NCBI GenBank assembly: GCA_013178125.1
Contig: JABLXJ010000005.1
Location: 1 to 64,000, forward strand
DNA length: 64,000 nt
Direction of reading: 5' to 3'
Source of the DNA: Bacillota bacterium
GTDB taxonomy: Bacteria; Bacillota; SHA-98; Ch115; JABLXJ01
Shown: positions 1-64,000 of the stretch, piece by piece
Layout: every line of letters starts with the position of its first letter
Position numbering within the stretch: position 1 is the first letter of the stretch
The notes under the pieces: model-generated
Databases searched by the model: none
Seen by the model: the letters and a program-made list of their open reading frames with translations, nothing else
Told to the model about the DNA's origin: nothing
Program-made: the position numbers and the translations under genes

Positions 1-355
1 CATTTGACCATTGAATTCTTGGCCTTACTCTTCGTGGTGTCATTCACAATCCCCCCAAATTCCTTTGAGAAGATTATACACCACTATCAACCATATTGCA
101 ATGTTATTTTACGAACTGACTACTAGTTCTAACACCCACTTGTAGCTTCGCGACTGTCAGCACCGCCTTTTCCCCAAGTCGAATTACCGCTAATCAGCAA
201 GATTCAACGAGGCATTGCGCGGATCCGGTTATAGAGAGCCTTTTTAATTCACTAGATATTTCCCAGATAATATGGCTGTATTGTCTTGTATCAAAATGTA
301 ATTCCTTTAACCGGTATTTTCGGCATGTCCAGCCTCGATCCGGTCTATTTCCCTT
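1..355. other. Non-coding stretch downstream of the FkbM pseudogene
   Basis: No open frame with coding character or a recognisable RNA was found. The stretch lies 3' of the leftward FkbM remnant and is more AT-rich than the enzyme genes of the window, as are the neighbouring glycosylation genes. I see no clear terminator hairpin with a T tract. It may hold the end of the glycosylation cluster or decayed sequence. Confidence 0.4.
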
Positions 356-1142
356 TTACTTCATGACAACGTGAGGGCTGGACCCATGATGGAGCAATAA
401 TGAAAGATCTGCCGGAATGGGTTCACCTTCCGCTGAAAGCGCATAAAAGGATAACCCTATGCTGTTTCGTAATTCGTAGAGAAGGTTGCAGAGCGCATCC
501 CAGTCATCTTGGAGCATAGGTTTGTTCAATTCAAAAATCAGAGTACCTATGGCTCTTCCATATAAAAATTTCCGCATGCCCAAGAGGGCATGATATTCAC
601 CACCCTCGATGTCCATCTTTACAAGATCTAGCCTAGGAGTTTGGGCCAAGAGGGTATCTATAGATTCGGTGAAGACTTCCACACTCTCCACAGTATCATT
701 ATAATGGAGGAAATAATCATCGCCATGTTTATGGATCGACGAATTACCGGTAAATCTCTTGGTACAATGAAAGCTGAGGGTCCCTTTATGATGAATATAT
801 CGCTTTATTAATGATGCTAGTACGATCGCTAAGGTAGTTAATTGACAAATTGTCTGCGAGAATCGGTATGAGATAGGGATTGGCTTCACAGGCGAATACA
901 TGCCCAACCGGACCTACAAGGTGGCCCAATAAGACCGAATAGTAGCCGATATTCGCCCCTATGTCCACCACCACCTGACCTGCCTTTACTTGATGCAACA
1001 GGAATTTGGTCAGAGGCAACTCTATTACTCCATTGATGATTAGATCGGGGCTAATACTTAAATCATCCGCGGGGACGATTAGCCTCCCGCCCCATAATGG
1101 CGAAACCAGCATCCTATTATTGCCTATATATACTCCGTGCAT
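356..1142 (-). pseudogene. FkbM-family SAM-dependent methyltransferase, frameshifted
   Basis: Two overlapping leftward frames together make one FkbM-type methyltransferase. The upstream frame (786-1142) carries SAM-binding motif I (VVDIGANIGYYSVLLG) and the acidic CEANP strand, and ends after NKAIYSS. The downstream frame (356-907) continues at about position 790 with GTLSFH and contains the family motif LVKMDIEGGEYHALLG. The two reading frames differ by one base, so a single-base insertion (or a two-base loss) near 785-800 splits the gene. FkbM enzymes O-methylate sugars or other hydroxyls, often on glycans. The gene lies 70 bp downstream of a glycosyltransferase on the same strand, so glycan methylation is the likely original role. 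It could be a real pseudogene, a phase-variable gene or a sequencing error; no long homopolymer is evident at the junction. Confidence 0.75.
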
Positions 1143-1212
1143 CCTATATACTCCTCACTCTATTATGACTGAGACTATTAGTCTATCGGCCCTATTATCA
1201 AAGAATGGGCAG

Positions 1213-3279
1213 TTACTCGATCCACCTAATCAAGTTGGGTTGCGGGTCCAGGATAGACTCATACTGTGGCAAAATACCATATACTCCTTTGGGATCGAGC
1301 GTCACATACCGTTGGTACTTGATCTGCCGATCCTCTAACGTCGCCCACCCAAAATGTTTAACTCGCAAGTCTGTCCGAGTTCCTGGCAAAAGGAAAAGGT
1401 TATTTGGCAATCGGCCACAATGTAGCGGCGTCTCACGCCATGTATAAACAAAATCGGGCTGATACCTCACCAAAAGGACTCTGTATGTCTTATGGGCCTG
1501 CCAATAGAGGTCCTCTCGATAATGCGTAGCATCCCAAAAGTCGTAAAGACGAAAGGAATAGTGGTCGTAGAAGGGCTGGTCGATGAGACCCCGGATGGTC
1601 GAGGCCGCTCTATCCTCCAGCATCTCATCTGCATCGAGGACTAGAATCCAGTCAGGGTTTGTACTTACGACAAGGTTCCATAGTTGCTTTCGTAGCTCGA
1701 TTTCATTGGCAAAACCAGGCTGTGCATTTGATACTATCGTAAGTGGAATACCTTTGAGGGTCTCCTTACATATCTGAACTGTATTATCCTCACTAGCATC
1801 ATCAAGGATCACTGCACTATCAATATATTGGGCGGCATGTCTGAGTACCTTGCAAAGATATCGATCAGCTTCATTTCTTACGAGCATGGCTAGAGTAAGC
1901 TTATTTCTTTCATATTTGATAATGCGATTTTCCGGGAATTTCGCCGGATCGACCTGGGTACCCTTCCTGAATTCGACGCCTCCTACTAGCCATTGCCCGT
2001 CGCATCCATCCTTTGCTGCCAGAATAGTACAATCGTAGTATTCTCGAAAATATCTGTCATTCTCAATCCCGTGTGTTAATACGCGGGCACCCAATAAAGC
2101 CTCCTGTGCATTATCATCTAAGTCGATAACGAAATCACTCAAGACCTCCGTCTTTGAGATTAGCTTTGCCTGTATTGAGGTAATGGAATCTTTCTCATAT
2201 CCCTTCATAATCTGATCGCGATACCCTGGCGTAAAGAGCTCTATACCATCAAGCCCTCGCGGACGCCTGAAGTCAAAGCTCCAGAAGCGCTCAATAGTCT
2301 GTTTGGCGACTTTTAGAGCTTCCTCAGCCTCCTGCTGCGCACCAGCCGATTTCAACAGTTTTATTGCGATATCATGGTTGCCTGGATCGGCCTTCGTGAT
2401 ATTTATAATGCGATATTCCTGTACCCCTGCAAGATCCGATTCCCTGTAAATATGGTAAGCAGGATAGCAGGTATCCACATACAGCTTAAATCCAAGTGCT
2501 GCTGCCCGTATGCAAAAGTGCCTGTCTTCACCCCAGAATGAGACATTTGGAATCTCACTAAATGAGACGCCGGCCTTCAATGCGTCCCTACTAAGCAGCG
2601 TACATGCTCCTAAGCCCCCTATTTCATATAATCCAGGAACCCTTAAGCGCTCTAGAAAAACTCGGAGCCTCTTATTCTCTTCTTCTCGAGTAAGGCGTTC
2701 TCCGCGTGTGTGTTCGAATAGTGTATACTGATCGTATAACCAGACTTGCGGCAGCGGATCGGCCTCTGGCTGCCACTTTGTCCAAAAAACCTCTGACACG
2801 ATAGGTCTACAGCAGGAGATTAGATGCCGGAGAGTCATGGGGTGAAGGACAAGGTCGGAATCTACCAGAAAAAGAAAATCATAGCCCTGATCTATCGCTA
2901 GATCAATCATACGATTCTTGTATGACGCAACCTTCCAGATCAGTCTCTCATTCCAGCGGTGGGTTTGATCGTCACGTACATACACAGTGCTTTCTTCACG
3001 ATTTTCCCCTTCCCATATAATAACTGAACCGGCCGCACTCGAAGACCGAAATTCAGAAAGAAGGATAGATGAGTCCTTTAATTCGTTGTCATCAACGAAC
3101 ACATAGTCTACTGAGAGACCATTAAGATCCATATCAATAAGCGATTGTAAGAATTCCTTGAGGATTATAGGTTTTTGGTTGATCGGACTACCAATCAGCG
3201 CCCTGGGAACGCAAGACAACGCTCTCATCCTTTCAAAGCACATGGGGGTTGGTATTTCTTGTGATACTACCTCTTGCAT
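1213..3279 (-). CDS. Two-domain glycosyltransferase (GT2-like)
   Basis: Predicted cytoplasmic sugar transferase of about 688 residues. The N-terminal half contains a nucleotide-sugar-binding type segment (YDFLFLVDSDLVLHP, a DxD-like motif) within an Anp1/GT2-like fold. The C-terminal half is a typical GT2 domain: LTLAMLVRNEADRYL, then ILDDASEDNT, then WILVLDADEML with the DxD acidic residues. The ATG at 3279 is preferred over the GTG at 3285 because AGGAT lies about 7 bases upstream of it. A FkbM methyltransferase remnant follows 70 bp downstream. Genes of this type often sit near flagellin in Firmicutes and modify flagella or surface glycans. That role is inferred, helped by the flagellin at 18-19 kb and the second large glycosyltransferase at 14.6 kb. 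The substrate cannot be deduced. Confidence 0.8.
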   Translation of the reverse strand: MQEVVSQEIPTPMCFERMRALSCVPRALIGSPINQKPIILKEFLQSLIDMDLNGLSVDYVFVDDNELKDSSILLSEFRSSSAAGSVIIWEGENREESTVYVRDDQTHRWNERLIWKVASYKNRMIDLAIDQGYDFLFLVDSDLVLHPMTLRHLISCCRPIVSEVFWTKWQPEADPLPQVWLYDQYTLFEHTRGERLTREEENKRLRVFLERLRVPGLYEIGGLGACTLLSRDALKAGVSFSEIPNVSFWGEDRHFCIRAAALGFKLYVDTCYPAYHIYRESDLAGVQEYRIINITKADPGNHDIAIKLLKSAGAQQEAEEALKVAKQTIERFWSFDFRRPRGLDGIELFTPGYRDQIMKGYEKDSITSIQAKLISKTEVLSDFVIDLDDNAQEALLGARVLTHGIENDRYFREYYDCTILAAKDGCDGQWLVGGVEFRKGTQVDPAKFPENRIIKYERNKLTLAMLVRNEADRYLCKVLRHAAQYIDSAVILDDASEDNTVQICKETLKGIPLTIVSNAQPGFANEIELRKQLWNLVVSTNPDWILVLDADEMLEDRAASTIRGLIDQPFYDHYSFRLYDFWDATHYREDLYWQAHKTYRVLLVRYQPDFVYTWRETPLHCGRLPNNLFLLPGTRTDLRVKHFGWATLEDRQIKYQRYVTLDPKGVYGILPQYESILDPQPNLIRWIE

Positions 3280-3563
3280 AAGCACATCCTGTGCCAGGGA
3301 TTAAATGCAAGGTTCAAATGTTCGAGCCGGAAACAACCAATTGCCGAAGTGTGGAGAATGTCGCTTGAGTAGGTGAGTTCCAATGCCATGAGACTGCGCC
3401 AGCCTTTGTTTTGCGGAGGATGGGAAGAAGGGGAAATGAAGCGCGAAAAGGTTAACAAAAAGTGAGTAGTTTCTTCACACCCCTGTTCGCTCAAAGAAGG
3501 TCCACCGACTATCTATTGTCTGTTTCAATCGGTTATGTTAGCGTATCAGATAGGATGATCTCC

Positions 3564-3782
3564 ATGTGTCCCTGCTTTTCTGTCCCGGAGGAGAGAAAGG
3601 CTATAGATAGCATCCTAGACCGGATTACAAGATACGCTGGGCACCCCAAGAGTGGAATCGTCCTGGAACCGCTCAAACAACATTTATCTCTTGTGGCTCC
3701 AATCACTCTCGGGGAGTCTGGCCCGGTCAAAATGAACTTGGCTGCTGGGCCTGATATCTACAGAGAAAGGCTAGACCCTTGA
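3564..3782 (+). CDS. Orphan antitoxin, diverged copy of the VapB-type antitoxin at 13658
   Basis: A 72-codon frame that aligns without gaps to the intact antitoxin at 13658-13876, which is also exactly 72 codons. Shared blocks include P-E/K-E-R/K, the I..ALD/ILD helix, IVLE.L, VAP.TLGE and RL.P at the end. The likely start is ATG at 3564. The promoter region is colinear too: a TTGTCT element sits 48 bp before the start, matching the TTGACT 48 bp before the intact copy. The cognate toxin is missing; only about 18 bases resembling its start remain (from 3779) before the radical SAM gene takes over. The protein could still be made and cross-regulate the intact pair, or it could be a decaying relic. 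Many substitutions in the N-terminal strand (MCPCFSV against VQLNIYI) suggest loss of DNA binding. Confidence 0.6.
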   Translation: MCPCFSVPEERKAIDSILDRITRYAGHPKSGIVLEPLKQHLSLVAPITLGESGPVKMNLAAGPDIYRERLDP

Positions 3783-3805
3783 TGCCGGTAGATATAGCGG
3801 GATCA

Positions 3806-4933
3806 ATGAACCATATGAATATCAAAACCATCGAAAGCAAATCAGCTCTAAACAAATCCGGTATCGGCGGCGTGGACTATGTCATCAACCCCTATGTAGG
3901 CTGCGCGCATGCCTGCGTGTACTGCTACGCTGATTTCATGCGCCGGTTTACAGGACACGAGGGTGAGGTTTGGGGGACTTTTGTGGATGTAAAGACCAAC
4001 ATCGTCGAGCGGTTGAAGCGGGAGATCTTTGGAAGAATTGACCGGTCAAGGGAGACGCGGCTGCGGCAGCCTGGTTTACCGGGGTCTCTACCTGGATTGT
4101 CCAGCTTCCCCCCTGGACCGCCCAGCTCTGCCCACCCGGCTGTTCCCCACTCAGCTGTTCCCCGCCCGGCCACCCACCGCGCCCGCTACACCGGCGAAAT
4201 CATGTTCTCCAGCGTAACCGATCCCTACCAGCCCCTGGAGGCCGAATGGAGGCTTACCCGAGGTTGCCTTGAATCGCTTCTCGCAGTGGAATCTATGGAG
4301 TTGGCAGCAGAATCTGGCGAGGTAGAGATAGGAACAGGAGCAAAACCAGGGCCTCGGCCGGGGGCCGCCGGGCCTGAGAGCTCCCCACGCAGGGCCCGCA
4401 GGGCCATTTCCATCCTCACCAAATCCGACCTCGTAACGCGGGACATAGACATCTTGAAAGACTTTCAGGACTGCACCGTCGGCCTCACCATAACGACGGC
4501 TCGCGATGAAGTGGCAAGAATCTTCGAGCCTGGCGCGCCCTCACCATCTAGGCGCCTTGCCGCCCTTGAAAAGCTCAATGAAGCCGGGATCAAAACCTGG
4601 GTCTTTATGGCGCCGGTATTGCCTTACTTCTCGGACCGGCCTGAGGAAATGGAGCTATTATTCAAGGCTGTCGCGGCTGCAGGCACGCAGGAAATATCCA
4701 TGGACCCCATGAATTTCTACCCATCTGTGAAATACCGGATGAGCAGCCTGTTCGACCGCGTCTCCCAAAGTGGGAACCGCACGAGCGCGGGACACACAGG
4801 TGGAGAGCATGCAGGCGCACTCGCTTACTTAAATAAAGTCATGCGCGATCCGGAGGGCTGGAGAATAGATATCAAGGCTGGCGCGCATAAGGCGGCGGAC
4901 AAATACGGGATTCATATGAAATTCGCCTTTTAA
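3806..4933 (+). CDS. SplB-like radical SAM protein (COG1533 family)
   Basis: Radical SAM protein of about 375 residues of the spore-photoproduct-lyase-related family. It has the family opening KSALNKSGIGG, then NPYVGCAHACVYCYA with cluster cysteines C33, C37 and C40, then VTDPYQPLE and a SILTKSDLVTRDIDIL segment. These features fit a [4Fe-4S]/SAM enzyme of unknown substrate; a true photoproduct lyase has other C-terminal features that I do not see. Two proline/glycine-rich insertions not expected in the family lie around residues 82-128 and 160-200. The frame is open back to a TTG at 3779, but the first codons there match the start of a VapC-type toxin, so ATG 3806 or 3815 is the better start; no strong SD is visible. 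The gene appears to have replaced the toxin of the adjacent orphan antitoxin. Confidence 0.75.
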   Translation: MNHMNIKTIESKSALNKSGIGGVDYVINPYVGCAHACVYCYADFMRRFTGHEGEVWGTFVDVKTNIVERLKREIFGRIDRSRETRLRQPGLPGSLPGLSSFPPGPPSSAHPAVPHSAVPRPATHRARYTGEIMFSSVTDPYQPLEAEWRLTRGCLESLLAVESMELAAESGEVEIGTGAKPGPRPGAAGPESSPRRARRAISILTKSDLVTRDIDILKDFQDCTVGLTITTARDEVARIFEPGAPSPSRRLAALEKLNEAGIKTWVFMAPVLPYFSDRPEEMELLFKAVAAAGTQEISMDPMNFYPSVKYRMSSLFDRVSQSGNRTSAGHTGGEHAGALAYLNKVMRDPEGWRIDIKAGAHKAADKYGIHMKFAF

Positions 4934-5078
4934 GTGTAGGTTCATGAGACCGCTTCTTATTCCCTCTCTTGGACCCACTTTTCCGGCCACTCGGCAGGGA
5001 CACCGGATGTGCCTTATACCCGCGCTGCCAGCCATTAATCTCAGAAGGCGGACTCCGGCAGGCATCGCGGCGGGAGAA

Positions 5079-6512
5079 TCAAACCAACGCCTCCTGCTCC
5101 AGCCTTATGCCTTTCTCCAGCATATACTCTATCACCGGGTGGAAGCATTCAAATTCAGGGTTATCCAGCAGCCGGTGGAGGCGGGCGGCGTAGCCTCTTG
5201 GCAAGGGTTTCGCAAACTTCTCATATCGAATCAAAGTGTCCAGGTCCATCATGTAAGGCTTGATCTCGATTCCGAGGCTCTTCCGGAGATGCACGAATAT
5301 GGAGAACCCGCCATAATCGATGTCGCCCCAATGGTAGAAGTCGCAGGCGACGCCCGGAACTGGATTATCCCGAGATTGGCGGGAATTGTCCCGAATACTG
5401 CGGAGGTTGTCCTGAACCCGCTGAAGATTGCCCGAAACGCGGCGAAGATCGTCCCGGATGCGGCGACAATTGTCCTGAGTATAGCGGTAGATGCGCCGGA
5501 GCAGCTCCCTCCGGGGTCGATTGTGATAGCCTCCAAGGTAGATCGCGAGATATCTTCGGCCCGAAGCATCACGGTGGCCTGGATTGGCCCTCAGGAATTC
5601 ATGGTAGCTGGTGAGGTTTTCTATTGTTATCACATAATCCGCCGCAAGATCTATTATTTGGAGATGCTCTATCATAGGGGTGGGGAGACCCACATCCGGC
5701 ATGAAGCATCCAAGGTCTAGCGATCGCCCGCGCGATTGGCGCTCGACATGATCTGGAGACCTCCCGCCATGATTTGCCTCAACGATATCTAAAAGCCTCT
5801 CGTCAAGTTGGACCTCTATCTGGCCACTCAGGTATACATATTGAAAGGTGTCTACCAGGCCGAGCTCTGCCAAAATCTCCTGCGAATCCCCTCCCATGGG
5901 ATGGAAATCCCTCAGGATCGCCCTAACCCGCCCTTCGATCCGCCCAAACGCCTTGCTATCACCGAGCGCCCGCGCGCTGAATACCCTCTTGGGCGTTTCC
6001 TCATCGAGGTCCAACAGCGCCACAAGCGCGCAAAAGATCTTCTCCGCCTCCTCATGGTCCGCTATATCAAAATACCGAGCCACACTTTCCCGCTTCAAAA
6101 GCCTCTCAAGGGCATAATCAAAGAACTGCGAAAGCCAGCCCTCGGATCCCACCCTATCCCGGTAGGTCCGGATCAACTCAATCGATCTGGTCACATGATC
6201 ATACTTGGGCGTCCTCCCGGCAAACTCGTATGCCGCCTGCACATGGTCAAGCGCAAGGTCTATCCTGTCAATGAGGTTCCCGCGCTCGTGCTTTACCCAC
6301 CTGATGCAGATGATGCCTCGCTGCTCCAGCATTTCCGCCCCCTGATTGATCTCCTTCTTGAATCGCGCGGTGGAATCATCGAAGTACGCGGGCAGAGTGT
6401 CAGGCCTCACGGAAAATGAGATCCGCCTCTTAACCAGGCTGTCGCCGCGATAATGGGCGCTCCGCTCGTATCTATCGAGGAGCGCGTTTAAAATAGAGCG
6501 CAGGTAATCCAT
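5079..6512 (-). CDS. jetD: Wadjet component JetD (Toprim nuclease subunit)
   Basis: Last gene of the JetABCD operon, about 477 residues. JetD is the topoisomerase-VI-like (Toprim) subunit that cleaves closed circular DNA once the SMC motor of the complex has reeled it in. The C-terminal Toprim core is visible: the conserved glutamate strand ITIENLTSYHEF and the DxD strand WGDIDYGGFSIF. The N-terminal part matches the DUF3322-type arm region. ATG 6512 (MDYLRSILNALL) is chosen because sequence upstream to 6656 is low-complexity (repeated NSRT-like units) and overlaps the end of jetC. The SD is weak (GGGAT). Between the Toprim glutamate strand and the DxD strand lies an unusual five-fold 7-residue repeat (DNA repeat at 5371-5475). 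Confidence in the family is high because of the complete operon. Confidence 0.88.
   Translation of the reverse strand: MDYLRSILNALLDRYERSAHYRGDSLVKRRISFSVRPDTLPAYFDDSTARFKKEINQGAEMLEQRGIICIRWVKHERGNLIDRIDLALDHVQAAYEFAGRTPKYDHVTRSIELIRTYRDRVGSEGWLSQFFDYALERLLKRESVARYFDIADHEEAEKIFCALVALLDLDEETPKRVFSARALGDSKAFGRIEGRVRAILRDFHPMGGDSQEILAELGLVDTFQYVYLSGQIEVQLDERLLDIVEANHGGRSPDHVERQSRGRSLDLGCFMPDVGLPTPMIEHLQIIDLAADYVITIENLTSYHEFLRANPGHRDASGRRYLAIYLGGYHNRPRRELLRRIYRYTQDNCRRIRDDLRRVSGNLQRVQDNLRSIRDNSRQSRDNPVPGVACDFYHWGDIDYGGFSIFVHLRKSLGIEIKPYMMDLDTLIRYEKFAKPLPRGYAARLHRLLDNPEFECFHPVIEYMLEKGIRLEQEALV
5371..5475. repeat. Five imperfect 21-bp tandem repeats inside jetD
   Basis: Five consecutive 21-bp units, most ending in TTGTCC, TCGTCC or TTGCCC on the + strand, encode five 7-residue units of the form R-x-x-D/G-N-L/S-R/Q in JetD. 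They fall between two strands of the Toprim domain and keep the frame, so they add a charged, probably helical loop of 35 residues. Unit length is exact although the sequence has diverged, which points to old tandem duplication. Confidence 0.8.
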
Positions 6513-6561
6513 GGTAATCCCAACGGCTGTGATAGCATCGATAACGCTCGGCCTCCCGGCG

Positions 6562-9500
6562 TCATACAGCGTCCTTGAGCTGTTCGCCGTCCTCGAGTTG
6601 TTTATATTCATAGTCCTTGAGCCGTTTGTAATCCTCAACCCAGTTGTAGTTGCCATTGCGCATCACAAGCAAGGTGGTGGTCACGTGCGGCGTAATATAT
6701 TCGCACTTTTCAGTAGGGGCCGCGATGATGCACTGGAGCCCCAGCGAGGAGATGAACCTCAGGCTGTTTTCGATCCTGTCGCTGTCCATGCGGTTGAACG
6801 CCTCGTCAAACATCATCAGCCTGATTGTCTGTTCGCTGGTGCGCGCGCGATAGAGCTGCAGGAAAGATGCTACAATGGCTACATAATACGGGGTCTGGGT
6901 CTCCCCGCCGGACTTTTCCCGGCAGACCCTGGAAAAGAACGCTTGCTCGCCGGCTGAATTCGTGATCCGTATGTCGTAGTCCAGGAATGTTCTGTAATCC
7001 GTAAAGAGGTCAAGGCTTTCATTCAGCTCTTCCTCTGATTCCGTGAGAATGCGTTCAAAGAAGGTATCGATGGCCTCCTTGTGCCTCGACTGGAACGCGT
7101 CATCAAAGAGCGAGCCTTCCACCAGGTGGACGTCCATTATCATGTCGTAGAATTTCTTGTATTCAGCTGCCGGCGTGACCATGAAGTGATAATGATCGCC
7201 TCCGAATTCTACCTCCTTCAAGGCATCATTCAGGAGGTTGAATTCCATCTGGGCGGTTTCGATATTCTCCTTGAGCCGGTACACGAAATGCTCCTTGAAT
7301 TCCTCCTCGGCCTCCTTCTTGGCCACATTGATCTTTTCCTCGTATTCAGGCAGCTCGCTCTCAATGAGCTTCTTGCGCTCTGCCTCGTATTCGCCGATAT
7401 CGTCCGGATTCGTGAGCCCGCCGAAGTGATAGGCGCTGTTGTAATTCATCTGGAGAAGGGTGAGCTCCTCCCGCTTCTTCGCTATTATCGTCTCCAGGCC
7501 CTTACGGCTTGCAGTGAAGTTGGCGATGATCTGCGCTGCCGGCTTGCTCGCTCTTTCGCGCCTGTAGCGGTCTTCCCATGCCTCTTCCCGCCCTGGGTGT
7601 CTGGCCAGGAATGACTCCAGATCAGCTGCCCTCTGCTCCCGCGCCAGGTTTGCTTCGACCTGGCGTTCCTGGCAGGCCTTGATCTCCGAGGTGAGCTGCC
7701 CCTCCTGCCGGCTCAAGCTGCGAATGCGCTCCCGCGCGCGGTCCAGCTCGGCCTTGATTTGCGCCATCTCATCCTCGATGCGCTTTACATCGGAAACATC
7801 GATCGAATCGAGCTCCCTCTCCAGCGCGGCGAGCCGGCGCTCGAGGTCCTGCAAGTCCTCGAACGCGCCGAGGTTTTCCCGTATCCGGTAAAATCGCTCA
7901 TCCTTGCCGGCAGTGAGGTCCACGAGTCTCTTCCCGCGCGCGCATTCCGCCTTCAAGGCCTCGCGGGATGCGTCTATCTCGCGAAGCTGTGCCTCCTTGA
8001 GCGCAATCTGGCGGGCATAGGCTCTCTGGCCTATAAATGGCGTCTCATAGACGTGGAAAGGAATCTGCCGCGCCACGTTGTTTCGGTATGTCATGCATGT
8101 CGACGTGATGGCCTGGCGATAGCGTTTCAGCTCCTGCTCATTCTCGCACTTGATCACGCGGCCCAGCAGCTGATTGATGTAGGCCCTGGCATGGGGATCG
8201 TTGGTTTTGACCTCGGTGGCCAGGGAATTCGGTTCGGCGCGGTATCCGCCCTCCAGCACCTTGCCCGTGTTGACCAACCCCACGCCGGATATGTTCTTGG
8301 CCCGCTTGTACTTTTCATATATTGAAAGGGCAAAATCGAAATACCTCGGTGGCACTATGAGATCGAACCTTTGCGTATTGAGGAAGCCCTCCACTGCATC
8401 CTGCCATTTTTCGTTGGGCACCTCCAGGAGCTCGCACAGGATAGCCGGCTTCACGTCCGCCTGCAGGTCCTCCCAGGCCCTTTCGGCGATGAGGTCCCGG
8501 AGGTCCGTGATCTTCCTGTCATACACGAGCTTGTGGGCGCGCAGGCTCTCGAGTTCCTTCTCCAATGCGCGAGCCTGCTGATCAAGGGACTGCAATTCGT
8601 TCTGGCGCTCCCAAAGTTCCTTGCTCCACCTGAAATTGAGGTTGGCGAATAATTCTCTGGCCCTCTCAACCGTCGAGGCGCAATCCTTTACCCCTTCATC
8701 CTCATGCTGGATTGCATCAAGGAGGTGGCGGAGCTCGTCCAGGATCTTCCGACCTTCCTCCAGGGCTTCAGGAGAAGCCGCCTCGACAAGGGCTGAGACC
8801 TCTCTGGATTCCTCCGCAGCAAGCCGCTTCAGATCCGAAATTCGGACCCTGATATTGCTCCTCTCCTGATTCAGCCGGCCGATCTCAGCCTGGAGCTCCC
8901 GTATGCGTTGGTAAGTGGCGTTCGCCGCAAGCAGGTCGCGGCAGGCGATGTAGCGCTGGTCCAGGGAATCCTCGTCCTGACGCGCCTCACCCAACGCGGC
9001 CAGCACCCGGTCCAAGGCGGCATTCTTCTGGGATTCCCCGTTTGAGAGCTCCTGGAGCCGCTCCTCCTCCTGCTCCAGCGTCGCCCGGCAGATCAGGTAA
9101 TCCTGGGTGAGCGCGCGCTCATGTTCCTGGCCGATATCTTCATACTTGGCCCGAATTCCCTCGAGCGCGGCGATCTTCGCCTTCGTCTGTTCGACCAGAT
9201 CGCTGTATTCCTTGTACCGCTCGAAATTCTCGCGCATGATGTCTATGTTCACGCGCTTTTCGTCCAATACATAGGAATAGACGAATTGGCGGATATCAGT
9301 GATCGGCTTGAATGAAATAGCTTTCACGAAGAGGGTGAAAAAGCGCTCCCCGAGAGAGCCCAGCTTCATGAGGAGGTCTTCTCTATATTGCTCGACAGAA
9401 GGATAGACAATCGCGTCATAGCCCTTCATGTGAATCTTGAATTCGCGAATATTGCGCGGGCGCTTGCCGGCGAGAAAGAGGTCGTCAGTTATCCGCTGTC

Positions 9501-9897
9501 GCTCGATCTTGAAGAAGTTGGTCTTGTAAGTCATCCCATCCGCATATGAATCCATCACCGCGCCGACGATGAAGTATTCGCCTTTGGAATGGTCGCAAAA
9601 CTCAAGGGCGATGTACGAAGTGATATCTCCCTGACGTAGGGACTTCTCGCCGTTTTCGGTAGCGACGCCGGTCTTGCAGCGGAGGTAGCCGAGAAGGTCG
9701 CGCCTTGTTTCCTCATGGGCCGATACGTTGAATCTCACCTGGCGCAGATCAGCCACGAGGACATATTGTATGGCATCGAGGATCGTAGACTTCCCTGTGC
9801 CGTTATCGCCGGTGAGAAGGACGCTCCCCTTGATATTGAGCTCCTCGTTACTGAAATAGTGCCAGTTGATGAGCCTGATCTTGGTCAATTCCTTCAT
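6562..9897 (-). CDS. jetC: Wadjet component JetC (SMC/MukB-like ATPase)
   Basis: Condensin-like motor ATPase of 1111 residues, the loop-extruding core of the Wadjet anti-plasmid complex. Walker A (GDNGTGKST) is at residues 30-38. Long charged coiled-coil arms flank a central hinge around residues 490-600. The ABC signature (KSGGETQTP) and Walker B (LMMFDEAFN) sit near the C-terminus, Walker B at about 1027-1035. The frame stays open far upstream into jetB, but ATG 9897 (MKELTKIRLINWHYF) is the family-typical start and lies 4 bp after the jetB stop. The last 25 residues are a short degenerate repeat (YKRLKD, YKQLED, EQLKD). It would assemble with JetA and JetB (kleisin and KITE-like) and hand DNA to JetD. 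Confidence 0.92.
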   Translation of the reverse strand: MKELTKIRLINWHYFSNEELNIKGSVLLTGDNGTGKSTILDAIQYVLVADLRQVRFNVSAHEETRRDLLGYLRCKTGVATENGEKSLRQGDITSYIALEFCDHSKGEYFIVGAVMDSYADGMTYKTNFFKIERQRITDDLFLAGKRPRNIREFKIHMKGYDAIVYPSVEQYREDLLMKLGSLGERFFTLFVKAISFKPITDIRQFVYSYVLDEKRVNIDIMRENFERYKEYSDLVEQTKAKIAALEGIRAKYEDIGQEHERALTQDYLICRATLEQEEERLQELSNGESQKNAALDRVLAALGEARQDEDSLDQRYIACRDLLAANATYQRIRELQAEIGRLNQERSNIRVRISDLKRLAAEESREVSALVEAASPEALEEGRKILDELRHLLDAIQHEDEGVKDCASTVERARELFANLNFRWSKELWERQNELQSLDQQARALEKELESLRAHKLVYDRKITDLRDLIAERAWEDLQADVKPAILCELLEVPNEKWQDAVEGFLNTQRFDLIVPPRYFDFALSIYEKYKRAKNISGVGLVNTGKVLEGGYRAEPNSLATEVKTNDPHARAYINQLLGRVIKCENEQELKRYRQAITSTCMTYRNNVARQIPFHVYETPFIGQRAYARQIALKEAQLREIDASREALKAECARGKRLVDLTAGKDERFYRIRENLGAFEDLQDLERRLAALERELDSIDVSDVKRIEDEMAQIKAELDRARERIRSLSRQEGQLTSEIKACQERQVEANLAREQRAADLESFLARHPGREEAWEDRYRRERASKPAAQIIANFTASRKGLETIIAKKREELTLLQMNYNSAYHFGGLTNPDDIGEYEAERKKLIESELPEYEEKINVAKKEAEEEFKEHFVYRLKENIETAQMEFNLLNDALKEVEFGGDHYHFMVTPAAEYKKFYDMIMDVHLVEGSLFDDAFQSRHKEAIDTFFERILTESEEELNESLDLFTDYRTFLDYDIRITNSAGEQAFFSRVCREKSGGETQTPYYVAIVASFLQLYRARTSEQTIRLMMFDEAFNRMDSDRIENSLRFISSLGLQCIIAAPTEKCEYITPHVTTTLLVMRNGNYNWVEDYKRLKDYEYKQLEDGEQLKDAV

Positions 9898-9901
9898 GGA
9901 T

Positions 9902-10804
9902 TCACGCTCCCCTTGTCGCCGCGACTTCAGCCGCGACTTCAACTTGAATAGCCTCGAGCTCAGCCTCAACGGCGGCGGTCTCGTCGCCCGTAGTATCGCC
10001 TTCCACGGTATAGCCCTCCATGGCTTCAGCTCCCGCGCCGCCGTTCCCCCCGGCTTCAACCTCCGTGGCTTGAGCCTCCATAGCGTCGCCCGCAGCAGCG
10101 TCGCCCTCGCTGGCGTCACTCTCGGCAGTGCCACTCCCGGCAGTGTCACTCCCGGCAGTGTCACTCTCAGCAGCCTCACCCTCGTCAGCTTCGCGCCCGG
10201 CCTGGCGATAAGAAGCCAGCTTCTCATAAACCTGGCGTATGTCGTCCACCCGCACGGCAAGCAAGATCGAAGGCAAAAGGACCAGCCGGCAGTCGGGATC
10301 AATAGGGTTTCGATCGAGGACATCCACCAGGTTGAACCTCTTCATAAGGGAAATCGCATCCCGGAGCCCTTTCTTATCTATGGGTCTATCTCGTATTTGA
10401 AGGGCGGCATACTTCTCCTGGATCTCCCGCACCCTGATTACCACGTTTTCGGCAAGCGTAAGCTCTCGCCGCTTCTCCTCATAGCAAAGGCGGGCCAGAA
10501 GCAAGATTATGCTCTCCTGGAGCCTGAGCTGCAGCCGGTTGAACCCGTCCCGGTTCACAGCCTGGTATACCCCGAGCCCCTTGTCCCCTATCAGGTCCCA
10601 CCCGGACATCCCCAGGTATTCACGAATCATGGACTCATGCCGCTCGATGAAATAGTAGTCACGCCGCTGGTCTTCTTTTCTCTTGGTAATGTAGGTCTGC
10701 GCGAGGAGCTTGTTCACTATTCTCCTAAAATCCTCGCGCTGCCCCGCGGTGAAAGCCTCATACTCAACAACCCAATTCATCATCGGCACCATCATCGGCA
10801 TCAT
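9902..10804 (-). CDS. jetB: Wadjet component JetB (MukE/KITE-like)
   Basis: Predicted winged-helix KITE-type subunit (MukE-like) of the Wadjet complex, 300 residues. It bridges the kleisin JetA and the JetC heads. The first 210 residues are the conserved part (VEYEAFTAGQREDFRRIVNKLLAQTYI at the N-terminus). The last 90 residues are a strongly acidic Ala/Asp/Glu/Gly/Thr tail built from repeats such as SDTAG, SDTAG, SGTAE, with no counterpart expected in the family. The start overlaps the jetA stop by 4 bp (ATGA), so the two are translationally coupled; a tandem ATGATGCCG-type repeat at the start offers several in-frame ATG codons. Confidence 0.88.
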   Translation of the reverse strand: MMPMMVPMMNWVVEYEAFTAGQREDFRRIVNKLLAQTYITKRKEDQRRDYYFIERHESMIREYLGMSGWDLIGDKGLGVYQAVNRDGFNRLQLRLQESIILLLARLCYEEKRRELTLAENVVIRVREIQEKYAALQIRDRPIDKKGLRDAISLMKRFNLVDVLDRNPIDPDCRLVLLPSILLAVRVDDIRQVYEKLASYRQAGREADEGEAAESDTAGSDTAGSGTAESDASEGDAAAGDAMEAQATEVEAGGNGGAGAEAMEGYTVEGDTTGDETAAVEAELEAIQVEVAAEVAATRGA

Positions 10805-12261
10805 CGGCCCGCCTTTATCTTTCGCTTGATCAGAATATCCTTGAGCTCAAGTAAACCGTCAGCGCCCATTGCACTAAAACGCCGGCCGTCAAATTCCGCG
10901 GTATAGTCCACCATTCTGGAATGGCTGTATGCCGCAACATAGATCATGCGGACTAGATCTTCTATTGTCTCCAGGGGGAATTGGGACACGCGCGCGCTTT
11001 CTCTCTCGCCAAGTTGCTGCAGGACAAATTCATTTATATGTTCACGCGTCATTTTGTTCGCGAGTCGTTCCTTGATCCTGGCGAGCGTCCGGGCGCGCTC
11101 CTTTGGATCCAGCTCCGCAAGGCTCACAAGGTCCTCCGGGTTGTGGCCCCTGCTGATTTCCCTTGCCGTATAGAGGGAGGCCACATCAAGGAAATTTTGT
11201 TCATAGATGCTGAAAAGCCCTCTTATTGGAGCCGGCACGCTACTATCCTTTCCAAATGAAGATTCCTTTAACAAACCTGCCAGGTATTTTAATACCTCCA
11301 GTAGCTGGCCCTCTGTATCCCTGCTGCTGTTGAGGATGTATTTTATCTGCATAAACGAGGAATTCGCGTACTGGGCGTTGCGCCTGTCGATTTCTTCGAG
11401 GAGGTTGTCCATGTTGAGGTAGCTCTGACGAATGAAATCCAGGCGCCGGTAAGCATCCTGCTTCGCCTCGTCAATGGTCCTAAACCGGCCGCGCCTGACA
11501 TCCGCCGCCGCTATCTCAGCGACCCACAGGTCATTCTCGTACCATTCGCTGATCTTGCTGATAATCCGCGGCCGGTATTTGGAGACGTTGTCCGAGGTCT
11601 TGAGGCGGTGGTACGAACGGTCCAGTATCTCCTGCTTGTAATCCTCGAAGTGAATCTTGAGGATCTCCTGAGGCTTCTTTTCCTTGAGCACGAGCTCGAT
11701 GTAGCGCTTGATATTATGGTTTAGCGACTTTAGCCCATTGATCAGCTGCTCGGTCTGCTCATACGCCTTTTCGAGGGCAATATGTCCCTGTTTCCCCGCT
11801 TCCTCAGAATAGAGCAAGGTATAGGTGGCATACACGTAGCCCTGGTACTCCGCCTGGTAGCTGCGCCTGATCTTGTCCAGCGTGTCAATGATTCTGATGG
11901 CGTAGTCAGTGAGATTGACATATTGCTCATAGTTGCTGTAGGTCTCGATTGCGACCCATCCGCATTCCTCGAGCTTACGCAGGATGAAACTGGCCCTATC
12001 CCTAACGGTGGCGGCGGCAAGCATGGAATTCTCCCATATTTCGTCATCCAGGGCCCGGGTCAGAGAAGCATCTGAGTTACTTGCCATTTCCTCCTCGATG
12101 ACTTCAACCAGGCAATCTATGACGACCTCCCGCGGGAGACCGAAGTTTATGAGGAGGTATTGCTGGTAAATGGCAAAGATGGCCTCTGAATACAGGGCTT
12201 TTAGTGGGCTCGCAAGAATACTGAAAAACTTGTCCGGGACAATGTCAAATAGCTTTGCCAT
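10801..12261 (-). CDS. jetA: Wadjet component JetA (MukF/kleisin-like)
   Basis: First gene of the jetABCD operon, about 486 residues, matching the Wadjet JetA (MukF-like kleisin) family in size, position and sequence character. An N-terminal winged-helix part (MAKLFDIVPDKFFSILASPLKALY) is followed by long helical segments and a C-terminal helical domain. Kleisins close the SMC ring and carry JetB. ATG 12261 is preferred over the upstream 12282 start because AGGACGG sits about 6-10 bases before it. The four genes are on one strand with overlaps or gaps of a few bases, typical of a single transcript. Wadjet is known to restrict plasmid transformation; function here is inferred from the complete gene set. 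Confidence 0.88.
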   Translation of the reverse strand: MAKLFDIVPDKFFSILASPLKALYSEAIFAIYQQYLLINFGLPREVVIDCLVEVIEEEMASNSDASLTRALDDEIWENSMLAAATVRDRASFILRKLEECGWVAIETYSNYEQYVNLTDYAIRIIDTLDKIRRSYQAEYQGYVYATYTLLYSEEAGKQGHIALEKAYEQTEQLINGLKSLNHNIKRYIELVLKEKKPQEILKIHFEDYKQEILDRSYHRLKTSDNVSKYRPRIISKISEWYENDLWVAEIAAADVRRGRFRTIDEAKQDAYRRLDFIRQSYLNMDNLLEEIDRRNAQYANSSFMQIKYILNSSRDTEGQLLEVLKYLAGLLKESSFGKDSSVPAPIRGLFSIYEQNFLDVASLYTAREISRGHNPEDLVSLAELDPKERARTLARIKERLANKMTREHINEFVLQQLGERESARVSQFPLETIEDLVRMIYVAAYSHSRMVDYTAEFDGRRFSAMGADGLLELKDILIKRKIKAGR

Positions 12262-12879
12262 GAGCACCGTCCTGAATAGCATTTTATGCCGCTGAGTGCA
12301 GGTTCCTTAATCTGCGCTAATTTACCAACACATTCCAAGACTCACGGTGCTTGCGCGACGGGATCTTTGAAACCTGGCAGGGCCCTCGCGCCAAATTTCA
12401 ACGGAGCCGCGCCGCAAGCGCGTCGCCCCCGGCGTGCAACACCGTAACTTGCAACACCGTGACTCCTAGAAAAGTAGCGATAGTCTTCGAACCTACACTT
12501 GGCGGTTAGATCAGCCCGGCCCACGGGCACTACTGATGACGGGCACTACAGATATTATAGCATAAACAATTATGGCATAGATAATATTCGATATCACGTT
12601 CCTGCCACGCCCCTCACACCCCTCGCGCCTTCACGCCCCGGCACTTGCCCATCAGCCCCGACATTTGCGATCCAGGGTTCCATCAGACGTAGATCACGGG
12701 TGGAGCGGGAAGAGTAATATGAGTCACGAGCTAGGTGGGGCGTATGATGTATAACAGCGTTTGGGTCCGCTACCCTGGAGCGGCGCGGCGCCTGTCATTA
12801 AGCTTTACATTATGATAAAATACCTTTGAAGAGTTCTTTCTAAAAGATCGTTTCGATGTTTCAATATGGGGGAATCTAT
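12262..12879. other. Intergenic region between the Wadjet operon and the macrodomain gene
   Basis: About 600 bases without a convincing gene. It must hold the promoters of both divergent neighbours, but I could not pick a clear sigma-A promoter for either. A 15-bp near-exact tandem repeat (TGCAACACCGTAACT and TGCAACACCGTGACT) lies at about 12437-12466. A 12-bp element GAACCTACACTT at 12489-12500 is the exact inverted copy of AAGTGTAGGTTC at 4932-4943, just beyond the other end of the Wadjet operon. Confidence 0.45.
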
Positions 12880-13437
12880 ATGGAGATCAAGGTCAATGGC
12901 GCATCACTCCGGCTAGTCCGGGGCGATATCACGGCACAGGAGACCGAGGCAATCGTCAATGCCGCCAATTCAAGCCTCATGGGCGGTGGCGGGGTGGATG
13001 GGGCGATACATAGGGCCGGCGGGCCGCAGATCCTTGAGGAATGCAAGAAGATTCGCCGGGAAAAGGGCCCCTGCCCGCCCGGGAAAGCGGTGATTACCAC
13101 CGGAGGGCGGCTCAAAGCCCGCTATGTGATTCATACTGTCGGCCCGATCTGGCAGGGCGGGAATTACGGTGAGGATCAGGTCCTCGCCAACGCATACCAA
13201 AGCAGCTTGAAGTTGGCGAAGGAACACGGGATACGCACCATCTCCTTCCCGTCGATCAGCACAGGGGCTTACCGGTTTCCGATAGAGCGGGCAGCCAAGA
13301 TAGCCCTCAGCACCGTAAAGGAGTTCCTGGCAGCCGAGGACGGGTTCGACGAGGTGCGGTTCGTCCTGTTCAGCAATGCGGATTTGAGGGTTTATGAGGA
13401 GGCGGCAACCCCTTCCGGCCCCCTTTCGGATTTGTAA
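12880..13437 (+). CDS. Macrodomain protein (ADP-ribose/O-acetyl-ADP-ribose hydrolase family)
   Basis: Single macrodomain of 185 residues, the size of MacroD/YmdB-type enzymes that bind ADP-ribose and remove it from O-acetyl-ADP-ribose or proteins. Visible motifs are [20 protein letters not shown], then [14 protein letters not shown] (ADP-ribose loop 1), VITTGG, and [13 protein letters not shown] (loop 2). The ATG at 12880 is preceded by GGGGGA (12868-12873) at good spacing. It follows the Wadjet operon divergently and precedes a toxin-antitoxin pair. The location fits a role in NAD/ADP-ribose-linked defence or repair, but a housekeeping role is equally possible. Confidence 0.9.
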
Positions 13438-13609
13438 GATATATTATACCGTACAATCCCGGGATTAGGCGCCCGAGCGAGAAATTATCCTCACCGCGGG
13501 GCGCTCTAAACATGTTATGTCAGTTGGCATAGGTTATCCCAGGCGGATCGCGAGTCTCGACCCTTTTCGTCTTACAACATCTTGGGACGATCCATAAACT
13601 TTATGCCTA

Positions 13610-13638
13610 TTGACTATATCTATTGATTATGCTACTAT
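13610..13638 (+). promoter_or_regulatory. Putative sigma-A promoter of the VapBC-type pair
   Basis: TTGACT at 13610-13615 and TACTAT at 13633-13638 with a 17-bp spacer. The same layout (TTGTCT, same distance to the start codon) is conserved in front of the orphan antitoxin copy at 3516, which supports function. The expected transcription start would leave only a short leader before the SD. A short ACTATGCTACT duplication overlaps the -10 region. Confidence 0.45.
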
Positions 13639-13657
13639 GCTACTGGAGGTGATTCCC

Positions 13658-13876
13658 GTGCAACTCAATATCTACATTCCTAAAGAGAAAAGTGGCATAT
13701 TAACGGCCCTAGACCGGGTCGCGGAAACGACCAAGCGTCCCAAGAACGAAATAGTCCTTGAAGCACTCGAACGTTATTTGCCCGCCGTAGCTCCAGTTAC
13801 GCTCGGGGAATTCGGCCTGGGAAAGATGAACAAGGTCAGCCGTGCAGATCTCTATGAGGGAAGGTTAAAGCCTTGA
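13658..13876 (+). CDS. Antitoxin of a VapBC-type pair (ribbon-helix-helix-like)
   Basis: Small DNA-binding antitoxin of 72 residues. It opens with a short strand (VQLNIYIPKEK) followed by two helices (LTALDRVAETT and NEIVLEALERYL), the usual ribbon-helix-helix plan, and ends with a toxin-binding tail. GTG 13658 is chosen because GGAGGTGA at 13645-13652 is correctly spaced; the frame is open further upstream but overlaps the promoter. It overlaps the toxin start by 4 bp (TTGA). Such antitoxins neutralise the PIN toxin and repress their own promoter. A second, toxin-less copy is at 3564-3782. Confidence 0.8.
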   Translation: MQLNIYIPKEKSGILTALDRVAETTKRPKNEIVLEALERYLPAVAPVTLGEFGLGKMNKVSRADLYEGRLKP

Positions 13877-14331
13877 TTCTCGTGGATACAAATGTCCTGG
13901 TCTATGCCATTAACACCGATGTTCCGCAACATGAAATGAGCCGGGCGCTAGTAAAGGCTGTCCAAACAAGACAACTCGACGGCGCATTATTACCTCAGAT
14001 CCTCCTTGAATTCTTCGCCATAATCACAGATCGCCGCCGCGTTACAAAGCCTCTCGGAGCGAAGGAAGCATGGGAGCAGGTGGAGCTATTGAAGGCCATC
14101 TTTCCGGTGCTGGATGCGGGGCTCAAGTCTCTGGACTACCTCAAAGAGGTGCTAACAGAAGGGAAGGCAAAGGCCAGCGACATTTTCGATGCCTATTTAG
14201 TTGCCCAGATGAGAGCTTGCGGCATCTCCGTCATTTGCACTTACAATACCAGGGATTTCCGCAAGTATAGCGGTATCATCGCACAAACACCCGAATCACT
14301 CATCCTTCACCGGCAAGATTCGGCACATTGA
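13873..14331 (+). CDS. vapC: PIN-domain ribonuclease toxin (VapC-like)
   Basis: PIN-domain protein of 152 residues. It begins MILVDTNVLVYAINTD, giving the first acidic residue of the metal site (D5); further acidic residues are the E of QILLEFFAI, the D residues of KASDIFDAYLVAQM, and the terminal NTRDF block. VapC toxins are Mg-dependent RNases that usually cut tRNA or rRNA. It starts with TTG overlapping the antitoxin stop, so translation is coupled. The first codons of this gene are recognisable at 3779-3796 next to the orphan antitoxin. Confidence 0.85.
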   Translation: MILVDTNVLVYAINTDVPQHEMSRALVKAVQTRQLDGALLPQILLEFFAIITDRRRVTKPLGAKEAWEQVELLKAIFPVLDAGLKSLDYLKEVLTEGKAKASDIFDAYLVAQMRACGISVICTYNTRDFRKYSGIIAQTPESLILHRQDSAH

Positions 14332-14573
14332 GGATTCTCCCCGCGTCACTCTATGTTTTGCTTATCGGCGGACGCGTCTCGTGCATCCGTGAAATATTTT
14401 CCCATGGTTCTGTCTTTCCTAGTATTCCTTATCGGTTTTACCCGCCTTTCTGCATGTGATCCAGCCACTGGCCCCACATAGTTATAGCTTGCCATGTACC
14501 CTCCTCATGCCGCCGCATCCGTGTTCCCCGTCGGTATGAATATTGCTATAAATTGGGCCGAGGGGGGATAGAA

Positions 14574-17500
14574 TTGATACCCGAAATCGAATATATGACG
14601 TGTTATCTTGACGGCAGGTTGGGCCGCGCAAAGGAAATTCTGCGCAAGCTGATTGCTGAGCATCCCGATTATGCCGCTTTTCACGCCGACCTGGCGCTGG
14701 TGTATTTGCAGCAATGGGAGATCGCTGAAGCGCGAGAGGCAGCGGAAAAAGCTCGGGCGCTTGTGGCCTCCGGAAACGACGCTACGCCGCCAGGCGAGGA
14801 GCTTTCGAGCGATACTTCCTCAAGCAATATGTCCTCCGGAGGATCAGTTCCCGCCCGTCCCGGCATCCTAGCTGCAGTCGGATTCGTCCGCGAAAGAATC
14901 GGCGACCATGAGGGTGCGCTGAGTCTCTATGAGGAAGCTAAGTCCGCTACCTCATCAATGGGTAGGCGACGGCTCTGGATCGACTATGCCATAGAACGGG
15001 TGAAGAAAAGGCTATCGGGCCATGAGGGCCTGGAAGAAGATAAGGAAGGCCAGAACGATTCTAGACCTCGACATGTCCAGGCTCAGCTTAGAATTTCATA
15101 TTTCTTAGATCCAAACCTCGGCCCTGACGCGCTTCGGTTGGTATGCGAACACATGAATCGGCTCATAGCGCGAGGTCACAAGGTCTATGCAATTGCGCGG
15201 GTAGACAAGCTAGACGGGCTTTTGGCAGAGATCATCCGTGTGCCGGCGAGAGAAGAACTCTATGAAAGGACGCCTGATTCCGATATAGTCGTGGCGACAT
15301 CCTGGAGGACTGCATTCGATGCGGCGCGGGTCCCCGGGGCAGCACCTTTCTATCTTGTGCAGCCTTCGCCGTGCCTCGAGCCGAAGAGGGGGCTAGCGGA
15401 AGGAAGCGGGGCGGAAAGCGCCGACCAGGCCTCAAAGAACCTCGAAGCCTCATTCAGGCTCCCCTTGAGACTCATTGCCTCCAGCGATTATGTGCGCAGC
15501 GTTCTGAAAGCGCGATATAACCGGAAGGCTGATGTAGTCCCTTATGGGGTGGATCTTAATATGGCGCCCAGCTTCCCTGGTAGGGTAGTACGGGCCGACA
15601 GTATATCCGGTACCAGCAGTATGCCCGGTGCCAAAGGTCAGACGAATGGGTCCACCGCCATGGTTCCGGATCCCAGTATGCAGGAAGTTGGTAAACTTCA
15701 AAGCGCAAAAGACCGTCTCACCAGACTTCTAGTGGTCGGTTCCGATGAAGATGAATGGATGGAAAATATCTATGCTGCGCTGAGGCTCATCGTCGAGCGA
15801 CGGCAGAATGAGGTGGAAGTGGTCCGGGTTTCCTCATCCCGGCGGCTGGACTTTTCATTCCATGTAGCAACGTGGGTCGAAAACCCCGACAGTAGCCAGC
15901 TCGCCCGAATCTTCTCCGATTGCGATGTTTTCATCACGGGCTCTCCCGAGGGTATTTTCTCACAGGGAGCGCTGACAGCCATGGCATATGGCCTACCCGT
16001 GGTTCTTTGCGCGCGGGAAGAAGGGATTTCTTCGTATATGGGTAAAGAGATCGCTTCGCATAAAGAAGAGATCGCTTCTCATACAGATGGGGAAGAAAGA
16101 ACCCGTATCAGCAATCTCGCGACGGGGCACGATATAGCGGAAGGATACACCGAATCTGCCCCATATCTGCTAGTGCTATTGAATGATGCAGAAGCGATAG
16201 CCAGAGCTATCGAAACCCTGATCGACGATGAGGATCTCCGGAAGAAGGTCGGCTCGAACGGTCAAGAGATCGTGAAGGCTCATACTTGGGACCGGGCTAT
16301 TGACCAGCTTGAAGGGCTCCTCCTGGCTGCAGTAACCGATGTGCAATTGGCTTACCCTTCAGCCGCGGCGCTCGGGGTTACGCCTGCTACCGGGAGAGGC
16401 ATGGGTGGTGATCGCGTCACTTTCGAATCGTCACCCCATGAATCAGTCTCCCAGGCATCCAGATTATCACCCAGGCGCCGCCCCACCCTCAGCCTCTGCA
16501 TGATCGTCAAGAACGAGGAGCGCTTCCTCGCCCGCTGCCTCGATAGCGTCAAAGATGTCGTAGATGAAATGATCATCGTTGACACAGGCTCCACCGACCG
16601 CACCGTCGAGATCGCCAAGAGCTACGGCGCCAAAGTCTACTTCCATGAATGGAAGAACGACTTCGCCGAGGCACGCAATGCGTCGCTGGAGAAGGCGACG
16701 GGGGACTGGATACTGGTGATGGATGCGGATGAGGTGCTAGTGCCGTCAAGCGTGGAGGAGCTCTACAGGCTCGCTGCAGCTGAACCTAAAGCTGTCTACT
16801 GTGCCCGGATTGTAAATGAAACAGGTTGGGATGACAATCAGGGCGAGGGATATGGGTTTGAGCATTATATGGCGCGGTTTTTCCCGAATGAGCCGGGGAT
16901 AAAATATCATGGCGCGGTGCACGAGAGGATTGTCCCCGAACCCGGCGCTGAGGTGCCGATCCTCGCGGCAAGCGGCATCATTATACGGCATGCCGGGTAT
17001 CGGAATGACATATCCCTCGGAAGGACGAAGCGCCTCAGGAATCTAGAATTACTTGAAAAAACCGTAAAGGATTATCCTGACCACCCTTTCTATCGTTATT
17101 CTCTCGGCGGAGCCTATTACGAGGCGGGGCGTCTTAGGAGCGCCCTTGAGCAGCTGCAGATTGGGTATGAGACGGCTCTTAAATGGCCAGACGAACTCTT
17201 CAGCAGGGGAATCGTAGTAGCAATCCTACAGCTCATGTCCACTATAAGTGACGGACTAGAGGAATCAGATTTACCCAAACGTTACCTGGAGCACGCGCTG
17301 GCGATCGAACCCAATAACCCCGATACTCTCTTTGCACTGGGTGAATTCTATAAAAAGACCGGTGATTTCGAGAAGGCGATTGACTTCTACAACAAGGCTG
17401 CTGAGCCGGGTTCCAGGCAATTTGTAGGTATGAGTCATAACCCTTCAACAAACACATGGGGGCCGAGACTTGGACTGTGTGCTACATATTGTGCTATGCA

Positions 17501-18098
17501 AGAATGGGATAAAGCCAGAAATGAACTCGTCACCGGGATACGTCTTTTTGGCAACGATAAAGAATTCGTGACTGCATGCAGACGCCTTTCCAAAATCATT
17601 GGAAAAGAGAATAATCCCGAAGCAGGTCGGATTGATTCCTGTCTGAAGGAATTCCTGTCTCAACATGAATCTGCAAACAATCATGTTCTGAGCTCGCCTG
17701 TCGATGGCCTTAGGAAAGTAGAATCTAATAGCCAGCAACCATTGCAGCTCGATGAGAGGGCGATGCCTATAAGTCAGGATGGACCCGAAAGCAGCATCAC
17801 TTTAATGGGCGGGAAGCACGGCGATAGTAATGAAGAGACCCTTAAAGCAGCGGCGACGGCTTACGACATGGGCAATTATACAGAAGCTATTGCGCTTTAT
17901 GGGAGAGTGCTCGATATTGACAATGTAGGTAGTCCAGATCTTTATCTTCGATATGGCCGCGCCCTCAAAATGGCTGGATATAAGAGGGAAGCCTTGCCTG
18001 TACTACTGAAAGCGCTAAATTACCAACCGAACGACCTGATCCTCATACAGGAACTAATAGACCTCACTGCGGAACTCAAAGCTCAGGTAAGTCTCTAG
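14574..18098 (+). CDS. Giant TPR/glycosyltransferase fusion, probable flagellin or surface glycosylation
   Basis: About 1174 residues with five regions. Residues 1-150 are TPR-like helices. About 170-590 form a GT4/GT-B-type glycosyltransferase (RISYFLDPNLGPDALRL, LIASSDYVRSVLKARY, ending with VLCAREEGISS and HTWDRAIDQLEGLL). About 640-880 form a GT2 domain (LSLCMIVKNEERFLARCLDS, MIIVDTGSTDRTVEIA, WILVMDADEVL). About 880-1000 and the last 60 residues are further TPR repeats. TTG 14574 is preferred because AGGGGGG lies at 14561-14567; ATG 14595 is an alternative. The gene ends tail-to-tail with flagellin, the usual place for large TPR glycosyltransferases acting on flagellin in Firmicutes. Substrate and acceptor are inferred from position only. 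A variable Ser/Gly-rich linker around residues 335-365 is also seen. Confidence 0.82.
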   Translation: MIPEIEYMTCYLDGRLGRAKEILRKLIAEHPDYAAFHADLALVYLQQWEIAEAREAAEKARALVASGNDATPPGEELSSDTSSSNMSSGGSVPARPGILAAVGFVRERIGDHEGALSLYEEAKSATSSMGRRRLWIDYAIERVKKRLSGHEGLEEDKEGQNDSRPRHVQAQLRISYFLDPNLGPDALRLVCEHMNRLIARGHKVYAIARVDKLDGLLAEIIRVPAREELYERTPDSDIVVATSWRTAFDAARVPGAAPFYLVQPSPCLEPKRGLAEGSGAESADQASKNLEASFRLPLRLIASSDYVRSVLKARYNRKADVVPYGVDLNMAPSFPGRVVRADSISGTSSMPGAKGQTNGSTAMVPDPSMQEVGKLQSAKDRLTRLLVVGSDEDEWMENIYAALRLIVERRQNEVEVVRVSSSRRLDFSFHVATWVENPDSSQLARIFSDCDVFITGSPEGIFSQGALTAMAYGLPVVLCAREEGISSYMGKEIASHKEEIASHTDGEERTRISNLATGHDIAEGYTESAPYLLVLLNDAEAIARAIETLIDDEDLRKKVGSNGQEIVKAHTWDRAIDQLEGLLLAAVTDVQLAYPSAAALGVTPATGRGMGGDRVTFESSPHESVSQASRLSPRRRPTLSLCMIVKNEERFLARCLDSVKDVVDEMIIVDTGSTDRTVEIAKSYGAKVYFHEWKNDFAEARNASLEKATGDWILVMDADEVLVPSSVEELYRLAAAEPKAVYCARIVNETGWDDNQGEGYGFEHYMARFFPNEPGIKYHGAVHERIVPEPGAEVPILAASGIIIRHAGYRNDISLGRTKRLRNLELLEKTVKDYPDHPFYRYSLGGAYYEAGRLRSALEQLQIGYETALKWPDELFSRGIVVAILQLMSTISDGLEESDLPKRYLEHALAIEPNNPDTLFALGEFYKKTGDFEKAIDFYNKAAEPGSRQFVGMSHNPSTNTWGPRLGLCATYCAMQEWDKARNELVTGIRLFGNDKEFVTACRRLSKIIGKENNPEAGRIDSCLKEFLSQHESANNHVLSSPVDGLRKVESNSQQPLQLDERAMPISQDGPESSITLMGGKHGDSNEETLKAAATAYDMGNYTEAIALYGRVLDIDNVGSPDLYLRYGRALKMAGYKREALPVLLKALNYQPNDLILIQELIDLTAELKAQVSL

Positions 18099-18156
18099 CA
18101 AGGCAAACCGTGCTACGTTCGTGTTGATGATGAACATGGAATTCCCCCTAAAATGG

Positions 18157-18190
18157 ATACCGCGGAGGTCTTATGACCCTCGCGGTATTT
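18157..18190. terminator. Shared hairpin between convergent glycosyltransferase and flagellin genes
   Basis: An inverted repeat (ATACCGCG at 18157-18164 and CGCGGTAT at 18181-18188, with AGG/CCT extending the stem) lies in the 145-bp gap between two converging genes. A short T run follows on the + strand and ATTTTA on the other, so it may stop transcription from both sides. Confidence 0.5.
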
Positions 18191-18243
18191 CGTCCTGCTC
18201 ATGTTATGGTTCTGATGAACAACCCACTTAAATTACTACATAT

Positions 18244-19074
18244 TTACCGGAAGAGGCTCAAGACCGCCTGCGGTGCCACATTCGCCTGCGCAAGCATAGC
18301 AGTAGCCGTCTGCTGCAGGATCGAGAGCTTCATTGCCTCAAGTTGCTCGGCAGCCATGTCGGCATTCATGATCCGGCTGTAGGCCGCCTCGTTGTTGGTC
18401 TTCGCGATAGTGAGATTCTCTTCCTTAGAAGTTAGGCGTGATACCAATGCACCTATCGTGGTCATTGATCTTGAAACTGTCTCTATAGCGCTATCCACTG
18501 TGCCGATGTAGGCATCTGCGGCCGTGTAGGTGCTAAGATCAAGGGTGCCATCTAGTCCTAAAGTGGTAAGATTCGCTGACTGCGCTGAGAATTCCGTGTA
18601 CTGACCGCTTTCAACTCCAGTCTGGAATGTAAAGGCTCCGGTCCCACTGATCAGATCCTTCCCATTCCATTTAGTCTCTTTTGCTATTGTATCTATTTCA
18701 GTTAAGAGCTGGTTGACCTGTGCCGCTATTGCATCACGCTCTGCGCTAGACAATGTATCGCTCGCCGCCTGCACCGTCTTATCACGTATGGTCAGCAGTA
18801 TGTCGCTGATCTTAGATAGCCCACCCTCTGCCACTGCGAGCAGGTTCTTCGCATCGCCGATGTTATCGATCGCCACACCAAGGCCCCTGACACGGTAGTT
18901 GAACTTGACCCCAATCGTCAACCCCGCCGGATCATCCGCCGCCTGGTTGATCCTCTTACCGGTTGACAGGCGGAGCTGATGGATGCCGAGTTTGGTGTTG
19001 ATGTCTTTCAGGGCATTCAGGGCGTTCAGCCCTGCAATGTTACTAGCGATTCTTGTGAGATCGCTCTGTGCCAT
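18244..19074 (-). CDS. hag: Flagellin
   Basis: Filament subunit of 276 residues, the short Gram-positive type. The conserved D0/D1 N-terminus (SNIAGLNALNALKDINTKLGIHQLRLSTGKRINQAADDPAGL) and C-terminus (SRIMNADMAAEQLEAMKLSILQQTATAMLAQANVAPQAVLSLFR) are intact; the central domain is small. ATG 19074 is preceded by AGGAGGT at 19084-19090, which rules out the longer frame starting at 19098. It would be exported by the flagellar type III apparatus. I looked for a sigma-28 promoter (TAAA-N15-GCCGATAA) upstream and found no clean match. The convergent glycosyltransferase at 14574 is the likely modifier of this protein. Confidence 0.93.
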   Translation of the reverse strand: MAQSDLTRIASNIAGLNALNALKDINTKLGIHQLRLSTGKRINQAADDPAGLTIGVKFNYRVRGLGVAIDNIGDAKNLLAVAEGGLSKISDILLTIRDKTVQAASDTLSSAERDAIAAQVNQLLTEIDTIAKETKWNGKDLISGTGAFTFQTGVESGQYTEFSAQSANLTTLGLDGTLDLSTYTAADAYIGTVDSAIETVSRSMTTIGALVSRLTSKEENLTIAKTNNEAAYSRIMNADMAAEQLEAMKLSILQQTATAMLAQANVAPQAVLSLFR

Positions 19075-19551
19075 TTTTGATTTACCTCCTTCTCGCATAT
19101 GTCCGGCCGTTCAGCCGATTGTGTAGACACAGTTTTTGATTCTAAAGCTTGAACCCTGGATCCTTGATCCTGCCTGCGGTGGCGATCATACCCGCAAAAT
19201 CTGCGACATATGGGCACCGCTTTCTTCTCTCGTGCCCTCTCCTCTTGTCTCTTTCCGAGATTATCCACCTCCCCGCACCAGGATATCACTGTGTTCCGCG
19301 TCCACTATGTTTATCGGCATGTATCCAGGGGAGTTTAGCTTTGCAGGTGAAGTAGCTGAAAATTTGGCGCGCCGGACGAGGCGGTTGACGGGAATTTACC
19401 GAGATTTACAGGATTTACCGAGAATTTACAAGAAGAGGATTTGCGACGGTAGAATTAGAGAAAAATGAAGAGAAAGAGAGAAAAAGAGGAGAAAATGAAG
19501 GAAGAGGGGAAGAAAAAGGGACAAATGTGTTAAAACCAGGGGAAAACCGCC
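19075..19551. other. Non-coding region with a polypurine tract upstream of flagellin
   Basis: No gene recognised. It contains the flagellin SD and probably its promoter. Between about 19456 and 19522 almost every base on the + strand is A or G (GAAGAGAAAGAGAG-type runs), a purine strand asymmetry that could form triplex DNA or serve as a pyrimidine-rich 3' end for the leftward helicase operon. Two tandem GGATTTACCGAGA/GAATTTACAAGA-like units precede it at about 19393-19432. Confidence 0.4.
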
Positions 19552-20760
19552 CTATTCCGCCTCCTCCGCCCTGCACACAAAGGAGCCGTCTCCGGCAGGA
19601 TAAGCCGAGAAGAACCTCCTGCCGCACCTCGGGCAGGTGAGGGGCTCTACCGAGCTCGTAGCAAGGTTATAGAAAACCTCCTGCGTGTAGGTACGGTCCT
19701 TGTGTCTCACATCGAGCAGGGCTCTAACCTTCGGCATGACCTGGAGCACGACGCTGTCGAGCCGCGCCTCCACCCTCATCCTGTATTTATTGACCACATC
19801 CGACACACGCCGCTGTCGCTCCAGGCGGGAGGCCTCTATCTTAGCATCTATCCTGGCCTTCTTTTCGGTATCCCCGGCTGCGGCCGCAGCCTCCCCCCTC
19901 GCCGCCAGGTCCGCCAGGGTTTTTTCATAGAACCCAAGCACCTTTACGAGCTCCTTCTGGCAAAAGCCGCTTACATCCGCCTGGTACATGGCCAACCCGG
20001 GCCTGACCCTCTCCGGGAGGCGCGCCAGCGCGGCATTCAGGACCTCGCCATACGGGCGCCTCTCTGCGACCGGGACCCCCGACAGCTCCTGCGGGTCCCC
20101 GCCGAAGAAAACCCCCCTCGTTTCCGGGAGCAGCCCCGTGTCGTCTGCCAGGGTAGCGCTATCGATCGCAACGGTCAGGGAATCGCTAAACTTCTCATCG
20201 GAGATGTATGAGACTACAAATTGGAATACGGCCCTTTCATAAGCCTGGATGGACGTCGTCTTAAGGGCCGGCCTCCTGCAACGGTTAAACCCGACCTTGC
20301 TTTCGATTCTGTCCATAAGGTTGGGAGGGACCCTGATTGCGGAGCCCATGGCAAACTTCCTCGTTACACGCCCGATCTCGCTGCCGAGCGAGATAAACCT
20401 ATCGAGCGCGGGGCTCCCAAAGGTCACGAATTCCGCTCCAGGGGTTTCTTTCGCTACGTCGTAATCAAAGGCAAGAACCGCAAATTCCGGGAGGGAAAAC
20501 TTTCCTGCCAAGTCCTCTGGTAAAGCCATATGAATAAGAGCATAACTCGGAGTCTCAGTGACCCCTCCGGCCGCAGCTATGACATCACTGACAAACCTCT
20601 GGAGGTCGGCGCGGTGCCCTGCAACTGCTTCCACATATCCCTGCCCTTGCCCAGGCCCAGGCCTGAACCCGGACCCAGACCCGGAAGTCACCTGCTCAAA
20701 AGGACGCGCCGAATCGCGCGCAAGACCGGATGCGGATACGGATGCGGATGTGGCCATCAC
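19552..20760 (-). CDS. Unknown zinc-ribbon partner protein of the SNF2 helicase
   Basis: Protein of about 402 residues whose family I do not recognise. Its start (GTG) overlaps the stop of the SNF2 helicase by 4 bp, so the two are translationally coupled and probably act together. Visible features are a low-complexity N-terminus with GSGSG and GPGQGQG runs (residues 26-42), an alpha/beta middle part, a charged coiled-coil-like segment (about residues 275-350, KKARIDAKIEASRLERQRR), and a C-terminal zinc ribbon formed by CPRCGRRFF and a later cysteine (SFVCRAEEAE). RapA-type helicases carry extra C-terminal domains, so this could be a split-off accessory domain. No nuclease motif was seen. A defence or transcription-recycling role is possible but unproven. 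Confidence 0.7.
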   Translation of the reverse strand: MMATSASVSASGLARDSARPFEQVTSGSGSGFRPGPGQGQGYVEAVAGHRADLQRFVSDVIAAAGGVTETPSYALIHMALPEDLAGKFSLPEFAVLAFDYDVAKETPGAEFVTFGSPALDRFISLGSEIGRVTRKFAMGSAIRVPPNLMDRIESKVGFNRCRRPALKTTSIQAYERAVFQFVVSYISDEKFSDSLTVAIDSATLADDTGLLPETRGVFFGGDPQELSGVPVAERRPYGEVLNAALARLPERVRPGLAMYQADVSGFCQKELVKVLGFYEKTLADLAARGEAAAAAGDTEKKARIDAKIEASRLERQRRVSDVVNKYRMRVEARLDSVVLQVMPKVRALLDVRHKDRTYTQEVFYNLATSSVEPLTCPRCGRRFFSAYPAGDGSFVCRAEEAE

Positions 20761-23519
20761 TTATCCCCTCCTCCCGATCCTAACTCAGAGCCGAAGATAT
20801 TATCCTCATACATCTTCGTCTCTTCATACTGGGCCCGGGCTCGCGCCAGCCGCTCCCCGAGTTCACCAAACCTCTCCTGGAGTTCCTCCTCGGTCTTCGC
20901 CCCTGCCCAGAGGTCCATGATCGTATCCTCGAAGTCCTCTTCCTCTTCGATATTGCCCAGAATCATATCAAGTTCACCAACTACCAGCTCGAACATATTG
21001 ATCTTCGCATCAAGGATGTCGAGTATGTGCGCCTCGAGGGTCCTGGCGGCCGACAGGTTGAAAACGAAGACGTCATTCTCCTGGCCGATCCTGTGAATTC
21101 GCCCGATCCGCTGCTCTATCTTCATGGGGTTCCAGGGGAGGTCGAAATTTACCATAACATGGCAAAATTGAAGGTTCCGCCCCTCTCCGCCCGATTCGGT
21201 CGAGAGAAGCACCTGCCTGTCCCCCTTGAAGGCTTCAACAGCCCGCTCCTTGTCCAGGCGGGGCATCTCCCCCGAAAACGTTGCGAATGAAACCCCAGAC
21301 TTCTTCAGGAATTGAGCGAGGAATTCCAGGGTTGCCGTATATCCTGTAAATACCATGACCTTCTCGTTGATATTCCTCAGGAGCTTGAGCAATGCCTCAG
21401 CCTTCGCTGAGCTCTCTATAGCCTGTCCCATGCCGATGAAATATTCGAGCTCTTCCTTGGAATCGGCGAAGTGTCCCGACTCGCGCATGCGCCTCAGGGT
21501 CGGCACAGCCGCAAATGCGCTGGAGCCAGCCTCCTTCTGGAGGGTCTTCAAGGTGAGCCGGGCGGTTGCTCTGCTCGCCTTATGCACCTTATGTGCCTTA
21601 TGCCCATCACGCACATCATGCGCATCATGCATATCATGTTCGTTACGCCCACGCTCGTTACGCTCGTCATGCTCATCATGCTCACTCTGCTCACCATGCT
21701 CGCCATGCTCGCCATGCCTACTATACTCATCATGCCCACCATACCGGGCTCTCACAAATTCACTTACCCTTGAATAAAACTCGGCCTCCTCCGGGCTAAG
21801 GGCGACCTGCACAGTCTCCGCCCTCCTCCTGGGAAGCTGGATGCCGCATGTCTCGCGGCGGTTCCGGATCATGACCTCCCCCATGAGGGTGCGCAGCTCG
21901 GTGACGTTCTTAGGTTTGAGCCTGTCCCCCCTCGTAATGAACCTCCGGGAGAAATCAGATGCCGTCTCGAGCTGGCCGGGGCGGAGAAGGGTTATAAGGT
22001 TGAAAAGCTCATGAAGGTCATTTTGCACCGGTGTCGCAGTCAAAAGGAGAATATATTTCTTCTTTAGCCCATTTACAAGTTTCCAATTGAGCGTGTTCCG
22101 GTTGCGGCACCGGTGCGCCTCGTCAACGATCACCAGATCGAAGGGGGCAGACTGGACCAGCTTGCTATGGGGCTCACGTTTTGCAGTGTCGATAGAGGCA
22201 ACGATCCTGTCTATCTCGAGCCAGGGGTTCTCCCGCCCGGTGAAAGACGGGTCATCAGATGCAACAAAATCCATGTTGAATTTGGATCGCATTTCATCCA
22301 TCCACTGGGACATGAGGGGCGGCGGGCACAGGATCAAGACCCGCTTGGCGAGCCCCCTGAGGATGTATTCCATCATGACGAGGCCGGCTTCGATGGTCTT
22401 GCCGAGCCCGACTTCATCGGCAAGGATCGCGCGGCCCCGCATCCTTCGGAGGACCTCTTTTACCGCCCCGACCTGGTATGTGAATGGCACGATGTTGCGA
22501 ACGACATCGAGTGAGATGAGCCTGTCGAAACCCGGGCTCGTCGAGAGGAGAAGGGCCTGCTCATGCACATCCGCGCTCTCGAGGCTATCGAATCGCCCCA
22601 CCTGGAGCCTCTCGAGGATGAGGTCCACGGACGCCCGATCAATAGAAATATCAATAGAAGGCGCGCTATTATCGTCCGGGGCGGGGAGAAGAAGCTGGTC
22701 CTTGATTATCTCGCGGGCCATCCCCTCTAGGTCGATGCCATTAACAACGGATTCATTAAGGCCCATAAATCGATCTGGTGATCGATCCGGCCGCTCCGGT
22801 TTACCGTTATGCCCCTCCGGCCGCCTCCCTGGTTTGTGCTCTGCTTTTTGCCCTATTCCCTGCTCTGGTTTGCGCTCGGGTTCCTGTCCTAGAGTTTCCC
22901 GGAAACGAGCCCCCTCTCGAGGCTCGACCTCCCTTACCGCCGGCTTCTTATCTATCGGCTCCTTCTCTTCCTCTGCGGGTTTCTTCTCTTTCTCCGCGAG
23001 CCCCTTCTTTGCCGGTTTTTTCTCTCCCGGCCTTTTCTCTGCCAGCTCCTCCTCTATCAGGGTCTCTATAACATCATCCGCGGCGCGGCGCCCCCGCCGG
23101 CTTACATTCAAAAACCACGAGAACCTTATGAAGTCATCGACATGAGCTGCGTCAATTTCCAGCGCCTCGGCAAGCTCGGCGCGCGTAGCGATTATATAGG
23201 TGTTTCTGACATTGAAAGCCTTCCCAATATATAGACGAGGTTTCCTGCGCCGGAGGCCATCTCCCTGGAGGCCGTCCCCAAGGATCTTCTGAAAAAACCC
23301 CTGCAAACCACGGGCATAGATGATTCCATCTTTGCAATGAAATTCCACATCGATCGCGATATCATGAGAAAGACTGACAAACGTGAGAGATACCACACGG
23401 ACCCTCGCCGGAAGAGCCATCCGAAGCCCCTCATCTATAAGCATGATACCTCTGCTGAGTTGCGTAGTGTCCAGACGGAATCTTATGAAGTCGCGCGGGT
23501 GGACATGAACTCTGGACAA
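20757..23519 (-). CDS. SNF2/RapA-like superfamily 2 helicase
   Basis: DNA-translocating ATPase of about 920 residues. Motifs appear in order: I (LADEVGLGKTIEAGLVM), Ia (LILCPPPLMSQW), II (IVDEAHRCRN), III (LLLTATPVQND), IV (KVMVFTGYTATLEFL), V (LLSTESGGEGRNLQ) and VI (QRIGRIHRIGQ). The first 250 residues are a separate region ending in Lys/Glu/Pro-rich low-complexity sequence. Between motifs III and IV lies a His/Asp/Glu repeat (HGEHGEHGEQSEHDEHDE-type, about residues 590-650) encoded by 9-bp DNA repeats. TTG 23519 is preferred because AGGGG sits about 10 bases upstream. The gene is coupled to an unknown zinc-ribbon protein. RapA-like proteins recycle RNA polymerase; many phage-defence systems also use SNF2 helicases with a partner. 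Confidence 0.87.
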   Translation of the reverse strand: MSRVHVHPRDFIRFRLDTTQLSRGIMLIDEGLRMALPARVRVVSLTFVSLSHDIAIDVEFHCKDGIIYARGLQGFFQKILGDGLQGDGLRRRKPRLYIGKAFNVRNTYIIATRAELAEALEIDAAHVDDFIRFSWFLNVSRRGRRAADDVIETLIEEELAEKRPGEKKPAKKGLAEKEKKPAEEEKEPIDKKPAVREVEPREGARFRETLGQEPERKPEQGIGQKAEHKPGRRPEGHNGKPERPDRSPDRFMGLNESVVNGIDLEGMAREIIKDQLLLPAPDDNSAPSIDISIDRASVDLILERLQVGRFDSLESADVHEQALLLSTSPGFDRLISLDVVRNIVPFTYQVGAVKEVLRRMRGRAILADEVGLGKTIEAGLVMMEYILRGLAKRVLILCPPPLMSQWMDEMRSKFNMDFVASDDPSFTGRENPWLEIDRIVASIDTAKREPHSKLVQSAPFDLVIVDEAHRCRNRNTLNWKLVNGLKKKYILLLTATPVQNDLHELFNLITLLRPGQLETASDFSRRFITRGDRLKPKNVTELRTLMGEVMIRNRRETCGIQLPRRRAETVQVALSPEEAEFYSRVSEFVRARYGGHDEYSRHGEHGEHGEQSEHDEHDERNERGRNEHDMHDAHDVRDGHKAHKVHKASRATARLTLKTLQKEAGSSAFAAVPTLRRMRESGHFADSKEELEYFIGMGQAIESSAKAEALLKLLRNINEKVMVFTGYTATLEFLAQFLKKSGVSFATFSGEMPRLDKERAVEAFKGDRQVLLSTESGGEGRNLQFCHVMVNFDLPWNPMKIEQRIGRIHRIGQENDVFVFNLSAARTLEAHILDILDAKINMFELVVGELDMILGNIEEEEDFEDTIMDLWAGAKTEEELQERFGELGERLARARAQYEETKMYEDNIFGSELGSGGGDK

Positions 23520-23570
23520 ATGGAATTACCCCTATTCTCTCGCATATATTTTCGCACATATTCTTGCAAT

Positions 23571-23579
23571 ATTATACCA
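23571..23579 (-). promoter_or_regulatory. Extended -10 promoter element for the SNF2 operon
   Basis: Reading leftward, TGGTATAAT (an extended -10, TGnTATAAT) ends about 50 bases before the helicase start codon. A poor TTGCCG candidate -35 lies 19 bp further upstream, consistent with an extended -10 promoter. Confidence 0.5.
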
Positions 23580-23760
23580 CAATGTCACAATATCACGGCA
23601 ACAAACGCCGTCACGATAACAAGCGCCGCACCGCGCACCGCAATGATACAGTGATACATACAATAGTAATATCATGGCTCAGCTGCAAAATTCTGATTCA
23701 ACCATGGCATAATTCGCATAAAGGCCTGCATATGATACCGCTATGATGCTTCACAGCGCG

Positions 23761-25404
23761 CTATATTGCCGCCCGCAACGTGAACCAGAACTCGCTCCCG
23801 CGTCCGACCTCGCTCTCGACTCCGACCTCGCCGCCGTGCGCCTCGACGATCTGCTTGACGATGGCAAGGCCAATGCCCGTGCCGACGCCCTCAGCCCGGC
23901 TCCTCGCCTTGTCCACCTTATAGAAGCGCTCCCACACAAACGGGAGGTCTTCGGCCGGGATCCCCTTGCCGGTATCGCGGACGCTCACGCGCACATAGGA
24001 TGCGGGGGCGGCCTGCTGTTTTCGGGGAATAAACGGGAAGGGGGGTACGACCGCGGCGGACAGGGTTATCCGCCCTCCGGCTGGCGTCGCGTGAATCGCG
24101 TTATCAATGAGGTTGGTGAGGACCTGCTCAATCCGGTCCCCATCCGCCATGACGAACGGCAGGCCATCCGGCTCCGCAGGCACTCGGTCCTCGATAGTTA
24201 TGCCCGCACTGGCCGCGCGCAGGGCGACCTTGGCCACGGCGCTCTCGATAATCTCCTTCAGGCTGACCGGCGCCAGCTCCATCCTGATCTTGCCCGCCTC
24301 GAGCCGCGATAGATCAAGAAGATCGCTGAGGAGCCTGTTCATCCGGATAGCTTCATCCCGGATAAGCCGTAGATACTTCTCCCTCTGTTCCTCATCCTCC
24401 ACCGTCCCGTCGATAAGGGCCTGGATAAATCCGCGGATCGTGGTGAGGGGCGCGCGAAGCTCGTGCGAGACATTTGCCACGAATTCGCGGCGGTTCTCCT
24501 CGATGCGGCCGAGCTGCTCGGCCATGTGGTTGAATGAGCGCGCGAGCTCGGTGATCTCGTCGCCACCCCTATTCATGGCTATGCCCCTATCCTCATGTGC
24601 ATCTGCATCCATGCCGACCGGCACACGGCCCTTGAAATCTCCACGCGCCATCCGGGCCGTGGCCTCGCTCATTTGGCGGATCGGCAACGAGATACGGCGC
24701 GAAAGCGAATATGCCAACAGGAGCGAGATGGCTAGCGCGGCCAGGCCCGCATACAAGATATAGCGGCGGAGCTGGGTCGTAGCAGCCAGGATGCCCCTAA
24801 CTGGAGAATTGAGGATGATCCCGCCAACGACCTCTGGCCCCCTCCATACAGGAATCCCGGCGGAGATCACCTGCTGGTCCACGAGTGAAATGCCGCCTTC
24901 GCCAGGCAGAGGCATGCGAGGCTGCATATGGCGCATTACCCTGGACAAGGGGGCCCTCCGGAGGACGACCTCGCCAGCCAAAATCCGTTGGATGTCCTCG
25001 TGGACGAGCCTCACCCCGCGGAGCCGCCCCCAACCGTAGCCGCGCCCCATTCTCATCTCCATTCCCATTCCCATGCCCATACCCGCGCCCATTCCTCCGT
25101 GCGACGCAGCCACAATCAGTCCTGTGCGGTCTATCACCCAGACGCGGGCATCGACAAATGAATCAAGCGCATCCAGGATGCGGTTAGTGCTCGCCTCATC
25201 CGCCCTGCCCTCCAGGAAATCGGCGGCGATCCCGGCGATCTCCTGACCCTTTGCGACAAGTTCGCGCTCCTTGGCAGCGAAAAAATAACCCTGGATGAGC
25301 TGGGATAATGCCAGGGCGGGGATGCCGAGCGCCACCACGATAACCACGATATATGTTATAAGGAGCCTTGCAAAGACTGTTCTAGGAAAAATGGATAGCG
25401 ACAG
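23761..25404 (-). CDS. Membrane sensor histidine kinase
   Basis: Two-component kinase of about 547 residues. Order: first membrane helix (FARLLITYIVVIVVALGIPALALSQLI), extracytoplasmic sensor, second helix (YILYAGLAALAISLLLAYSL), HAMP (RRISLPIRQMSEATARMARGDF), HisKA with the phospho-acceptor H in FVANVSHELRAPLTT, and HATPase_c (N box LIDNAIHATP, G1 VRDTGKGIP, G2 GIGLAIVKQIVEAHGG). The frame has no ATG/GTG before the first helix is already half read. A run of coding sequence back to 25404 restores a normal N-terminus (LSLSIFPRTVFARLL), preceded by AAGAGGTGAAT, so a CTG or ATC/ATT start at 25392-25407 is likely; the SD is present in two tandem copies. The sensor contains a GMGMGMGMEMRMG methionine run. 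The response regulator gene is just upstream. Confidence 0.88.
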   Translation of the reverse strand: MSLSIFPRTVFARLLITYIVVIVVALGIPALALSQLIQGYFFAAKERELVAKGQEIAGIAADFLEGRADEASTNRILDALDSFVDARVWVIDRTGLIVAASHGGMGAGMGMGMGMEMRMGRGYGWGRLRGVRLVHEDIQRILAGEVVLRRAPLSRVMRHMQPRMPLPGEGGISLVDQQVISAGIPVWRGPEVVGGIILNSPVRGILAATTQLRRYILYAGLAALAISLLLAYSLSRRISLPIRQMSEATARMARGDFKGRVPVGMDADAHEDRGIAMNRGGDEITELARSFNHMAEQLGRIEENRREFVANVSHELRAPLTTIRGFIQALIDGTVEDEEQREKYLRLIRDEAIRMNRLLSDLLDLSRLEAGKIRMELAPVSLKEIIESAVAKVALRAASAGITIEDRVPAEPDGLPFVMADGDRIEQVLTNLIDNAIHATPAGGRITLSAAVVPPFPFIPRKQQAAPASYVRVSVRDTGKGIPAEDLPFVWERFYKVDKARSRAEGVGTGIGLAIVKQIVEAHGGEVGVESEVGRGSEFWFTLRAAI

Positions 25405-25622
25405 GATGATTCACCTCTTATTCACCTCTTAAATAATCGCCTCATTAAGATAACCTTGAAGATAACCTTGCAATAGATAATTTTCAATCAAAGATAATCT
25501 CCAGCCAGTAACCGTAACCAATAACCGCCGCAACGACTAATCCTCTCCTAAAAGCCGCCCAATTAACTCAAGAGACATTTTTATTCTCTATGGCGCTCTC
25601 GGTGGCGCCAGCGCATAGAGGC

Positions 25623-26621
25623 CTACTCCAGCAACTCAAACTTGTATCCCACGCCCCACACGGTTTTTATGCGCCAGGAGTGCTCGAACCGCCCAGCCGC
25701 CCGGCGACCCACCCGGTCTGCACGGCCTGTGTCGCCCGTCTTGCCTGTCTCGACCGTCTCGCCTATCCTGTCTACCTCTCCTACCTGGTCTCCTCCGCCT
25801 CCCGGGATCCAAGCGCCCCTAACCCCTTCACTGAGCTTTTCCCTTATCCGTTTTATATGAACGTCCACGGTCCGGTCGTCACCGTAGAAATCCCCTCCCC
25901 AGACGCGCTGGATGAGCTGCTCCCGCGTGAACGCCCTCCCGGGGTTGCTTGCCAGGGCCCAGAGGAGCTCTATCTCCTTCCTCGTAAATGGCACGGGCTG
26001 GCCGTCCACCCGCACTTCGTAATCGGAAAGGCTCACCGAGAGGCCGGGGTAGGTCACGACCTGCTCCTGGTCCATCCCGTCCATCCCGCGCGGGCTCGCA
26101 CCCGCAACGCCGGCGCCAGCTACACCAGGTACACCGCCCGCGTCACGGCCTGCACCGCCAGCATCACGGCTCGCGCCGCTGCTGCCGTGGGCGCCGCTGC
26201 CCTCAACGTCGCCTGCGCCGCCGCCGCTTCCTTCACAGGTACGCCTCAGGACCGCCTTGACCCGCGCGACGACCTCTATCGGATTGAACGGCTTGGCCAC
26301 ATAATCGTCGGCGCCGAGCTCCAGGCCCAGAATCTTGTCATGGTCCTCGGACTTCGCCGTGAGCATGATCACGGGCGTCCTGTTTCCATTCTCCCTGAGA
26401 TGCTTCAACACCGCCCACCCATCCAGGTCCGGCAACATCACGTCCAGGATGATAAGCTGCGGCTGCGGCGCCGGCCCCTCGCCGCGCGCCATATGCAGGG
26501 CCTCACGCCCGTCCTTGGCGCTCACCGTCTGAAAACCTTCCTTCTTTAGATATAGGTTCAGCAGCTCGATGACGTTGGGATCATCATCAACGAGCAGTAT
26601 TCTTACATCCTCTACTCCCAT
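25623..26621 (-). CDS. OmpR-family response regulator with two low-complexity insertions
   Basis: Transcription factor of about 332 residues, roughly 100 more than usual. The receiver domain has acidic pocket D12-D13, phospho-acceptor D60 (LIILDVMLPDLDGW), T of MLTAKSED and K of VAKPFNP. The winged-helix DNA-binding domain has FTRKEIELLWALASNPGRAFTREQLIQRVWG and the recognition helix DRTVDVHIKRIREKL. A Gly/Ala/Ser-rich stretch of about 50 residues separates the domains. A second insertion of about 45 residues (GGGDQVGEVDRIGETVETG onward) interrupts the wing before HSWRIKTVWGVGYKFE. ATG 26621 is chosen with GGGGTG upstream; the frame also opens at 26657. It is the partner of the kinase 218 bp downstream. 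Confidence 0.88.
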   Translation of the reverse strand: MGVEDVRILLVDDDPNVIELLNLYLKKEGFQTVSAKDGREALHMARGEGPAPQPQLIILDVMLPDLDGWAVLKHLRENGNRTPVIMLTAKSEDHDKILGLELGADDYVAKPFNPIEVVARVKAVLRRTCEGSGGGAGDVEGSGAHGSSGASRDAGGAGRDAGGVPGVAGAGVAGASPRGMDGMDQEQVVTYPGLSVSLSDYEVRVDGQPVPFTRKEIELLWALASNPGRAFTREQLIQRVWGGDFYGDDRTVDVHIKRIREKLSEGVRGAWIPGGGGDQVGEVDRIGETVETGKTGDTGRADRVGRRAAGRFEHSWRIKTVWGVGYKFELLE

Positions 26622-26740
26622 ACCATACACCCCATAATATACCCTATATACCCCCATACGCCTGACCCGGCACAGACCATAGCCGGAAAATCCGGCCGAA
26701 AGCTGGTCGAGAAAAACTCCACCAACCGGTCGAGAAGATC

Positions 26741-26794
26741 GAAAAAAGAGGATGAGAAGAAAGAAGTCCTTTACTTCTTATCACTTCTCATCCT
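26741..26794 (-). terminator. Intrinsic terminator downstream of glpK
   Basis: Outer stem arms AGGATGAGAAG (26749-26759) and CTTCTCATCCT (26784-26794) enclose a second, inner stem AAGAAGT/ACTTCTT. On the leftward strand the stem is followed by CTTTTTTC. It ends the glycerol kinase transcript about 100 bases after the stop codon and separates it from the two-component genes. Confidence 0.75.
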
Positions 26795-26889
26795 ACCGTA
26801 CATGAAATGATCCTACAAGATGCAAGGGTTTATGGGTTTACACGGAATGAACGGGCTATTGTAGGAGCATTGTAGAGGCCTATCTTTGG

Positions 26890-28739
<1,850 letters not shown>

Positions 28740-29594
28740 TCATGCACACCGGAATATAGGTTCCAGCCCCTTAACCCGTTCTCGCAAGACTTCAATCTCG
28801 GCCGCTGAAATCCTCGTAAACCGCTCCCCGACATCGAGCGCGACCCGGAAGAGAGCTGGCTCGCCAGGCGGGATCGCCGCAGCTACCGGTTGGGAAAGCG
28901 TGAAACGCAGGGCCAGGGCGGCCAGCTCGGGATCGTCTACCGGCTCGTACCAGCACTTAGCGTATCTCCGTTCCCGCCCTTCCGGGACGAGCGTCCTGGC
29001 CATGGCCTTTATCGCCAGGCACCCCATACCTTTCATCTGTGCCCGCTCGAGCACCTGTGGACCAAAGCCAGCATTGAAATAATTGACCCAGTTGACCGGG
29101 AAGAGCACTGTATCGAATTCAAAGGCATCTATCAGCTTCAATGCTATCTCCACGGAGTGAGCTGAAAAGCCCAGGTGCCGGACGAGCCCCTCCTCCCGCG
29201 CCTCGATGAGCGCCTCAATGGCGCCGCCCGGGCCCATCGCCTGTTCGAAGTCCTCCTCCGTGGCCATCCCGTGCAGCTGATAGAGGTCGAAATGGTCTGT
29301 CCTCAGCTTGCGAAGGGATTCGCGAAGCTCGGCCGATGCCTCGGCCTTCCTCCTCTTGCCGGTCTTGCATGCAAGGAATATTCCATCCCGCCTGTGCTCG
29401 ATCGCAGGCCCGAGGCGGTCCTCAGCGTTGCCGTAACTTGGGGCCACGTCAAAATAATTGATGCCGCGGTCGATCGCCTCGGCCACGATGGAATTCGCCT
29501 CGCCCTGCTCGAGGTTCATCACCACGATACCACCAAACCCGATTATTGAAACCTCCTCGCCGGTTCTCCCCAGCATACGCCTCTCCATCGCCAT
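28740..29594 (-). CDS. Aldo/keto reductase
   Basis: NAD(P)H-dependent oxidoreductase of 284 residues, (beta/alpha)8 barrel. The catalytic tetrad is visible: D49 and Y54 in NYFDVAPSYGNAEDRLG, K77 in FLACKTGK, and H108 in LYQLHGM. It resembles short Fe-S-free aldo/keto reductases of anaerobic Firmicutes. The start ATG 29594 (MAMERRML) has GGAGG upstream at long spacing. The entire initiation region, including SD and start, is present as a second degenerate copy immediately upstream (29582-29647). Physiological substrate unknown; nearby glycerol kinase does not prove a link. Confidence 0.88.
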   Translation of the reverse strand: MAMERRMLGRTGEEVSIIGFGGIVVMNLEQGEANSIVAEAIDRGINYFDVAPSYGNAEDRLGPAIEHRRDGIFLACKTGKRRKAEASAELRESLRKLRTDHFDLYQLHGMATEEDFEQAMGPGGAIEALIEAREEGLVRHLGFSAHSVEIALKLIDAFEFDTVLFPVNWVNYFNAGFGPQVLERAQMKGMGCLAIKAMARTLVPEGRERRYAKCWYEPVDDPELAALALRFTLSQPVAAAIPPGEPALFRVALDVGERFTRISAAEIEVLRERVKGLEPIFRCA

Positions 29595-29647
29595 TATCCA
29601 GATGACCTCCTTCTCTCTATCGCCATTATTCAGATGACCTGCTTCTT
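29582..29647. repeat. Tandem duplication of a ribosome-binding/start region
   Basis: Two adjacent copies of about 32 bases (TCTCCATCGCCATTATCCAG... and TCTCTATCGCCATTATTCAG...) on the + strand. Reading leftward each contains a GGAGG-like SD (GGAGG in the used copy, GCAGG in the upstream copy) and an ATGGCGAT start. Only the proximal copy joins the aldo/keto reductase. Confidence 0.75.
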
Positions 29648-30170
29648 GCCACGCTCATGCTCGTTGACCCTCTCATGCTCCCTGTTTTATGCTCGATAAT
29701 CATATCGGCTATATAGCCTGCCCAGGGTGGTCATACTGGTCATGCCACGCCCGGGTGAGCGCGCCAGGCTCGAGACGGGTGTATTCCTCAACATGGTCAT
29801 ACGAGCTGGGCTGGGTATAGCATATTAGCCAGTTTAATAATAGGCTGATTTATGTTAATCGCGTAACACAACAGTATATAAGACATGGCAACACAGTGTG
29901 CGGGCCAGCTTAAGCTGATCATAATAGGACCGACGGTCCGTCAACAAGTTCCTACACTACAATTTTAAGAAAATCGTTCTACTAACTCCGAAAGTTCCCT
30001 CCAATCCCGAAAGTTTCATGCTCAATTCATATATGTTTCTCCCTTTCTTCAAACTTTCTTCATATTGACATGCTACAATCAAATCGACTCGAAAAGGAAT
30101 TCGAGAAATAGAGAAAGAGGAGTCTAAAAGAATCAGTCCAAAAGAATCTGGGAAAGGGGTTGCAAAGACG
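29595..30170. other. Divergent intergenic region before the Spy-like gene
   Basis: No gene supported; the stretch holds the promoters for the aldo/keto reductase and the Spy-like gene. Notable sequence: GGACCGACGGTCC (a 13-bp palindrome, about 29931-29943), two CCGAAAGTT copies near 29987-30013, and repeated TCATACTGGTCATG words near 29732. The palindrome could be an operator; I cannot assign a regulator. Confidence 0.4.
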
Positions 30171-30800
30171 GTGATGAGAAGGTTTATAGGGTTAGCTCTG
30201 GTAACATTACTTATCGTGGGGACGGTAGGCATTGCAGGGGCCGCAGGCAGGCCTGGCAAGCTTGGAGGTCCAGGAGCAGGGGCAGGAGCCTGGGGTGCCG
30301 GACCAGCGGCCGGGGCCGCGGGAGGATTCGGCTTCAACGCGAAAGGACTTGAAAGGCTCGCCGGGTATCTTGGGCTCTCGGCCGACCAGCAGCAGCAGCT
30401 CCTAAAGCTTCGCCAGGATTTCATAGCAAAAACCCAGGATTTAAGGTTCCAGCTCCAGCAGAAGATGCTCGAACTGCGCCAGCTCTGGTCCCAGACCCCG
30501 CCGGATGAGCAGAAAATCTCTGCCAAGACCGCTGAGGTCACCTCGATCCGGGTCAGACTGGCTAACGAGGCGAAAACCCTATTTGATGCGATGAGGAACG
30601 TATTGACGCCCGAGCAGCAGAAGAAGCTCGACGATGCCAGCGCCCAGCAATATGGCTGGGGCGCCAGGGGCGGCCGTGGCGGTCGTGGTGGTAGAGGCGG
30701 CTTCGGCGGTTTCGGCGGCGGATGCGGCATGATGGGCGGCGGCCTTGGCCCGTGCGGCGGCTATTATGGCAACGCGTGGAGCGCAGGTGCAAACCAGTAA
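30171..30800 (+). CDS. Exported Spy/CpxP-like (LTXXQ) protein
   Basis: Small exported helical protein of about 209 residues. An N-terminal signal peptide (RRFIGLALVTLLIVGTVGIAGAAG) is followed by a Gly/Ala-rich linker, then a periplasmic-adaptor-type helical core with an LTXXQ-like pair: YLGLSADQQQQLLKLRQDF and LTPEQQKKLDD. The C-terminal 50 residues are Gly/Arg-rich (RGGRGGRGGRGGFGGFGGG) and end with CGMMGGG and PCGG. Spy/CpxP family members are envelope chaperones or metal-stress proteins. GTG 30171 has AAGGGG at spacing 11; ATG 30174 is the alternative. The gene has its own terminator. Confidence 0.8.
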   Translation: MMRRFIGLALVTLLIVGTVGIAGAAGRPGKLGGPGAGAGAWGAGPAAGAAGGFGFNAKGLERLAGYLGLSADQQQQLLKLRQDFIAKTQDLRFQLQQKMLELRQLWSQTPPDEQKISAKTAEVTSIRVRLANEAKTLFDAMRNVLTPEQQKKLDDASAQQYGWGARGGRGGRGGRGGFGGFGGGCGMMGGGLGPCGGYYGNAWSAGANQ

Positions 30801-30880
30801 TCATCACAGCCCATAGCGCCAGGAATATATAGTTCGGTAAATATATAGTTCGGTACAGTAAGATAACATCAAATAACCTT

Positions 30881-30927
30881 GCTCGTATCCGGGCCTGAAT
30901 ACCGTGGCCCGGATGCGAGCCTTTCTA
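30881..30927 (+). terminator. Intrinsic terminator of the Spy-like gene
   Basis: A 15-bp stem (GCTCGTATCCGGGCC at 30881-30895, GGCCCGGATGCGAGC at 30906-30920) with a 10-base loop is followed by CTTTCT. Between gene and terminator a 15-16 bp unit containing ATATATAGTTCGGTA is tandemly duplicated (about 30825-30856). Confidence 0.7.
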
Positions 30928-30965
30928 TAGCCTTTCTGTATACAAGCCTTCTATGATTCAAAGAT

Positions 30966-32315
30966 TCAAAGAAATGCGAGCAATAGCGCCGCAAGCTCAA
31001 CCGCCAACGCGGGCGCCCAAAGGGAATTCTGCACCCTTGTAAAGCTAGCCTTGAAATAGTCCACTGTGAGAACAAGGCATAGGTGGGCTGGCGACAGCAT
31101 CGCCCCTACAAAACCGCTCACGAAGGCGAATACTACGAGAGAAAGGTCAACACCGCCTGCGGTGCGCAATATCCCCATAAGGAGTGGGAACGCGATCCCA
31201 GGGACCGTGACCCCGAGGCCCGTCGAAAACGCCACCAAAAACGGCAGGATGCATAGGAGAATCATGGGCGGGACTCCTGTAGCACCGAGGAAAGCAGATA
31301 TTTGATTCAGCGCGCCGCTTGCCACGAGGATATCCCTGAACAGCATAACCCCGAGGACGAGGAAGACTACATTCAAAGAAAAGCCTTCGCGCACAAGCTT
31401 CCATACATCCCCTGGCGAATACATCCCCACTATTATCATAATCATGAGGACGGCTGCGACGGCAACCGCTATATCCAGTTTCAAGATCGTGACGCCCACC
31501 ACGATCGCGATGACCGGACTGAGCGCTGTCAGGGCATCAAGCGCGCAGGATATCCTATTCGCTGGCGCCGGCCCCCCCGCCGCCTTCACTGGTGCTAACG
31601 TCGCCGGACCTGCTGACGTTGCCAGGGGTTCCAGCGCTGGCGGCGTCAGTGTTGCCGTGGCCGCGCTCGCTGCCTTATCGCTCGCCATCTCACCGTTCCC
31701 CGTCTCCCTGCTTATCATCCCCTTGCTCGTCATTCCCTTAAATGCAGGAATCATCCCCGCCACGACCGTAATCGGTACCATGGGGAGCATCGCCATTATA
31801 AGCCGGTCCAGGGGTAAATTCAGAACCTGACCCGCCACGATGATAGAAGGGTAGATCGGCATGACGCACTCCCAGATATGCCTGTACCAGTAGTTGATAA
31901 ATGCCTTGCGCTCGGGGACGATCTCGAGGTCCGTTGTGACCTGGTGGACCAGGGGCGCAGAGAAGCGCGCCCCGCCCGCCGACGGTAGGAGCCCGAGAAA
32001 CGCCGGCAGGGCAGCCATGATAATGCGCCGGTCCGCAATCAGGACGCGAAGTGCGCCCACCATTCTCTGCATCAGCCCTGCACGTCTCATCGCATGCTCC
32101 AGAAACGCGATCAAGACCAGGGCGATGATAAGCCCCAGCGTATCAGGGGATGTAGCGGACTTTATAGCGGTCACACCCAGCGACGCGACCCCCATTCCTG
32201 AACTGACCCCAAGTGCTGCCGCGGCAAGGAGCATCGTAAGCCCGAGATTCAGGTTGCGTCGTAGCAGGACTATCATAAGTAGGCAGACTGCGATAAGGCG
32301 CAGGAGTTCTAACAT
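30966..32315 (-). CDS. DUF401 family membrane transporter-like protein
   Basis: Integral membrane protein of about 449 residues with ten or more hydrophobic helices, matching the DUF401 (COG1906) family found in anaerobes and related to gluconate/anion permeases. Clear helices are LRLIAVCLLMIVLL, LGLTMLLAAAALGV, LGLIIALVLIAFLEHA, AALPAFLGLLPSAGGARFSAPL and, near the C-terminus, VVFAFVSGFVGAMLSPAHLC. A low-complexity cytoplasmic-loop insertion of about 70 residues (Ala/Thr/Pro-rich, residues about 205-270) splits the protein. ATG 32315 fits the family start; AAAGG upstream is a weak SD. Substrate unknown. Confidence 0.8.
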   Translation of the reverse strand: MLELLRLIAVCLLMIVLLRRNLNLGLTMLLAAAALGVSSGMGVASLGVTAIKSATSPDTLGLIIALVLIAFLEHAMRRAGLMQRMVGALRVLIADRRIIMAALPAFLGLLPSAGGARFSAPLVHQVTTDLEIVPERKAFINYWYRHIWECVMPIYPSIIVAGQVLNLPLDRLIMAMLPMVPITVVAGMIPAFKGMTSKGMISRETGNGEMASDKAASAATATLTPPALEPLATSAGPATLAPVKAAGGPAPANRISCALDALTALSPVIAIVVGVTILKLDIAVAVAAVLMIMIIVGMYSPGDVWKLVREGFSLNVVFLVLGVMLFRDILVASGALNQISAFLGATGVPPMILLCILPFLVAFSTGLGVTVPGIAFPLLMGILRTAGGVDLSLVVFAFVSGFVGAMLSPAHLCLVLTVDYFKASFTRVQNSLWAPALAVELAALLLAFL

Positions 32316-32646
32316 GTGGTTTTCAAACCTTTCTTTTCGAATCTTCTTTCGAACCTTCAATATAGGTTCTTCGACGGGTTGCACCTGAGTCCTCCCGGGC
32401 GGGATCGAGTACTCTTACAAAATATGTCTAAAAAATACCCCCTTGACTTGCCAGGAAAATAATGGTATGATGAAGACAGTAAATATATACACTCGCTTTC
32501 TTGCTCACAGTCTCCCTGCGGAGGGAAGCGCTTTGGAATTGGATGTAGCACATATCGTACCTGCCCAGGCTACGCTAGCTGGAGATGAGCGTGCTTCGCG
32601 CAGCGAAATCGCCACTACCGGCGAGGATACGGAGGGAAGGTCCAAG
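32316..32646. promoter_or_regulatory. Divergent promoter region; sigma-A promoter at 32443-32471 for the coiled-coil gene
   Basis: TTGACT (32443-32448) and TATGAT (32466-32471) are separated by 17 bp, with TGG before the -10, so a strong rightward promoter is likely. Transcription would start near 32478, giving a leader of about 170 bases. The leader contains two GGAGGGAAG words (near 32519 and 32631); the second sits correctly before ATG 32647, the first before an in-frame TTG near 32533. Confidence 0.6.
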
Positions 32647-33555
32647 ATGGACTGGCAGGCTAAGTATCTGGAGAAACTAGGCCAGGATATAACCGACTTG
32701 CGCATGGATATCCGCCAGCTCGATGACCGCCTTTCAGCTTCCATAGAACGCCTATCCTCAGAGGTGACGGAGGTACACTCCGTGCTCGTCACGCGGGCGG
32801 AATTCCATTCCCGAATGGATCAACAGAAAAATGAACTTATGAGCCAGATAAGAATCGAGCTCTTGGAGAGAATAGACCGGCAGCAAAACGAGCTCATAGG
32901 AAGATCGAATCAACAAAAAGGTGAACTCTCGGATAAGATTGACCTGCAAAGAATTGATCTCACGGACAGGATGGACCAACAAAAAAATGAGCTCTTTGAG
33001 AGAATAGACCGGCAGAAAGACGAACTCGTAGGGAAAATAGAGCAGCAAAAGACTGAACTTATAGATAGGATGAACCTGCAAAAGGATGAACTCATAGATA
33101 GGATGGATCGACAAAAGGATGAGCTCATAGATAGGATGGATCGACAAAAGGACGAGCTCACAAAGAGGATGGATCAGCAGAAAGACGAGCTCATAGATAG
33201 GATGAACCTACAGAAAGCCGAACTTATAGATAAAATTGAGCAGCAAGGGGCCTATCTTAATGATAGAATGGAGCGGCAGGGAATCTATCTTATTAACAGG
33301 ATGGAGCAACAAGGGGTCCATCTCATGGACAAAATGGAACAACAAGGGGCCTATCTTGCTGATAGGATCGACCGGCAGCGGATCGATCTCTGTGACAGAA
33401 TGGATAAACAGGATTCACTGCTCGGCATGCGAATGGATCGCCTCGAGGGCGAGATGAAAATTTTACGGCAGGAGCTCCATACCACAACCCGCTGGATGAT
33501 AGGCACAGTGATCACTATGGTTATCGGGTTCGCCACGATCCTGATGAAGATTTAA
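32647..33555 (+). CDS. Membrane-anchored 11-residue-repeat coiled-coil protein
   Basis: Protein of 302 residues that I cannot assign to a characterised family. Residues 1-74 are helical (DITDLRMDIRQLDDRLSASI). Residues 75-272 are 18 uninterrupted 11-residue units of consensus R-M/I-D-x-Q-K-D-E-L-I-D. The last 21 residues are one membrane helix (WMIGTVITMVIGFATILMKI), giving a C-terminal (tail) anchor with the long rod in the cytoplasm. Hendecad repeats form slightly right-handed coiled coils. It resembles the architecture of small Firmicutes proteins annotated as DUF1640-like or coiled-coil membrane proteins. ATG 32647 has GGAGGGAAGG (32631-32640) upstream; an alternative TTG about 114 bases upstream would add about 38 residues. 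A hairpin terminator follows. Confidence 0.75.
   Translation: MDWQAKYLEKLGQDITDLRMDIRQLDDRLSASIERLSSEVTEVHSVLVTRAEFHSRMDQQKNELMSQIRIELLERIDRQQNELIGRSNQQKGELSDKIDLQRIDLTDRMDQQKNELFERIDRQKDELVGKIEQQKTELIDRMNLQKDELIDRMDRQKDELIDRMDRQKDELTKRMDQQKDELIDRMNLQKAELIDKIEQQGAYLNDRMERQGIYLINRMEQQGVHLMDKMEQQGAYLADRIDRQRIDLCDRMDKQDSLLGMRMDRLEGEMKILRQELHTTTRWMIGTVITMVIGFATILMKI
32869..33462 (+). repeat. Eighteen 33-bp coding tandem repeats
   Basis: Each 33-bp unit encodes one 11-residue block. Units near 33076-33150 are almost identical at DNA level (GATGAACTCATAGATAGGAT-type), while the ends have diverged; the last third shifts from QKDELID to QQGAYL-type units. Exact unit length and graded divergence indicate growth by unequal exchange or slippage. 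Confidence 0.85.
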
Positions 33556-33559
33556 ACTT

Positions 33560-33592
33560 GAGAGCGCCAGGATCTTTACCACCGGCGCTCTC
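33560..33592 (+). terminator. Hairpin after the coiled-coil gene
   Basis: GAGAGCGCC (33560-33568) pairs with GGCGCTCTC (33584-33592), followed by TCACATTTT. The T tract is weak, so it may terminate or protect the 3' end. It begins 5 bases after the stop codon. Confidence 0.5.
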
Positions 33593-33771
33593 TCACATTT
33601 TGACTCATACCGTCTGAGGCGTTTGCCGTCAGCCACCAGGATCAGGCTGCCGGGTTAAGTTGCTAAGTTAACCACCGTCACCGTTTCAGCCGACCTCAGC
33701 CAATAACCACCACTCCACTACTTATGCTTATCGTTATACTCATGCTTATCCGCTCACCGGACTTTACAGGC

Positions 33772-34107
33772 CTACCGGATAGTCGTCGGGATGAACATAT
33801 CAATCAGCCCAATAACAAACGCGGCTATCAACGCCCCCAGCACGGTCACGCGCATGGTCGGCACGACGAACTGCGCCACGTAGATCACGGCAGCGGATAC
33901 CAGAAATCCGACGATCCCGCGGCCGTAAGGCGACACGCCCCTTCCGATAACGGCCTCAATGATGTAGCCGATTATCGTGATTACCGCAGCTGCAATCAGG
34001 GCGTTGACGAAACTCAAAGTGCTGAACCCCGGGACAATTAGCCCGACAAACATTAAGACCAGCGCGGATACGATAAACCTCACCAGGTGACGTATCCAAT
34101 CATTCAC
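33772..34107 (-). CDS. Small four-helix membrane protein (phage holin 4_2/YvlD-like family)
   Basis: Membrane protein of 111 residues with four hydrophobic helices (FIVSALVLMFVGLIVPGF, NALIAAAVITIIGYIIEAVI, IVGFLVSAAVIYVAQFVV, LGALIAAFVIGLIDMFI). This layout and the family-like VPG motif match the holin-like 4_2 family (YvlD type), widespread in Firmicutes and not itself a phage marker. No lysin or phage genes are near. Function unknown; envelope-stress association is known for relatives. Confidence 0.8.
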   Translation of the reverse strand: MNDWIRHLVRFIVSALVLMFVGLIVPGFSTLSFVNALIAAAVITIIGYIIEAVIGRGVSPYGRGIVGFLVSAAVIYVAQFVVPTMRVTVLGALIAAFVIGLIDMFIPTTIR

Positions 34108-34240
34108 TTGGCTTCACCCCCCATGACATAGGATTTCCTGACTACACTACACCTATATCTTCACCATATCCTCGATAAATATGCATGCGATAACAGCAAG
34201 GATTTACAATAGGGGGTGATTTTACCGGGTCACAACCAGG

Positions 34241-35095
34241 TCACACCTTATTATCGCTCCCAAGCATCCTGATAACAGACCTCACGACCTTCTTCATCGA
34301 CTCCTTGGCATGCCCCATCACTTTCATCAGGTCAAGGTTTTCAGGATGTTCACTGCAAAATTCCATAAAGTTCCTTATAAGCGCCTCCCGGGATGCCGTG
34401 CTTATATTGAGCTTCGCCACGCCGAGGCTTACAGCCTTCTTGATATCCGCTTCAGATAGGCCCGTCCCGCCGTGCAAGACTAGAGGCATGCCAAGAAGCT
34501 TATTTATCCTATCCAGCCTGTCGAAATCCAGTCTAGGTTCATGCTTGTAGAGGCCATGCGCTGTCCCAATGGCAATCGCAAGGGTATCGACATCCGTCTC
34601 CTCAACGAAGCTCCTGGCCTCCTCGGGATCTGTCATGAAGGCATCAGGACTCGAATTTCGTATATCGAACTCTTCGCCTCCGATCCTTCCCAGCTCGGCC
34701 TCTACAGTCACGCCAACAGCGTGGGCTACCCTCACGATCTCCCTGGTTTGAGCGACATTATCACGGAACGGGAGGGTAGAGCAATCGATCATAACCGAGG
34801 TGAGGCCGCTGCGGATGCTCCGGATCGCATCATCGAATGTCTTGCCGTGGTCGAGGTGCAGCGCGAGAATAACACCGTGGTTATCAGCGATGCTTCTCAC
34901 CATACCCGGCAGGACATTCCACCCCGCGTACTCGAGCTCTGACGGGGCCGCCTGGACTATCACAGGGGAATTTTCCTCCTCGGCGACCTCTATCACAGCC
35001 TGGACCATCTCCAGGTTATTTACATTGAACGCCCCGAGCGCATATCCTTTCTTGTAGGCTTCGTTCAAGAGTTCAATCATTGGAACGACTGGCAT
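34241..35095 (-). CDS. fba: Class II fructose-bisphosphate (or tagatose-bisphosphate) aldolase
   Basis: Zinc-dependent aldolase of 284 residues that cleaves a ketose-1,6-bisphosphate to DHAP and glyceraldehyde-3-phosphate. D82 and H83 (LALHLDHGK) are the catalytic acid and a zinc ligand; GTAHGLYK and LHGGTGL provide the other zinc histidines, and NISTAS the phosphate site. It is the last gene of the leftward sugar operon, 228 bp after the ADP-dependent kinase, so it likely cleaves the product of that kinase. Whether the substrate is fructose- or tagatose-bisphosphate cannot be read from the sequence. Confidence 0.9.
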   Translation of the reverse strand: MPVVPMIELLNEAYKKGYALGAFNVNNLEMVQAVIEVAEEENSPVIVQAAPSELEYAGWNVLPGMVRSIADNHGVILALHLDHGKTFDDAIRSIRSGLTSVMIDCSTLPFRDNVAQTREIVRVAHAVGVTVEAELGRIGGEEFDIRNSSPDAFMTDPEEARSFVEETDVDTLAIAIGTAHGLYKHEPRLDFDRLDRINKLLGMPLVLHGGTGLSEADIKKAVSLGVAKLNISTASREALIRNFMEFCSEHPENLDLMKVMGHAKESMKKVVRSVIRMLGSDNKV

Positions 35096-35323
35096 ATTAA
35101 GTTTCCTCCTAGAAATCTGTATTATGAGACCCGATCATTTGTATTATGATTTACGAGACCTGATTATGAGACCCACGACAAGTCCGCGTCACAGAACTCA
35201 CAATCTCGTGTGATCACTTCGTATGGTAAATCCAGCTAACCCAGCCAATTTGCCTGACCCCGCTAATCCGGGACCAGACCAGTCAGAACCAGGTCTGCCG
35301 TTAATAATACATGGCGCCATCAA

Positions 35324-37042
35324 TTAATACATAGCCAGAATCCCTGCGGTATAGGAGTCACCCAGCCCCACCGTGCACGCGGGCCGCTCCACGTTCCTGG
35401 CCGGGGAGAATACAATCCAGGCGCGCCCGCTGCTCCATCGCCCGTTGGCCCGTCGCCCGCTGACCCCTCCTTCACCGGCGTCGCGCCACTGCCCGGACTC
35501 CTGCACCTTCACAGGCCGCTGCGCAGGCCCGGCGGATTGCCGGCCGAGCACGATCTCCTTTCGCCCCCCGGCGAGCCCGATGCTCTCCTGCAACCGGCGT
35601 TCAACATCCAGCCCCCTGACGCTCAGGGGCAGGCTGGTATTCCGAGCGACCGCCTCGAGATCGCCGAACGCCCCGGTCCTCGCCCTGTTGGCGGCGAGAA
35701 GGGAGGCCACCAGCTGGGCCCGCTGCTCCTTCTCCGGGTCCAGGCGCGTTGCAGATAGTGAGAAATCCCGGGTATGCAGGTTAACCCTCTTAAGCCCATA
35801 GGCCTCAAGCAGCCCCATCAGTGTCTCGACGGAGCGCACCGGGTCGCGGTCCGCCTGAACCCCGGTGATATCTCGAAATTCATCCTCATTCATCCCTACG
35901 CTATCCACCATACGGTAGAGGTGCTCAATCATATATCTCCGCCCTTCACCGCACCTCGTATCCCCCTCCTCGAGGTGAATAAGCGCTCCGGCATTGCGCG
36001 ACCGGAATTCTCTCACGAACTCCGCGACGCGGTCCACCCGGTCGACCCAGTCCTCATCAGCCCTCAATGCATTGAAACCCGTGACGAGCAGCGAGCTGAT
36101 GGCGGGCGCGTGATTCAACACGTAGTCTATGAAATCACCATCGATCTCGAAAGACGAAAGCATACGATCATACGGCAGAATGATCCTATTTGAGGTAACA
36201 GGCCGTATCGTCCTCCCCGCGACCGTGACCTCCAGTCCAGGGTCATATTCGATGATGAAATGGAGCTCATCCGGATCGCTCTCCCTGCAGGCCTCGAGCG
36301 GCGCGAGGAGATCCCCGCCCCGGGGAATCCTGATCCGGCTGTTGAGGTGTTTAGCCTGCCCACATGAGAGGTTTGGGGCATGCAAGGCGCATTGAAAACC
36401 CAGGCTCGATAGGGCGTTGGCTGCCTGGGCCCCGGTCCCCCCGATCTTGAAGTCCCCCGGGAACTTCACCTTGAGCCATTCCGCCATCTCCCCCGTAGCT
36501 ACCTGCCACTCGCCTCCCCTGCCCTCCTCCAGGAGGCGCACCAAAACCGCGATGAAATCCTGCGGGGTCCTTATCACCCGCGGCAGGGATGTATTGCCCG
36601 TATTGCCAGGCCTGCCACCTGCTATATCGATAGGCATGCCGCCTGGCATATAGCCGGATATGCCATCGCCGGATATGCGGACCGGGCCACCCTCGTCCAC
36701 CCTCTTTGAGCCCTGCGCCGGCCCCCGAGCCTGCTCGTCTCGAGCCTGCCGGTCCCGCGCCCATGCCGCTACCTCACCCATGACCTCCTCTATGACCTGG
36801 CCCGTCTCCCTGCTTTGAAGCTTGTGGACCATATCTAGATTAACCGTGAAGCCGCACGCTATAAGCCATCCTCCATCCTCACCCTCACCTTTATCCTCTT
36901 TTCTCGCAAGCCGTCGCTTTCTCTCGAGCTCCCGGCGGAGGGCATCCAAGGCCTCACGATATTTTTCATGCCAATATGCCCCACTTGTTTCCATCAATTC
37001 TATTGATCCCGTTCCTATTGATCCCGTTGATCCCATTACCAT
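35324..37042 (-). CDS. ADP-dependent sugar kinase (ADP-PFK/glucokinase family)
   Basis: Kinase of 572 residues of the ADP-dependent phosphofructokinase/glucokinase family (ribokinase fold), known mostly from euryarchaea. Visible hallmarks: IGGTGAQAANALSSLG (sugar-binding G-rich turn), IIEYDPGLEV, SSLLVTGFNALR, ALIHLEEGDT, DSVGMNEDEF and the terminal VGLGDSYTAGIL with the catalytic aspartate of GxGD (D562). ATG 37042 is preceded by AAGGGG that overlaps the permease stop; the first 16 residues are a GSTGSIGTGSIE repeat, and the conserved body begins at METSGAYW. A Gly/Pro-rich insertion lies around residues 100-160. Its place after a sugar ABC transporter and before a class II aldolase suggests an ADP-dependent 6-phosphofructokinase, but a hexokinase activity is also possible. 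Confidence 0.8.
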   Translation of the reverse strand: MVMGSTGSIGTGSIELMETSGAYWHEKYREALDALRRELERKRRLARKEDKGEGEDGGWLIACGFTVNLDMVHKLQSRETGQVIEEVMGEVAAWARDRQARDEQARGPAQGSKRVDEGGPVRISGDGISGYMPGGMPIDIAGGRPGNTGNTSLPRVIRTPQDFIAVLVRLLEEGRGGEWQVATGEMAEWLKVKFPGDFKIGGTGAQAANALSSLGFQCALHAPNLSCGQAKHLNSRIRIPRGGDLLAPLEACRESDPDELHFIIEYDPGLEVTVAGRTIRPVTSNRIILPYDRMLSSFEIDGDFIDYVLNHAPAISSLLVTGFNALRADEDWVDRVDRVAEFVREFRSRNAGALIHLEEGDTRCGEGRRYMIEHLYRMVDSVGMNEDEFRDITGVQADRDPVRSVETLMGLLEAYGLKRVNLHTRDFSLSATRLDPEKEQRAQLVASLLAANRARTGAFGDLEAVARNTSLPLSVRGLDVERRLQESIGLAGGRKEIVLGRQSAGPAQRPVKVQESGQWRDAGEGGVSGRRANGRWSSGRAWIVFSPARNVERPACTVGLGDSYTAGILAMY

Positions 37043-37045
37043 TAT

Positions 37046-37885
37046 TTACCCCTTAACAGCCCCGGCAGTTAGCCCCGAGATTATCCTCCGCTGGAAGACC
37101 AGCACGAGTATTATCAATGGAATAGTCACTATAACTGACGCCGCTGCGATGCTCCCCCATGGCACGTGGTACATGGTCGGCAACATGGCGATCCCGACCG
37201 GGATCGTCTGAGCCTGAATTGTTTTTGTAAACGTAAGGGCGAAGAGAAACTCATTCCATGCCGCAATGAAGACCAGGATGGCTGTGGTGAACATCCCGGG
37301 AGCCGCAATTGGCAGGATCACCTTCCAGAATGCCTGAAGGGGCGAGCACCCGTCGATCTTTGCGGCCTCCTCCAGCTCCGCCGGGATCTCCCTGAAAAAG
37401 CTTGTTAGAATCCACAGGGTCAGCGGCATGGCGAAAGTAGTATATGGCAATATGAGGGCCGGATACGTATTGAGCAGCCTCAAATTGCGCATAACTATAT
37501 AAAGGGGGCTCACGATCGCGATCTCAGGGAACATGGACACGGCGAGCACCATGCTCAGTATGATCATCTTCCCCTTCATCCGAAGCCGCCCGAGCGCGTA
37601 CGCGGCGAACGACCCCACCACGAGGCAGAATACCGTAGTGGCCGAGGCCACTATCACGCTATTCATGATGTACTTGCCAAACGGCCGCTCAAACACCCTG
37701 ATGTAGTGTTCCACGGTGACCTGGCTCGGCAAGAGTGGTGGGAGGGTCGTCAGCTCTCTTGCAGGCTTTATGGATGTTATAATCTGCCATGCAAAGGGCC
37801 CCACGCACCCCAGCACGATAAGGAAGACGAGAAAATAAAATGCCCCTCTGCTGAGCCAGTCCTGCGTATTTCGAGAGAATCTCAT
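37046..37885 (-). CDS. Sugar ABC transporter permease (MalG type)
   Basis: Inner-membrane permease of 279 residues with six helices. The EAA loop EEAAKIDGCSPLQAFWKVILPIAAPG contacts the ATPase. It pairs with the MalF-type permease directly upstream (18-bp gap) and the binding protein. No ATPase gene is in the operon, so a shared MsiK-like ATPase encoded elsewhere is expected. The stop codon overlaps the SD of the ADP-dependent kinase, linking uptake and phosphorylation. Confidence 0.92.
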   Translation of the reverse strand: MRFSRNTQDWLSRGAFYFLVFLIVLGCVGPFAWQIITSIKPARELTTLPPLLPSQVTVEHYIRVFERPFGKYIMNSVIVASATTVFCLVVGSFAAYALGRLRMKGKMIILSMVLAVSMFPEIAIVSPLYIVMRNLRLLNTYPALILPYTTFAMPLTLWILTSFFREIPAELEEAAKIDGCSPLQAFWKVILPIAAPGMFTTAILVFIAAWNEFLFALTFTKTIQAQTIPVGIAMLPTMYHVPWGSIAAASVIVTIPLIILVLVFQRRIISGLTAGAVKG

Positions 37886-37903
37886 GTCCCAATCCAGCCC
37901 TCC

Positions 37904-38809
37904 CTAACTCGACCTGCTCCCTAGCCTGATGAAGTTCAGGAAAACCAGGCTTATGATGGCTACGGAGATAAACATGCTCACCGCAAGGGCCGACCCATAG
38001 CCGAAATTTGACGTCGAAAACAGCACCTTATATGTATAAGTCGATAAGACCTCCGTCGCGTCCGCTGGCCCGCCGCCCGTCAGGACGAAAATCAAGGCGA
38101 ACACCCTGAAAGCATCCAGGGTCCGCAAAAGCACGGCAACCAGGCCTATGGGAAGCAACAGCGGCAGCATTATGCGGGTGAAGCGCTGCCACCAGTTTGC
38201 CCCATCTATCATCGCAGCCTCATACAGGTCATGGGAGATCGTCTGCAAGCCAGCCAGGAGTATGAGGGCGATGAAGGGCGTGGTTTTCCAGACATCCGCC
38301 ATGATCGCGCAGCCCATTGCTAGCTTCCCATCTCCAAGCCAGTTGAGATAGGTGGATACGATGTGAAACCTCTTGAGGAGGAAGTTGAGCAAGCCATAAT
38401 CCGTGTTGAAAATCCACTTCCACATGGTCGAGGTGACCACCGTTGGAATTGCCCAGGGCACGAGGACGGACGCTCTGACAGCGCCCCTGCCTCTAAACGC
38501 GCCGTTCATGACCAGCGCCATTACTAGGCCCAGAAGGGCCTCCAGGGCCACAGATACAGCCGTGAAATACACCGTATTGTGCAGGGCATTCCTGAACCCC
38601 GGGTCGCCGGCCATAGTCCTGAAATTCTCCAGGCCTATAAATCTATTAGTCCGGAAGATGAGAGATATATCATGAAGGCTCATCCAGAACGCCGCCAGGG
38701 TGGGCCAGAAGGCCATGACAGCCACAACGGCCAGCGCCGGTATGACAAGGAAATAGCCGAGATTCTTTTCGGATACCTGCAATTTCCCCAATTTCCCAAT
38801 GTATGTCAT
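37904..38809 (-). CDS. Sugar ABC transporter permease (MalF type)
   Basis: Permease of 301 residues with six helices; the EAA loop is YEAAMIDGANWWQRFTRIMLPLL. ATG 38809 is preferred over 38833 because GAAAGGTGA lies just before it. The 9-bp word GACATACAT is tandemly duplicated across this start codon. It forms the heterodimeric channel with the MalG-type protein. A strong stem-loop separates it from the binding-protein gene, a common way to lower permease mRNA relative to the binding protein. Confidence 0.92.
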   Translation of the reverse strand: MTYIGKLGKLQVSEKNLGYFLVIPALAVVAVMAFWPTLAAFWMSLHDISLIFRTNRFIGLENFRTMAGDPGFRNALHNTVYFTAVSVALEALLGLVMALVMNGAFRGRGAVRASVLVPWAIPTVVTSTMWKWIFNTDYGLLNFLLKRFHIVSTYLNWLGDGKLAMGCAIMADVWKTTPFIALILLAGLQTISHDLYEAAMIDGANWWQRFTRIMLPLLLPIGLVAVLLRTLDAFRVFALIFVLTGGGPADATEVLSTYTYKVLFSTSNFGYGSALAVSMFISVAIISLVFLNFIRLGSRSS

Positions 38810-38832
38810 GTATGTCACCTTTCTAGATGACA

Positions 38833-38889
38833 CAGAGGGGCGCCCCCGGAGGCCGGGATTCCGGCCAGGCCCCGGGGGCCGATCCTCTG
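38833..38889 (-). promoter_or_regulatory. Strong intercistronic stem-loop between binding protein and permease genes
   Basis: Arms CAGAGG (38833-38838) and CCTCTG (38884-38889) close a GC-rich hairpin whose core is GGCCGG/CCGGCC. No T run follows, so it is not a simple terminator. It probably stabilises the upstream binding-protein mRNA or acts as a partial terminator. Beyond it (38900-38995) lie degenerate 17-bp tandem repeats containing AGACTTCAG. Confidence 0.65.
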
Positions 38890-38999
38890 CACTTCTGATT
38901 GCTTCTTAGGATTACTACAGACTTCAGGGTGCTGCAGACTTCAGGGTATCTTAGACCTCAGATTATCTTAGACTCCAGATTACCTCTCCGGACTTCGGA

Positions 39000-40313
39000 T
39001 CACTTCTTCAGAAGCGCCTTTATCTTCTCCGCCGCAGCGTCCACCGCCTGCTTGGGCGTCTGCTTATTAGTCAGGAGCTTTGAGAACTCCGACTGCAGAA
39101 CCAACGATATCTCAGGGTATCGCGGGTGTATCGGCCTCGGCGTCGCGTATACGAACACATCCTTGAGCGATACAAGGAACGGGTTCTGCTTCGCGAGCTT
39201 CGCATTGTCATACACCGCGGGTCTCGTCGGCGCAAAGGATATCTTTTGAGCGAAGTAGAGCTGGGACTCAGGGTTGGAGAGGAATTTTGCCAGCTCTGCA
39301 GCTTCCTTCGGGTGCTCGCTGTACTTATTCACACCAAACTGGTAGCCGCCAAGGCAAGATGCGCTCTTGGAGCCCTTGAACGCCGGTATCGGCGCAATGC
39401 CGACCTTGCCGACGACCTTCGACTCCTTGGGATCCTGGGCTATGTTCCATACATAGGACCAGTTGCGCAGGAATATCGCATTGCCCGAAGTGAAAACCTG
39501 GCGGCTCGGCTCCTCGTCGTAGGTGTTTACGGACTCTGGCGTTATCTTGTATTTGTAGATGAGATCATACATAAGCTGCGCCGCTCGCAGCCCCTGCTCG
39601 TTATTGATCACAACATTCCCCTTGTCATCCAGGACGGCCCCATCGCTACCAAGGAACTCAACAAGGTCGCACACGAGAACCTCCGCTTGCCTTCCCTGCC
39701 AGATGAAGCCGTGGAGGTTGGGGTTCTTCTCTCCCTTCAAGATAACCTGGGCCTGGTGAACCAGCTCATCCCATGTTTTCGGCGGCTTGAACCCGTACTT
39801 GTCGAGGAGATCTTTACGGTAGTAAAGCATACCTGCATCAAGATACCAGGGCATGCCAACCTGGTAACCCTTATACGATACCGTCTCAATTGCTCCCTTG
39901 AAATAGTTGGCCTTCTCCTGCGCTGCTATATAAGGGTCCATATTGAGGAGCCAGCCAGCCTCGCCGAATTCGGGGAACCAGATACAGTCGATGGTAAATA
40001 CATCGATGTCCCCCGTTTCGCCGGCCAGCGTTGTCACGAGATACTGGTGGATCTCAGTGCTGTAATTGGGGGAAGGCATCTCAACGAATTCGACCTCGAC
40101 ATTCGGATGAAGCTTCTCAAAGCGCCGTATCAGCAACGGCATCGTATCGATCCCGAAGGTCTTCATGCTCGCGAGCGTGATCTTTATCTTCTCCTGAGCC
40201 CCTGCTACCGGGACCATCAGAGCAGTCAAAAACAGGCAGGCGAGCAGCCCCGAAATCAGAATCCTCCTCACTATCATACAGCCACGGTTGCCTATTAGAG
40301 TCTTCATTGTCAT
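39000..40313 (-). CDS. Sugar ABC transporter substrate-binding protein
   Basis: Exported binding protein of about 437 residues (family 1, MalE/ThuE-like). The signal peptide (VRRILISGLLACLFLTALMVPVAGAQ) ends near A40 without a lipobox cysteine, so it is probably not a lipoprotein, unusual for a Gram-positive-type cell. The mature part has ITLASMKTFG, the hinge segment PWYLDAGMLYYRKDLLDKYGF and CLGGYQFGVNKYSEHPKEAAELAKFL. ATG 40313 is preceded by GGAGG. The ligand is probably an oligosaccharide or trehalose/maltose-like sugar; not determinable here. Confidence 0.9.
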   Translation of the reverse strand: MTMKTLIGNRGCMIVRRILISGLLACLFLTALMVPVAGAQEKIKITLASMKTFGIDTMPLLIRRFEKLHPNVEVEFVEMPSPNYSTEIHQYLVTTLAGETGDIDVFTIDCIWFPEFGEAGWLLNMDPYIAAQEKANYFKGAIETVSYKGYQVGMPWYLDAGMLYYRKDLLDKYGFKPPKTWDELVHQAQVILKGEKNPNLHGFIWQGRQAEVLVCDLVEFLGSDGAVLDDKGNVVINNEQGLRAAQLMYDLIYKYKITPESVNTYDEEPSRQVFTSGNAIFLRNWSYVWNIAQDPKESKVVGKVGIAPIPAFKGSKSASCLGGYQFGVNKYSEHPKEAAELAKFLSNPESQLYFAQKISFAPTRPAVYDNAKLAKQNPFLVSLKDVFVYATPRPIHPRYPEISLVLQSEFSKLLTNKQTPKQAVDAAAEKIKALLKK

Positions 40314-40389
40314 CCTTGACCTCCTTCGTTCCTTCGCGAATATTTGCCGGTATGCCCGGCAACACTCATCGGTAAATGCTCTCCAACTG

Positions 40390-40404
40390 TGAAATTTATT
40401 TTCA
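40390..40404. promoter_or_regulatory. Candidate RpiR-family operator
   Basis: TGAAATTTATTTTCA is a 15-bp imperfect palindrome of the TGAAA-TTTCA type used by RpiR-family regulators. It lies between the rpiR gene and the binding-protein gene it would control. A related word, TGAAAGAAAATTTTA, lies upstream of rpiR at 41391-41405, suggesting autoregulation. Confidence 0.45.
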
Positions 40405-40423
40405 TGGACGATACAAAAAATGC

Positions 40424-41287
40424 CTAAAACTTCCTATCAACCACCACCTCCCCCGTCTTTCTTATGTACGCAAGCGATTGCGAGAAGCGGCGGAGAGCAA
40501 CACCGACATATAGGGTATCGATGATTGCGAATTCAGCGATGCGGGACGCCATGGCCTCGTCCCTGAACGTCGTCTCATCCGATGTGGTGAAAAGCTGGAT
40601 CGCCGCGACCTGGGTAATAGGCGACTTGGAATGGTTGGTTATGCAAATTGTAGTCGCGCCAGCCTCTCTGGCCAGTCCCAGGGACTCCACTGTATCTTTG
40701 GAGCTACCCGAGTGGGATATGCCGATTGCCACATCGTATTTGGTTAACAAGGTCGCTGACATGGCCTGGATGGCGGGGTCGAAATAAAGCGAGGACGGCA
40801 CGCCGATCCTCAAAAACCTGTAATGCGCATCCAGGGCCACGGGAATGGAGTTCCCCGCGGCATAGAACTCGACCTTCCGGGCCACCGCTATAGCCTGGAC
40901 CGCCTTCTCTATTTCGGCCGCGTCAAGTATCTTCTTTGTATCATGAAGCGCCTGCATATCCGAGTGGAATACCTTTTCGATCACCTGAGCCACATCATCG
41001 TCTTCTCTTATATCCTCATGCACGAGGCGGAGGGGGGAAACTATCTCGCCGGCCAGGGTTATCTTGAGCTCATGATACCCTTTATAGCCAAGGCTCTGGC
41101 AAAACCTCACCACGGTAGCCTCACTCACGCCGCTCCTCTCGGCGACCTCAGTAATCGAGAGGTGAATTATGTCCTCCGGGTGGCTGAGGACAAAGCTCGC
41201 GACCTTCTGCTCGGCCTGGTAGAGGGATGAATACATTTGACGAATCCTGGCGAGACATGCACCCGCCTGGTCTGGTTGGACCGACAT
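40424..41287 (-). CDS. RpiR-family transcriptional regulator
   Basis: Sugar-phosphate-responsive regulator of about 287 residues. The N-terminal helix-turn-helix (SITEVAERSGVSEATVVRFCQSLGYKGYHELKI) is followed by a SIS domain that senses a phosphosugar (VEFYAAGNSIPVALDAHYRF, VAIGISHSGSSKDTVESLGLAREAGATTICIT). ATG 41287 is preferred; AAGGGG lies about 10 bases upstream, and 41308 is an alternative. It heads the sugar operon and probably controls it through the TGAAA-TTTCA palindrome. Upstream (41315-41370) are direct repeats AATTTCTGTATGT and TTTACTACACGTTA/TTTACTACATGTTA. Confidence 0.9.
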   Translation of the reverse strand: MSVQPDQAGACLARIRQMYSSLYQAEQKVASFVLSHPEDIIHLSITEVAERSGVSEATVVRFCQSLGYKGYHELKITLAGEIVSPLRLVHEDIREDDDVAQVIEKVFHSDMQALHDTKKILDAAEIEKAVQAIAVARKVEFYAAGNSIPVALDAHYRFLRIGVPSSLYFDPAIQAMSATLLTKYDVAIGISHSGSSKDTVESLGLAREAGATTICITNHSKSPITQVAAIQLFTTSDETTFRDEAMASRIAEFAIIDTLYVGVALRRFSQSLAYIRKTGEVVVDRKF

Positions 41288-41448
41288 GGCTCCTTTTCCC
41301 CTTGACATGCAAATTTCTGTATGTAATTTCTGTATGTGATGTTTACTACACGTTATATTTACTACATGTTAAGGAGAATTCCTTCTTCCATGAAAGAAAA
41401 TTTTATAAACAAAAAATTCCTATATAATCAGCCTGCGCTAGAAAAGAT

Positions 41449-41478
41449 TTGACACGTATCCATAACACGTGCTATAAT
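41449..41478 (+). promoter_or_regulatory. Consensus sigma-A promoter of hicAB with an internal direct repeat
   Basis: TTGACA (41449-41454) and TATAAT (41473-41478) are both perfect, spacing 18. ACACGT occurs twice in the promoter (41452-41457 and 41465-41470), 13 bp apart, a plausible operator for the HicB ribbon-helix-helix domain. Confidence 0.75.
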
Positions 41479-41505
41479 CAACGCACAAGGCAGGGAGCCA
41501 AAAGG

Positions 41506-41712
41506 TTGAAGAGCTATTCATCACGGAAAATCCTTCAAATATTATACAAAGATGGTTGGATGGAGAAAAATCAAAGAGGATCGCATATACAACTTATTCA
41601 CCCAACCAAACCAGGTAAGGTAACGGTTCCCCATCCTAGAAAAGACCTAGATCCTAAGACGGTGATGACCATCCTCAAGCAGGCAGGGCTCAGCAAAGAC
41701 AAGCTCCGCTGA
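41506..41712 (+). CDS. hicA: HicA-type mRNA interferase toxin
   Basis: Toxin of 68 residues with the HicA double-stranded-RNA-binding-like fold. Conserved features are SSRKILQILYKDGW, the catalytic G-S-H motif (NQRGSHIQLIHP) and TVPHPRKDLDPKTVMTILKQAGL. The start is TTG 41506 with AGGGAG at 41492-41497; the open frame upstream overlaps the promoter and is not coding. HicA cleaves mRNA without ribosomes and is held inactive by HicB, encoded 16 bp downstream. Confidence 0.9.
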   Translation: MKSYSSRKILQILYKDGWMEKNQRGSHIQLIHPTKPGKVTVPHPRKDLDPKTVMTILKQAGLSKDKLR

Positions 41713-41728
41713 AAAGGAGGCTAAATGC

Positions 41729-42157
41729 ATGGATAAATATATATTTCCGGCTATCTTCGAGCCAGGGGAGAAAAAGGGGTACTGCGTAACCTTCCCCGAC
41801 CTACCTGGCTGCGTTACCGAGGGAGATTCCCTGGAGGAAGCTCTCCGTATGGCCAGGGAGGCTTTGGAACTCCACTTATATGGTTTGGAGGAGGATGGAG
41901 ACCCTATACCCAGTGCAACCCCCCCAGACAGGATTAATGTCCCAAGAGGAGCCTTTATAACCTTTATTGAAACATGGATGCCTCTTGTTAGAGACGAAAT
42001 GGCAAACAAGGCTGTAAAGAAAACCCTAACCATACCAAAGTGGCTCAATGACCTGGCAGAACAGCAAAAGGTCAATTTCTCTCGTGTCCTGCAGAGAGCT
42101 CTAAAGGATTACCTCGGCATCCATGACTACTCCGGCCACCCCAGGAAGCAACCCTAG
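41729..42157 (+). CDS. hicB: HicB-type antitoxin
   Basis: Antitoxin of 142 residues, the long form. The N-terminal half is the degraded RNase H-like domain (IFEPGEKKGYCVTFPDLPGCVTEGDSLEEALRMAREALELHL). The C-terminal half has a ribbon-helix-helix-like segment (KTLTIPKWLNDLAEQQKVNFSRVLQRALKDYLG) for operator binding. ATG 41729 follows GGAGG (41716-41720). It neutralises HicA and probably represses the consensus promoter upstream. Confidence 0.9.
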   Translation: MDKYIFPAIFEPGEKKGYCVTFPDLPGCVTEGDSLEEALRMAREALELHLYGLEEDGDPIPSATPPDRINVPRGAFITFIETWMPLVRDEMANKAVKKTLTIPKWLNDLAEQQKVNFSRVLQRALKDYLGIHDYSGHPRKQP

Positions 42158-42198
42158 CTAAGCGGCCGCTACCATCATCTCCGCGCCGCCTTATCTTA

Positions 42199-43089
42199 TT
42201 ATCTCTGCGCCGTCCAGGCGTCCATCCCGTACTTGGTAGCCGCGAGCTCCTCGGCGAGGGCAAGTTCATCGGGGGTGAGCTGGCCCTCCTCAAAGTCAAT
42301 CTCGAAGTCAACCTGCATAGCAGAGCCTTGCATCGCATCGCGAAAATACTCTCGAACCCCCCAGGCGACGGCGTCGCAGACCTCCTCAAATCCCACAGGC
42401 CGGCCGAGCAACTCCGACAGCGAAGTAGCCTTTTCCCGGAGCTCCGCGGCGACCCTATCCTGCTCGGCGGGATCCTTGAACTTAAAAATGCTTACAAGCT
42501 TTTGGATATCGAAGTCAAGCAAAATGGAGCCATGCTGCAAAAGCACACCCGCGATGCGGGCCTGGGCGCTGCCGACGAGCTTGCGGCCGTCCTCCGCTAC
42601 AACCTCATACCAAGAGGGGGCATCAAAGCATGCAGCGGACTGGCATTCACGGGGGGAAGCCTCGCGATGCGGGCCTGGACGCCCGGCAAGCCGGCCGCCC
42701 TGAATCCTGGCTGTCACGCCGAACCGGCCGAGCCCCTTGATTATCCCGCTCGTCGCAATGCTGAAAGAGGCGCCCAGGTCCCGTGGGATGAACGGGTTAG
42801 ATTCGCTTACGATGAAGCTGTAAGTAACCTCCATGTCATGGAGCACGGCCCGGCCGCCCGTTGGCCTTCGCACGACGTCCACGCCGAGCCGCCTGCAGGC
42901 CTCGGTGTCGACCTCGCGGTGAAAGGACTGGAGTCGTCCGAGGGATAGGGCCGGAGGCCTCCACCCATATAGCCTAAAGGTCGGAGGGGCTTTCCCCTGA
43001 GCATGACACCTCAATATGGCCTCATCCACAGCCATATTAAAGGCCCCTGTATTATATCCTGTTCGCAGTAGCCGCCATTTCGTATTCAA
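42199..43089 (-). CDS. lplA: Lipoate-protein ligase (LplA family)
   Basis: Ligase/transferase of 296 residues. Family motifs are NMAVDEAIL, RRPTGGRAVLHD, and the lysine-containing GRKLVGSAQAR for lipoyl-AMP formation, plus LLQHGSILL. LplA enzymes attach lipoate or octanoate to the lysine of E2 or GcvH. The gene ends the gcv cluster, 57 bp after a radical SAM gene, so GcvH is the obvious target. With the two LipS-like enzymes it may first load octanoate, which is then sulfurated on the protein. A short Arg/Pro/Ser-rich insertion (RLAGRPGPHREASPRE) is present around residue 135. Confidence 0.9.
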   Translation of the reverse strand: MNTKWRLLRTGYNTGAFNMAVDEAILRCHAQGKAPPTFRLYGWRPPALSLGRLQSFHREVDTEACRRLGVDVVRRPTGGRAVLHDMEVTYSFIVSESNPFIPRDLGASFSIATSGIIKGLGRFGVTARIQGGRLAGRPGPHREASPRECQSAACFDAPSWYEVVAEDGRKLVGSAQARIAGVLLQHGSILLDFDIQKLVSIFKFKDPAEQDRVAAELREKATSLSELLGRPVGFEEVCDAVAWGVREYFRDAMQGSAMQVDFEIDFEEGQLTPDELALAEELAATKYGMDAWTAQR

Positions 43090-43146
43090 CCAGCGCTAGA
43101 GATCCCGTCCACCCGGATGGGGAGAAAAGCGCCGTCCCTCCCTTCA

Positions 43147-44268
43147 TCAATATGATAGCCCGGGCAACCCCATCTCCTCGATAGCTTGCCGCACCTCATC
43201 CCCCGCAAGCGACCTCGGGTAGTTGTAAATCATACCCCCAGGCCTTTCGTTATAATAGGGCCGGTTACACTCAACGCACCCCGAGGTCCTGAAGGCGTCC
43301 CCTGGCGCGAGAATGCGCGCAAGCTCGGAGGGGGAGATGCCTAATCCAGCTACCCTCGACTCCCCACCTTCACCGCTAAAGGTGAAGGACTCGACCCTGG
43401 AGATGCCCTTGACGATAAGGTGCCTGCCCGCCTGGATGCGCCGGTAGGCCCCGATATCGGGCGGGCAGCGGTTCTCCAGCGGCGTTCCCTTGACCGGGGT
43501 GAAGGCGAACAGCCCAACGGCGATACCGCCGTCATGCAGACGCTGGATTAGCTTCAAAGCCTCCTCCTCGGTCTCGCCCAGGCCTACTATAATGTGCGTG
43601 CTCACTTTTCCCGGGAAATTTCTCGCCGCGCGCTCGAGTAAATCAAGGGTTTGCGTGAACGAGCCGCCCTTTATGTCGCGAAATATCCGCTCGTTCGCGG
43701 CATCCAGGGCTATACCTATCCTCTCCACTCCGAGGGCGAAGAGCTCCTCGATCTCATCGAGCCGCCCTGGGTGATATGAGACCGAAATAGGGATGCCCGG
43801 CACGCTGCCAGCGGCACATCCACTGTGACCACTGGCCCCAACACCAACCATGGCCCCAGCGGGCCCGATCCCCGCAACCCCGGCGACCTCGCGGCGAAAC
43901 GCCTCCTGCAGGGCCATGACAGCCTCCTTCACGTCCTCCAGCACACCCGGCCTGCTCGTGACCTGAAAGCACACCCGCCTGATCACACCCACAGCATTTC
44001 TCGCTATCGCCCCCACCACATCGTCCAGCGGGAAGGATGGCCATACAACCCGGGACAGCATATCCTTCTCCTTCACCACGACATCCTTCTCATTTCTCTC
44101 GTCGCCGGCGCGCCCGCTCGCTACCGCGCTCGCCTGGGCGCAAAAGGCGCAGGCCCTCACGCAACCGCCCTCCGTCAGGAGATATGCGGTCGTCGGGTCG
44201 ACATTGTTCCTCCCCCTGACGAGCCCGAGCAGGATCGCGGTCCCGAGGGAAACCCGGATAGACTTCAA
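43147..44268 (-). CDS. Radical SAM protein, LipS1-like (COG2516 type), probable lipoyl synthase subunit
   Basis: Radical SAM protein of about 373 residues with cluster motif CVRACAFC (C36, C40, C43) preceded by TTAYLLTEGG. A C-terminal CVECNRPYYNERPGG cysteine pair could bind a second, sulfur-donating cluster, as lipoyl synthases need. Its start TTG 44268 overlaps the upstream stop by 4 bp (TTGA), with AGAGGAG upstream. Archaeal and bacterial LipS1/LipS2 pairs are known to insert the two sulfurs of lipoate in place of LipA. Pairing with the LipS2-like gene, GcvH and LplA supports that role here. A low-complexity Gly/Ala-rich stretch lies around residues 120-160. Which of the two proteins is LipS1 is my inference. 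Confidence 0.72.
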   Translation of the reverse strand: MKSIRVSLGTAILLGLVRGRNNVDPTTAYLLTEGGCVRACAFCAQASAVASGRAGDERNEKDVVVKEKDMLSRVVWPSFPLDDVVGAIARNAVGVIRRVCFQVTSRPGVLEDVKEAVMALQEAFRREVAGVAGIGPAGAMVGVGASGHSGCAAGSVPGIPISVSYHPGRLDEIEELFALGVERIGIALDAANERIFRDIKGGSFTQTLDLLERAARNFPGKVSTHIIVGLGETEEEALKLIQRLHDGGIAVGLFAFTPVKGTPLENRCPPDIGAYRRIQAGRHLIVKGISRVESFTFSGEGGESRVAGLGISPSELARILAPGDAFRTSGCVECNRPYYNERPGGMIYNYPRSLAGDEVRQAIEEMGLPGLSY

Positions 44269-45062
44269 AATGAGCAACACTCCTCTCGCCACGCAACATC
44301 AATCCCAAGGCTTTCAGCGTAGGCCACAGCCCCTCTAGCCGGGAGGACGATCCGGTCCAGCCCTGCATCGATGGCGAGCCTGTCCACCTTTTCCCGGTAA
44401 ACCCCGTGTGGCCGCATGCAGCCCAGGTAGAGCGGGGTCCCCGGGAAACGCTGCCTCGCGTATTCAAAGACGCGCCCCACCTCCCGGAGTTCAGGCGGAG
44501 AGGCCGATTCATAGCGCGTGCCCCGCGTAGGAATGAGCACTAAAAATATGATAGCGTCAACCCCCAGCTCGTGTAGGATATCAATCGACCGGAACTCGCC
44601 GCGCACCTCGCCGCCTTTTATCCCGATACAGATGTGCGGCACAACTCGGGCATATCTTCGCAACGCGATATAGGTCCTCACATAATCCTCGCCCCGCCCC
44701 GGCAGCCCATAAACCTCCTCTATGGTTTCATCATCCACCACAAAATCGAAGGATACGACGCTCGCCACCTCGCCCAGCCTCCGCGCCTCGTCCTCATCGA
44801 GAAGCCCGGGGTGGATATTCAGCCTGAACTTCTTGCCCAGCTCCCTGACGGCATCCAGGCTCTCCAGAATCGGGACCTTCCCGTTCCTATCGCAGCCGCC
44901 GCTCACAAGACAGCTCCTGATCACATTCTTATCCAATTGCTCCCACCGATCCCGGGTAAGCATGTGCCGGAGATAATGCCCGTTGCAGTGCGCGCACTTG
45001 AGCGCACATGCCGTCCCTGTAACACTCACGACCCCGGTCCGGAATGGGTTGACAAACTCCAA
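44265..45062 (-). CDS. Radical SAM protein, LipS2-like (COG1856 type), probable lipoyl synthase subunit
   Basis: Radical SAM protein of 265 residues. It opens with [22 protein letters not shown], placing cluster cysteines at C19, C23 and C26, and ends with EECCSF, a cysteine pair suited to an auxiliary cluster. The TTG start overlaps the end of gcvPB by 37 bp with AAGGAGG upstream, and its stop overlaps the next radical SAM gene, so all are co-translated. The family is uncharacterised by classical annotation but corresponds to LipS2-type lipoyl synthases in organisms lacking LipA. The gcv operon context strongly suggests sulfur insertion into octanoyl-GcvH. Confidence 0.72.
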
Positions 45063-46678
45063 CGTAGCCTGGGCCTCCTTGCAGCAGTAACTTCATCCAG
45101 CCGCCCGACAACTGTAGTTTTCGGAGCAGCCTTGAGCTCCTCCGGAGCCCTCGCGGCGCGCTCCTTTATATCTATCATAGCGTCCACAAACGCATCCAGC
45201 ACCTCTTTGGGCTCCGTCTCCGTGGGCTCGATCATAATGGCTTCCTTTATTATAGCAGGAAAATATATGGTTGGGGCATGAAAACCATAATCCAGCAGCG
45301 CCTTCGCAACATCCATTGTATGTACGCCATGCTCCGCAAGATCTCTTCCTGATAGCACGAACTCATGTTTGCAGTGGCGGTCGTAGGGCAGGATGTAATG
45401 CCCGGACAGCCTCCGCATCACGTAGTTGGCGTTCAACACAGCGTTTTCGGCAACCCGCCTGAGCCCGTCAGCCCCGAGCGCGCGGATATAAGCATAAGCC
45501 TTCACGAGCACCCCGAAATTCCCATAGAACGCCCTGACCCTGCCGATGGAAAGAGGCCGGTCATAATTCAGCCAGTAGCACACCCGCTCCCCACATGAAT
45601 TTTGCCACCCATTCTGCCCCCCTTCCCGCCCGGCGCTCCCGCCTCGCCCGCTGGATTCATGCCCCTCGGACCCCGCCGGTATGACCTCCATCTCCACAGT
45701 CGGCACAGGCAGGAAGGGCACGAGATCGGAATTTACCCCAACGGGCCCCGCACCCGGCCCACCCCCGCCATGCGGGGTCGAGAAGGTCTTGTGCAGGTTG
45801 AAATGCACCACATCAAATCCCATGTCGCCGGGCCGAGCTATCCCAAGGGTCGCATTCATATTCGCCCCATCATAATAAAGAAGGCCACCGCTATCGTGAA
45901 TAATCCTCGCTATCTCGACGATGTTCTCATCGAACAGGCCCAGCGTATTCGGGTTGGTCAACATCAGGGCGGCCGTATCCTCGCCCACCAGCGCCCTCAG
46001 GTCAGCGATATCGACCCCGCCACGCTCATCCGACTTCACCTCGACGACCTGATAGCCGCATAGCGCGGCGCTGGCGGGGTTGGTCCCGTGAGCCGAGTCC
46101 GGGATGATAACCTTCCTGCGCCGCCCACCCTCGCCCCTGTGCTCATGATATGCCTTTATCATCATGAGCCCCGTAAGCTCACCGTGAGCCCCCGCCGCGG
46201 GCTGTAACGTCACGCGCTCCATCCCGCTGATCGCCGCGAGGTAGCCCTCGAGCCTATACATGAGCTCCAGAGCGCCCTGCACCAACTCCTCCGGCTCATA
46301 GGGGTGCAGGCGCGTAAACCCCGGAAGGCTCGCGACATCCTCGTTGACCTTGGGGTTATATTTCATGGTGCACGACCCCAAAGGATAAAACCCCACATCC
46401 ACACCGTAATTCAGCTGGGAGAGCCTCGTGAAGTGGCGTATGACCTCGATCTCGCTCACCTCAGGCAAGCGCGGCTCGCCCTGGCGCAAGAATTCAGGGG
46501 GAATCAGCTCCTCGACCTCACGCTCGGGCACATCGCATTCAGGGAGGGAATAGCCTCGCCGGCCATCCGAACCCAGTTCAAATATTAGCGGTTCAACCTC
46601 GCCCCTGGGCCGGCTGCGCCAGCCCTGCCGCCATTCTTGCCCGGGCTGCAACTGCTCCGCGCCATTCATCCGCTCCAT
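45026..46678 (-). CDS. gcvPB: Glycine dehydrogenase (decarboxylating) subunit 2
   Basis: PLP-binding half of the split P-protein, about 550 residues. The PLP lysine is in [20 protein letters not shown]; upstream are [30 protein letters not shown] and YYDGANMNA. It decarboxylates glycine and passes the aminomethyl group to lipoyl-GcvH. ATG 46678 is chosen because GGGGAGG lies about 9 bases upstream. A Gly/Ser-rich insertion of about 30 residues ([19 protein letters not shown]) follows VEMEVIPA. It lies between gcvPA (116-bp gap) and the LipS2-like gene. Confidence 0.95.
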
Positions 46679-46794
46679 GCACCACAACCTCCCCATTATC
46701 GTATCATCCTGGAGCCTGGCATTCAATCACCCGAAAGCATGATTTTCGAGTCTCGACCGCTTTTCTAGCCTCGATCGCACAAAGTATAGATGGG

Positions 46795-48459
46795 CTATCC
46801 TGGCAAAAGCGCGTCTGCAATGGCATCTACGAGCCTATCCATCTCGATCTTCGTCCTTTTCTCAGTTACGCAGAGGAGGGCGGCGTTGCCGGGCCTGAGA
46901 CCCCATATCATGCCGTCCTTGTCTTTGTCCTTACCGTCGCTACCGGCACTGTTATCATTATGGCAGCTACCATTATGGCAACCGCCGCCCCCAGCGCTCT
47001 CAGTGCCCTCAGCACCATAAAAACGCGCAAGCGGGAGGGGCCCTATGATCTTCTCAGCGAGGAGCCTGCGGTTTATCGCGTCCCAGCTATGGCTATGGGC
47101 CGGGTTCCGGTCAGGAATCTCTACTACAAATTCCTTGAAAAAGGGCGTGCCGAATGGCAACCGGAATCCTTCCACACCCTTCAATCTCTCCGCCAGCACC
47201 CCCGCCAGATAATGCGACTTTTGCAGGCAAAGCCGCGCCACCTCGCGGATGCCCGCCTTCCCCAAAAGGGACAGGTATACCGCCGCGGCGAGCGCGCACA
47301 GGGCCTCGTTGGAACATATATTCGACGTGGCCCGCTCCCGCCGCACATGCTGCTCCCTGGCCTGGAGCGTGAGCACGAATCCCCTCCGCCCCGCGGCATC
47401 CCTGGCTTCCCCGACAACGCGCCCGGGCATATAGCGGACAAGGTCGGCGCGGCATGCGAAAAATCCGAGATAGGGACCTCCAAACCAGAGCGGGTTCCCG
47501 AGCGCCTGCCCCTCGCCCACCGTGATATCGGCGCCGTATTCGCCTGGCGGTGCGAGGAGCCCCAGGGAGATCGGGTCCACGCTCGCTACAAACAGCGTCC
47601 CTCGCTCATGAGTGAGCTCCGACGCCTCCCGCATCCGCTCGATGACCCCGAAGAAGTTCGGGCTCTGCATAATGACGCATGCTGTCTTATCGGTTATCGC
47701 ATCCCCCAGGATGCCGATGTCTGTGCGGCCATATTCCCCGCGATCGCTTAGGTCCAGCCTCCCCACCGGGCCTGCGAGGATCGGAATCTCGCGCACGGTC
47801 ATCCCGAGGTTGCGCGCATAGGTCCTGAGGGTGAGCCGGTGCTCCGGGTGAACCGCCTTCGACACCAGGACCTCGTCTCGTTTGGTAAATTTGCGCGCCA
47901 GGATGGCCGCCTCGGCAACCGCGCTCGCCCCATCGTAGAGCGACGCGTTGCTTATATCCATGGCCGTGAGCTCGCAGATCAGGGATTGGTATTCAAAGAT
48001 GGATGTAAGCGTCCCCTGGCTGACCTCGGCCTGGTAGGGGGTATAGGCCGTGTAGAACTCCGATCGCCCGGCTATATGAGAAACCGCGCTCGGGATGAAA
48101 TGATCGTACGCGCCCGCGCCCCGGAAGCAGACATATTCATCGAGCGTGCCGTTTTTCCGGGCAAGTCTAGCCATATGCTGCGTTAGCTCATATTCTGACA
48201 TGGCCGCGGGAAGGGACATGCTGCCACCTGTGGGGCCGGCCCCGGTGGCGCCAGCTATCCCAGCTGAGCCCGATTTGGCCGATTCGGCCGATCTAGCCGG
48301 ATCAGCCGGGCCGGACGGGCCGGACGGGCCGGACGGGCCGGACGGGCCGGGCGATCGCACCTCTCCGGGGATGTCCGCGAAAAGCTCTTCTATGGACGCC
48401 ACACCTATAGCATCAAGCATCTCCTGGCGGTCCCTGTCCGTATTTGGGATGTAATCCAT
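46795..48459 (-). CDS. gcvPA: Glycine dehydrogenase (decarboxylating) subunit 1
   Basis: N-terminal-type subunit of the split P-protein, about 554 residues. It contains DYIPNTDRDRQEMLDAIG, FRGAGAYDHFIPSAVSHI, AYTPYQAEVSQGTLTSIFEYQSLI, DGASAVAEAA and GGPYLGFFACR. After residue 35 an insertion of about 45 residues begins with GPSGPSGPSGPSGP, encoded by 9-bp GGGCCGGAC repeats (48307-48353). A smaller Gly/Asn/His-rich loop (GGGGCHNGSCHND) lies near the C-terminus. ATG 48459 has GGGGAGG upstream. Starts 33 bp after gcvH. Confidence 0.95.
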   Translation of the reverse strand: MDYIPNTDRDRQEMLDAIGVASIEELFADIPGEVRSPGPSGPSGPSGPSGPADPARSAESAKSGSAGIAGATGAGPTGGSMSLPAAMSEYELTQHMARLARKNGTLDEYVCFRGAGAYDHFIPSAVSHIAGRSEFYTAYTPYQAEVSQGTLTSIFEYQSLICELTAMDISNASLYDGASAVAEAAILARKFTKRDEVLVSKAVHPEHRLTLRTYARNLGMTVREIPILAGPVGRLDLSDRGEYGRTDIGILGDAITDKTACVIMQSPNFFGVIERMREASELTHERGTLFVASVDPISLGLLAPPGEYGADITVGEGQALGNPLWFGGPYLGFFACRADLVRYMPGRVVGEARDAAGRRGFVLTLQAREQHVRRERATSNICSNEALCALAAAVYLSLLGKAGIREVARLCLQKSHYLAGVLAERLKGVEGFRLPFGTPFFKEFVVEIPDRNPAHSHSWDAINRRLLAEKIIGPLPLARFYGAEGTESAGGGGCHNGSCHNDNSAGSDGKDKDKDGMIWGLRPGNAALLCVTEKRTKIEMDRLVDAIADALLPG

Positions 48460-48492
48460 CACACCTCGCCTCCCCTCACCGGTCACCGGAAC

Positions 48493-48885
48493 TCATCCTG
48501 CGCGAAGGCCCTGTATAAAGGCCTCGTATTCCCCGGCGGTCATCAGTGAATCTATCTCGCCAGGGTCGGACATCTCCAGCACGCAGATCCACCCCTCCCC
48601 ATACGGGTCATCGTTGATATATTCAGGGTGACCCTCGAGCGCGCTATTCACCTCCACCACAGTCCCGCTAACTGGCGCGTATATCACATCCGCCGTCTTC
48701 ATGGAATCAATATCCGCAAGCTCCCCGCCTAACTCAACGGCCTTGCCAATCTCGGGGAGGTCGATGCCGACCACCGCCCCGAGCTGGTCCTGCGCATACT
48801 GGGTGATCCCAACCGTCGCGCGCCCACCATCAACTCTCACCCATTCATGCTTTTTGCTGTACCTTAAATCCTCTGGATAATACAT
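48493..48885 (-). CDS. gcvH: Glycine cleavage system H protein
   Basis: Lipoyl carrier of 130 residues. The lipoyl lysine is K63 in DSMKTADVIYAPVSG; GEGWICVLEM is the conserved C-terminal strand. It shuttles the aminomethyl group between P-, T- and L-proteins. ATG 48885 with GGGGG upstream is preferred over 48900. In this operon it is the probable target of the ligase and LipS-like enzymes encoded downstream. The M next to the lysine (SMK rather than SVK) is a minor variation. Confidence 0.95.
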   Translation of the reverse strand: MYYPEDLRYSKKHEWVRVDGGRATVGITQYAQDQLGAVVGIDLPEIGKAVELGGELADIDSMKTADVIYAPVSGTVVEVNSALEGHPEYINDDPYGEGWICVLEMSDPGEIDSLMTAGEYEAFIQGLRAG

Positions 48886-48967
48886 AATCCCAGCCCCCAT
48901 CGCATATCGCTTTATTCCATTTATTCTATTATTACATCGCTATAATTGCTTTGCTACAGTCACGATC

Positions 48968-50452
48968 TCAGCGCCGCCTGACCCTGGACGGGACGAATGG
49001 AACCCTCGTTATCTCGGCCCTCACTTCCCTGCCCCTTATGACGACGCTGAGTTCATCTCCGTCGTCGCCATCGCCATAACCACCGCTACAGCCGGAGCCC
49101 CAGCTACAGCCATCGCTATCACTCCCGCCGTGCCTGCGACGTCCAAACCCGAGATATCCCAGGCCGATCCCCACGCCCAGGGTCGGCGAGAGAGTTCCGC
49201 TCGTCACAATCCCGGCCGGGAGACCCTCCCTCCTGAGCTCGCAGCCGGGTCGCGGCACCCCTCTCTCCTTTAGCTTGAACCCCTTAAGTCTCCGCGATAT
49301 CGGCTTCCTATAAGCCTCCACCAGCGCTCCCCGCCCGATGAAATCCCCTTTATCCAGCTTCACCACCCACCCAAGCCCTGCCTCGAAGGGGTTAATCTCC
49401 TCGGTGAGTTCGTGGCCGTAAAGGGGGTACCCCGCCTCGACCCTCAGCGTATCGCGCGCGCCGAGGCCGCACGGGATGATCCCGAAATCGCGCCCAGCAT
49501 CCAGTATTGCACCCCACAACCTGGTTGCCTGGCCCCGGCCTGGGTCGAAATATATCTCAAATCCATCCTCGCCTGTATACCCCGTCCTGGATACCAGCGA
49601 ATCCACGCCGGCAACCTCGCCACAGGCACACCAGTAATACCGGAGCTTCCCAAGCTCGAGGCCTGTCAGGCGCTGCAACACCTCCTGCGACTTGGGGCCC
49701 TGGATGGCGAGGAGCGCCGTATCACTGGAACGGTCCCTTACCTCTGTGCCGCTCCCTGCGTAGCTACCTGCGCCACCGCTTGTGCCGCCTCTGCCGCCTG
49801 CGCCGCCTGCGCCGCCCACAAGACCCCCTCCCGGCCCGTACCCCGGGCTGGACCCTGTAATCACTTTCGAGCTTTCCCTAGGCTCCCAGCCAGCGCTCAT
49901 GTCGCCCAAGTCACTTCCAGAGCTGCCTGCAGCATCTGGCAGGTTTGATATGCCCCAACCACGGTTAAACCACTTGTCATGGATCCATTCATAATCCTTC
50001 GTCGTATTTGCCGCGTTGACGACCAGAAGATAGCTGTCGTTCCCTCCGGCGCTGCCACAATAGTCACTGCCACCACGGTTACTGTCACCATGATCATTGT
50101 CGCCACGATCACTACGGCCCAAGCCGGCGCCGGGAAGCCTGTAAACGACGATATCATCCAGGATTCCGCCGTCCTCGCGACAGATCAGCGAATACTGGGC
50201 CTGGCCGGGCTCAAGCCGGCTTGCATCGTTAGTTGTTACAAGCTGGATAACCTCCAGAGCCCGGCGCCCCTCTACCTCTATCTCCCCCATATGCGAAAGG
50301 TCAAAAAGCCCGCAGGCCCCCCGGACGCGCCTGTGCTCCTCCAATATGTCGCCGTAGTGAAGCGGCATCTCCCAGCCCGCGAATTCGATCATCTTCGCGC
50401 CCGCTTCGATGTGTGATTCATAAAACGGAGTCCTCAGCGCCACAAGCACCAT
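48968..50452 (-). CDS. gcvT: Aminomethyltransferase (T protein) with three low-complexity insertions
   Basis: Tetrahydrofolate-dependent T protein of about 494 residues, some 130 longer than normal. Conserved parts are LRTPFYESHIEAGAKMIEFAGWEMPLHY, LFDLSHMGEIEVEG, SRTGYTGEDGFEIYF, GLGARDTLRVEAGYPLYGHE and NPFEAGLGWVVKLDKGDFIG. Three Gly/Ser/Asp-rich insertions occur at loop positions: after YRLPGAG (GLGRSDRGDNDHGDSNRGG), after ISNLPDA (about 70 residues) and near the C-terminus after GYLGFG (about 35 residues). It is first in the gcv operon, about 140 bases after the riboswitch terminator. ATG 50452 has only weak SD support; GTG 50443 with GGAG is the alternative. Confidence 0.93.
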   Translation of the reverse strand: MVLVALRTPFYESHIEAGAKMIEFAGWEMPLHYGDILEEHRRVRGACGLFDLSHMGEIEVEGRRALEVIQLVTTNDASRLEPGQAQYSLICREDGGILDDIVVYRLPGAGLGRSDRGDNDHGDSNRGGSDYCGSAGGNDSYLLVVNAANTTKDYEWIHDKWFNRGWGISNLPDAAGSSGSDLGDMSAGWEPRESSKVITGSSPGYGPGGGLVGGAGGAGGRGGTSGGAGSYAGSGTEVRDRSSDTALLAIQGPKSQEVLQRLTGLELGKLRYYWCACGEVAGVDSLVSRTGYTGEDGFEIYFDPGRGQATRLWGAILDAGRDFGIIPCGLGARDTLRVEAGYPLYGHELTEEINPFEAGLGWVVKLDKGDFIGRGALVEAYRKPISRRLKGFKLKERGVPRPGCELRREGLPAGIVTSGTLSPTLGVGIGLGYLGFGRRRHGGSDSDGCSWGSGCSGGYGDGDDGDELSVVIRGREVRAEITRVPFVPSRVRRR

Positions 50453-50594
50453 CTCCAAACCAATGTATTCCCTATTTCCTGCCTGATAACCCAATCAGCC
50501 CAATTCTCAGCCCAATTCATAGTATTCCCAATCATTGTTATGGGGTGAGAAGACATATAACCGAAACGCGCAAGCTAAGCTGAGCTAAAACAGG

Positions 50595-50647
50595 CCAAAA
50601 ACAAAGGACAGCAGGAAACCGCTATATAGAGCCCGTTTCCTCTGTCC
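50595..50647 (-). terminator. Riboswitch-controlled intrinsic terminator
   Basis: Reading leftward, GGACAGAGGAAAC pairs with GTTTCCTGCTGTCC and is followed by TTTGTTTTT. The 5' arm overlaps the 3' end of the second glycine aptamer (AGGACAGAGG), so glycine binding should prevent terminator formation and switch the gcv operon on. Confidence 0.8.
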
Positions 50648-50885
50648 TGACCGCCTGAAAGATCTTCATCCCCGTCGGCGTCCCCCGGCGCGGTTCATAC
50701 CAGTTCATACCGGTCCATGCTCAACAACATCGCACAAACCAACACCAAGGAATCTCTCCAGAGCGCCGTCCATCCAAGGTGCACTTGCCTGAGAGTTTCG
50801 ATGTAGGAGGGCACCCCACACCTTACTCCTTCGGCGCCTTCGTGACCATAATAGAATGGCCCGGAGGTCTCTCCCTCGGATTTCA
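50635..50885 (-). promoter_or_regulatory. Tandem glycine riboswitch
   Basis: Leftward RNA with two glycine aptamers. Aptamer 1 (about 50765-50880): GGGAGAGACC, then GGCGCCGAAGGAGTAAGG, then GAAACTCTCAGGCAAGTGCACC and GGCGCTCTGGAGAGA. Aptamer 2 (about 50637-50750): GCGCCGGGGGACGCCGACGG, then CTTTCAGGCGGTCAGGACAG. These match the gcvT motif and the tandem arrangement. It lies directly upstream of gcvT and ends in a terminator, as in the B. subtilis ON switch. Confidence 0.92.
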
Positions 50886-51284
50886 TCCGGCCTTTATTTA
50901 TTTCAGAATGTTTATCCTAGAACGCTATTTACTTCAAACCGCCCTTATGCAACCCTCCCCGGTTAATCTTAATACATAATATGCCATATCTTATCCTTCG
51001 TCCTCTCTATTTTTCATTCTCCATCTCATCGCATACTCCTGCTGAGATACCCAACGCATTAATGATTCCATATCCCGCATAAGCCCAGAGACAGAAATGT
51101 CACTAATTAAGAGTCTCCCTACCATGACGCAGCGAGACTGACTAATAACCTAGCCCAAACCCGAGCCCGGCCAGTCTTCCGATCACAGCCTCCCGCGAGT
51201 CCCATCAGATCAGGGTGTTGAGCCTCATAATCTAAGCCTGTTAGGCCGCCATCAGGTCTATCAGGTCGCTATAGCATAGCATCG
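50886..51284. other. Intergenic region upstream of the glycine riboswitch
   Basis: No gene supported. It must contain the gcv promoter (leftward, beyond 50885), but I found no consensus pair; TTGAAG near 50935-50940 is a weak -35 candidate. Towards 51284 is the 3' end of the PflX-like gene, with repeated TCAGGTC/GCTATAGCATAGC words (about 51250-51290). Confidence 0.35.
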
Positions 51285-52187
51285 CTATAGACCAGTCAAG
51301 TCGAAATCCGGCACAAAGTCCTCTCGCGCCGACGATTCCTCCTGCATATAACCGTTCTCAAGCCCGATTGAAACGAAATGGTCCAACACGTCGTCATATT
51401 CCTCCCTCGTCAGCCGCCTGTTGAGCTCAGGGTGACTCTTGGCCCTAAACATGGGCGTGTATTGCGACATAACGCTCACGTAAACCTCCAGCGGGAGATT
51501 GGCCCGTATCCAGTCGAGCACCCTCCTGGAATCTCCCACTTGGCCCGGCAGCACGAGATGACGCACAATAAGCCCCCGGGTAACAAGGCCGTGTTCATCA
51601 AATTGCGGCGGTCCCACCTGCCTCAGCATCTCCAGGATGGCCTGGGTTGCGAATTCGAAATAGCGCGGGGCTGCCGAATATCTAACCGCGAGTTCGTCGC
51701 TGGCATACTTGAGGTCGGGAAGGTATATGTCGACGAGTCCGTCGAGAAGGCGCAGGGCGTCCGGAAGCTCGTAAGCATTGGTGTTGTATACTACGGGAAT
51801 TGTCAGGCCCCCGGCCCTGGCAGCCAGAAGAGCCTCTGTAATCTGGGGGATGAACGGCGTCGGCGAAACAAGGTTTATATTATGTGCCCCCCTCGCCTGG
51901 AGCCTCAGGAATATCCCGGCAAGCTCCCCGGCGGCGATCTCCTTGCCGAACCCGCCATGGCTTATGCGGTGGTTTTGACAGAATACACAGCGCATATTGC
52001 AGCGCGAAAAGAACACCGTCCCTGAGCCCCGCGTCCCGCTGACGCACGGCTCTTCCCAGTGATGCAACGCAGCCCGCGCAACCCTGGGCAAGATCCCGGC
52101 CCCGCAGAAGCCCATTTCCCCGGAGGCGCGATCGGCCCTGCAGCGCCTCGGGCACAAACGGCATTTAGAAAGTACACTGGACAGCAT
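51285..52187 (-). CDS. PflX-like radical SAM protein (COG1313)
   Basis: Radical SAM protein of about 300 residues related to pyruvate-formate-lyase activases. An N-terminal cysteine set (CRLCPRRCRADR with C9, C12, C16, and GFCGAG with C28) precedes the SAM cluster CNMRCVFC (C63, C67, C70) and QNHRISHGG. YNTNAYELPDALRLLDGLVDIYLPDLKY and VSVMSQYTPMFRA are family segments. ATG 52187 is taken as the start, with GAGGAG about 13 bases upstream; the frame is open to 52238. The substrate of this family is unknown; no glycyl-radical enzyme is adjacent. Confidence 0.87.
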   Translation of the reverse strand: MLSSVLSKCRLCPRRCRADRASGEMGFCGAGILPRVARAALHHWEEPCVSGTRGSGTVFFSRCNMRCVFCQNHRISHGGFGKEIAAGELAGIFLRLQARGAHNINLVSPTPFIPQITEALLAARAGGLTIPVVYNTNAYELPDALRLLDGLVDIYLPDLKYASDELAVRYSAAPRYFEFATQAILEMLRQVGPPQFDEHGLVTRGLIVRHLVLPGQVGDSRRVLDWIRANLPLEVYVSVMSQYTPMFRAKSHPELNRRLTREEYDDVLDHFVSIGLENGYMQEESSAREDFVPDFDLTGL

Positions 52188-52404
52188 GCGACTGACGTTT
52201 CTCCTCTTTTTTAAAACCGTCTCCAGTTTCAGGCACACAAATGAACCATTAAATATATACTAATACTAGAACCTGAGGACCCGGACCCGGGAATCTGCCT
52301 AATCCACCTTGAGAATTTCCCCTGCTCATGACCTTGATACCCATATGATGGATATTATGGCGGCCCCGGGGATTGACTTAGAAAACCCGAAGGAGGCAAA
52401 TCAG

Positions 52405-52494
52405 ATGTTTGGGCTCCTCGAGCGCCTGCTCACCCCTATACTGAAGAAGCAGAAGAAAACCTGCATTCTGATCATCCGGCGCAGCAAATCCTGA
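52405..52494 (+). CDS. Possible small peptide of 29 residues
   Basis: ATG 52405 is preceded by AGGAGG (52391-52396) at ideal spacing and opens a frame MFGLLERLLTPILKKQKKTC and nine more residues ending IIRRSKS. The peptide has an amphipathic start, a basic centre and a hydrophobic ILII patch, a shape seen in small membrane or type I toxin peptides. It is the only rightward frame between two leftward genes. No promoter or antisense RNA could be identified, so the call rests on the ribosome-binding site alone. Confidence 0.35.
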   Translation: MFGLLERLLTPILKKQKKTCILIIRRSKS

Positions 52495-52518
52495 TTATAG
52501 GAATACCGAGCTGACACC

Positions 52519-53202
52519 TTAACCGAAGATCCTACCCAGGATTACAGCGATCACCAGGGCCGGGAGCATATTGCCCACCCTGACTTTTTTTAACTCTAGA
52601 AGGTTGATCCCTATGCCTATGATCATCAAACCCCCGGCCCCCGTCATCGCCGCGATGGCAGGGTCGCTGAGAAACGCCCGGGCGGACGCAGCCGCCAGGG
52701 TTATCGCGCCCTGGTAGACCAATATCACCAGGGCTGAAAAGCCCACGCCAATCCCGAGCGTCGAGCTGAAAGCGATAGATGAGAAACCATCCATTATGGC
52801 TTTTGTCAAGAGAATCTGGTAGTTGCCGCGCAACCCATCCTCGATGGCCCCAACGATGGTCATCGGCCCCACGCAAAAGAGGATGCTAGCCATGACAAAG
52901 GCTTTTGTAAAGTTCCCCCCACCGTCACCGCCTGCAAATCTGCGTTCGAGTTGCCTGCCGAGGGCGTCGAGCCTCGCTTCGATATCCAAGGCCTCCCCGA
53001 TCATCGCGCCAAAAACCACGCTAAAGAGGACGACCAACAGATTTTTACTTTCCTGCGCCATGTTGAAACCCAAAAAAAGTGTAAATAGGCCAACCCCTTG
53101 CATTACAATGGTTCCGATGCGTGCAGGCATCCGGCCCTTCAGTGTCATACCAATGACCGTCCCAGCGATAACCGTCCCAAAATTAATAAGCGTCCCCGTC
53201 AC
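52519..53202 (-). CDS. DUF554 (YqgA-like) membrane protein
   Basis: Membrane protein of 227 residues with six to seven hydrophobic segments, matching DUF554: GTLINFGTVIAGTVIGMTLKGRMP, LFTLFLGFNMA, FSVVFGAMIGEALDIEARLDALG, FVMASILFCVGPMTIVGAIEDGLRGN and GGLMIIGIGINLLELKKVRVGNMLPALV. GTG 53202 follows GAAGAGG. A possible transporter; function not established. Confidence 0.9.
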   Translation of the reverse strand: MTGTLINFGTVIAGTVIGMTLKGRMPARIGTIVMQGVGLFTLFLGFNMAQESKNLLVVLFSVVFGAMIGEALDIEARLDALGRQLERRFAGGDGGGNFTKAFVMASILFCVGPMTIVGAIEDGLRGNYQILLTKAIMDGFSSIAFSSTLGIGVGFSALVILVYQGAITLAAASARAFLSDPAIAAMTGAGGLMIIGIGINLLELKKVRVGNMLPALVIAVILGRIFG

Positions 53203-53669
53203 GTTCCTCTTCCCCTCCGCGCACCCTCACCGTATAAGATAGCTATATATCGCCCGTGTGCCCGTATTGCTCATATTACCCGGCCGGTGAGCCTGTGAAC
53301 CGGGCAAATACGAAATCAAATACCATGATCATGCAGCGCACGTTAGCCAAATTATAACCGATGCGGATGCTTCCTACAAGTGCAAAGTGCTTAGTGCTTC
53401 CCTGCGCAGAGTGCTTCCCACAAGGGTAAAAAAAGCCCCCCTGCCGTAATATGAGGGAGAGGGATATGAGGGTGGCAAGGGGGTATAAGCTTGGCTATGT
53501 CAGCTATATTGGTATGTCAGCTATATTGACTTATGTTAACTTTGCTATCTCACTTATTCCAGTTATTATCGGCTATATCGGTGGTGTCAGCTTTGGCATG
53601 CCGGTGCCAGCGCTAGCACCAGCATCGGCACCAGCGCCAGCATCAATACCAGCATCAGCATCATCCGGC
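53203..53669. other. Intergenic region with glnA terminator and repeats
   Basis: No gene. It contains the glnA terminator (53428-53483), a duplicated TATGTCAGCTATATTG word (about 53497-53529), and a 70-base run of CCAGCATC/CCAGCGCC-type imperfect triplet repeats (about 53602-53668). AGTGCTTCCC words recur near 53365-53420. Confidence 0.5.
53428..53483 (-). terminator. Intrinsic terminator downstream of glnA
   Basis: Reading leftward, CCCCCTTGCC (53474-53483) pairs with GGCAGGGGGGC (53435-53445) and is followed by seven T residues (53428-53434). It lies about 190 bases after the glnA stop and should end the glnR-glnA transcript. Confidence 0.7.
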
Positions 53670-55001
53670 TTAGAAGACCATCAGGTACTGATCGATCTCC
53701 CAACTATGGATCTGAGTGCGATATATATCCCATTCGATCTGCTTGGCCTCGATGAAACGCTTGAAGATATGGCTCCCGAGCGCCTCCTGCATCACTTCAT
53801 CGCGCTTGAGCTCCTCCACCGCCTCAGCAAGGCTGCCGGGCAGGCTCTCTATACCGAGCTCAACACGCTCCTCCGGCGTCAACGCGTAGATGTTCTTATT
53901 CACCGGCTCGGGCGGCATTATCTTGTTCTTGATCCCATCAAGGCCCGACTTGAGCATGACAGCCAGCGCCAGATACGGGTTGCATGAAGGATCGGGGTTC
54001 CGGAGCTCTACACGCGTTTGTTTCCCGCGGGCCGCGGGCACCCTCACGAGCGGGCTCCTGTTGCGCTCCGACCAAGCGATATATACCGGCGCCTCGTAGC
54101 CGGGCACAAGCCGCTTATAGGAGTTCACGATTGGATTCGTGATCGCTGTAAAGGCGCGGGCGTGCTTCATCAAGCCGCCGATGTAATAAAGCGCCGTCTC
54201 GCTCAGCTGGTATTTTGCATTGGGGTCGTAGAAGGCGTTCTCCTCGCCCCTGAAGAGGGACTGGTGGGTGTGCATCCCGGACCCATTTATCCCGAAAACG
54301 GGCTTGGGCATAAAGGTAGCATGAAGGCCGTGCTTCAGGGCCACGGTCCGGACCACGAAGCGGAATGTCGCGATATTATCCGCGGTGCTGAGCCCATCCG
54401 CATATCGAAAATCGATCTCATGCTGGGCAGGCGCTACCTCATGGTGGGATGCCTCTATCTCGAAACCCATCTGCTGCAGCGTCAGCACCATATCCTTGCG
54501 GCAATCCTCGCCCATGTCCACCGGCGCCAGATCAAAGTAGCCCGCCTGGTCCCCGGATTCAGTGGTCGGCTTGGAGCCGTTCTTCTTATCAAAAAGGAAG
54601 AACTCCGGCTCCGGGCCGGCCATCATGGTGAACCCCATAGCCCCGGCCTCTTCGAGAACTCTCTTCAGCGCGCCCCTCGGGCACCCATCAAACGGCGTCC
54701 CGTCCGGGTTATAAATATCGCACATAAGGCGGGCTATCGTACCATTCCCAATGCTCCAGGGGAATACCGTAAAGGTCGATGGATCGGGCCGCAGGTACAT
54801 ATCTGATTCCTCTATCCGCACAAAGCCCTCTATTGAGGAGCCATCAAACATGAGCTTGCCATCGAGCGCATCCTCGAGCTGCTCGACGGGGATCGCGACG
54901 TTCTTTATAATCCCCAGAATATCGGTAAACTGCAGGTGAATAAACTTCACGTCCAGCTCTTTAGCCTTCCGCAGTACATCTTCCTTCGTAAGGTTCTCCA
55001 T
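53670..55001 (-). CDS. glnA: Glutamine synthetase type I
   Basis: Glutamine synthetase of 443 residues, the GSI-alpha size typical of Firmicutes. It makes glutamine from glutamate, ammonia and ATP. Signatures are [46 protein letters not shown] (ATP/ammonium site) and [18 protein letters not shown] 55001 with GGGAGAGAGG upstream defines the start; the open frame extends further into glnR. It lies 49 bp after glnR in the same transcript, controlled by GlnR boxes further upstream, and next to the glutamate synthase genes. Confidence 0.97.
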
Positions 55002-55050
55002 GTGCCTCTCTCCCTTTTCTCCAACTCTAACTCTTAATCTAATCCTTAAT

Positions 55051-55443
55051 CTAATCCTTTCGAACCTTATCCAGCGTCCTCTCGAGCTCCGCCCTATCCG
55101 ACACAGGGTAAAGGGACTTAAGCCTTGTGTAAGCCTCGGCACCACCTGGCACTCGCATCCCCGCTCCACGCGTTCTGTCGCGAGCCGCAGCAGCGTCACC
55201 GCCTCTATCGCGCCTCGAGAGTTCCTCTTTGATCTCATTTACCCGCATGCCGCGGTTTATGAAATTCTTGACCAGCTTGAGCCGCTCAACGTCCCTCGCC
55301 GAATACAGGCGCTTGCCCCCAGGCGTTCGCTCGGGGGTTACAAGCCCCATCTTGTCGTAATAGCGAATCTGACGTTCCGTCAAATCTACGAGATCCTTCA
55401 CAACGCCTATTGGATAAACGGGAGTACTCGTCGGCGTGCCCAC
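55051..55443 (-). CDS. glnR: MerR-family nitrogen regulator GlnR
   Basis: Regulator of 130 residues. The MerR winged helix is clear: [53 protein letters not shown] 55443 is chosen because AGAGGAGGTG precedes it by about 7 bases; the longer frame to 55494 lacks support. The C-terminal tail in GlnR normally senses feedback-inhibited glutamine synthetase. Between the two lies a short Arg/Ala/Gly-rich low-complexity stretch ([18 protein letters not shown]). Two perfect TGTNA-N7-TNACA operators flank its promoter, so autoregulation is expected. Confidence 0.9.
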
Positions 55444-55525
55444 CCAGAAACACCTCCTCTCGCGCAGGATTTGCGCAGGATCCACGTTTTGCATGCTTAA
55501 TCCATATTTTGCATGCCTCGCGAAG

Positions 55526-55542
55526 TGTAATATTTCCTTACA
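55526..55542. promoter_or_regulatory. GlnR operator 1 (downstream of the -10)
   Basis: TGTAATATTTCCTTACA matches TGTNA-N7-TNACA exactly. It lies about 10-27 bases downstream of the expected start point of the glnR promoter, a position suited to repression. Confidence 0.8.
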
Positions 55543-55559
55543 TTGCGTTGCCTGCTGCC

Positions 55560-55588
55560 ATTATATCCTGCTCGAGATCGGGTGTCAA
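55560..55588 (-). promoter_or_regulatory. Perfect sigma-A promoter of glnR-glnA
   Basis: Reading leftward: TTGACA (55588-55583), 17-bp spacer, TATAAT (55565-55560). Both hexamers are identical to consensus. The promoter sits between two GlnR operators. Confidence 0.85.
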
Positions 55589-55594
55589 GAAATA

Positions 55595-55611
55595 TGTCAG
55601 GAAACCTGACA
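55595..55611. promoter_or_regulatory. GlnR operator 2 (upstream of the -35)
   Basis: TGTCAGGAAACCTGACA is a perfect palindrome matching TGTNA-N7-TNACA, centred about 50 bases upstream of the expected start point. Together with operator 1 (69 bp apart, between six and seven helical turns) it could allow cooperative binding. Confidence 0.8.
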
Positions 55612-55640
55612 CGCCATATTGATTCACCAACTACTGCCGC

Positions 55641-56555
55641 CTACTCCCCGAGGCACTCACCGGCCCCATCACCATTATACGAGTCATCCCTGGACCCCGC
55701 GTGGTAAAGCCCAGCAAAAGGCCTCAAAGATTTGGGAGAGAGCTTCAGGAAATTCTCATGCATTATCTCGTCAACATCATAACCAAATAACTCCGCAAAC
55801 TCGCCCACCGCATCCGCTATGAGGCGCATATCATCCTCCGCCGGCTGGGAAATCTTGACCGCGGCCCCCAGCTGGTAAGGGTCCACCCTGCCCCGGATGA
55901 AAATCTCTCCACCGTGCATTCCCGTCCCGATGAAATTCGCCTTGTGATATTCCCCGGGGCCGAGGTTGAGCCCGAGCAGGATCGCCGTGCCCCCAGCCAT
56001 ATACTCGCCAAAAAAGTCATGCGCCGTCCCGCCGACAACGAGAAGCGGTCTCTTCTCGCCACACTCCTTCATGTGAATGGCACTTCTAGAGCCGACATTA
56101 CCTCTGATGAAAATCTTGCCGCCCCTCATAGACATAGCCGCAATATCTCCCGCATTCCCATAGACAACGATCTTCCCGCTATTCATGGTGTTCCCAACGC
56201 CGTCCTGGGCATTCCCGTACACATATATCACTGGCCCGTCCATGAACGCCCCCAGGTCGTTGCCGGGGGTTCCATACAGCATGACCTCGATCTCGCCCCT
56301 GAGGCCGGTCCCGATGTACCTCTGTCCCAGGACGTTCGTGACCGAGATCCTGGATACGCCCCTCCTGGCGGTGAGAGCCCTCAGGGTCCGGTTCAGCTCA
56401 CGGTATGACCTGCCCAGTGCATCAAGGGTAATACACCCCGCTCCTGGCGCCACTCCCGCCACCCCTGGTCTTGCCCCTGGTCCCGGCCCTTCTCCGTCCA
56501 GCATTTCCCTTACCCTTACCTTTAAAGCCTCTAAAACCTCAACTTGAACGCTCAT
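55641..56555 (-). CDS. Glutamate synthase GXGXG-domain subunit (split GltB)
   Basis: Subunit of about 304 residues equivalent to the C-terminal beta-helix (GXGXG) domain of GltB. Repeated structural turns are DGPVIYVYGNAQDGVGNTMN, GKIVVYGNAGDIAAMSMRGG and GKIFIRGNVGSRSAIHMKE. In this split, archaeal-type enzyme it packs against the FMN and glutaminase subunits. The start is directly adjacent to the stop of the FMN subunit gene. The N-terminus has a short GPGPGARPG low-complexity stretch. The last gene of the glt operon, followed by the glnR regulatory region. Confidence 0.9.
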   Translation of the reverse strand: MSVQVEVLEALKVRVREMLDGEGPGPGARPGVAGVAPGAGCITLDALGRSYRELNRTLRALTARRGVSRISVTNVLGQRYIGTGLRGEIEVMLYGTPGNDLGAFMDGPVIYVYGNAQDGVGNTMNSGKIVVYGNAGDIAAMSMRGGKIFIRGNVGSRSAIHMKECGEKRPLLVVGGTAHDFFGEYMAGGTAILLGLNLGPGEYHKANFIGTGMHGGEIFIRGRVDPYQLGAAVKISQPAEDDMRLIADAVGEFAELFGYDVDEIMHENFLKLSPKSLRPFAGLYHAGSRDDSYNGDGAGECLGE

Positions 56556-58055
56556 CTACTGGCCAGCCCCCTTCACACCCAAGACTTCCAGTTCCCATTC
56601 CTGAAGGCCTATGCCTCGCAGGTGCAGCCTGTTCCCCCGCAAACTCTCAATGGAGTTTATCCCCATGCCACCCAGCATCTCCTTTATCTCCAGCGTCCAG
56701 GCGCGCACCAGGTTTACGAGCCGCCGGGTCGCTATATCGGGGTTGAGACGCTTGGCGATGTAAGGGTCCTGGGCTGTAATGCCCCACGCGCACTTGCCTG
56801 TGTTGCACTGCTGGCAGAGCGTGCAACCCATCGCCACCAGCGCGGCGGTCCCGATGTAGACCGCATCTGCGCCGAGGGCTATAGCCTTGATTATATCGGC
56901 GCTATTCCTGAACCCGCCCGCGACAAGGATCGATGCCCTGTTGCGTATCCCCTCCCTGCGCAGCCGCTCGTCAATGGCGGCGAGCGCAAGCTCTGTGGGG
57001 ATTCCAACGTTGTCCCTGATGACCCTGGGCGCGGCCCCGGTGCCGCCCCGGAACCCATCAACCGCTATGATGTCGGCGCCCGCGCGCACCATCCCCGAAG
57101 CGATGGCTGCCGCATTGTGCACCGCCGCTATCTTGACCGAGATGGGCTTCTCATAGTTAGTCGCCTCCTTGAGGGCGTAAATGAGCATCGACAGGTCCTC
57201 AATGGAATAGATATCGTGCTGGGGCGCGGGCGAGAGCGCATCCGTGCCCTCCGGGATCATGCGCGTCGCCGCTACCGCGGCCGTCACCTTCTCGCCAGGG
57301 AGGTGACCGCCTATCCCGGGCTTTGCCCCCTGGCCTATCTTGATCTCCACGATCGCCGCCTGATTCAAGTAATCCGGGTCGACGCCGAACCTCCCCGACG
57401 CGCACTGGACGATGACGTTTCGCCCGAATCTACGAAAATCCATGGGCCACCCGCCCTCGCCCGTATTGCACAGGGTTCCAAGCTCCTGGGCGGCCTGCAT
57501 GAAAGCCAGCTGCGCCTGGTAGCTTATGGCCCCATATGACATGGCACTGAAGATGATAGGCGTCTCTATCATCACCTGGGGGGGCATATCGGTTATGAGC
57601 CGCCCATCCTTGAACACCAGCCCATCAGGCTTGCGCCCGAGGAATGTCCGGAGCTCCATAGGCTCCCTCAGCGGGTCGATCGACGGGTTTGTGACCTGAC
57701 TCGCATTCAGGAGCAGGTGGTCCCAGTATACGCGGTGCGGCTTATCATTCCCCATCCCGGTGATGGTGACGGCTCCGGTCTCGGCCTTTCGCTTGACATC
57801 CAGGAGCATCTCCTCGGACCAATTGGCGTTTGGCCGGAATTCATGGGGGTGCTGGCGTATGACAAGCGCCCCCGTTGGGCAAAGCGTCGCGCACCGCTGG
57901 CACCCTACGCACGCGCTCTCATTTGAGCGAATCTCATCATCCTCGTCGTCATAGGCGTGAACGCCGAAGCTGCACTGGCGGACGCAAACCTTGCACCTGA
58001 TGCACTTATCATCATCTCTATACACCGCGAACTGCGGCAAAAGATAGCTCTTCAT
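56556..58055 (-). CDS. gltB: Glutamate synthase FMN-domain subunit with ferredoxin domain
   Basis: Central subunit of about 499 residues. Two [4Fe-4S] ferredoxin motifs open the protein (C18-C21-C24-C28 and C49-C52-C55-C59). The FMN barrel follows: SAMSYGAISYQAQLAFMQAAQELG, GEGGW, IEIKIGQGAKPGIGGHLPG, AVDGFRGGTGAAPRV and VAGGFRNSADIIKAIALGADAVYIGTAAL. CTLCQQCNTGKCAWG is the 3Fe-4S-type cluster motif of glutamate synthases. It combines ammonia with 2-oxoglutarate using reduced FMN. The archaeal-type fusion of ferredoxin to the FMN domain suggests ferredoxin- or NAD(P)H-fed electron input through the upstream FAD/Fe-S subunit. Confidence 0.94.
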   Translation of the reverse strand: MKSYLLPQFAVYRDDDKCIRCKVCVRQCSFGVHAYDDEDDEIRSNESACVGCQRCATLCPTGALVIRQHPHEFRPNANWSEEMLLDVKRKAETGAVTITGMGNDKPHRVYWDHLLLNASQVTNPSIDPLREPMELRTFLGRKPDGLVFKDGRLITDMPPQVMIETPIIFSAMSYGAISYQAQLAFMQAAQELGTLCNTGEGGWPMDFRRFGRNVIVQCASGRFGVDPDYLNQAAIVEIKIGQGAKPGIGGHLPGEKVTAAVAATRMIPEGTDALSPAPQHDIYSIEDLSMLIYALKEATNYEKPISVKIAAVHNAAAIASGMVRAGADIIAVDGFRGGTGAAPRVIRDNVGIPTELALAAIDERLRREGIRNRASILVAGGFRNSADIIKAIALGADAVYIGTAALVAMGCTLCQQCNTGKCAWGITAQDPYIAKRLNPDIATRRLVNLVRAWTLEIKEMLGGMGINSIESLRGNRLHLRGIGLQEWELEVLGVKGAGQ

Positions 58056-58167
58056 AAAAATCCCCCCGAAAATCCCACCGGAGTCCCATCAGAAATCCAC
58101 CCCAAAAATCCAGCAAAACCCAAAAGCAGAAACACACCGGAAAAATCCCCGAGACCCCGTCACGGAA

Positions 58168-59373
58168 TCAGCTTGCGGCGGCCCTCGACTCGGATCCGGT
58201 TATCACCCGTCCACCCAGGCGGCCTATGATCGGCTCGCCGCCCTTCACGGTCCACGTCTCATCGAGCTCCGGGCAGACCACCCGGATGGGCGCCTCCTCG
58301 GATGAGAGGTACAACATGTCATCCTTGATGCCGGCCACCAGTGGGCGGAGCTGTATCCTGTCCCTGAGGCCGATCATTTCGCCCTGACGGGCGATGATTA
58401 TCGTAAATGGCCCGTTCATGAGGAGGGCCGGGTATGTGAGGCGCAGGGCCGTATGAAGCCGCCGCTCGGGCCCGGGCATCCTGTCAATGGCTGTCCATAG
58501 AGGGGGGGCCAGGACCTTTGCCACGATATCCATGGGCAGGCGGTGCCGCCTCGCCAGGAGATCGACGGCGTAGGCGATCACCTCTGTGTCAGTATGCATA
58601 CAGCAGTAATACCCGTGCATCTCGAGAAAGGCCCGATTTGTGCCGTATGACGAGATCTCGCCATTGTGGACCACGCTCCAGTCCAGGAGCGAAAATGGGT
58701 GAGCCCCGCCCCACCAGGCCTGCGTATTTGTGGGGAACCTCCCGTGGGCCGTCCACAAATAGCCGGAATACTCCTCCAGGCAAAAGAAATTCCCTATATC
58801 CTCCGGGTAGCCCACGCCCTTGAAAACCCCCATGTTCTTACCGCTCGAGAAGACGTATGCGTCAGCGATCTGTGTATCGATGGTCATTACCTGCTTTACA
58901 ACGTAATCATCAGCAACATCTTCCTCGATATTCTTGATATCCTTCCTGGCATCTTCCCTGATCATGTCCTTCAGGACATTCTCGGGGACCCTGACGAAGT
59001 ATCTCCAAAGAATAGGCGCAGTCCCTGCAGTATACGCACCTCCTACCCTCGAGCTCGCCGGATCCCTATGCGGCATCTCCTCATCATGAACAAGATCAAA
59101 TGCCGTGCGTATGAAGGCCTCAGTCTGTTCCTTGCCCGCCATGCTCTCATACATGACATGAAGCGCATAGCAATCCTCGTATTCAGGGTAGATGCCGTAT
59201 GCGGCGAAGCCGCCCCCCAGGCCATTGCCGCGGTCGTGCATATTAGCCATGGCAAGTATGACATCCCGGCCCGAGAACTTCCTCCCCCTGGTGCTCATCA
59301 TGCCGAACAAACCACAGTTGGAGATCACCTTGTCGTCGTTGAAAGGATTGGTGATTCTATCAAGCCCTTTCAT
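58168..59373 (-). CDS. Glutamate synthase glutaminase subunit (class II amidotransferase)
   Basis: Class II glutamine amidotransferase of about 401 residues equivalent to the GltB N-terminal domain. The nucleophile is C20 in VISNCGLFGMMS, implying removal of a 19-residue leader, as in other Ntn hydrolases. Further active-site segments are AHGRFPTNTQAWWGGAHPFSLLDWSVVHNGEISSYG. It releases ammonia from glutamine for the FMN subunit. Its start overlaps the upstream FAD gene stop by 4 bp (ATGA). Confidence 0.92.
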   Translation of the reverse strand: MKGLDRITNPFNDDKVISNCGLFGMMSTRGRKFSGRDVILAMANMHDRGNGLGGGFAAYGIYPEYEDCYALHVMYESMAGKEQTEAFIRTAFDLVHDEEMPHRDPASSRVGGAYTAGTAPILWRYFVRVPENVLKDMIREDARKDIKNIEEDVADDYVVKQVMTIDTQIADAYVFSSGKNMGVFKGVGYPEDIGNFFCLEEYSGYLWTAHGRFPTNTQAWWGGAHPFSLLDWSVVHNGEISSYGTNRAFLEMHGYYCCMHTDTEVIAYAVDLLARRHRLPMDIVAKVLAPPLWTAIDRMPGPERRLHTALRLTYPALLMNGPFTIIIARQGEMIGLRDRIQLRPLVAGIKDDMLYLSSEEAPIRVVCPELDETWTVKGGEPIIGRLGGRVITGSESRAAAS

Positions 59374-61784
59374 ACCCGCACCTCGCTTCCGTCACGGCTG
59401 CCAGCTCTCTTCAAGTCCGGGCAGCTCCCATCCCCAGGGTTAGCCTGGAAACTACCATAGCCCCGGCCGTTCTTGCAGCCCTTAACGCTACCCGACGGGG
59501 ACTTCCATAGGGGCTTTCGCAGGAGCTCATCGCGCACCTCCGCCGGTAACGCCATGAGGTTCGCCTCGCTGAAGAGCTCGCCCTTGAATGAAGCTATATT
59601 TATTCCCCGCAGGATGCACTCGACGATGATCCCGGCCCGGTCGATGGCCCGGCCCGCCATGACCAGTCCTATGGGCACGCCGTCCTTCAAAACGATCTTT
59701 TTATAAGACGCTGCTACCACCCTACAAAGCACCCTACGAAGCCCTTCCTTATCTTCCACATCGCCGGCATTTTCCACGTCTCCCATATGATCCCCTTCAG
59801 GTGCCCCGCTCGCCCCGCTGAATTCCTGGAGCACCTCATAGCCTCCCGTCTCGGAGCCGCAGGCTATCCCCCCACCATTCGATGAAGCAGCGCCCGGCTC
59901 CGTGCTCACGCCCGTGCCGGCATTCCAGGTTGCTGGTGCCGGCGATGATGGTGCCGACGACGGTGCCAGCTTTGATGCCGCTGCCGAGGGTGCTACCGCA
60001 GGAGCTATTGCGGATGCCACCGCGGGTGGGTCGAAGATGCCCGCCGAGACGATCGAGAACCCAAAGAAATGGGCCGCATTCATGGCAAACCCCGACATGG
60101 TCACATCCTCGCGCCCGGCCATGTTAAACCCCGCAGTCCGCCCCTGCAAATATGCGTTTGGCCATATGGGGATCGGCCGGCGCCCGCCGAGGAGGAGGTC
60201 GGGGCCCTCGGCCACGTCGCCCGCGGCGAAGATGCCCGGAATGCTGGTCTCCATGCGATGCTCAACAAGTATTCCCTTGTTTACTGCAAGCCCGGCATCC
60301 ACTGCAAGCTCCTTGCGCGGGACCACGCCTGTAGCGATAACAACCAGATCGCATTCGAGCTCGAGCTCATGCCCAGCACCCGTCTGGCCAGCGCCCATCC
60401 GACCGGCACCTGCTCGGCTGGCCTCTACTCGGCTGATGTCTGCCTGGCCGGCTGCCGCCTTCTTGTATGTAATAATTACCGATCCTGCCCTCCGGCCGGA
60501 CCTCTCCCCAAAAGCCTCCTCCGCACCGGTCCCCTCCCGGATTTCCCTGGCGGATGCGCCTTTGATGATCTCAACGCCATGGTCCTTGAAGACGGATTCC
60601 ACCATGGCTGCCCCTGCCGCATCCAGGGCGGGGGCGAGAAGCCTATCCATGAGCTCGACCACGGTTACATGCGCGCCCAGTTTCACGAGGGCTTCCGCAG
60701 CCTGGAGGCCGATCAGCCCTCCGCCGATGACCACGGCCCTGGGTCTGGCAGGACCACCGATTTCAGCCCTTCGAGCCCGAGCTATAGCATCGAACTCCGA
60801 CCTGATCTTTCGCGCGTCCTCGAGGGTGGTGAAGGTGAAGACGTTTTCAAAACCAGCATCAGCCCCGGGCACCGGAGGGATAAATGGTTTGCCTCCCGTG
60901 GCGATCAGCAGTCGGTCATAAGATACCAACCACCCGCTAGTATTTATACTCGACTCAAGGTGGGATCCCGCGCTGGAGCCCCCGGGGTCCTTAACCGGCA
61001 GGACCAGGAGCCTAGATGATTTCGGCTCTATCCTCTCAACACGGCAACCCAGGAACGCATCTACCTTCATCTTCTCGTAGAAGTCCGGCGACCTATAGAG
61101 AATCTCTTCCCCATTGCGCTCCCCTGTAAGACAAAGTGAAATCAACGGCCTCGAATAGGGAGGAGTCGCCTCCTCTGAGAAAACCGCAATGGTCCCCTCC
61201 GAATCCACCTTGCGAATGGCCTCGATGGCGCCTACAGCCGCCACGGAGTTCCCGATTATCGCATATTTGTAGTGGTGACATCTTCCCGGACCCACCTCCC
61301 CGCGCCTGGGCCCGGATAACCTCTCTTCCGGCTCCTTGATAGACGGAGAAGGCTCCTCGGCGACAACCAGGGCCTCGTTCGGGCAGTTCGCAACGCATGC
61401 CGGCATCTCCTCGCCAGGGCACAGGTCGCATTTCAGACTCAAGCCCCGGGCCGCGTCGCGGATGATCGCGCCGTAGGGGCAAGCCAGCACGCAGGTCCAG
61501 CACCCGATGCATTTCCCTTCATCTATCCGGATGGCGCCGTCAGAATCGATATGGGCGGCCCCGGTAACGCACGCATAAACGCATGCTGGCTCCTCGCAGT
61601 GGCGGCACTGGAAGCCAAATGACACGGGTCCGCGTTCCTCGACCTTGACGCGAGCTACAGCCCGGGGTTGCTCCCTCTTAAAGGCCTTGATGATATCCCT
61701 GCTCCTGGAATGCGCAACCACGCAGTAGACCTCACACAACCTGCATCCTATGCAAACCTCTTGCCTTGCAAAGACCTTCTTCAT
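59370..61784 (-). CDS. Fe-S/FAD oxidoreductase, GltD-like electron-input subunit
   Basis: Protein of about 804 residues. Residues 1-145 hold four ferredoxin-type cysteine clusters (CIGCRLCEVYC, CRHCEEPACVYAC, CIGCWTCVLAC and CDLC with CVANC). Residues 170 onward form an NAD(P)H/FAD pyridine-nucleotide-disulfide-type domain: YAIIGNSVAAVGAIEAIRKV, LLIATGGKPFIPPVPGAD, AVVIGGGLIGLQAAEALVKLG, CDLVVIATGVVPRKEL and GIFAAGDVAEGPDLLLGG. It would pass electrons to the glutamate synthase FMN subunit. An Ala/Pro/Ser/Gly-rich insertion of about 90 residues (ASAIAPAVAPSAAASKLAPS onward) lies near residue 600-690, plus a smaller one near 470. First structural gene of the glt operon. Confidence 0.88.
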   Translation of the reverse strand: MKKVFARQEVCIGCRLCEVYCVVAHSRSRDIIKAFKREQPRAVARVKVEERGPVSFGFQCRHCEEPACVYACVTGAAHIDSDGAIRIDEGKCIGCWTCVLACPYGAIIRDAARGLSLKCDLCPGEEMPACVANCPNEALVVAEEPSPSIKEPEERLSGPRRGEVGPGRCHHYKYAIIGNSVAAVGAIEAIRKVDSEGTIAVFSEEATPPYSRPLISLCLTGERNGEEILYRSPDFYEKMKVDAFLGCRVERIEPKSSRLLVLPVKDPGGSSAGSHLESSINTSGWLVSYDRLLIATGGKPFIPPVPGADAGFENVFTFTTLEDARKIRSEFDAIARARRAEIGGPARPRAVVIGGGLIGLQAAEALVKLGAHVTVVELMDRLLAPALDAAGAAMVESVFKDHGVEIIKGASAREIREGTGAEEAFGERSGRRAGSVIITYKKAAAGQADISRVEASRAGAGRMGAGQTGAGHELELECDLVVIATGVVPRKELAVDAGLAVNKGILVEHRMETSIPGIFAAGDVAEGPDLLLGGRRPIPIWPNAYLQGRTAGFNMAGREDVTMSGFAMNAAHFFGFSIVSAGIFDPPAVASAIAPAVAPSAAASKLAPSSAPSSPAPATWNAGTGVSTEPGAASSNGGGIACGSETGGYEVLQEFSGASGAPEGDHMGDVENAGDVEDKEGLRRVLCRVVAASYKKIVLKDGVPIGLVMAGRAIDRAGIIVECILRGINIASFKGELFSEANLMALPAEVRDELLRKPLWKSPSGSVKGCKNGRGYGSFQANPGDGSCPDLKRAGSRDGSEVRV

Positions 61785-62008
61785 CGCGGGTCCTGCCCCC
61801 TAGAGAGTTATATAGTCGATGTAGAGAGTGAAATATGTTTACCAGAGCTATTCATAAATAACCAAGTCCAAAGTTCAATGAATGCGCTGCTTCACCGTTG
61901 CCGGCGCCCCGCATATGTTCTATGCCTGGTTTAGGTCTGAGTTTGGTTGTCTATGTTGTCTATCAAGCAGAGCAAGGGCGAAAGTGAAAGCAAAAGCGAA
62001 AGAGAAAG

Positions 62009-62061
62009 TAAAACAAAAACGCCCACTTCAACGAAGCACCATCGCTCCGGTGAAGTGGACG
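62009..62061 (-). terminator. Leader terminator (putative attenuator) of the glt operon
   Basis: Reading leftward, CGTCCACTTCA (62061-62051) pairs with TGAAGTGGGCG (62030-62020) and is followed by TTTTTGTTTT. It lies about 80 bases after the expected start of a consensus promoter and 225 bases before the first structural gene, so it can control read-through. An alternative pairing, GUGGGC with GUCCAC across its 5' arm, would prevent it. Confidence 0.65.
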
Positions 62062-62115
62062 TCATTGCCCACATTTACCTGCCTGCCTGGCCATTGGCAG
62101 CAGGATCAAACCCAT
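62062..62115 (-). CDS. Putative 17-residue leader peptide of the glt operon
   Basis: ATG 62115 is preceded by AAGAAGG at good spacing and opens MGLILLPMARQAGKCGQ followed by TGA. The stop codon ends one base before the terminator stem. Two of its last seven codons are for glutamine (CAG, CAA). It is the first frame after a consensus promoter. The layout matches ribosome-mediated attenuators, but no such control of glutamate synthase is known to me, so this is a hypothesis. Confidence 0.4.
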   Translation of the reverse strand: MGLILLPMARQAGKCGQ

Positions 62116-62145
62116 TTTACCTTCTTAATCTCTGGTTTATCTCCA

Positions 62146-62173
62146 ATTATAGCACGTAAACCTGACATGTCAA
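62146..62173 (-). promoter_or_regulatory. Consensus sigma-A promoter of the glt operon
   Basis: Reading leftward: TTGACA (62173-62168), 16-bp spacer, TATAAT (62151-62146), both perfect. TGACATGTCA overlaps the -35, a 10-bp palindrome that could be an operator; it is not a full GlnR box. The leader between here and 61785 also contains a Lys/Glu-like purine repeat (GAAAGC, AAAAGC, GAAAGA on the + strand, about 61980-62015). The 250 bases between 62174 and the GH3 gene hold nothing recognisable. Confidence 0.75.
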
Positions 62174-62429
62174 GAAGAATTTCCATAGCTTGCGTCCTTC
62201 TGCGCGAGCAAAAAGGTCCAGCCATCCCCTCCCGCCACGTATATCCATGATATCTATGCCATACCACCCGCTACGTACCGCCTCATATTTGGAAAGGGAC
62301 GCGCCGTCTGGTGCGTCCCTGATTGCTAATATTACGCCGAATACTCCAATATCGTACTGGATCACATGGAGAATAGCCTCCCATGCCGCGGCGCGCCGCC
62401 ACAGAGAATGGAAGTACCTTTATAGATAC

Positions 62430-64000
62430 TCAACAGGCACCTTGGGCGAAGAATTCCCGCGAGCCTCCTACCTCTCTCTTTCCCCCGGCCACCTCGAACC
62501 TCCCAGTCAGCCTTATGTCCTCGGAGGAGCTGCCCACTATGACTTCGAAGGCGCCCGGTTCCACGACGAGGTTCATGTCCCTATCATGGAATGCGAGCTG
62601 GTCCGTGGAGATCACGAAGGTGAGGGTTCTCTTGCCGCCCGGCTCGAGGCTTACCCTCTTGAACCCTTTCAGCTCCTTGACGGGCCTCGATATGCTGGCC
62701 ACAACATCGCGCACATACACCTGGGCGACCTCATCGCCCTTGCGGTCCCCGGCGTTTCTTACATCAAATCTTATAGTGATCCTCCCGGCCGGCCCCACCT
62801 TATCCGGGCTTATCTCGAGATTTTCATATTCAAACCTGGTGTAGCTGAGGCCGTGCCCGAATGGGAAGAGTGGCTTCGCGCTCGTGAATACGTAGTCCCT
62901 CCAGGAGGAAGGCCTGCGGTTATAATAAACCGGAATCTGGCCGACTTCCCGCGGGAACGAAACCGGTAGCTTCCCGGCTGGATTATAGTCGCCGAAGAGC
63001 ACATCAGCGATGGCGTTACCACCTTCCTCCCCAGGCAGCCACGCCTCGAGGATGGCTGGCACGTTCCCGGCGATCCACCCTATGGTGAGAGGCCTCCCGT
63101 TCACGAGAACCACCACCACGGGAGTCCCAGTCTCGTACACCGCCCTGACCAGGTCCTCCTGGACGCCCGGGAGCCCCAGCTCCGCCCGGTCACGCCCCTC
63201 GCCGCACGTATCCGAATCCGACAGGCCGGACCTCCCGCCGACCACAACCACGGCCACATCCGATTCCCTGGCAGCTCGCACCGCCTCCTCGAATCCCGCG
63301 GTCGAGGTCCCCGCGATATCGCAACCCATGGCATAGCGAACCACGGTACCCGGGGAGACCTTATTCCTTATACCCTCGAGCACGCTCACGACCCGCACCG
63401 AATCCTCATCACGGGACAGGTGCGCCGTGTAGCTGTAATCCCCGAGGAGGTTCCGGGTGCTGGCGGCGCTGGGCCCTATAACTGCGATGGACTTTATGTC
63501 CTTGGCGAGCGGCAGGAGGCCGCCCCCGTTCTTGCCGCCATCGTTCTCGCTGCCCTTGTTCTCGCAGCCATCGCTCTCGCAACCCTCGCTCTCGCAACCA
63601 TCATTCTTCAAGAGAACGATGGATTCGCGGGCCGCCCTGAGCGCCACCTGCCGGTGTTCCACGGTATCAAAGACGCTGGCGGCCTTGTCCGGGTCGACGT
63701 ACCGGTTCTCGAAAAGCCCCAGCATGAATTTGGTCCTCAGGTGCCTCCTGACGGCCTCATCGATGGTCGCCTCTGATACCAGCCCCTTCTTCACCGCCTC
63801 GAGCAAGGGTTCCCCATAATAGTCGGCCTCCGGTAGCTCTACATCGATCCCGGCTTCGATGGCCATCTTCGCGGCTTCCATCTTGGTCGAAGCAACGTAA
63901 TGGTGGGTTTGAAGCCTCTTTATAGCCCAATAGTCGGAAACGACGACGCCCCTGAAGCCCCATTCCTCTCTGAGAATATCAGTAAGGAGCTCCCTGGAGG
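62430..64000 (-). CDS. Glycoside hydrolase family 3 (beta-glucosidase type), 5' end outside the window
   Basis: The C-terminal 520 or so residues of a GH3 enzyme; coding sequence continues past 64000. The catalytic nucleophile is in EWGFRGVVVSDYW (aspartate codon at 63933-63935), followed by AGIDVELP and the second GH3 domain starting RAARESIVLLKNDG. Then come VVVVGGRSGLSDSDTCGEGRDRAELGLPGVQ, FGHGLSYTRFEYENLEI and a fibronectin-III-like end. An insertion of 26 residues (CESEGCESDGCENKG units) splits the otherwise invariant KNDG-LLPL boundary at about 63520-63600. No signal peptide can be judged. It probably releases sugars from oligosaccharides; it may feed sugar metabolism but is not part of the glt operon. 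Confidence 0.9.
   Translation of the reverse strand, partial: SRELLTDILREEWGFRGVVVSDYWAIKRLQTHHYVASTKMEAAKMAIEAGIDVELPEADYYGEPLLEAVKKGLVSEATIDEAVRRHLRTKFMLGLFENRYVDPDKAASVFDTVEHRQVALRAARESIVLLKNDGCESEGCESDGCENKGSENDGGKNGGGLLPLAKDIKSIAVIGPSAASTRNLLGDYSYTAHLSRDEDSVRVVSVLEGIRNKVSPGTVVRYAMGCDIAGTSTAGFEEAVRAARESDVAVVVVGGRSGLSDSDTCGEGRDRAELGLPGVQEDLVRAVYETGTPVVVVLVNGRPLTIGWIAGNVPAILEAWLPGEEGGNAIADVLFGDYNPAGKLPVSFPREVGQIPVYYNRRPSSWRDYVFTSAKPLFPFGHGLSYTRFEYENLEISPDKVGPAGRITIRFDVRNAGDRKGDEVAQVYVRDVVASISRPVKELKGFKRVSLEPGGKRTLTFVISTDQLAFHDRDMNLVVEPGAFEVIVGSSSEDIRLTGRFEVAGGKREVGGSREFFAQGAC

Follow-up and report, generated by a model that had tools for sequence, protein, structure and literature searches.

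A putative ANTAR-target antitermination leader ahead of a split glutamate synthase operon in an uncultured Bacillota genome

Background

How is a glutamate synthase operon regulated when an excellent promoter is followed, before the first gene, by a strong intrinsic terminator? This question is raised by the minus strand of a 64,000-nt stretch of an uncultured Bacillota genome (contig JABLXJ010000005.1, positions 1 to 64,000; hereafter the window). An earlier note on this DNA had proposed a leader-peptide attenuator, in which translation of a 17-codon frame (MGLILLPMARQAGKCGQ) would decide between an antiterminator and the terminator, and stated that its author knew of no described attenuator of this kind for glutamate synthase. 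Attenuators of another type are on record: ANTAR target RNAs, as published, consist of two hairpins (P1 and P2) with A in the first and G in the fourth loop position (A1 and G4), the 3′ arm of P2 lying in the terminator, and they were reported upstream of glutamate/glutamine synthase genes by Ramesh et al. 2012 (PMC3369931).

Methods

The leader was compared with those of G001, an uncultured Bacillota MAG of the same genus (contig DUMQ01000154), and of genomes from sister genera. Eight orthologous leaders, taken in four genomes from the gltD and the gltB2 operons, were aligned by hand using the loops as anchors; alignments were N-padded and loop-anchored, as unpadded MAFFT misplaced the P1 3′ arms. 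A mechanical scan searched 456 kb of related loci for two A1/G4 hairpins with an overlapping terminator. In addition, a covariance model (R1) was built from eight other sites, leaving out the gltD leaders of the window and of G001, and whole-genome model searches were run on 61 genomes.

Results

Architecture of the leader and the operon

Three elements of the earlier note were recovered, namely the perfect promoter (12/12, with TG before the −10 hexamer), the GUGGGC/GUCCAC antiterminator and, as a prediction from fold and gene content, an attenuator ahead of the glutamate synthase operon (Table 1). On the minus strand, GUGGGC (62072–62067) can pair with GUCCAC (62060–62055) to form P2. The terminator 5′ arm starts from the same GUCCAC, which makes the two folds mutually exclusive. 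The terminator hairpin is followed by GTTTTTGTTTT. Fold energies are −7.7 kcal/mol for P2 and −30.3 kcal/mol for the terminator, and the leader as a whole folds more stably than its shuffles (z = −4.6). The P1 stem has 9 bp and a bulge, and its loop of 8 nt, AAUGGCCA, starts with AANG and carries A1 and G4. This loop also has 8 nt in G001, while the orthologous leaders of G003 and G002 have the hexaloops AAUGGG and AACGGC, respectively. P1 and P2 are joined by a short linker, with 23 nt from loop to loop, a spacing that is 20–27 nt in most scanned sites (extremes 16 and 33). The apical hairpin of the terminator (loop GAUGGU) was considered as an ANTAR hairpin and rejected, as it lacks A1.

Table 1 Features of the leader and of the operon behind it (window positions)
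Feature	Position	Strand	Evidence
Sigma-70-type promoter: TTGACA (62173–62168), 16-nt spacer, TATAAT (62151–62146), TG before −10	62146..62173	-	12/12 consensus match; same hexamers in G001
17-codon frame MGLILLPMARQAGKCGQ, probably a chance frame	62062..62115	-	ATG frame; unconserved in G001/G002/G003; chance rate 49%
P1 stem-loop CCUGCUGCC[AAUGGCCA]GGCAGGCAGG, one bulged base	62078..62104	-	Fold; covariation with orthologous leaders
P2 stem-loop (putative antiterminator) GUGGGC[AAUGAC]GUCCAC, hexaloop A1 + G4	62055..62072	-	Fold; motif scan; covariance model match 62056–62100
Intrinsic terminator hairpin and T tract; 5′ arm starts with the P2 3′ arm	62010..62063	-	Fold
4Fe-4S/pyridine nucleotide-disulphide oxidoreductase (GltD-like), 804 aa, first gene	59370..61784	-	ORF, Pfam
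GltB1-like class II glutamine amidotransferase subunit	58168..59373	-	Pfam GATase_2
GltB2-like glutamate synthase FMN domain	56556..58055	-	Pfam Glu_synthase, E 8e-138
GltB3-like GXGXG subunit	55641..56555	-	Pfam GXGXG
MerR-type regulator, just upstream of glnA, same operon	55051–55494	-	Pfam MerR
Glutamine synthetase, glnA	53670..55238	-	NCBIfam TIGR00653, above cut-off

Downstream of the leader lies a split glutamate synthase (Fe-S/FAD oxidoreductase, GltB1, GltB2 and GltB3), with a MerR-type regulator and glutamine synthetase. The true start of glnA is probably internal to its ORF, and the MerR-type gene possibly adds a second (GlnR-like) layer of control.

A repeat of approximately 110 nt, which the G001 leader lacks, is found between terminator and gltD (61849–61963, minus strand). 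It is one of two copies in the genome, the other (G000:C7:87910-88021) being 86% identical, and it is possibly a small mobile element.

Recurrence, covariation and co-occurrence

The dual-hairpin scan returned 10 distinct sites against 0 expected in 456 kb (10 against 0.5 in a variant of the scan), and the sites examined are followed by genes for glutamine synthetase or glutamate synthase, by nitR or by carA; the list is a biased gene sample because most loci were fetched for holding such genes. R1 gave the leader the top score of the window, 21.3 bits (E 9e-4) against 12.0 for the next match, and placed it among the top three genome-wide, where the E-value is 0.05 for the window site alone. 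Other matches in the same genome (C1:137826, C6:127903 and C4:115946) were discarded, as the loop motif or a terminator is missing or they do not lie between genes. The stem covariation that the earlier note had suggested looking for in relatives was found: the eight orthologous leaders hold standard pairs in 98.8% of pair cells and changes on both sides in 17 cells, compared with 5.0 in shuffles, a signal that is abolished when the pair partners are slid along the alignment.

Strong sites were detected in 13 of the 61 genomes, and all 13 encode a strong ANTAR domain, against 28 genomes with an ANTAR protein overall (hypergeometric P = 6e-6, relatedness ignored). Among the genomes searched, only those with an ANTAR protein carry the motif ahead of nitrogen genes; in f3, a family of the same class, neither strong ANTAR domains nor sites were found. 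The genome-wide matches that were read also lie ahead of glutamine synthetase genes, asnB and an apparent glutamate dehydrogenase, while a weak match (G023:C1:2795720) looks intragenic.

Individual sites varied in sequence and in gene context. ANTAR-like sites at L148:177-216 (G001:C76) and L051:7005-7041 precede asparagine synthetase-like genes, and a canonical site of 35.7 bits (L141:1168-1209, G003:C14) precedes a glutamate dehydrogenase-like gene, as judged by eye. Some hexaloops of G002 and G003 (L071:4704-4745 and L048:3693-3734) depart from the A1 rule by starting with G (GAUGUG, GAUGAA, GAUGGC).

ANTAR proteins of the genome

Two proteins with the ANTAR domain (PF03861) are encoded in the window genome. 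One is a NitR-like regulator, an N-terminal receiver followed by ANTAR, encoded on G000:C21 by the last gene of a second operon, gltB2-glnA-nitR, in which gltB2 specifies a glutamate-synthase-type FMN protein. The leader of this second operon has the canonical motif, GCGAAGGUGC[AAUGGC]GUGCCUUUGC and CGCGGGC[AACGAC]GCCCGCG, with a terminator. The window leader shares with ANTAR targets the A1/G4 hexaloop of P2, the overlap of the P2 3′ arm with the terminator, the short P1-P2 linker and the presence of ANTAR genes in the genome, and departs from the canonical form in P1, with a loop of 8 nt instead of 6. Since the genome holds two ANTAR proteins, we infer which of them is cognate to the leader, and NitR is the likely one.

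The second ANTAR response regulator (L013:1109-3735, G000:C1) adjoins a GAF/histidine kinase protein fused to an ABC ATPase domain and stands beside sugar-type ABC transporter genes (both by eye).

Alternative explanations

If the hairpins were incidental, the operon could be transcribed from another promoter further downstream, or a plain terminator could be read through constantly. The gap of ~230 nt between terminator and gltD, part of it the 110-nt repeat that G001 does not have, speaks for this reading. P1 and P2 covary, however, the motif recurs ahead of nitrogen genes only together with an ANTAR protein in the genomes searched, and the downstream sequence yielded no further sigma-70-type site, which makes such a constitutive leader very unlikely.

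The leader-peptide mechanism holds that translation of the 17-codon frame senses glutamine, a ribosome at the stop codon covering GUGGGC and thereby favouring the terminator, while stalling at Gln codons would lead to antitermination. The frame is indeed present, it has an SD-like GAAGG, its stop sits within the P2 hairpin loop, and P2 is a genuine antiterminator fold; what failed is its distinctness from chance, as a closed frame of 8–40 codons occurs in 91% of Markov-resampled leaders and one with an SD-like tetramer in 49%. Moreover, it contains only 2 Gln codons in 17, which are not adjacent and form no run for a sensed amino acid. Non-conservation of the frame, which the earlier note itself had named as counting against its proposal, was observed in G001, G002 and G003. 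The same-genus G001 retains promoter, P1, P2 and terminator, with approximately 56 nt inserted between promoter and hairpins, but has lost the ATG together with the frame and its stop. Another frame that ends at the hairpin was found neither in the G001 leader nor in the gltD leader of G003, and no equivalent frame was evident in that of G002, while the hairpins covary. The A1/G4 loops and P1 are also left unexplained by a peptide. On this comparison the frame is probably a chance frame, and ribosome-driven attenuation is extremely improbable.

Least probable of all is a small-molecule or tRNA-sensing leader (a glutamine riboswitch or a T-box), which the position ahead of a glutamate synthase operon would suit, but no Rfam family reached the gathering threshold on the leader and its two small hairpins resemble neither class. 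Elsewhere in the window, the sole Rfam match is a distant glycine riboswitch aptamer (RF00504, 50767–50886, minus strand, 59.9 bits).

Discussion

The leader is very probably an ANTAR-target antitermination element controlling the glutamate synthase operon, and not a ribosome-driven attenuator. As Ramesh et al. 2012 (PMC3369931) described ANTAR sites before glutamate synthase genes, it would be a further case of a known type of switch; ANTAR control of glutamate synthase is already known, and the oddity here is the 8-nt loop of P1.

In the proposed mechanism, the RNA from ~62139 to 62010 (minus strand) would act as the ANTAR target. By default, the nascent chain would form P1 and the strong terminator, and transcription would halt short of the genes for glutamate synthase and glutamine synthetase. 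With the NitR-like response regulator in its active state, presumably in nitrogen limitation, a dimer of its ANTAR domains would bind the loops of P1 and P2 and stabilise P2, holding it against the terminator, whose completion comes later as the chain grows. P2 uses as its 3′ arm the nucleotides from which the terminator 5′ arm starts, so the terminator would then be unable to form, and the operon would be read through. The protein step is modelled on the family, and the identity of the protein, its binding, antitermination and the nitrogen signal at this leader are all presumptive.

What had been taken for a new peptide attenuator thereby becomes one site of a predicted nitrogen regulon. The sites found suggest that, across this group of uncultured Bacillota and related genomes, ANTAR antitermination joins glutamate synthase, glutamine synthetase, nitR, carA and asnB, and glutamate dehydrogenase is probably also a member of the predicted regulon.

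The recurrent pairing of nitR with glnA, together with degenerate receivers, turns the signal of NitR into a testable question. In most loci nitR adjoins glutamine synthetase, and the receivers of glnA-linked NitR proteins (L046-L065, by eye) vary in their acidic-pocket residues, a few of them lacking the phospho-acceptor Asp; the receiver of the window genome has Arg at the conserved Lys position (by eye). AmiC holds AmiR inactive. Since the receivers are atypical and glutamine synthetase is adjacent in most loci, sequestration by a partner is possible in a similar way, and it is conceivable, if rather doubtful, that NitR-type regulators are not classical phosphorylated response regulators and that glutamine synthetase or a glutamine signal keeps NitR inactive. 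If this were true, glutamine synthetase would be the sensor of its own antitermination switch.

Among known systems, the eut operon of Enterococcus faecalis, regulated by EutV (Ramesh et al. 2012, PMC3369931), resembles the window leader in its two stem-loops with A1 and G4, and EutV targets further share the overlap of the P2 3′ arm with the terminator and the nitrogen metabolism genes downstream, while the 8-nt P1 loop sets the window leader apart. Unlike EutV, the likely regulator of the window genome has an atypical receiver, and in the stretch read no histidine kinase gene lies next to its own; the operon concerned is a split (archaeal-type) glutamate synthase with glnA. Similar in gene content are the GS-GOGAT-ANTAR cluster of C. 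thermocellum (Clo1313_2030-2036; PMC4676874) and NitR, which the same paper, citing Fierro-Monti et al. 1992, places with glnA in Clostridium acetobutylicum. These systems have an ANTAR response regulator beside glutamine synthetase and glutamate synthase genes, proposed to be an ammonia-responsive antiterminator. Their gene order differs from that of the window genome, and control in C. acetobutylicum further involves an antisense RNA to glnA. The leaders recognised by NasR (Klebsiella nasF) and AmiR (Pseudomonas amiE) likewise combine a hexaloop hairpin with a terminator in ANTAR-dependent antitermination, but they respond to nitrate and amides, through regulators of other architecture.
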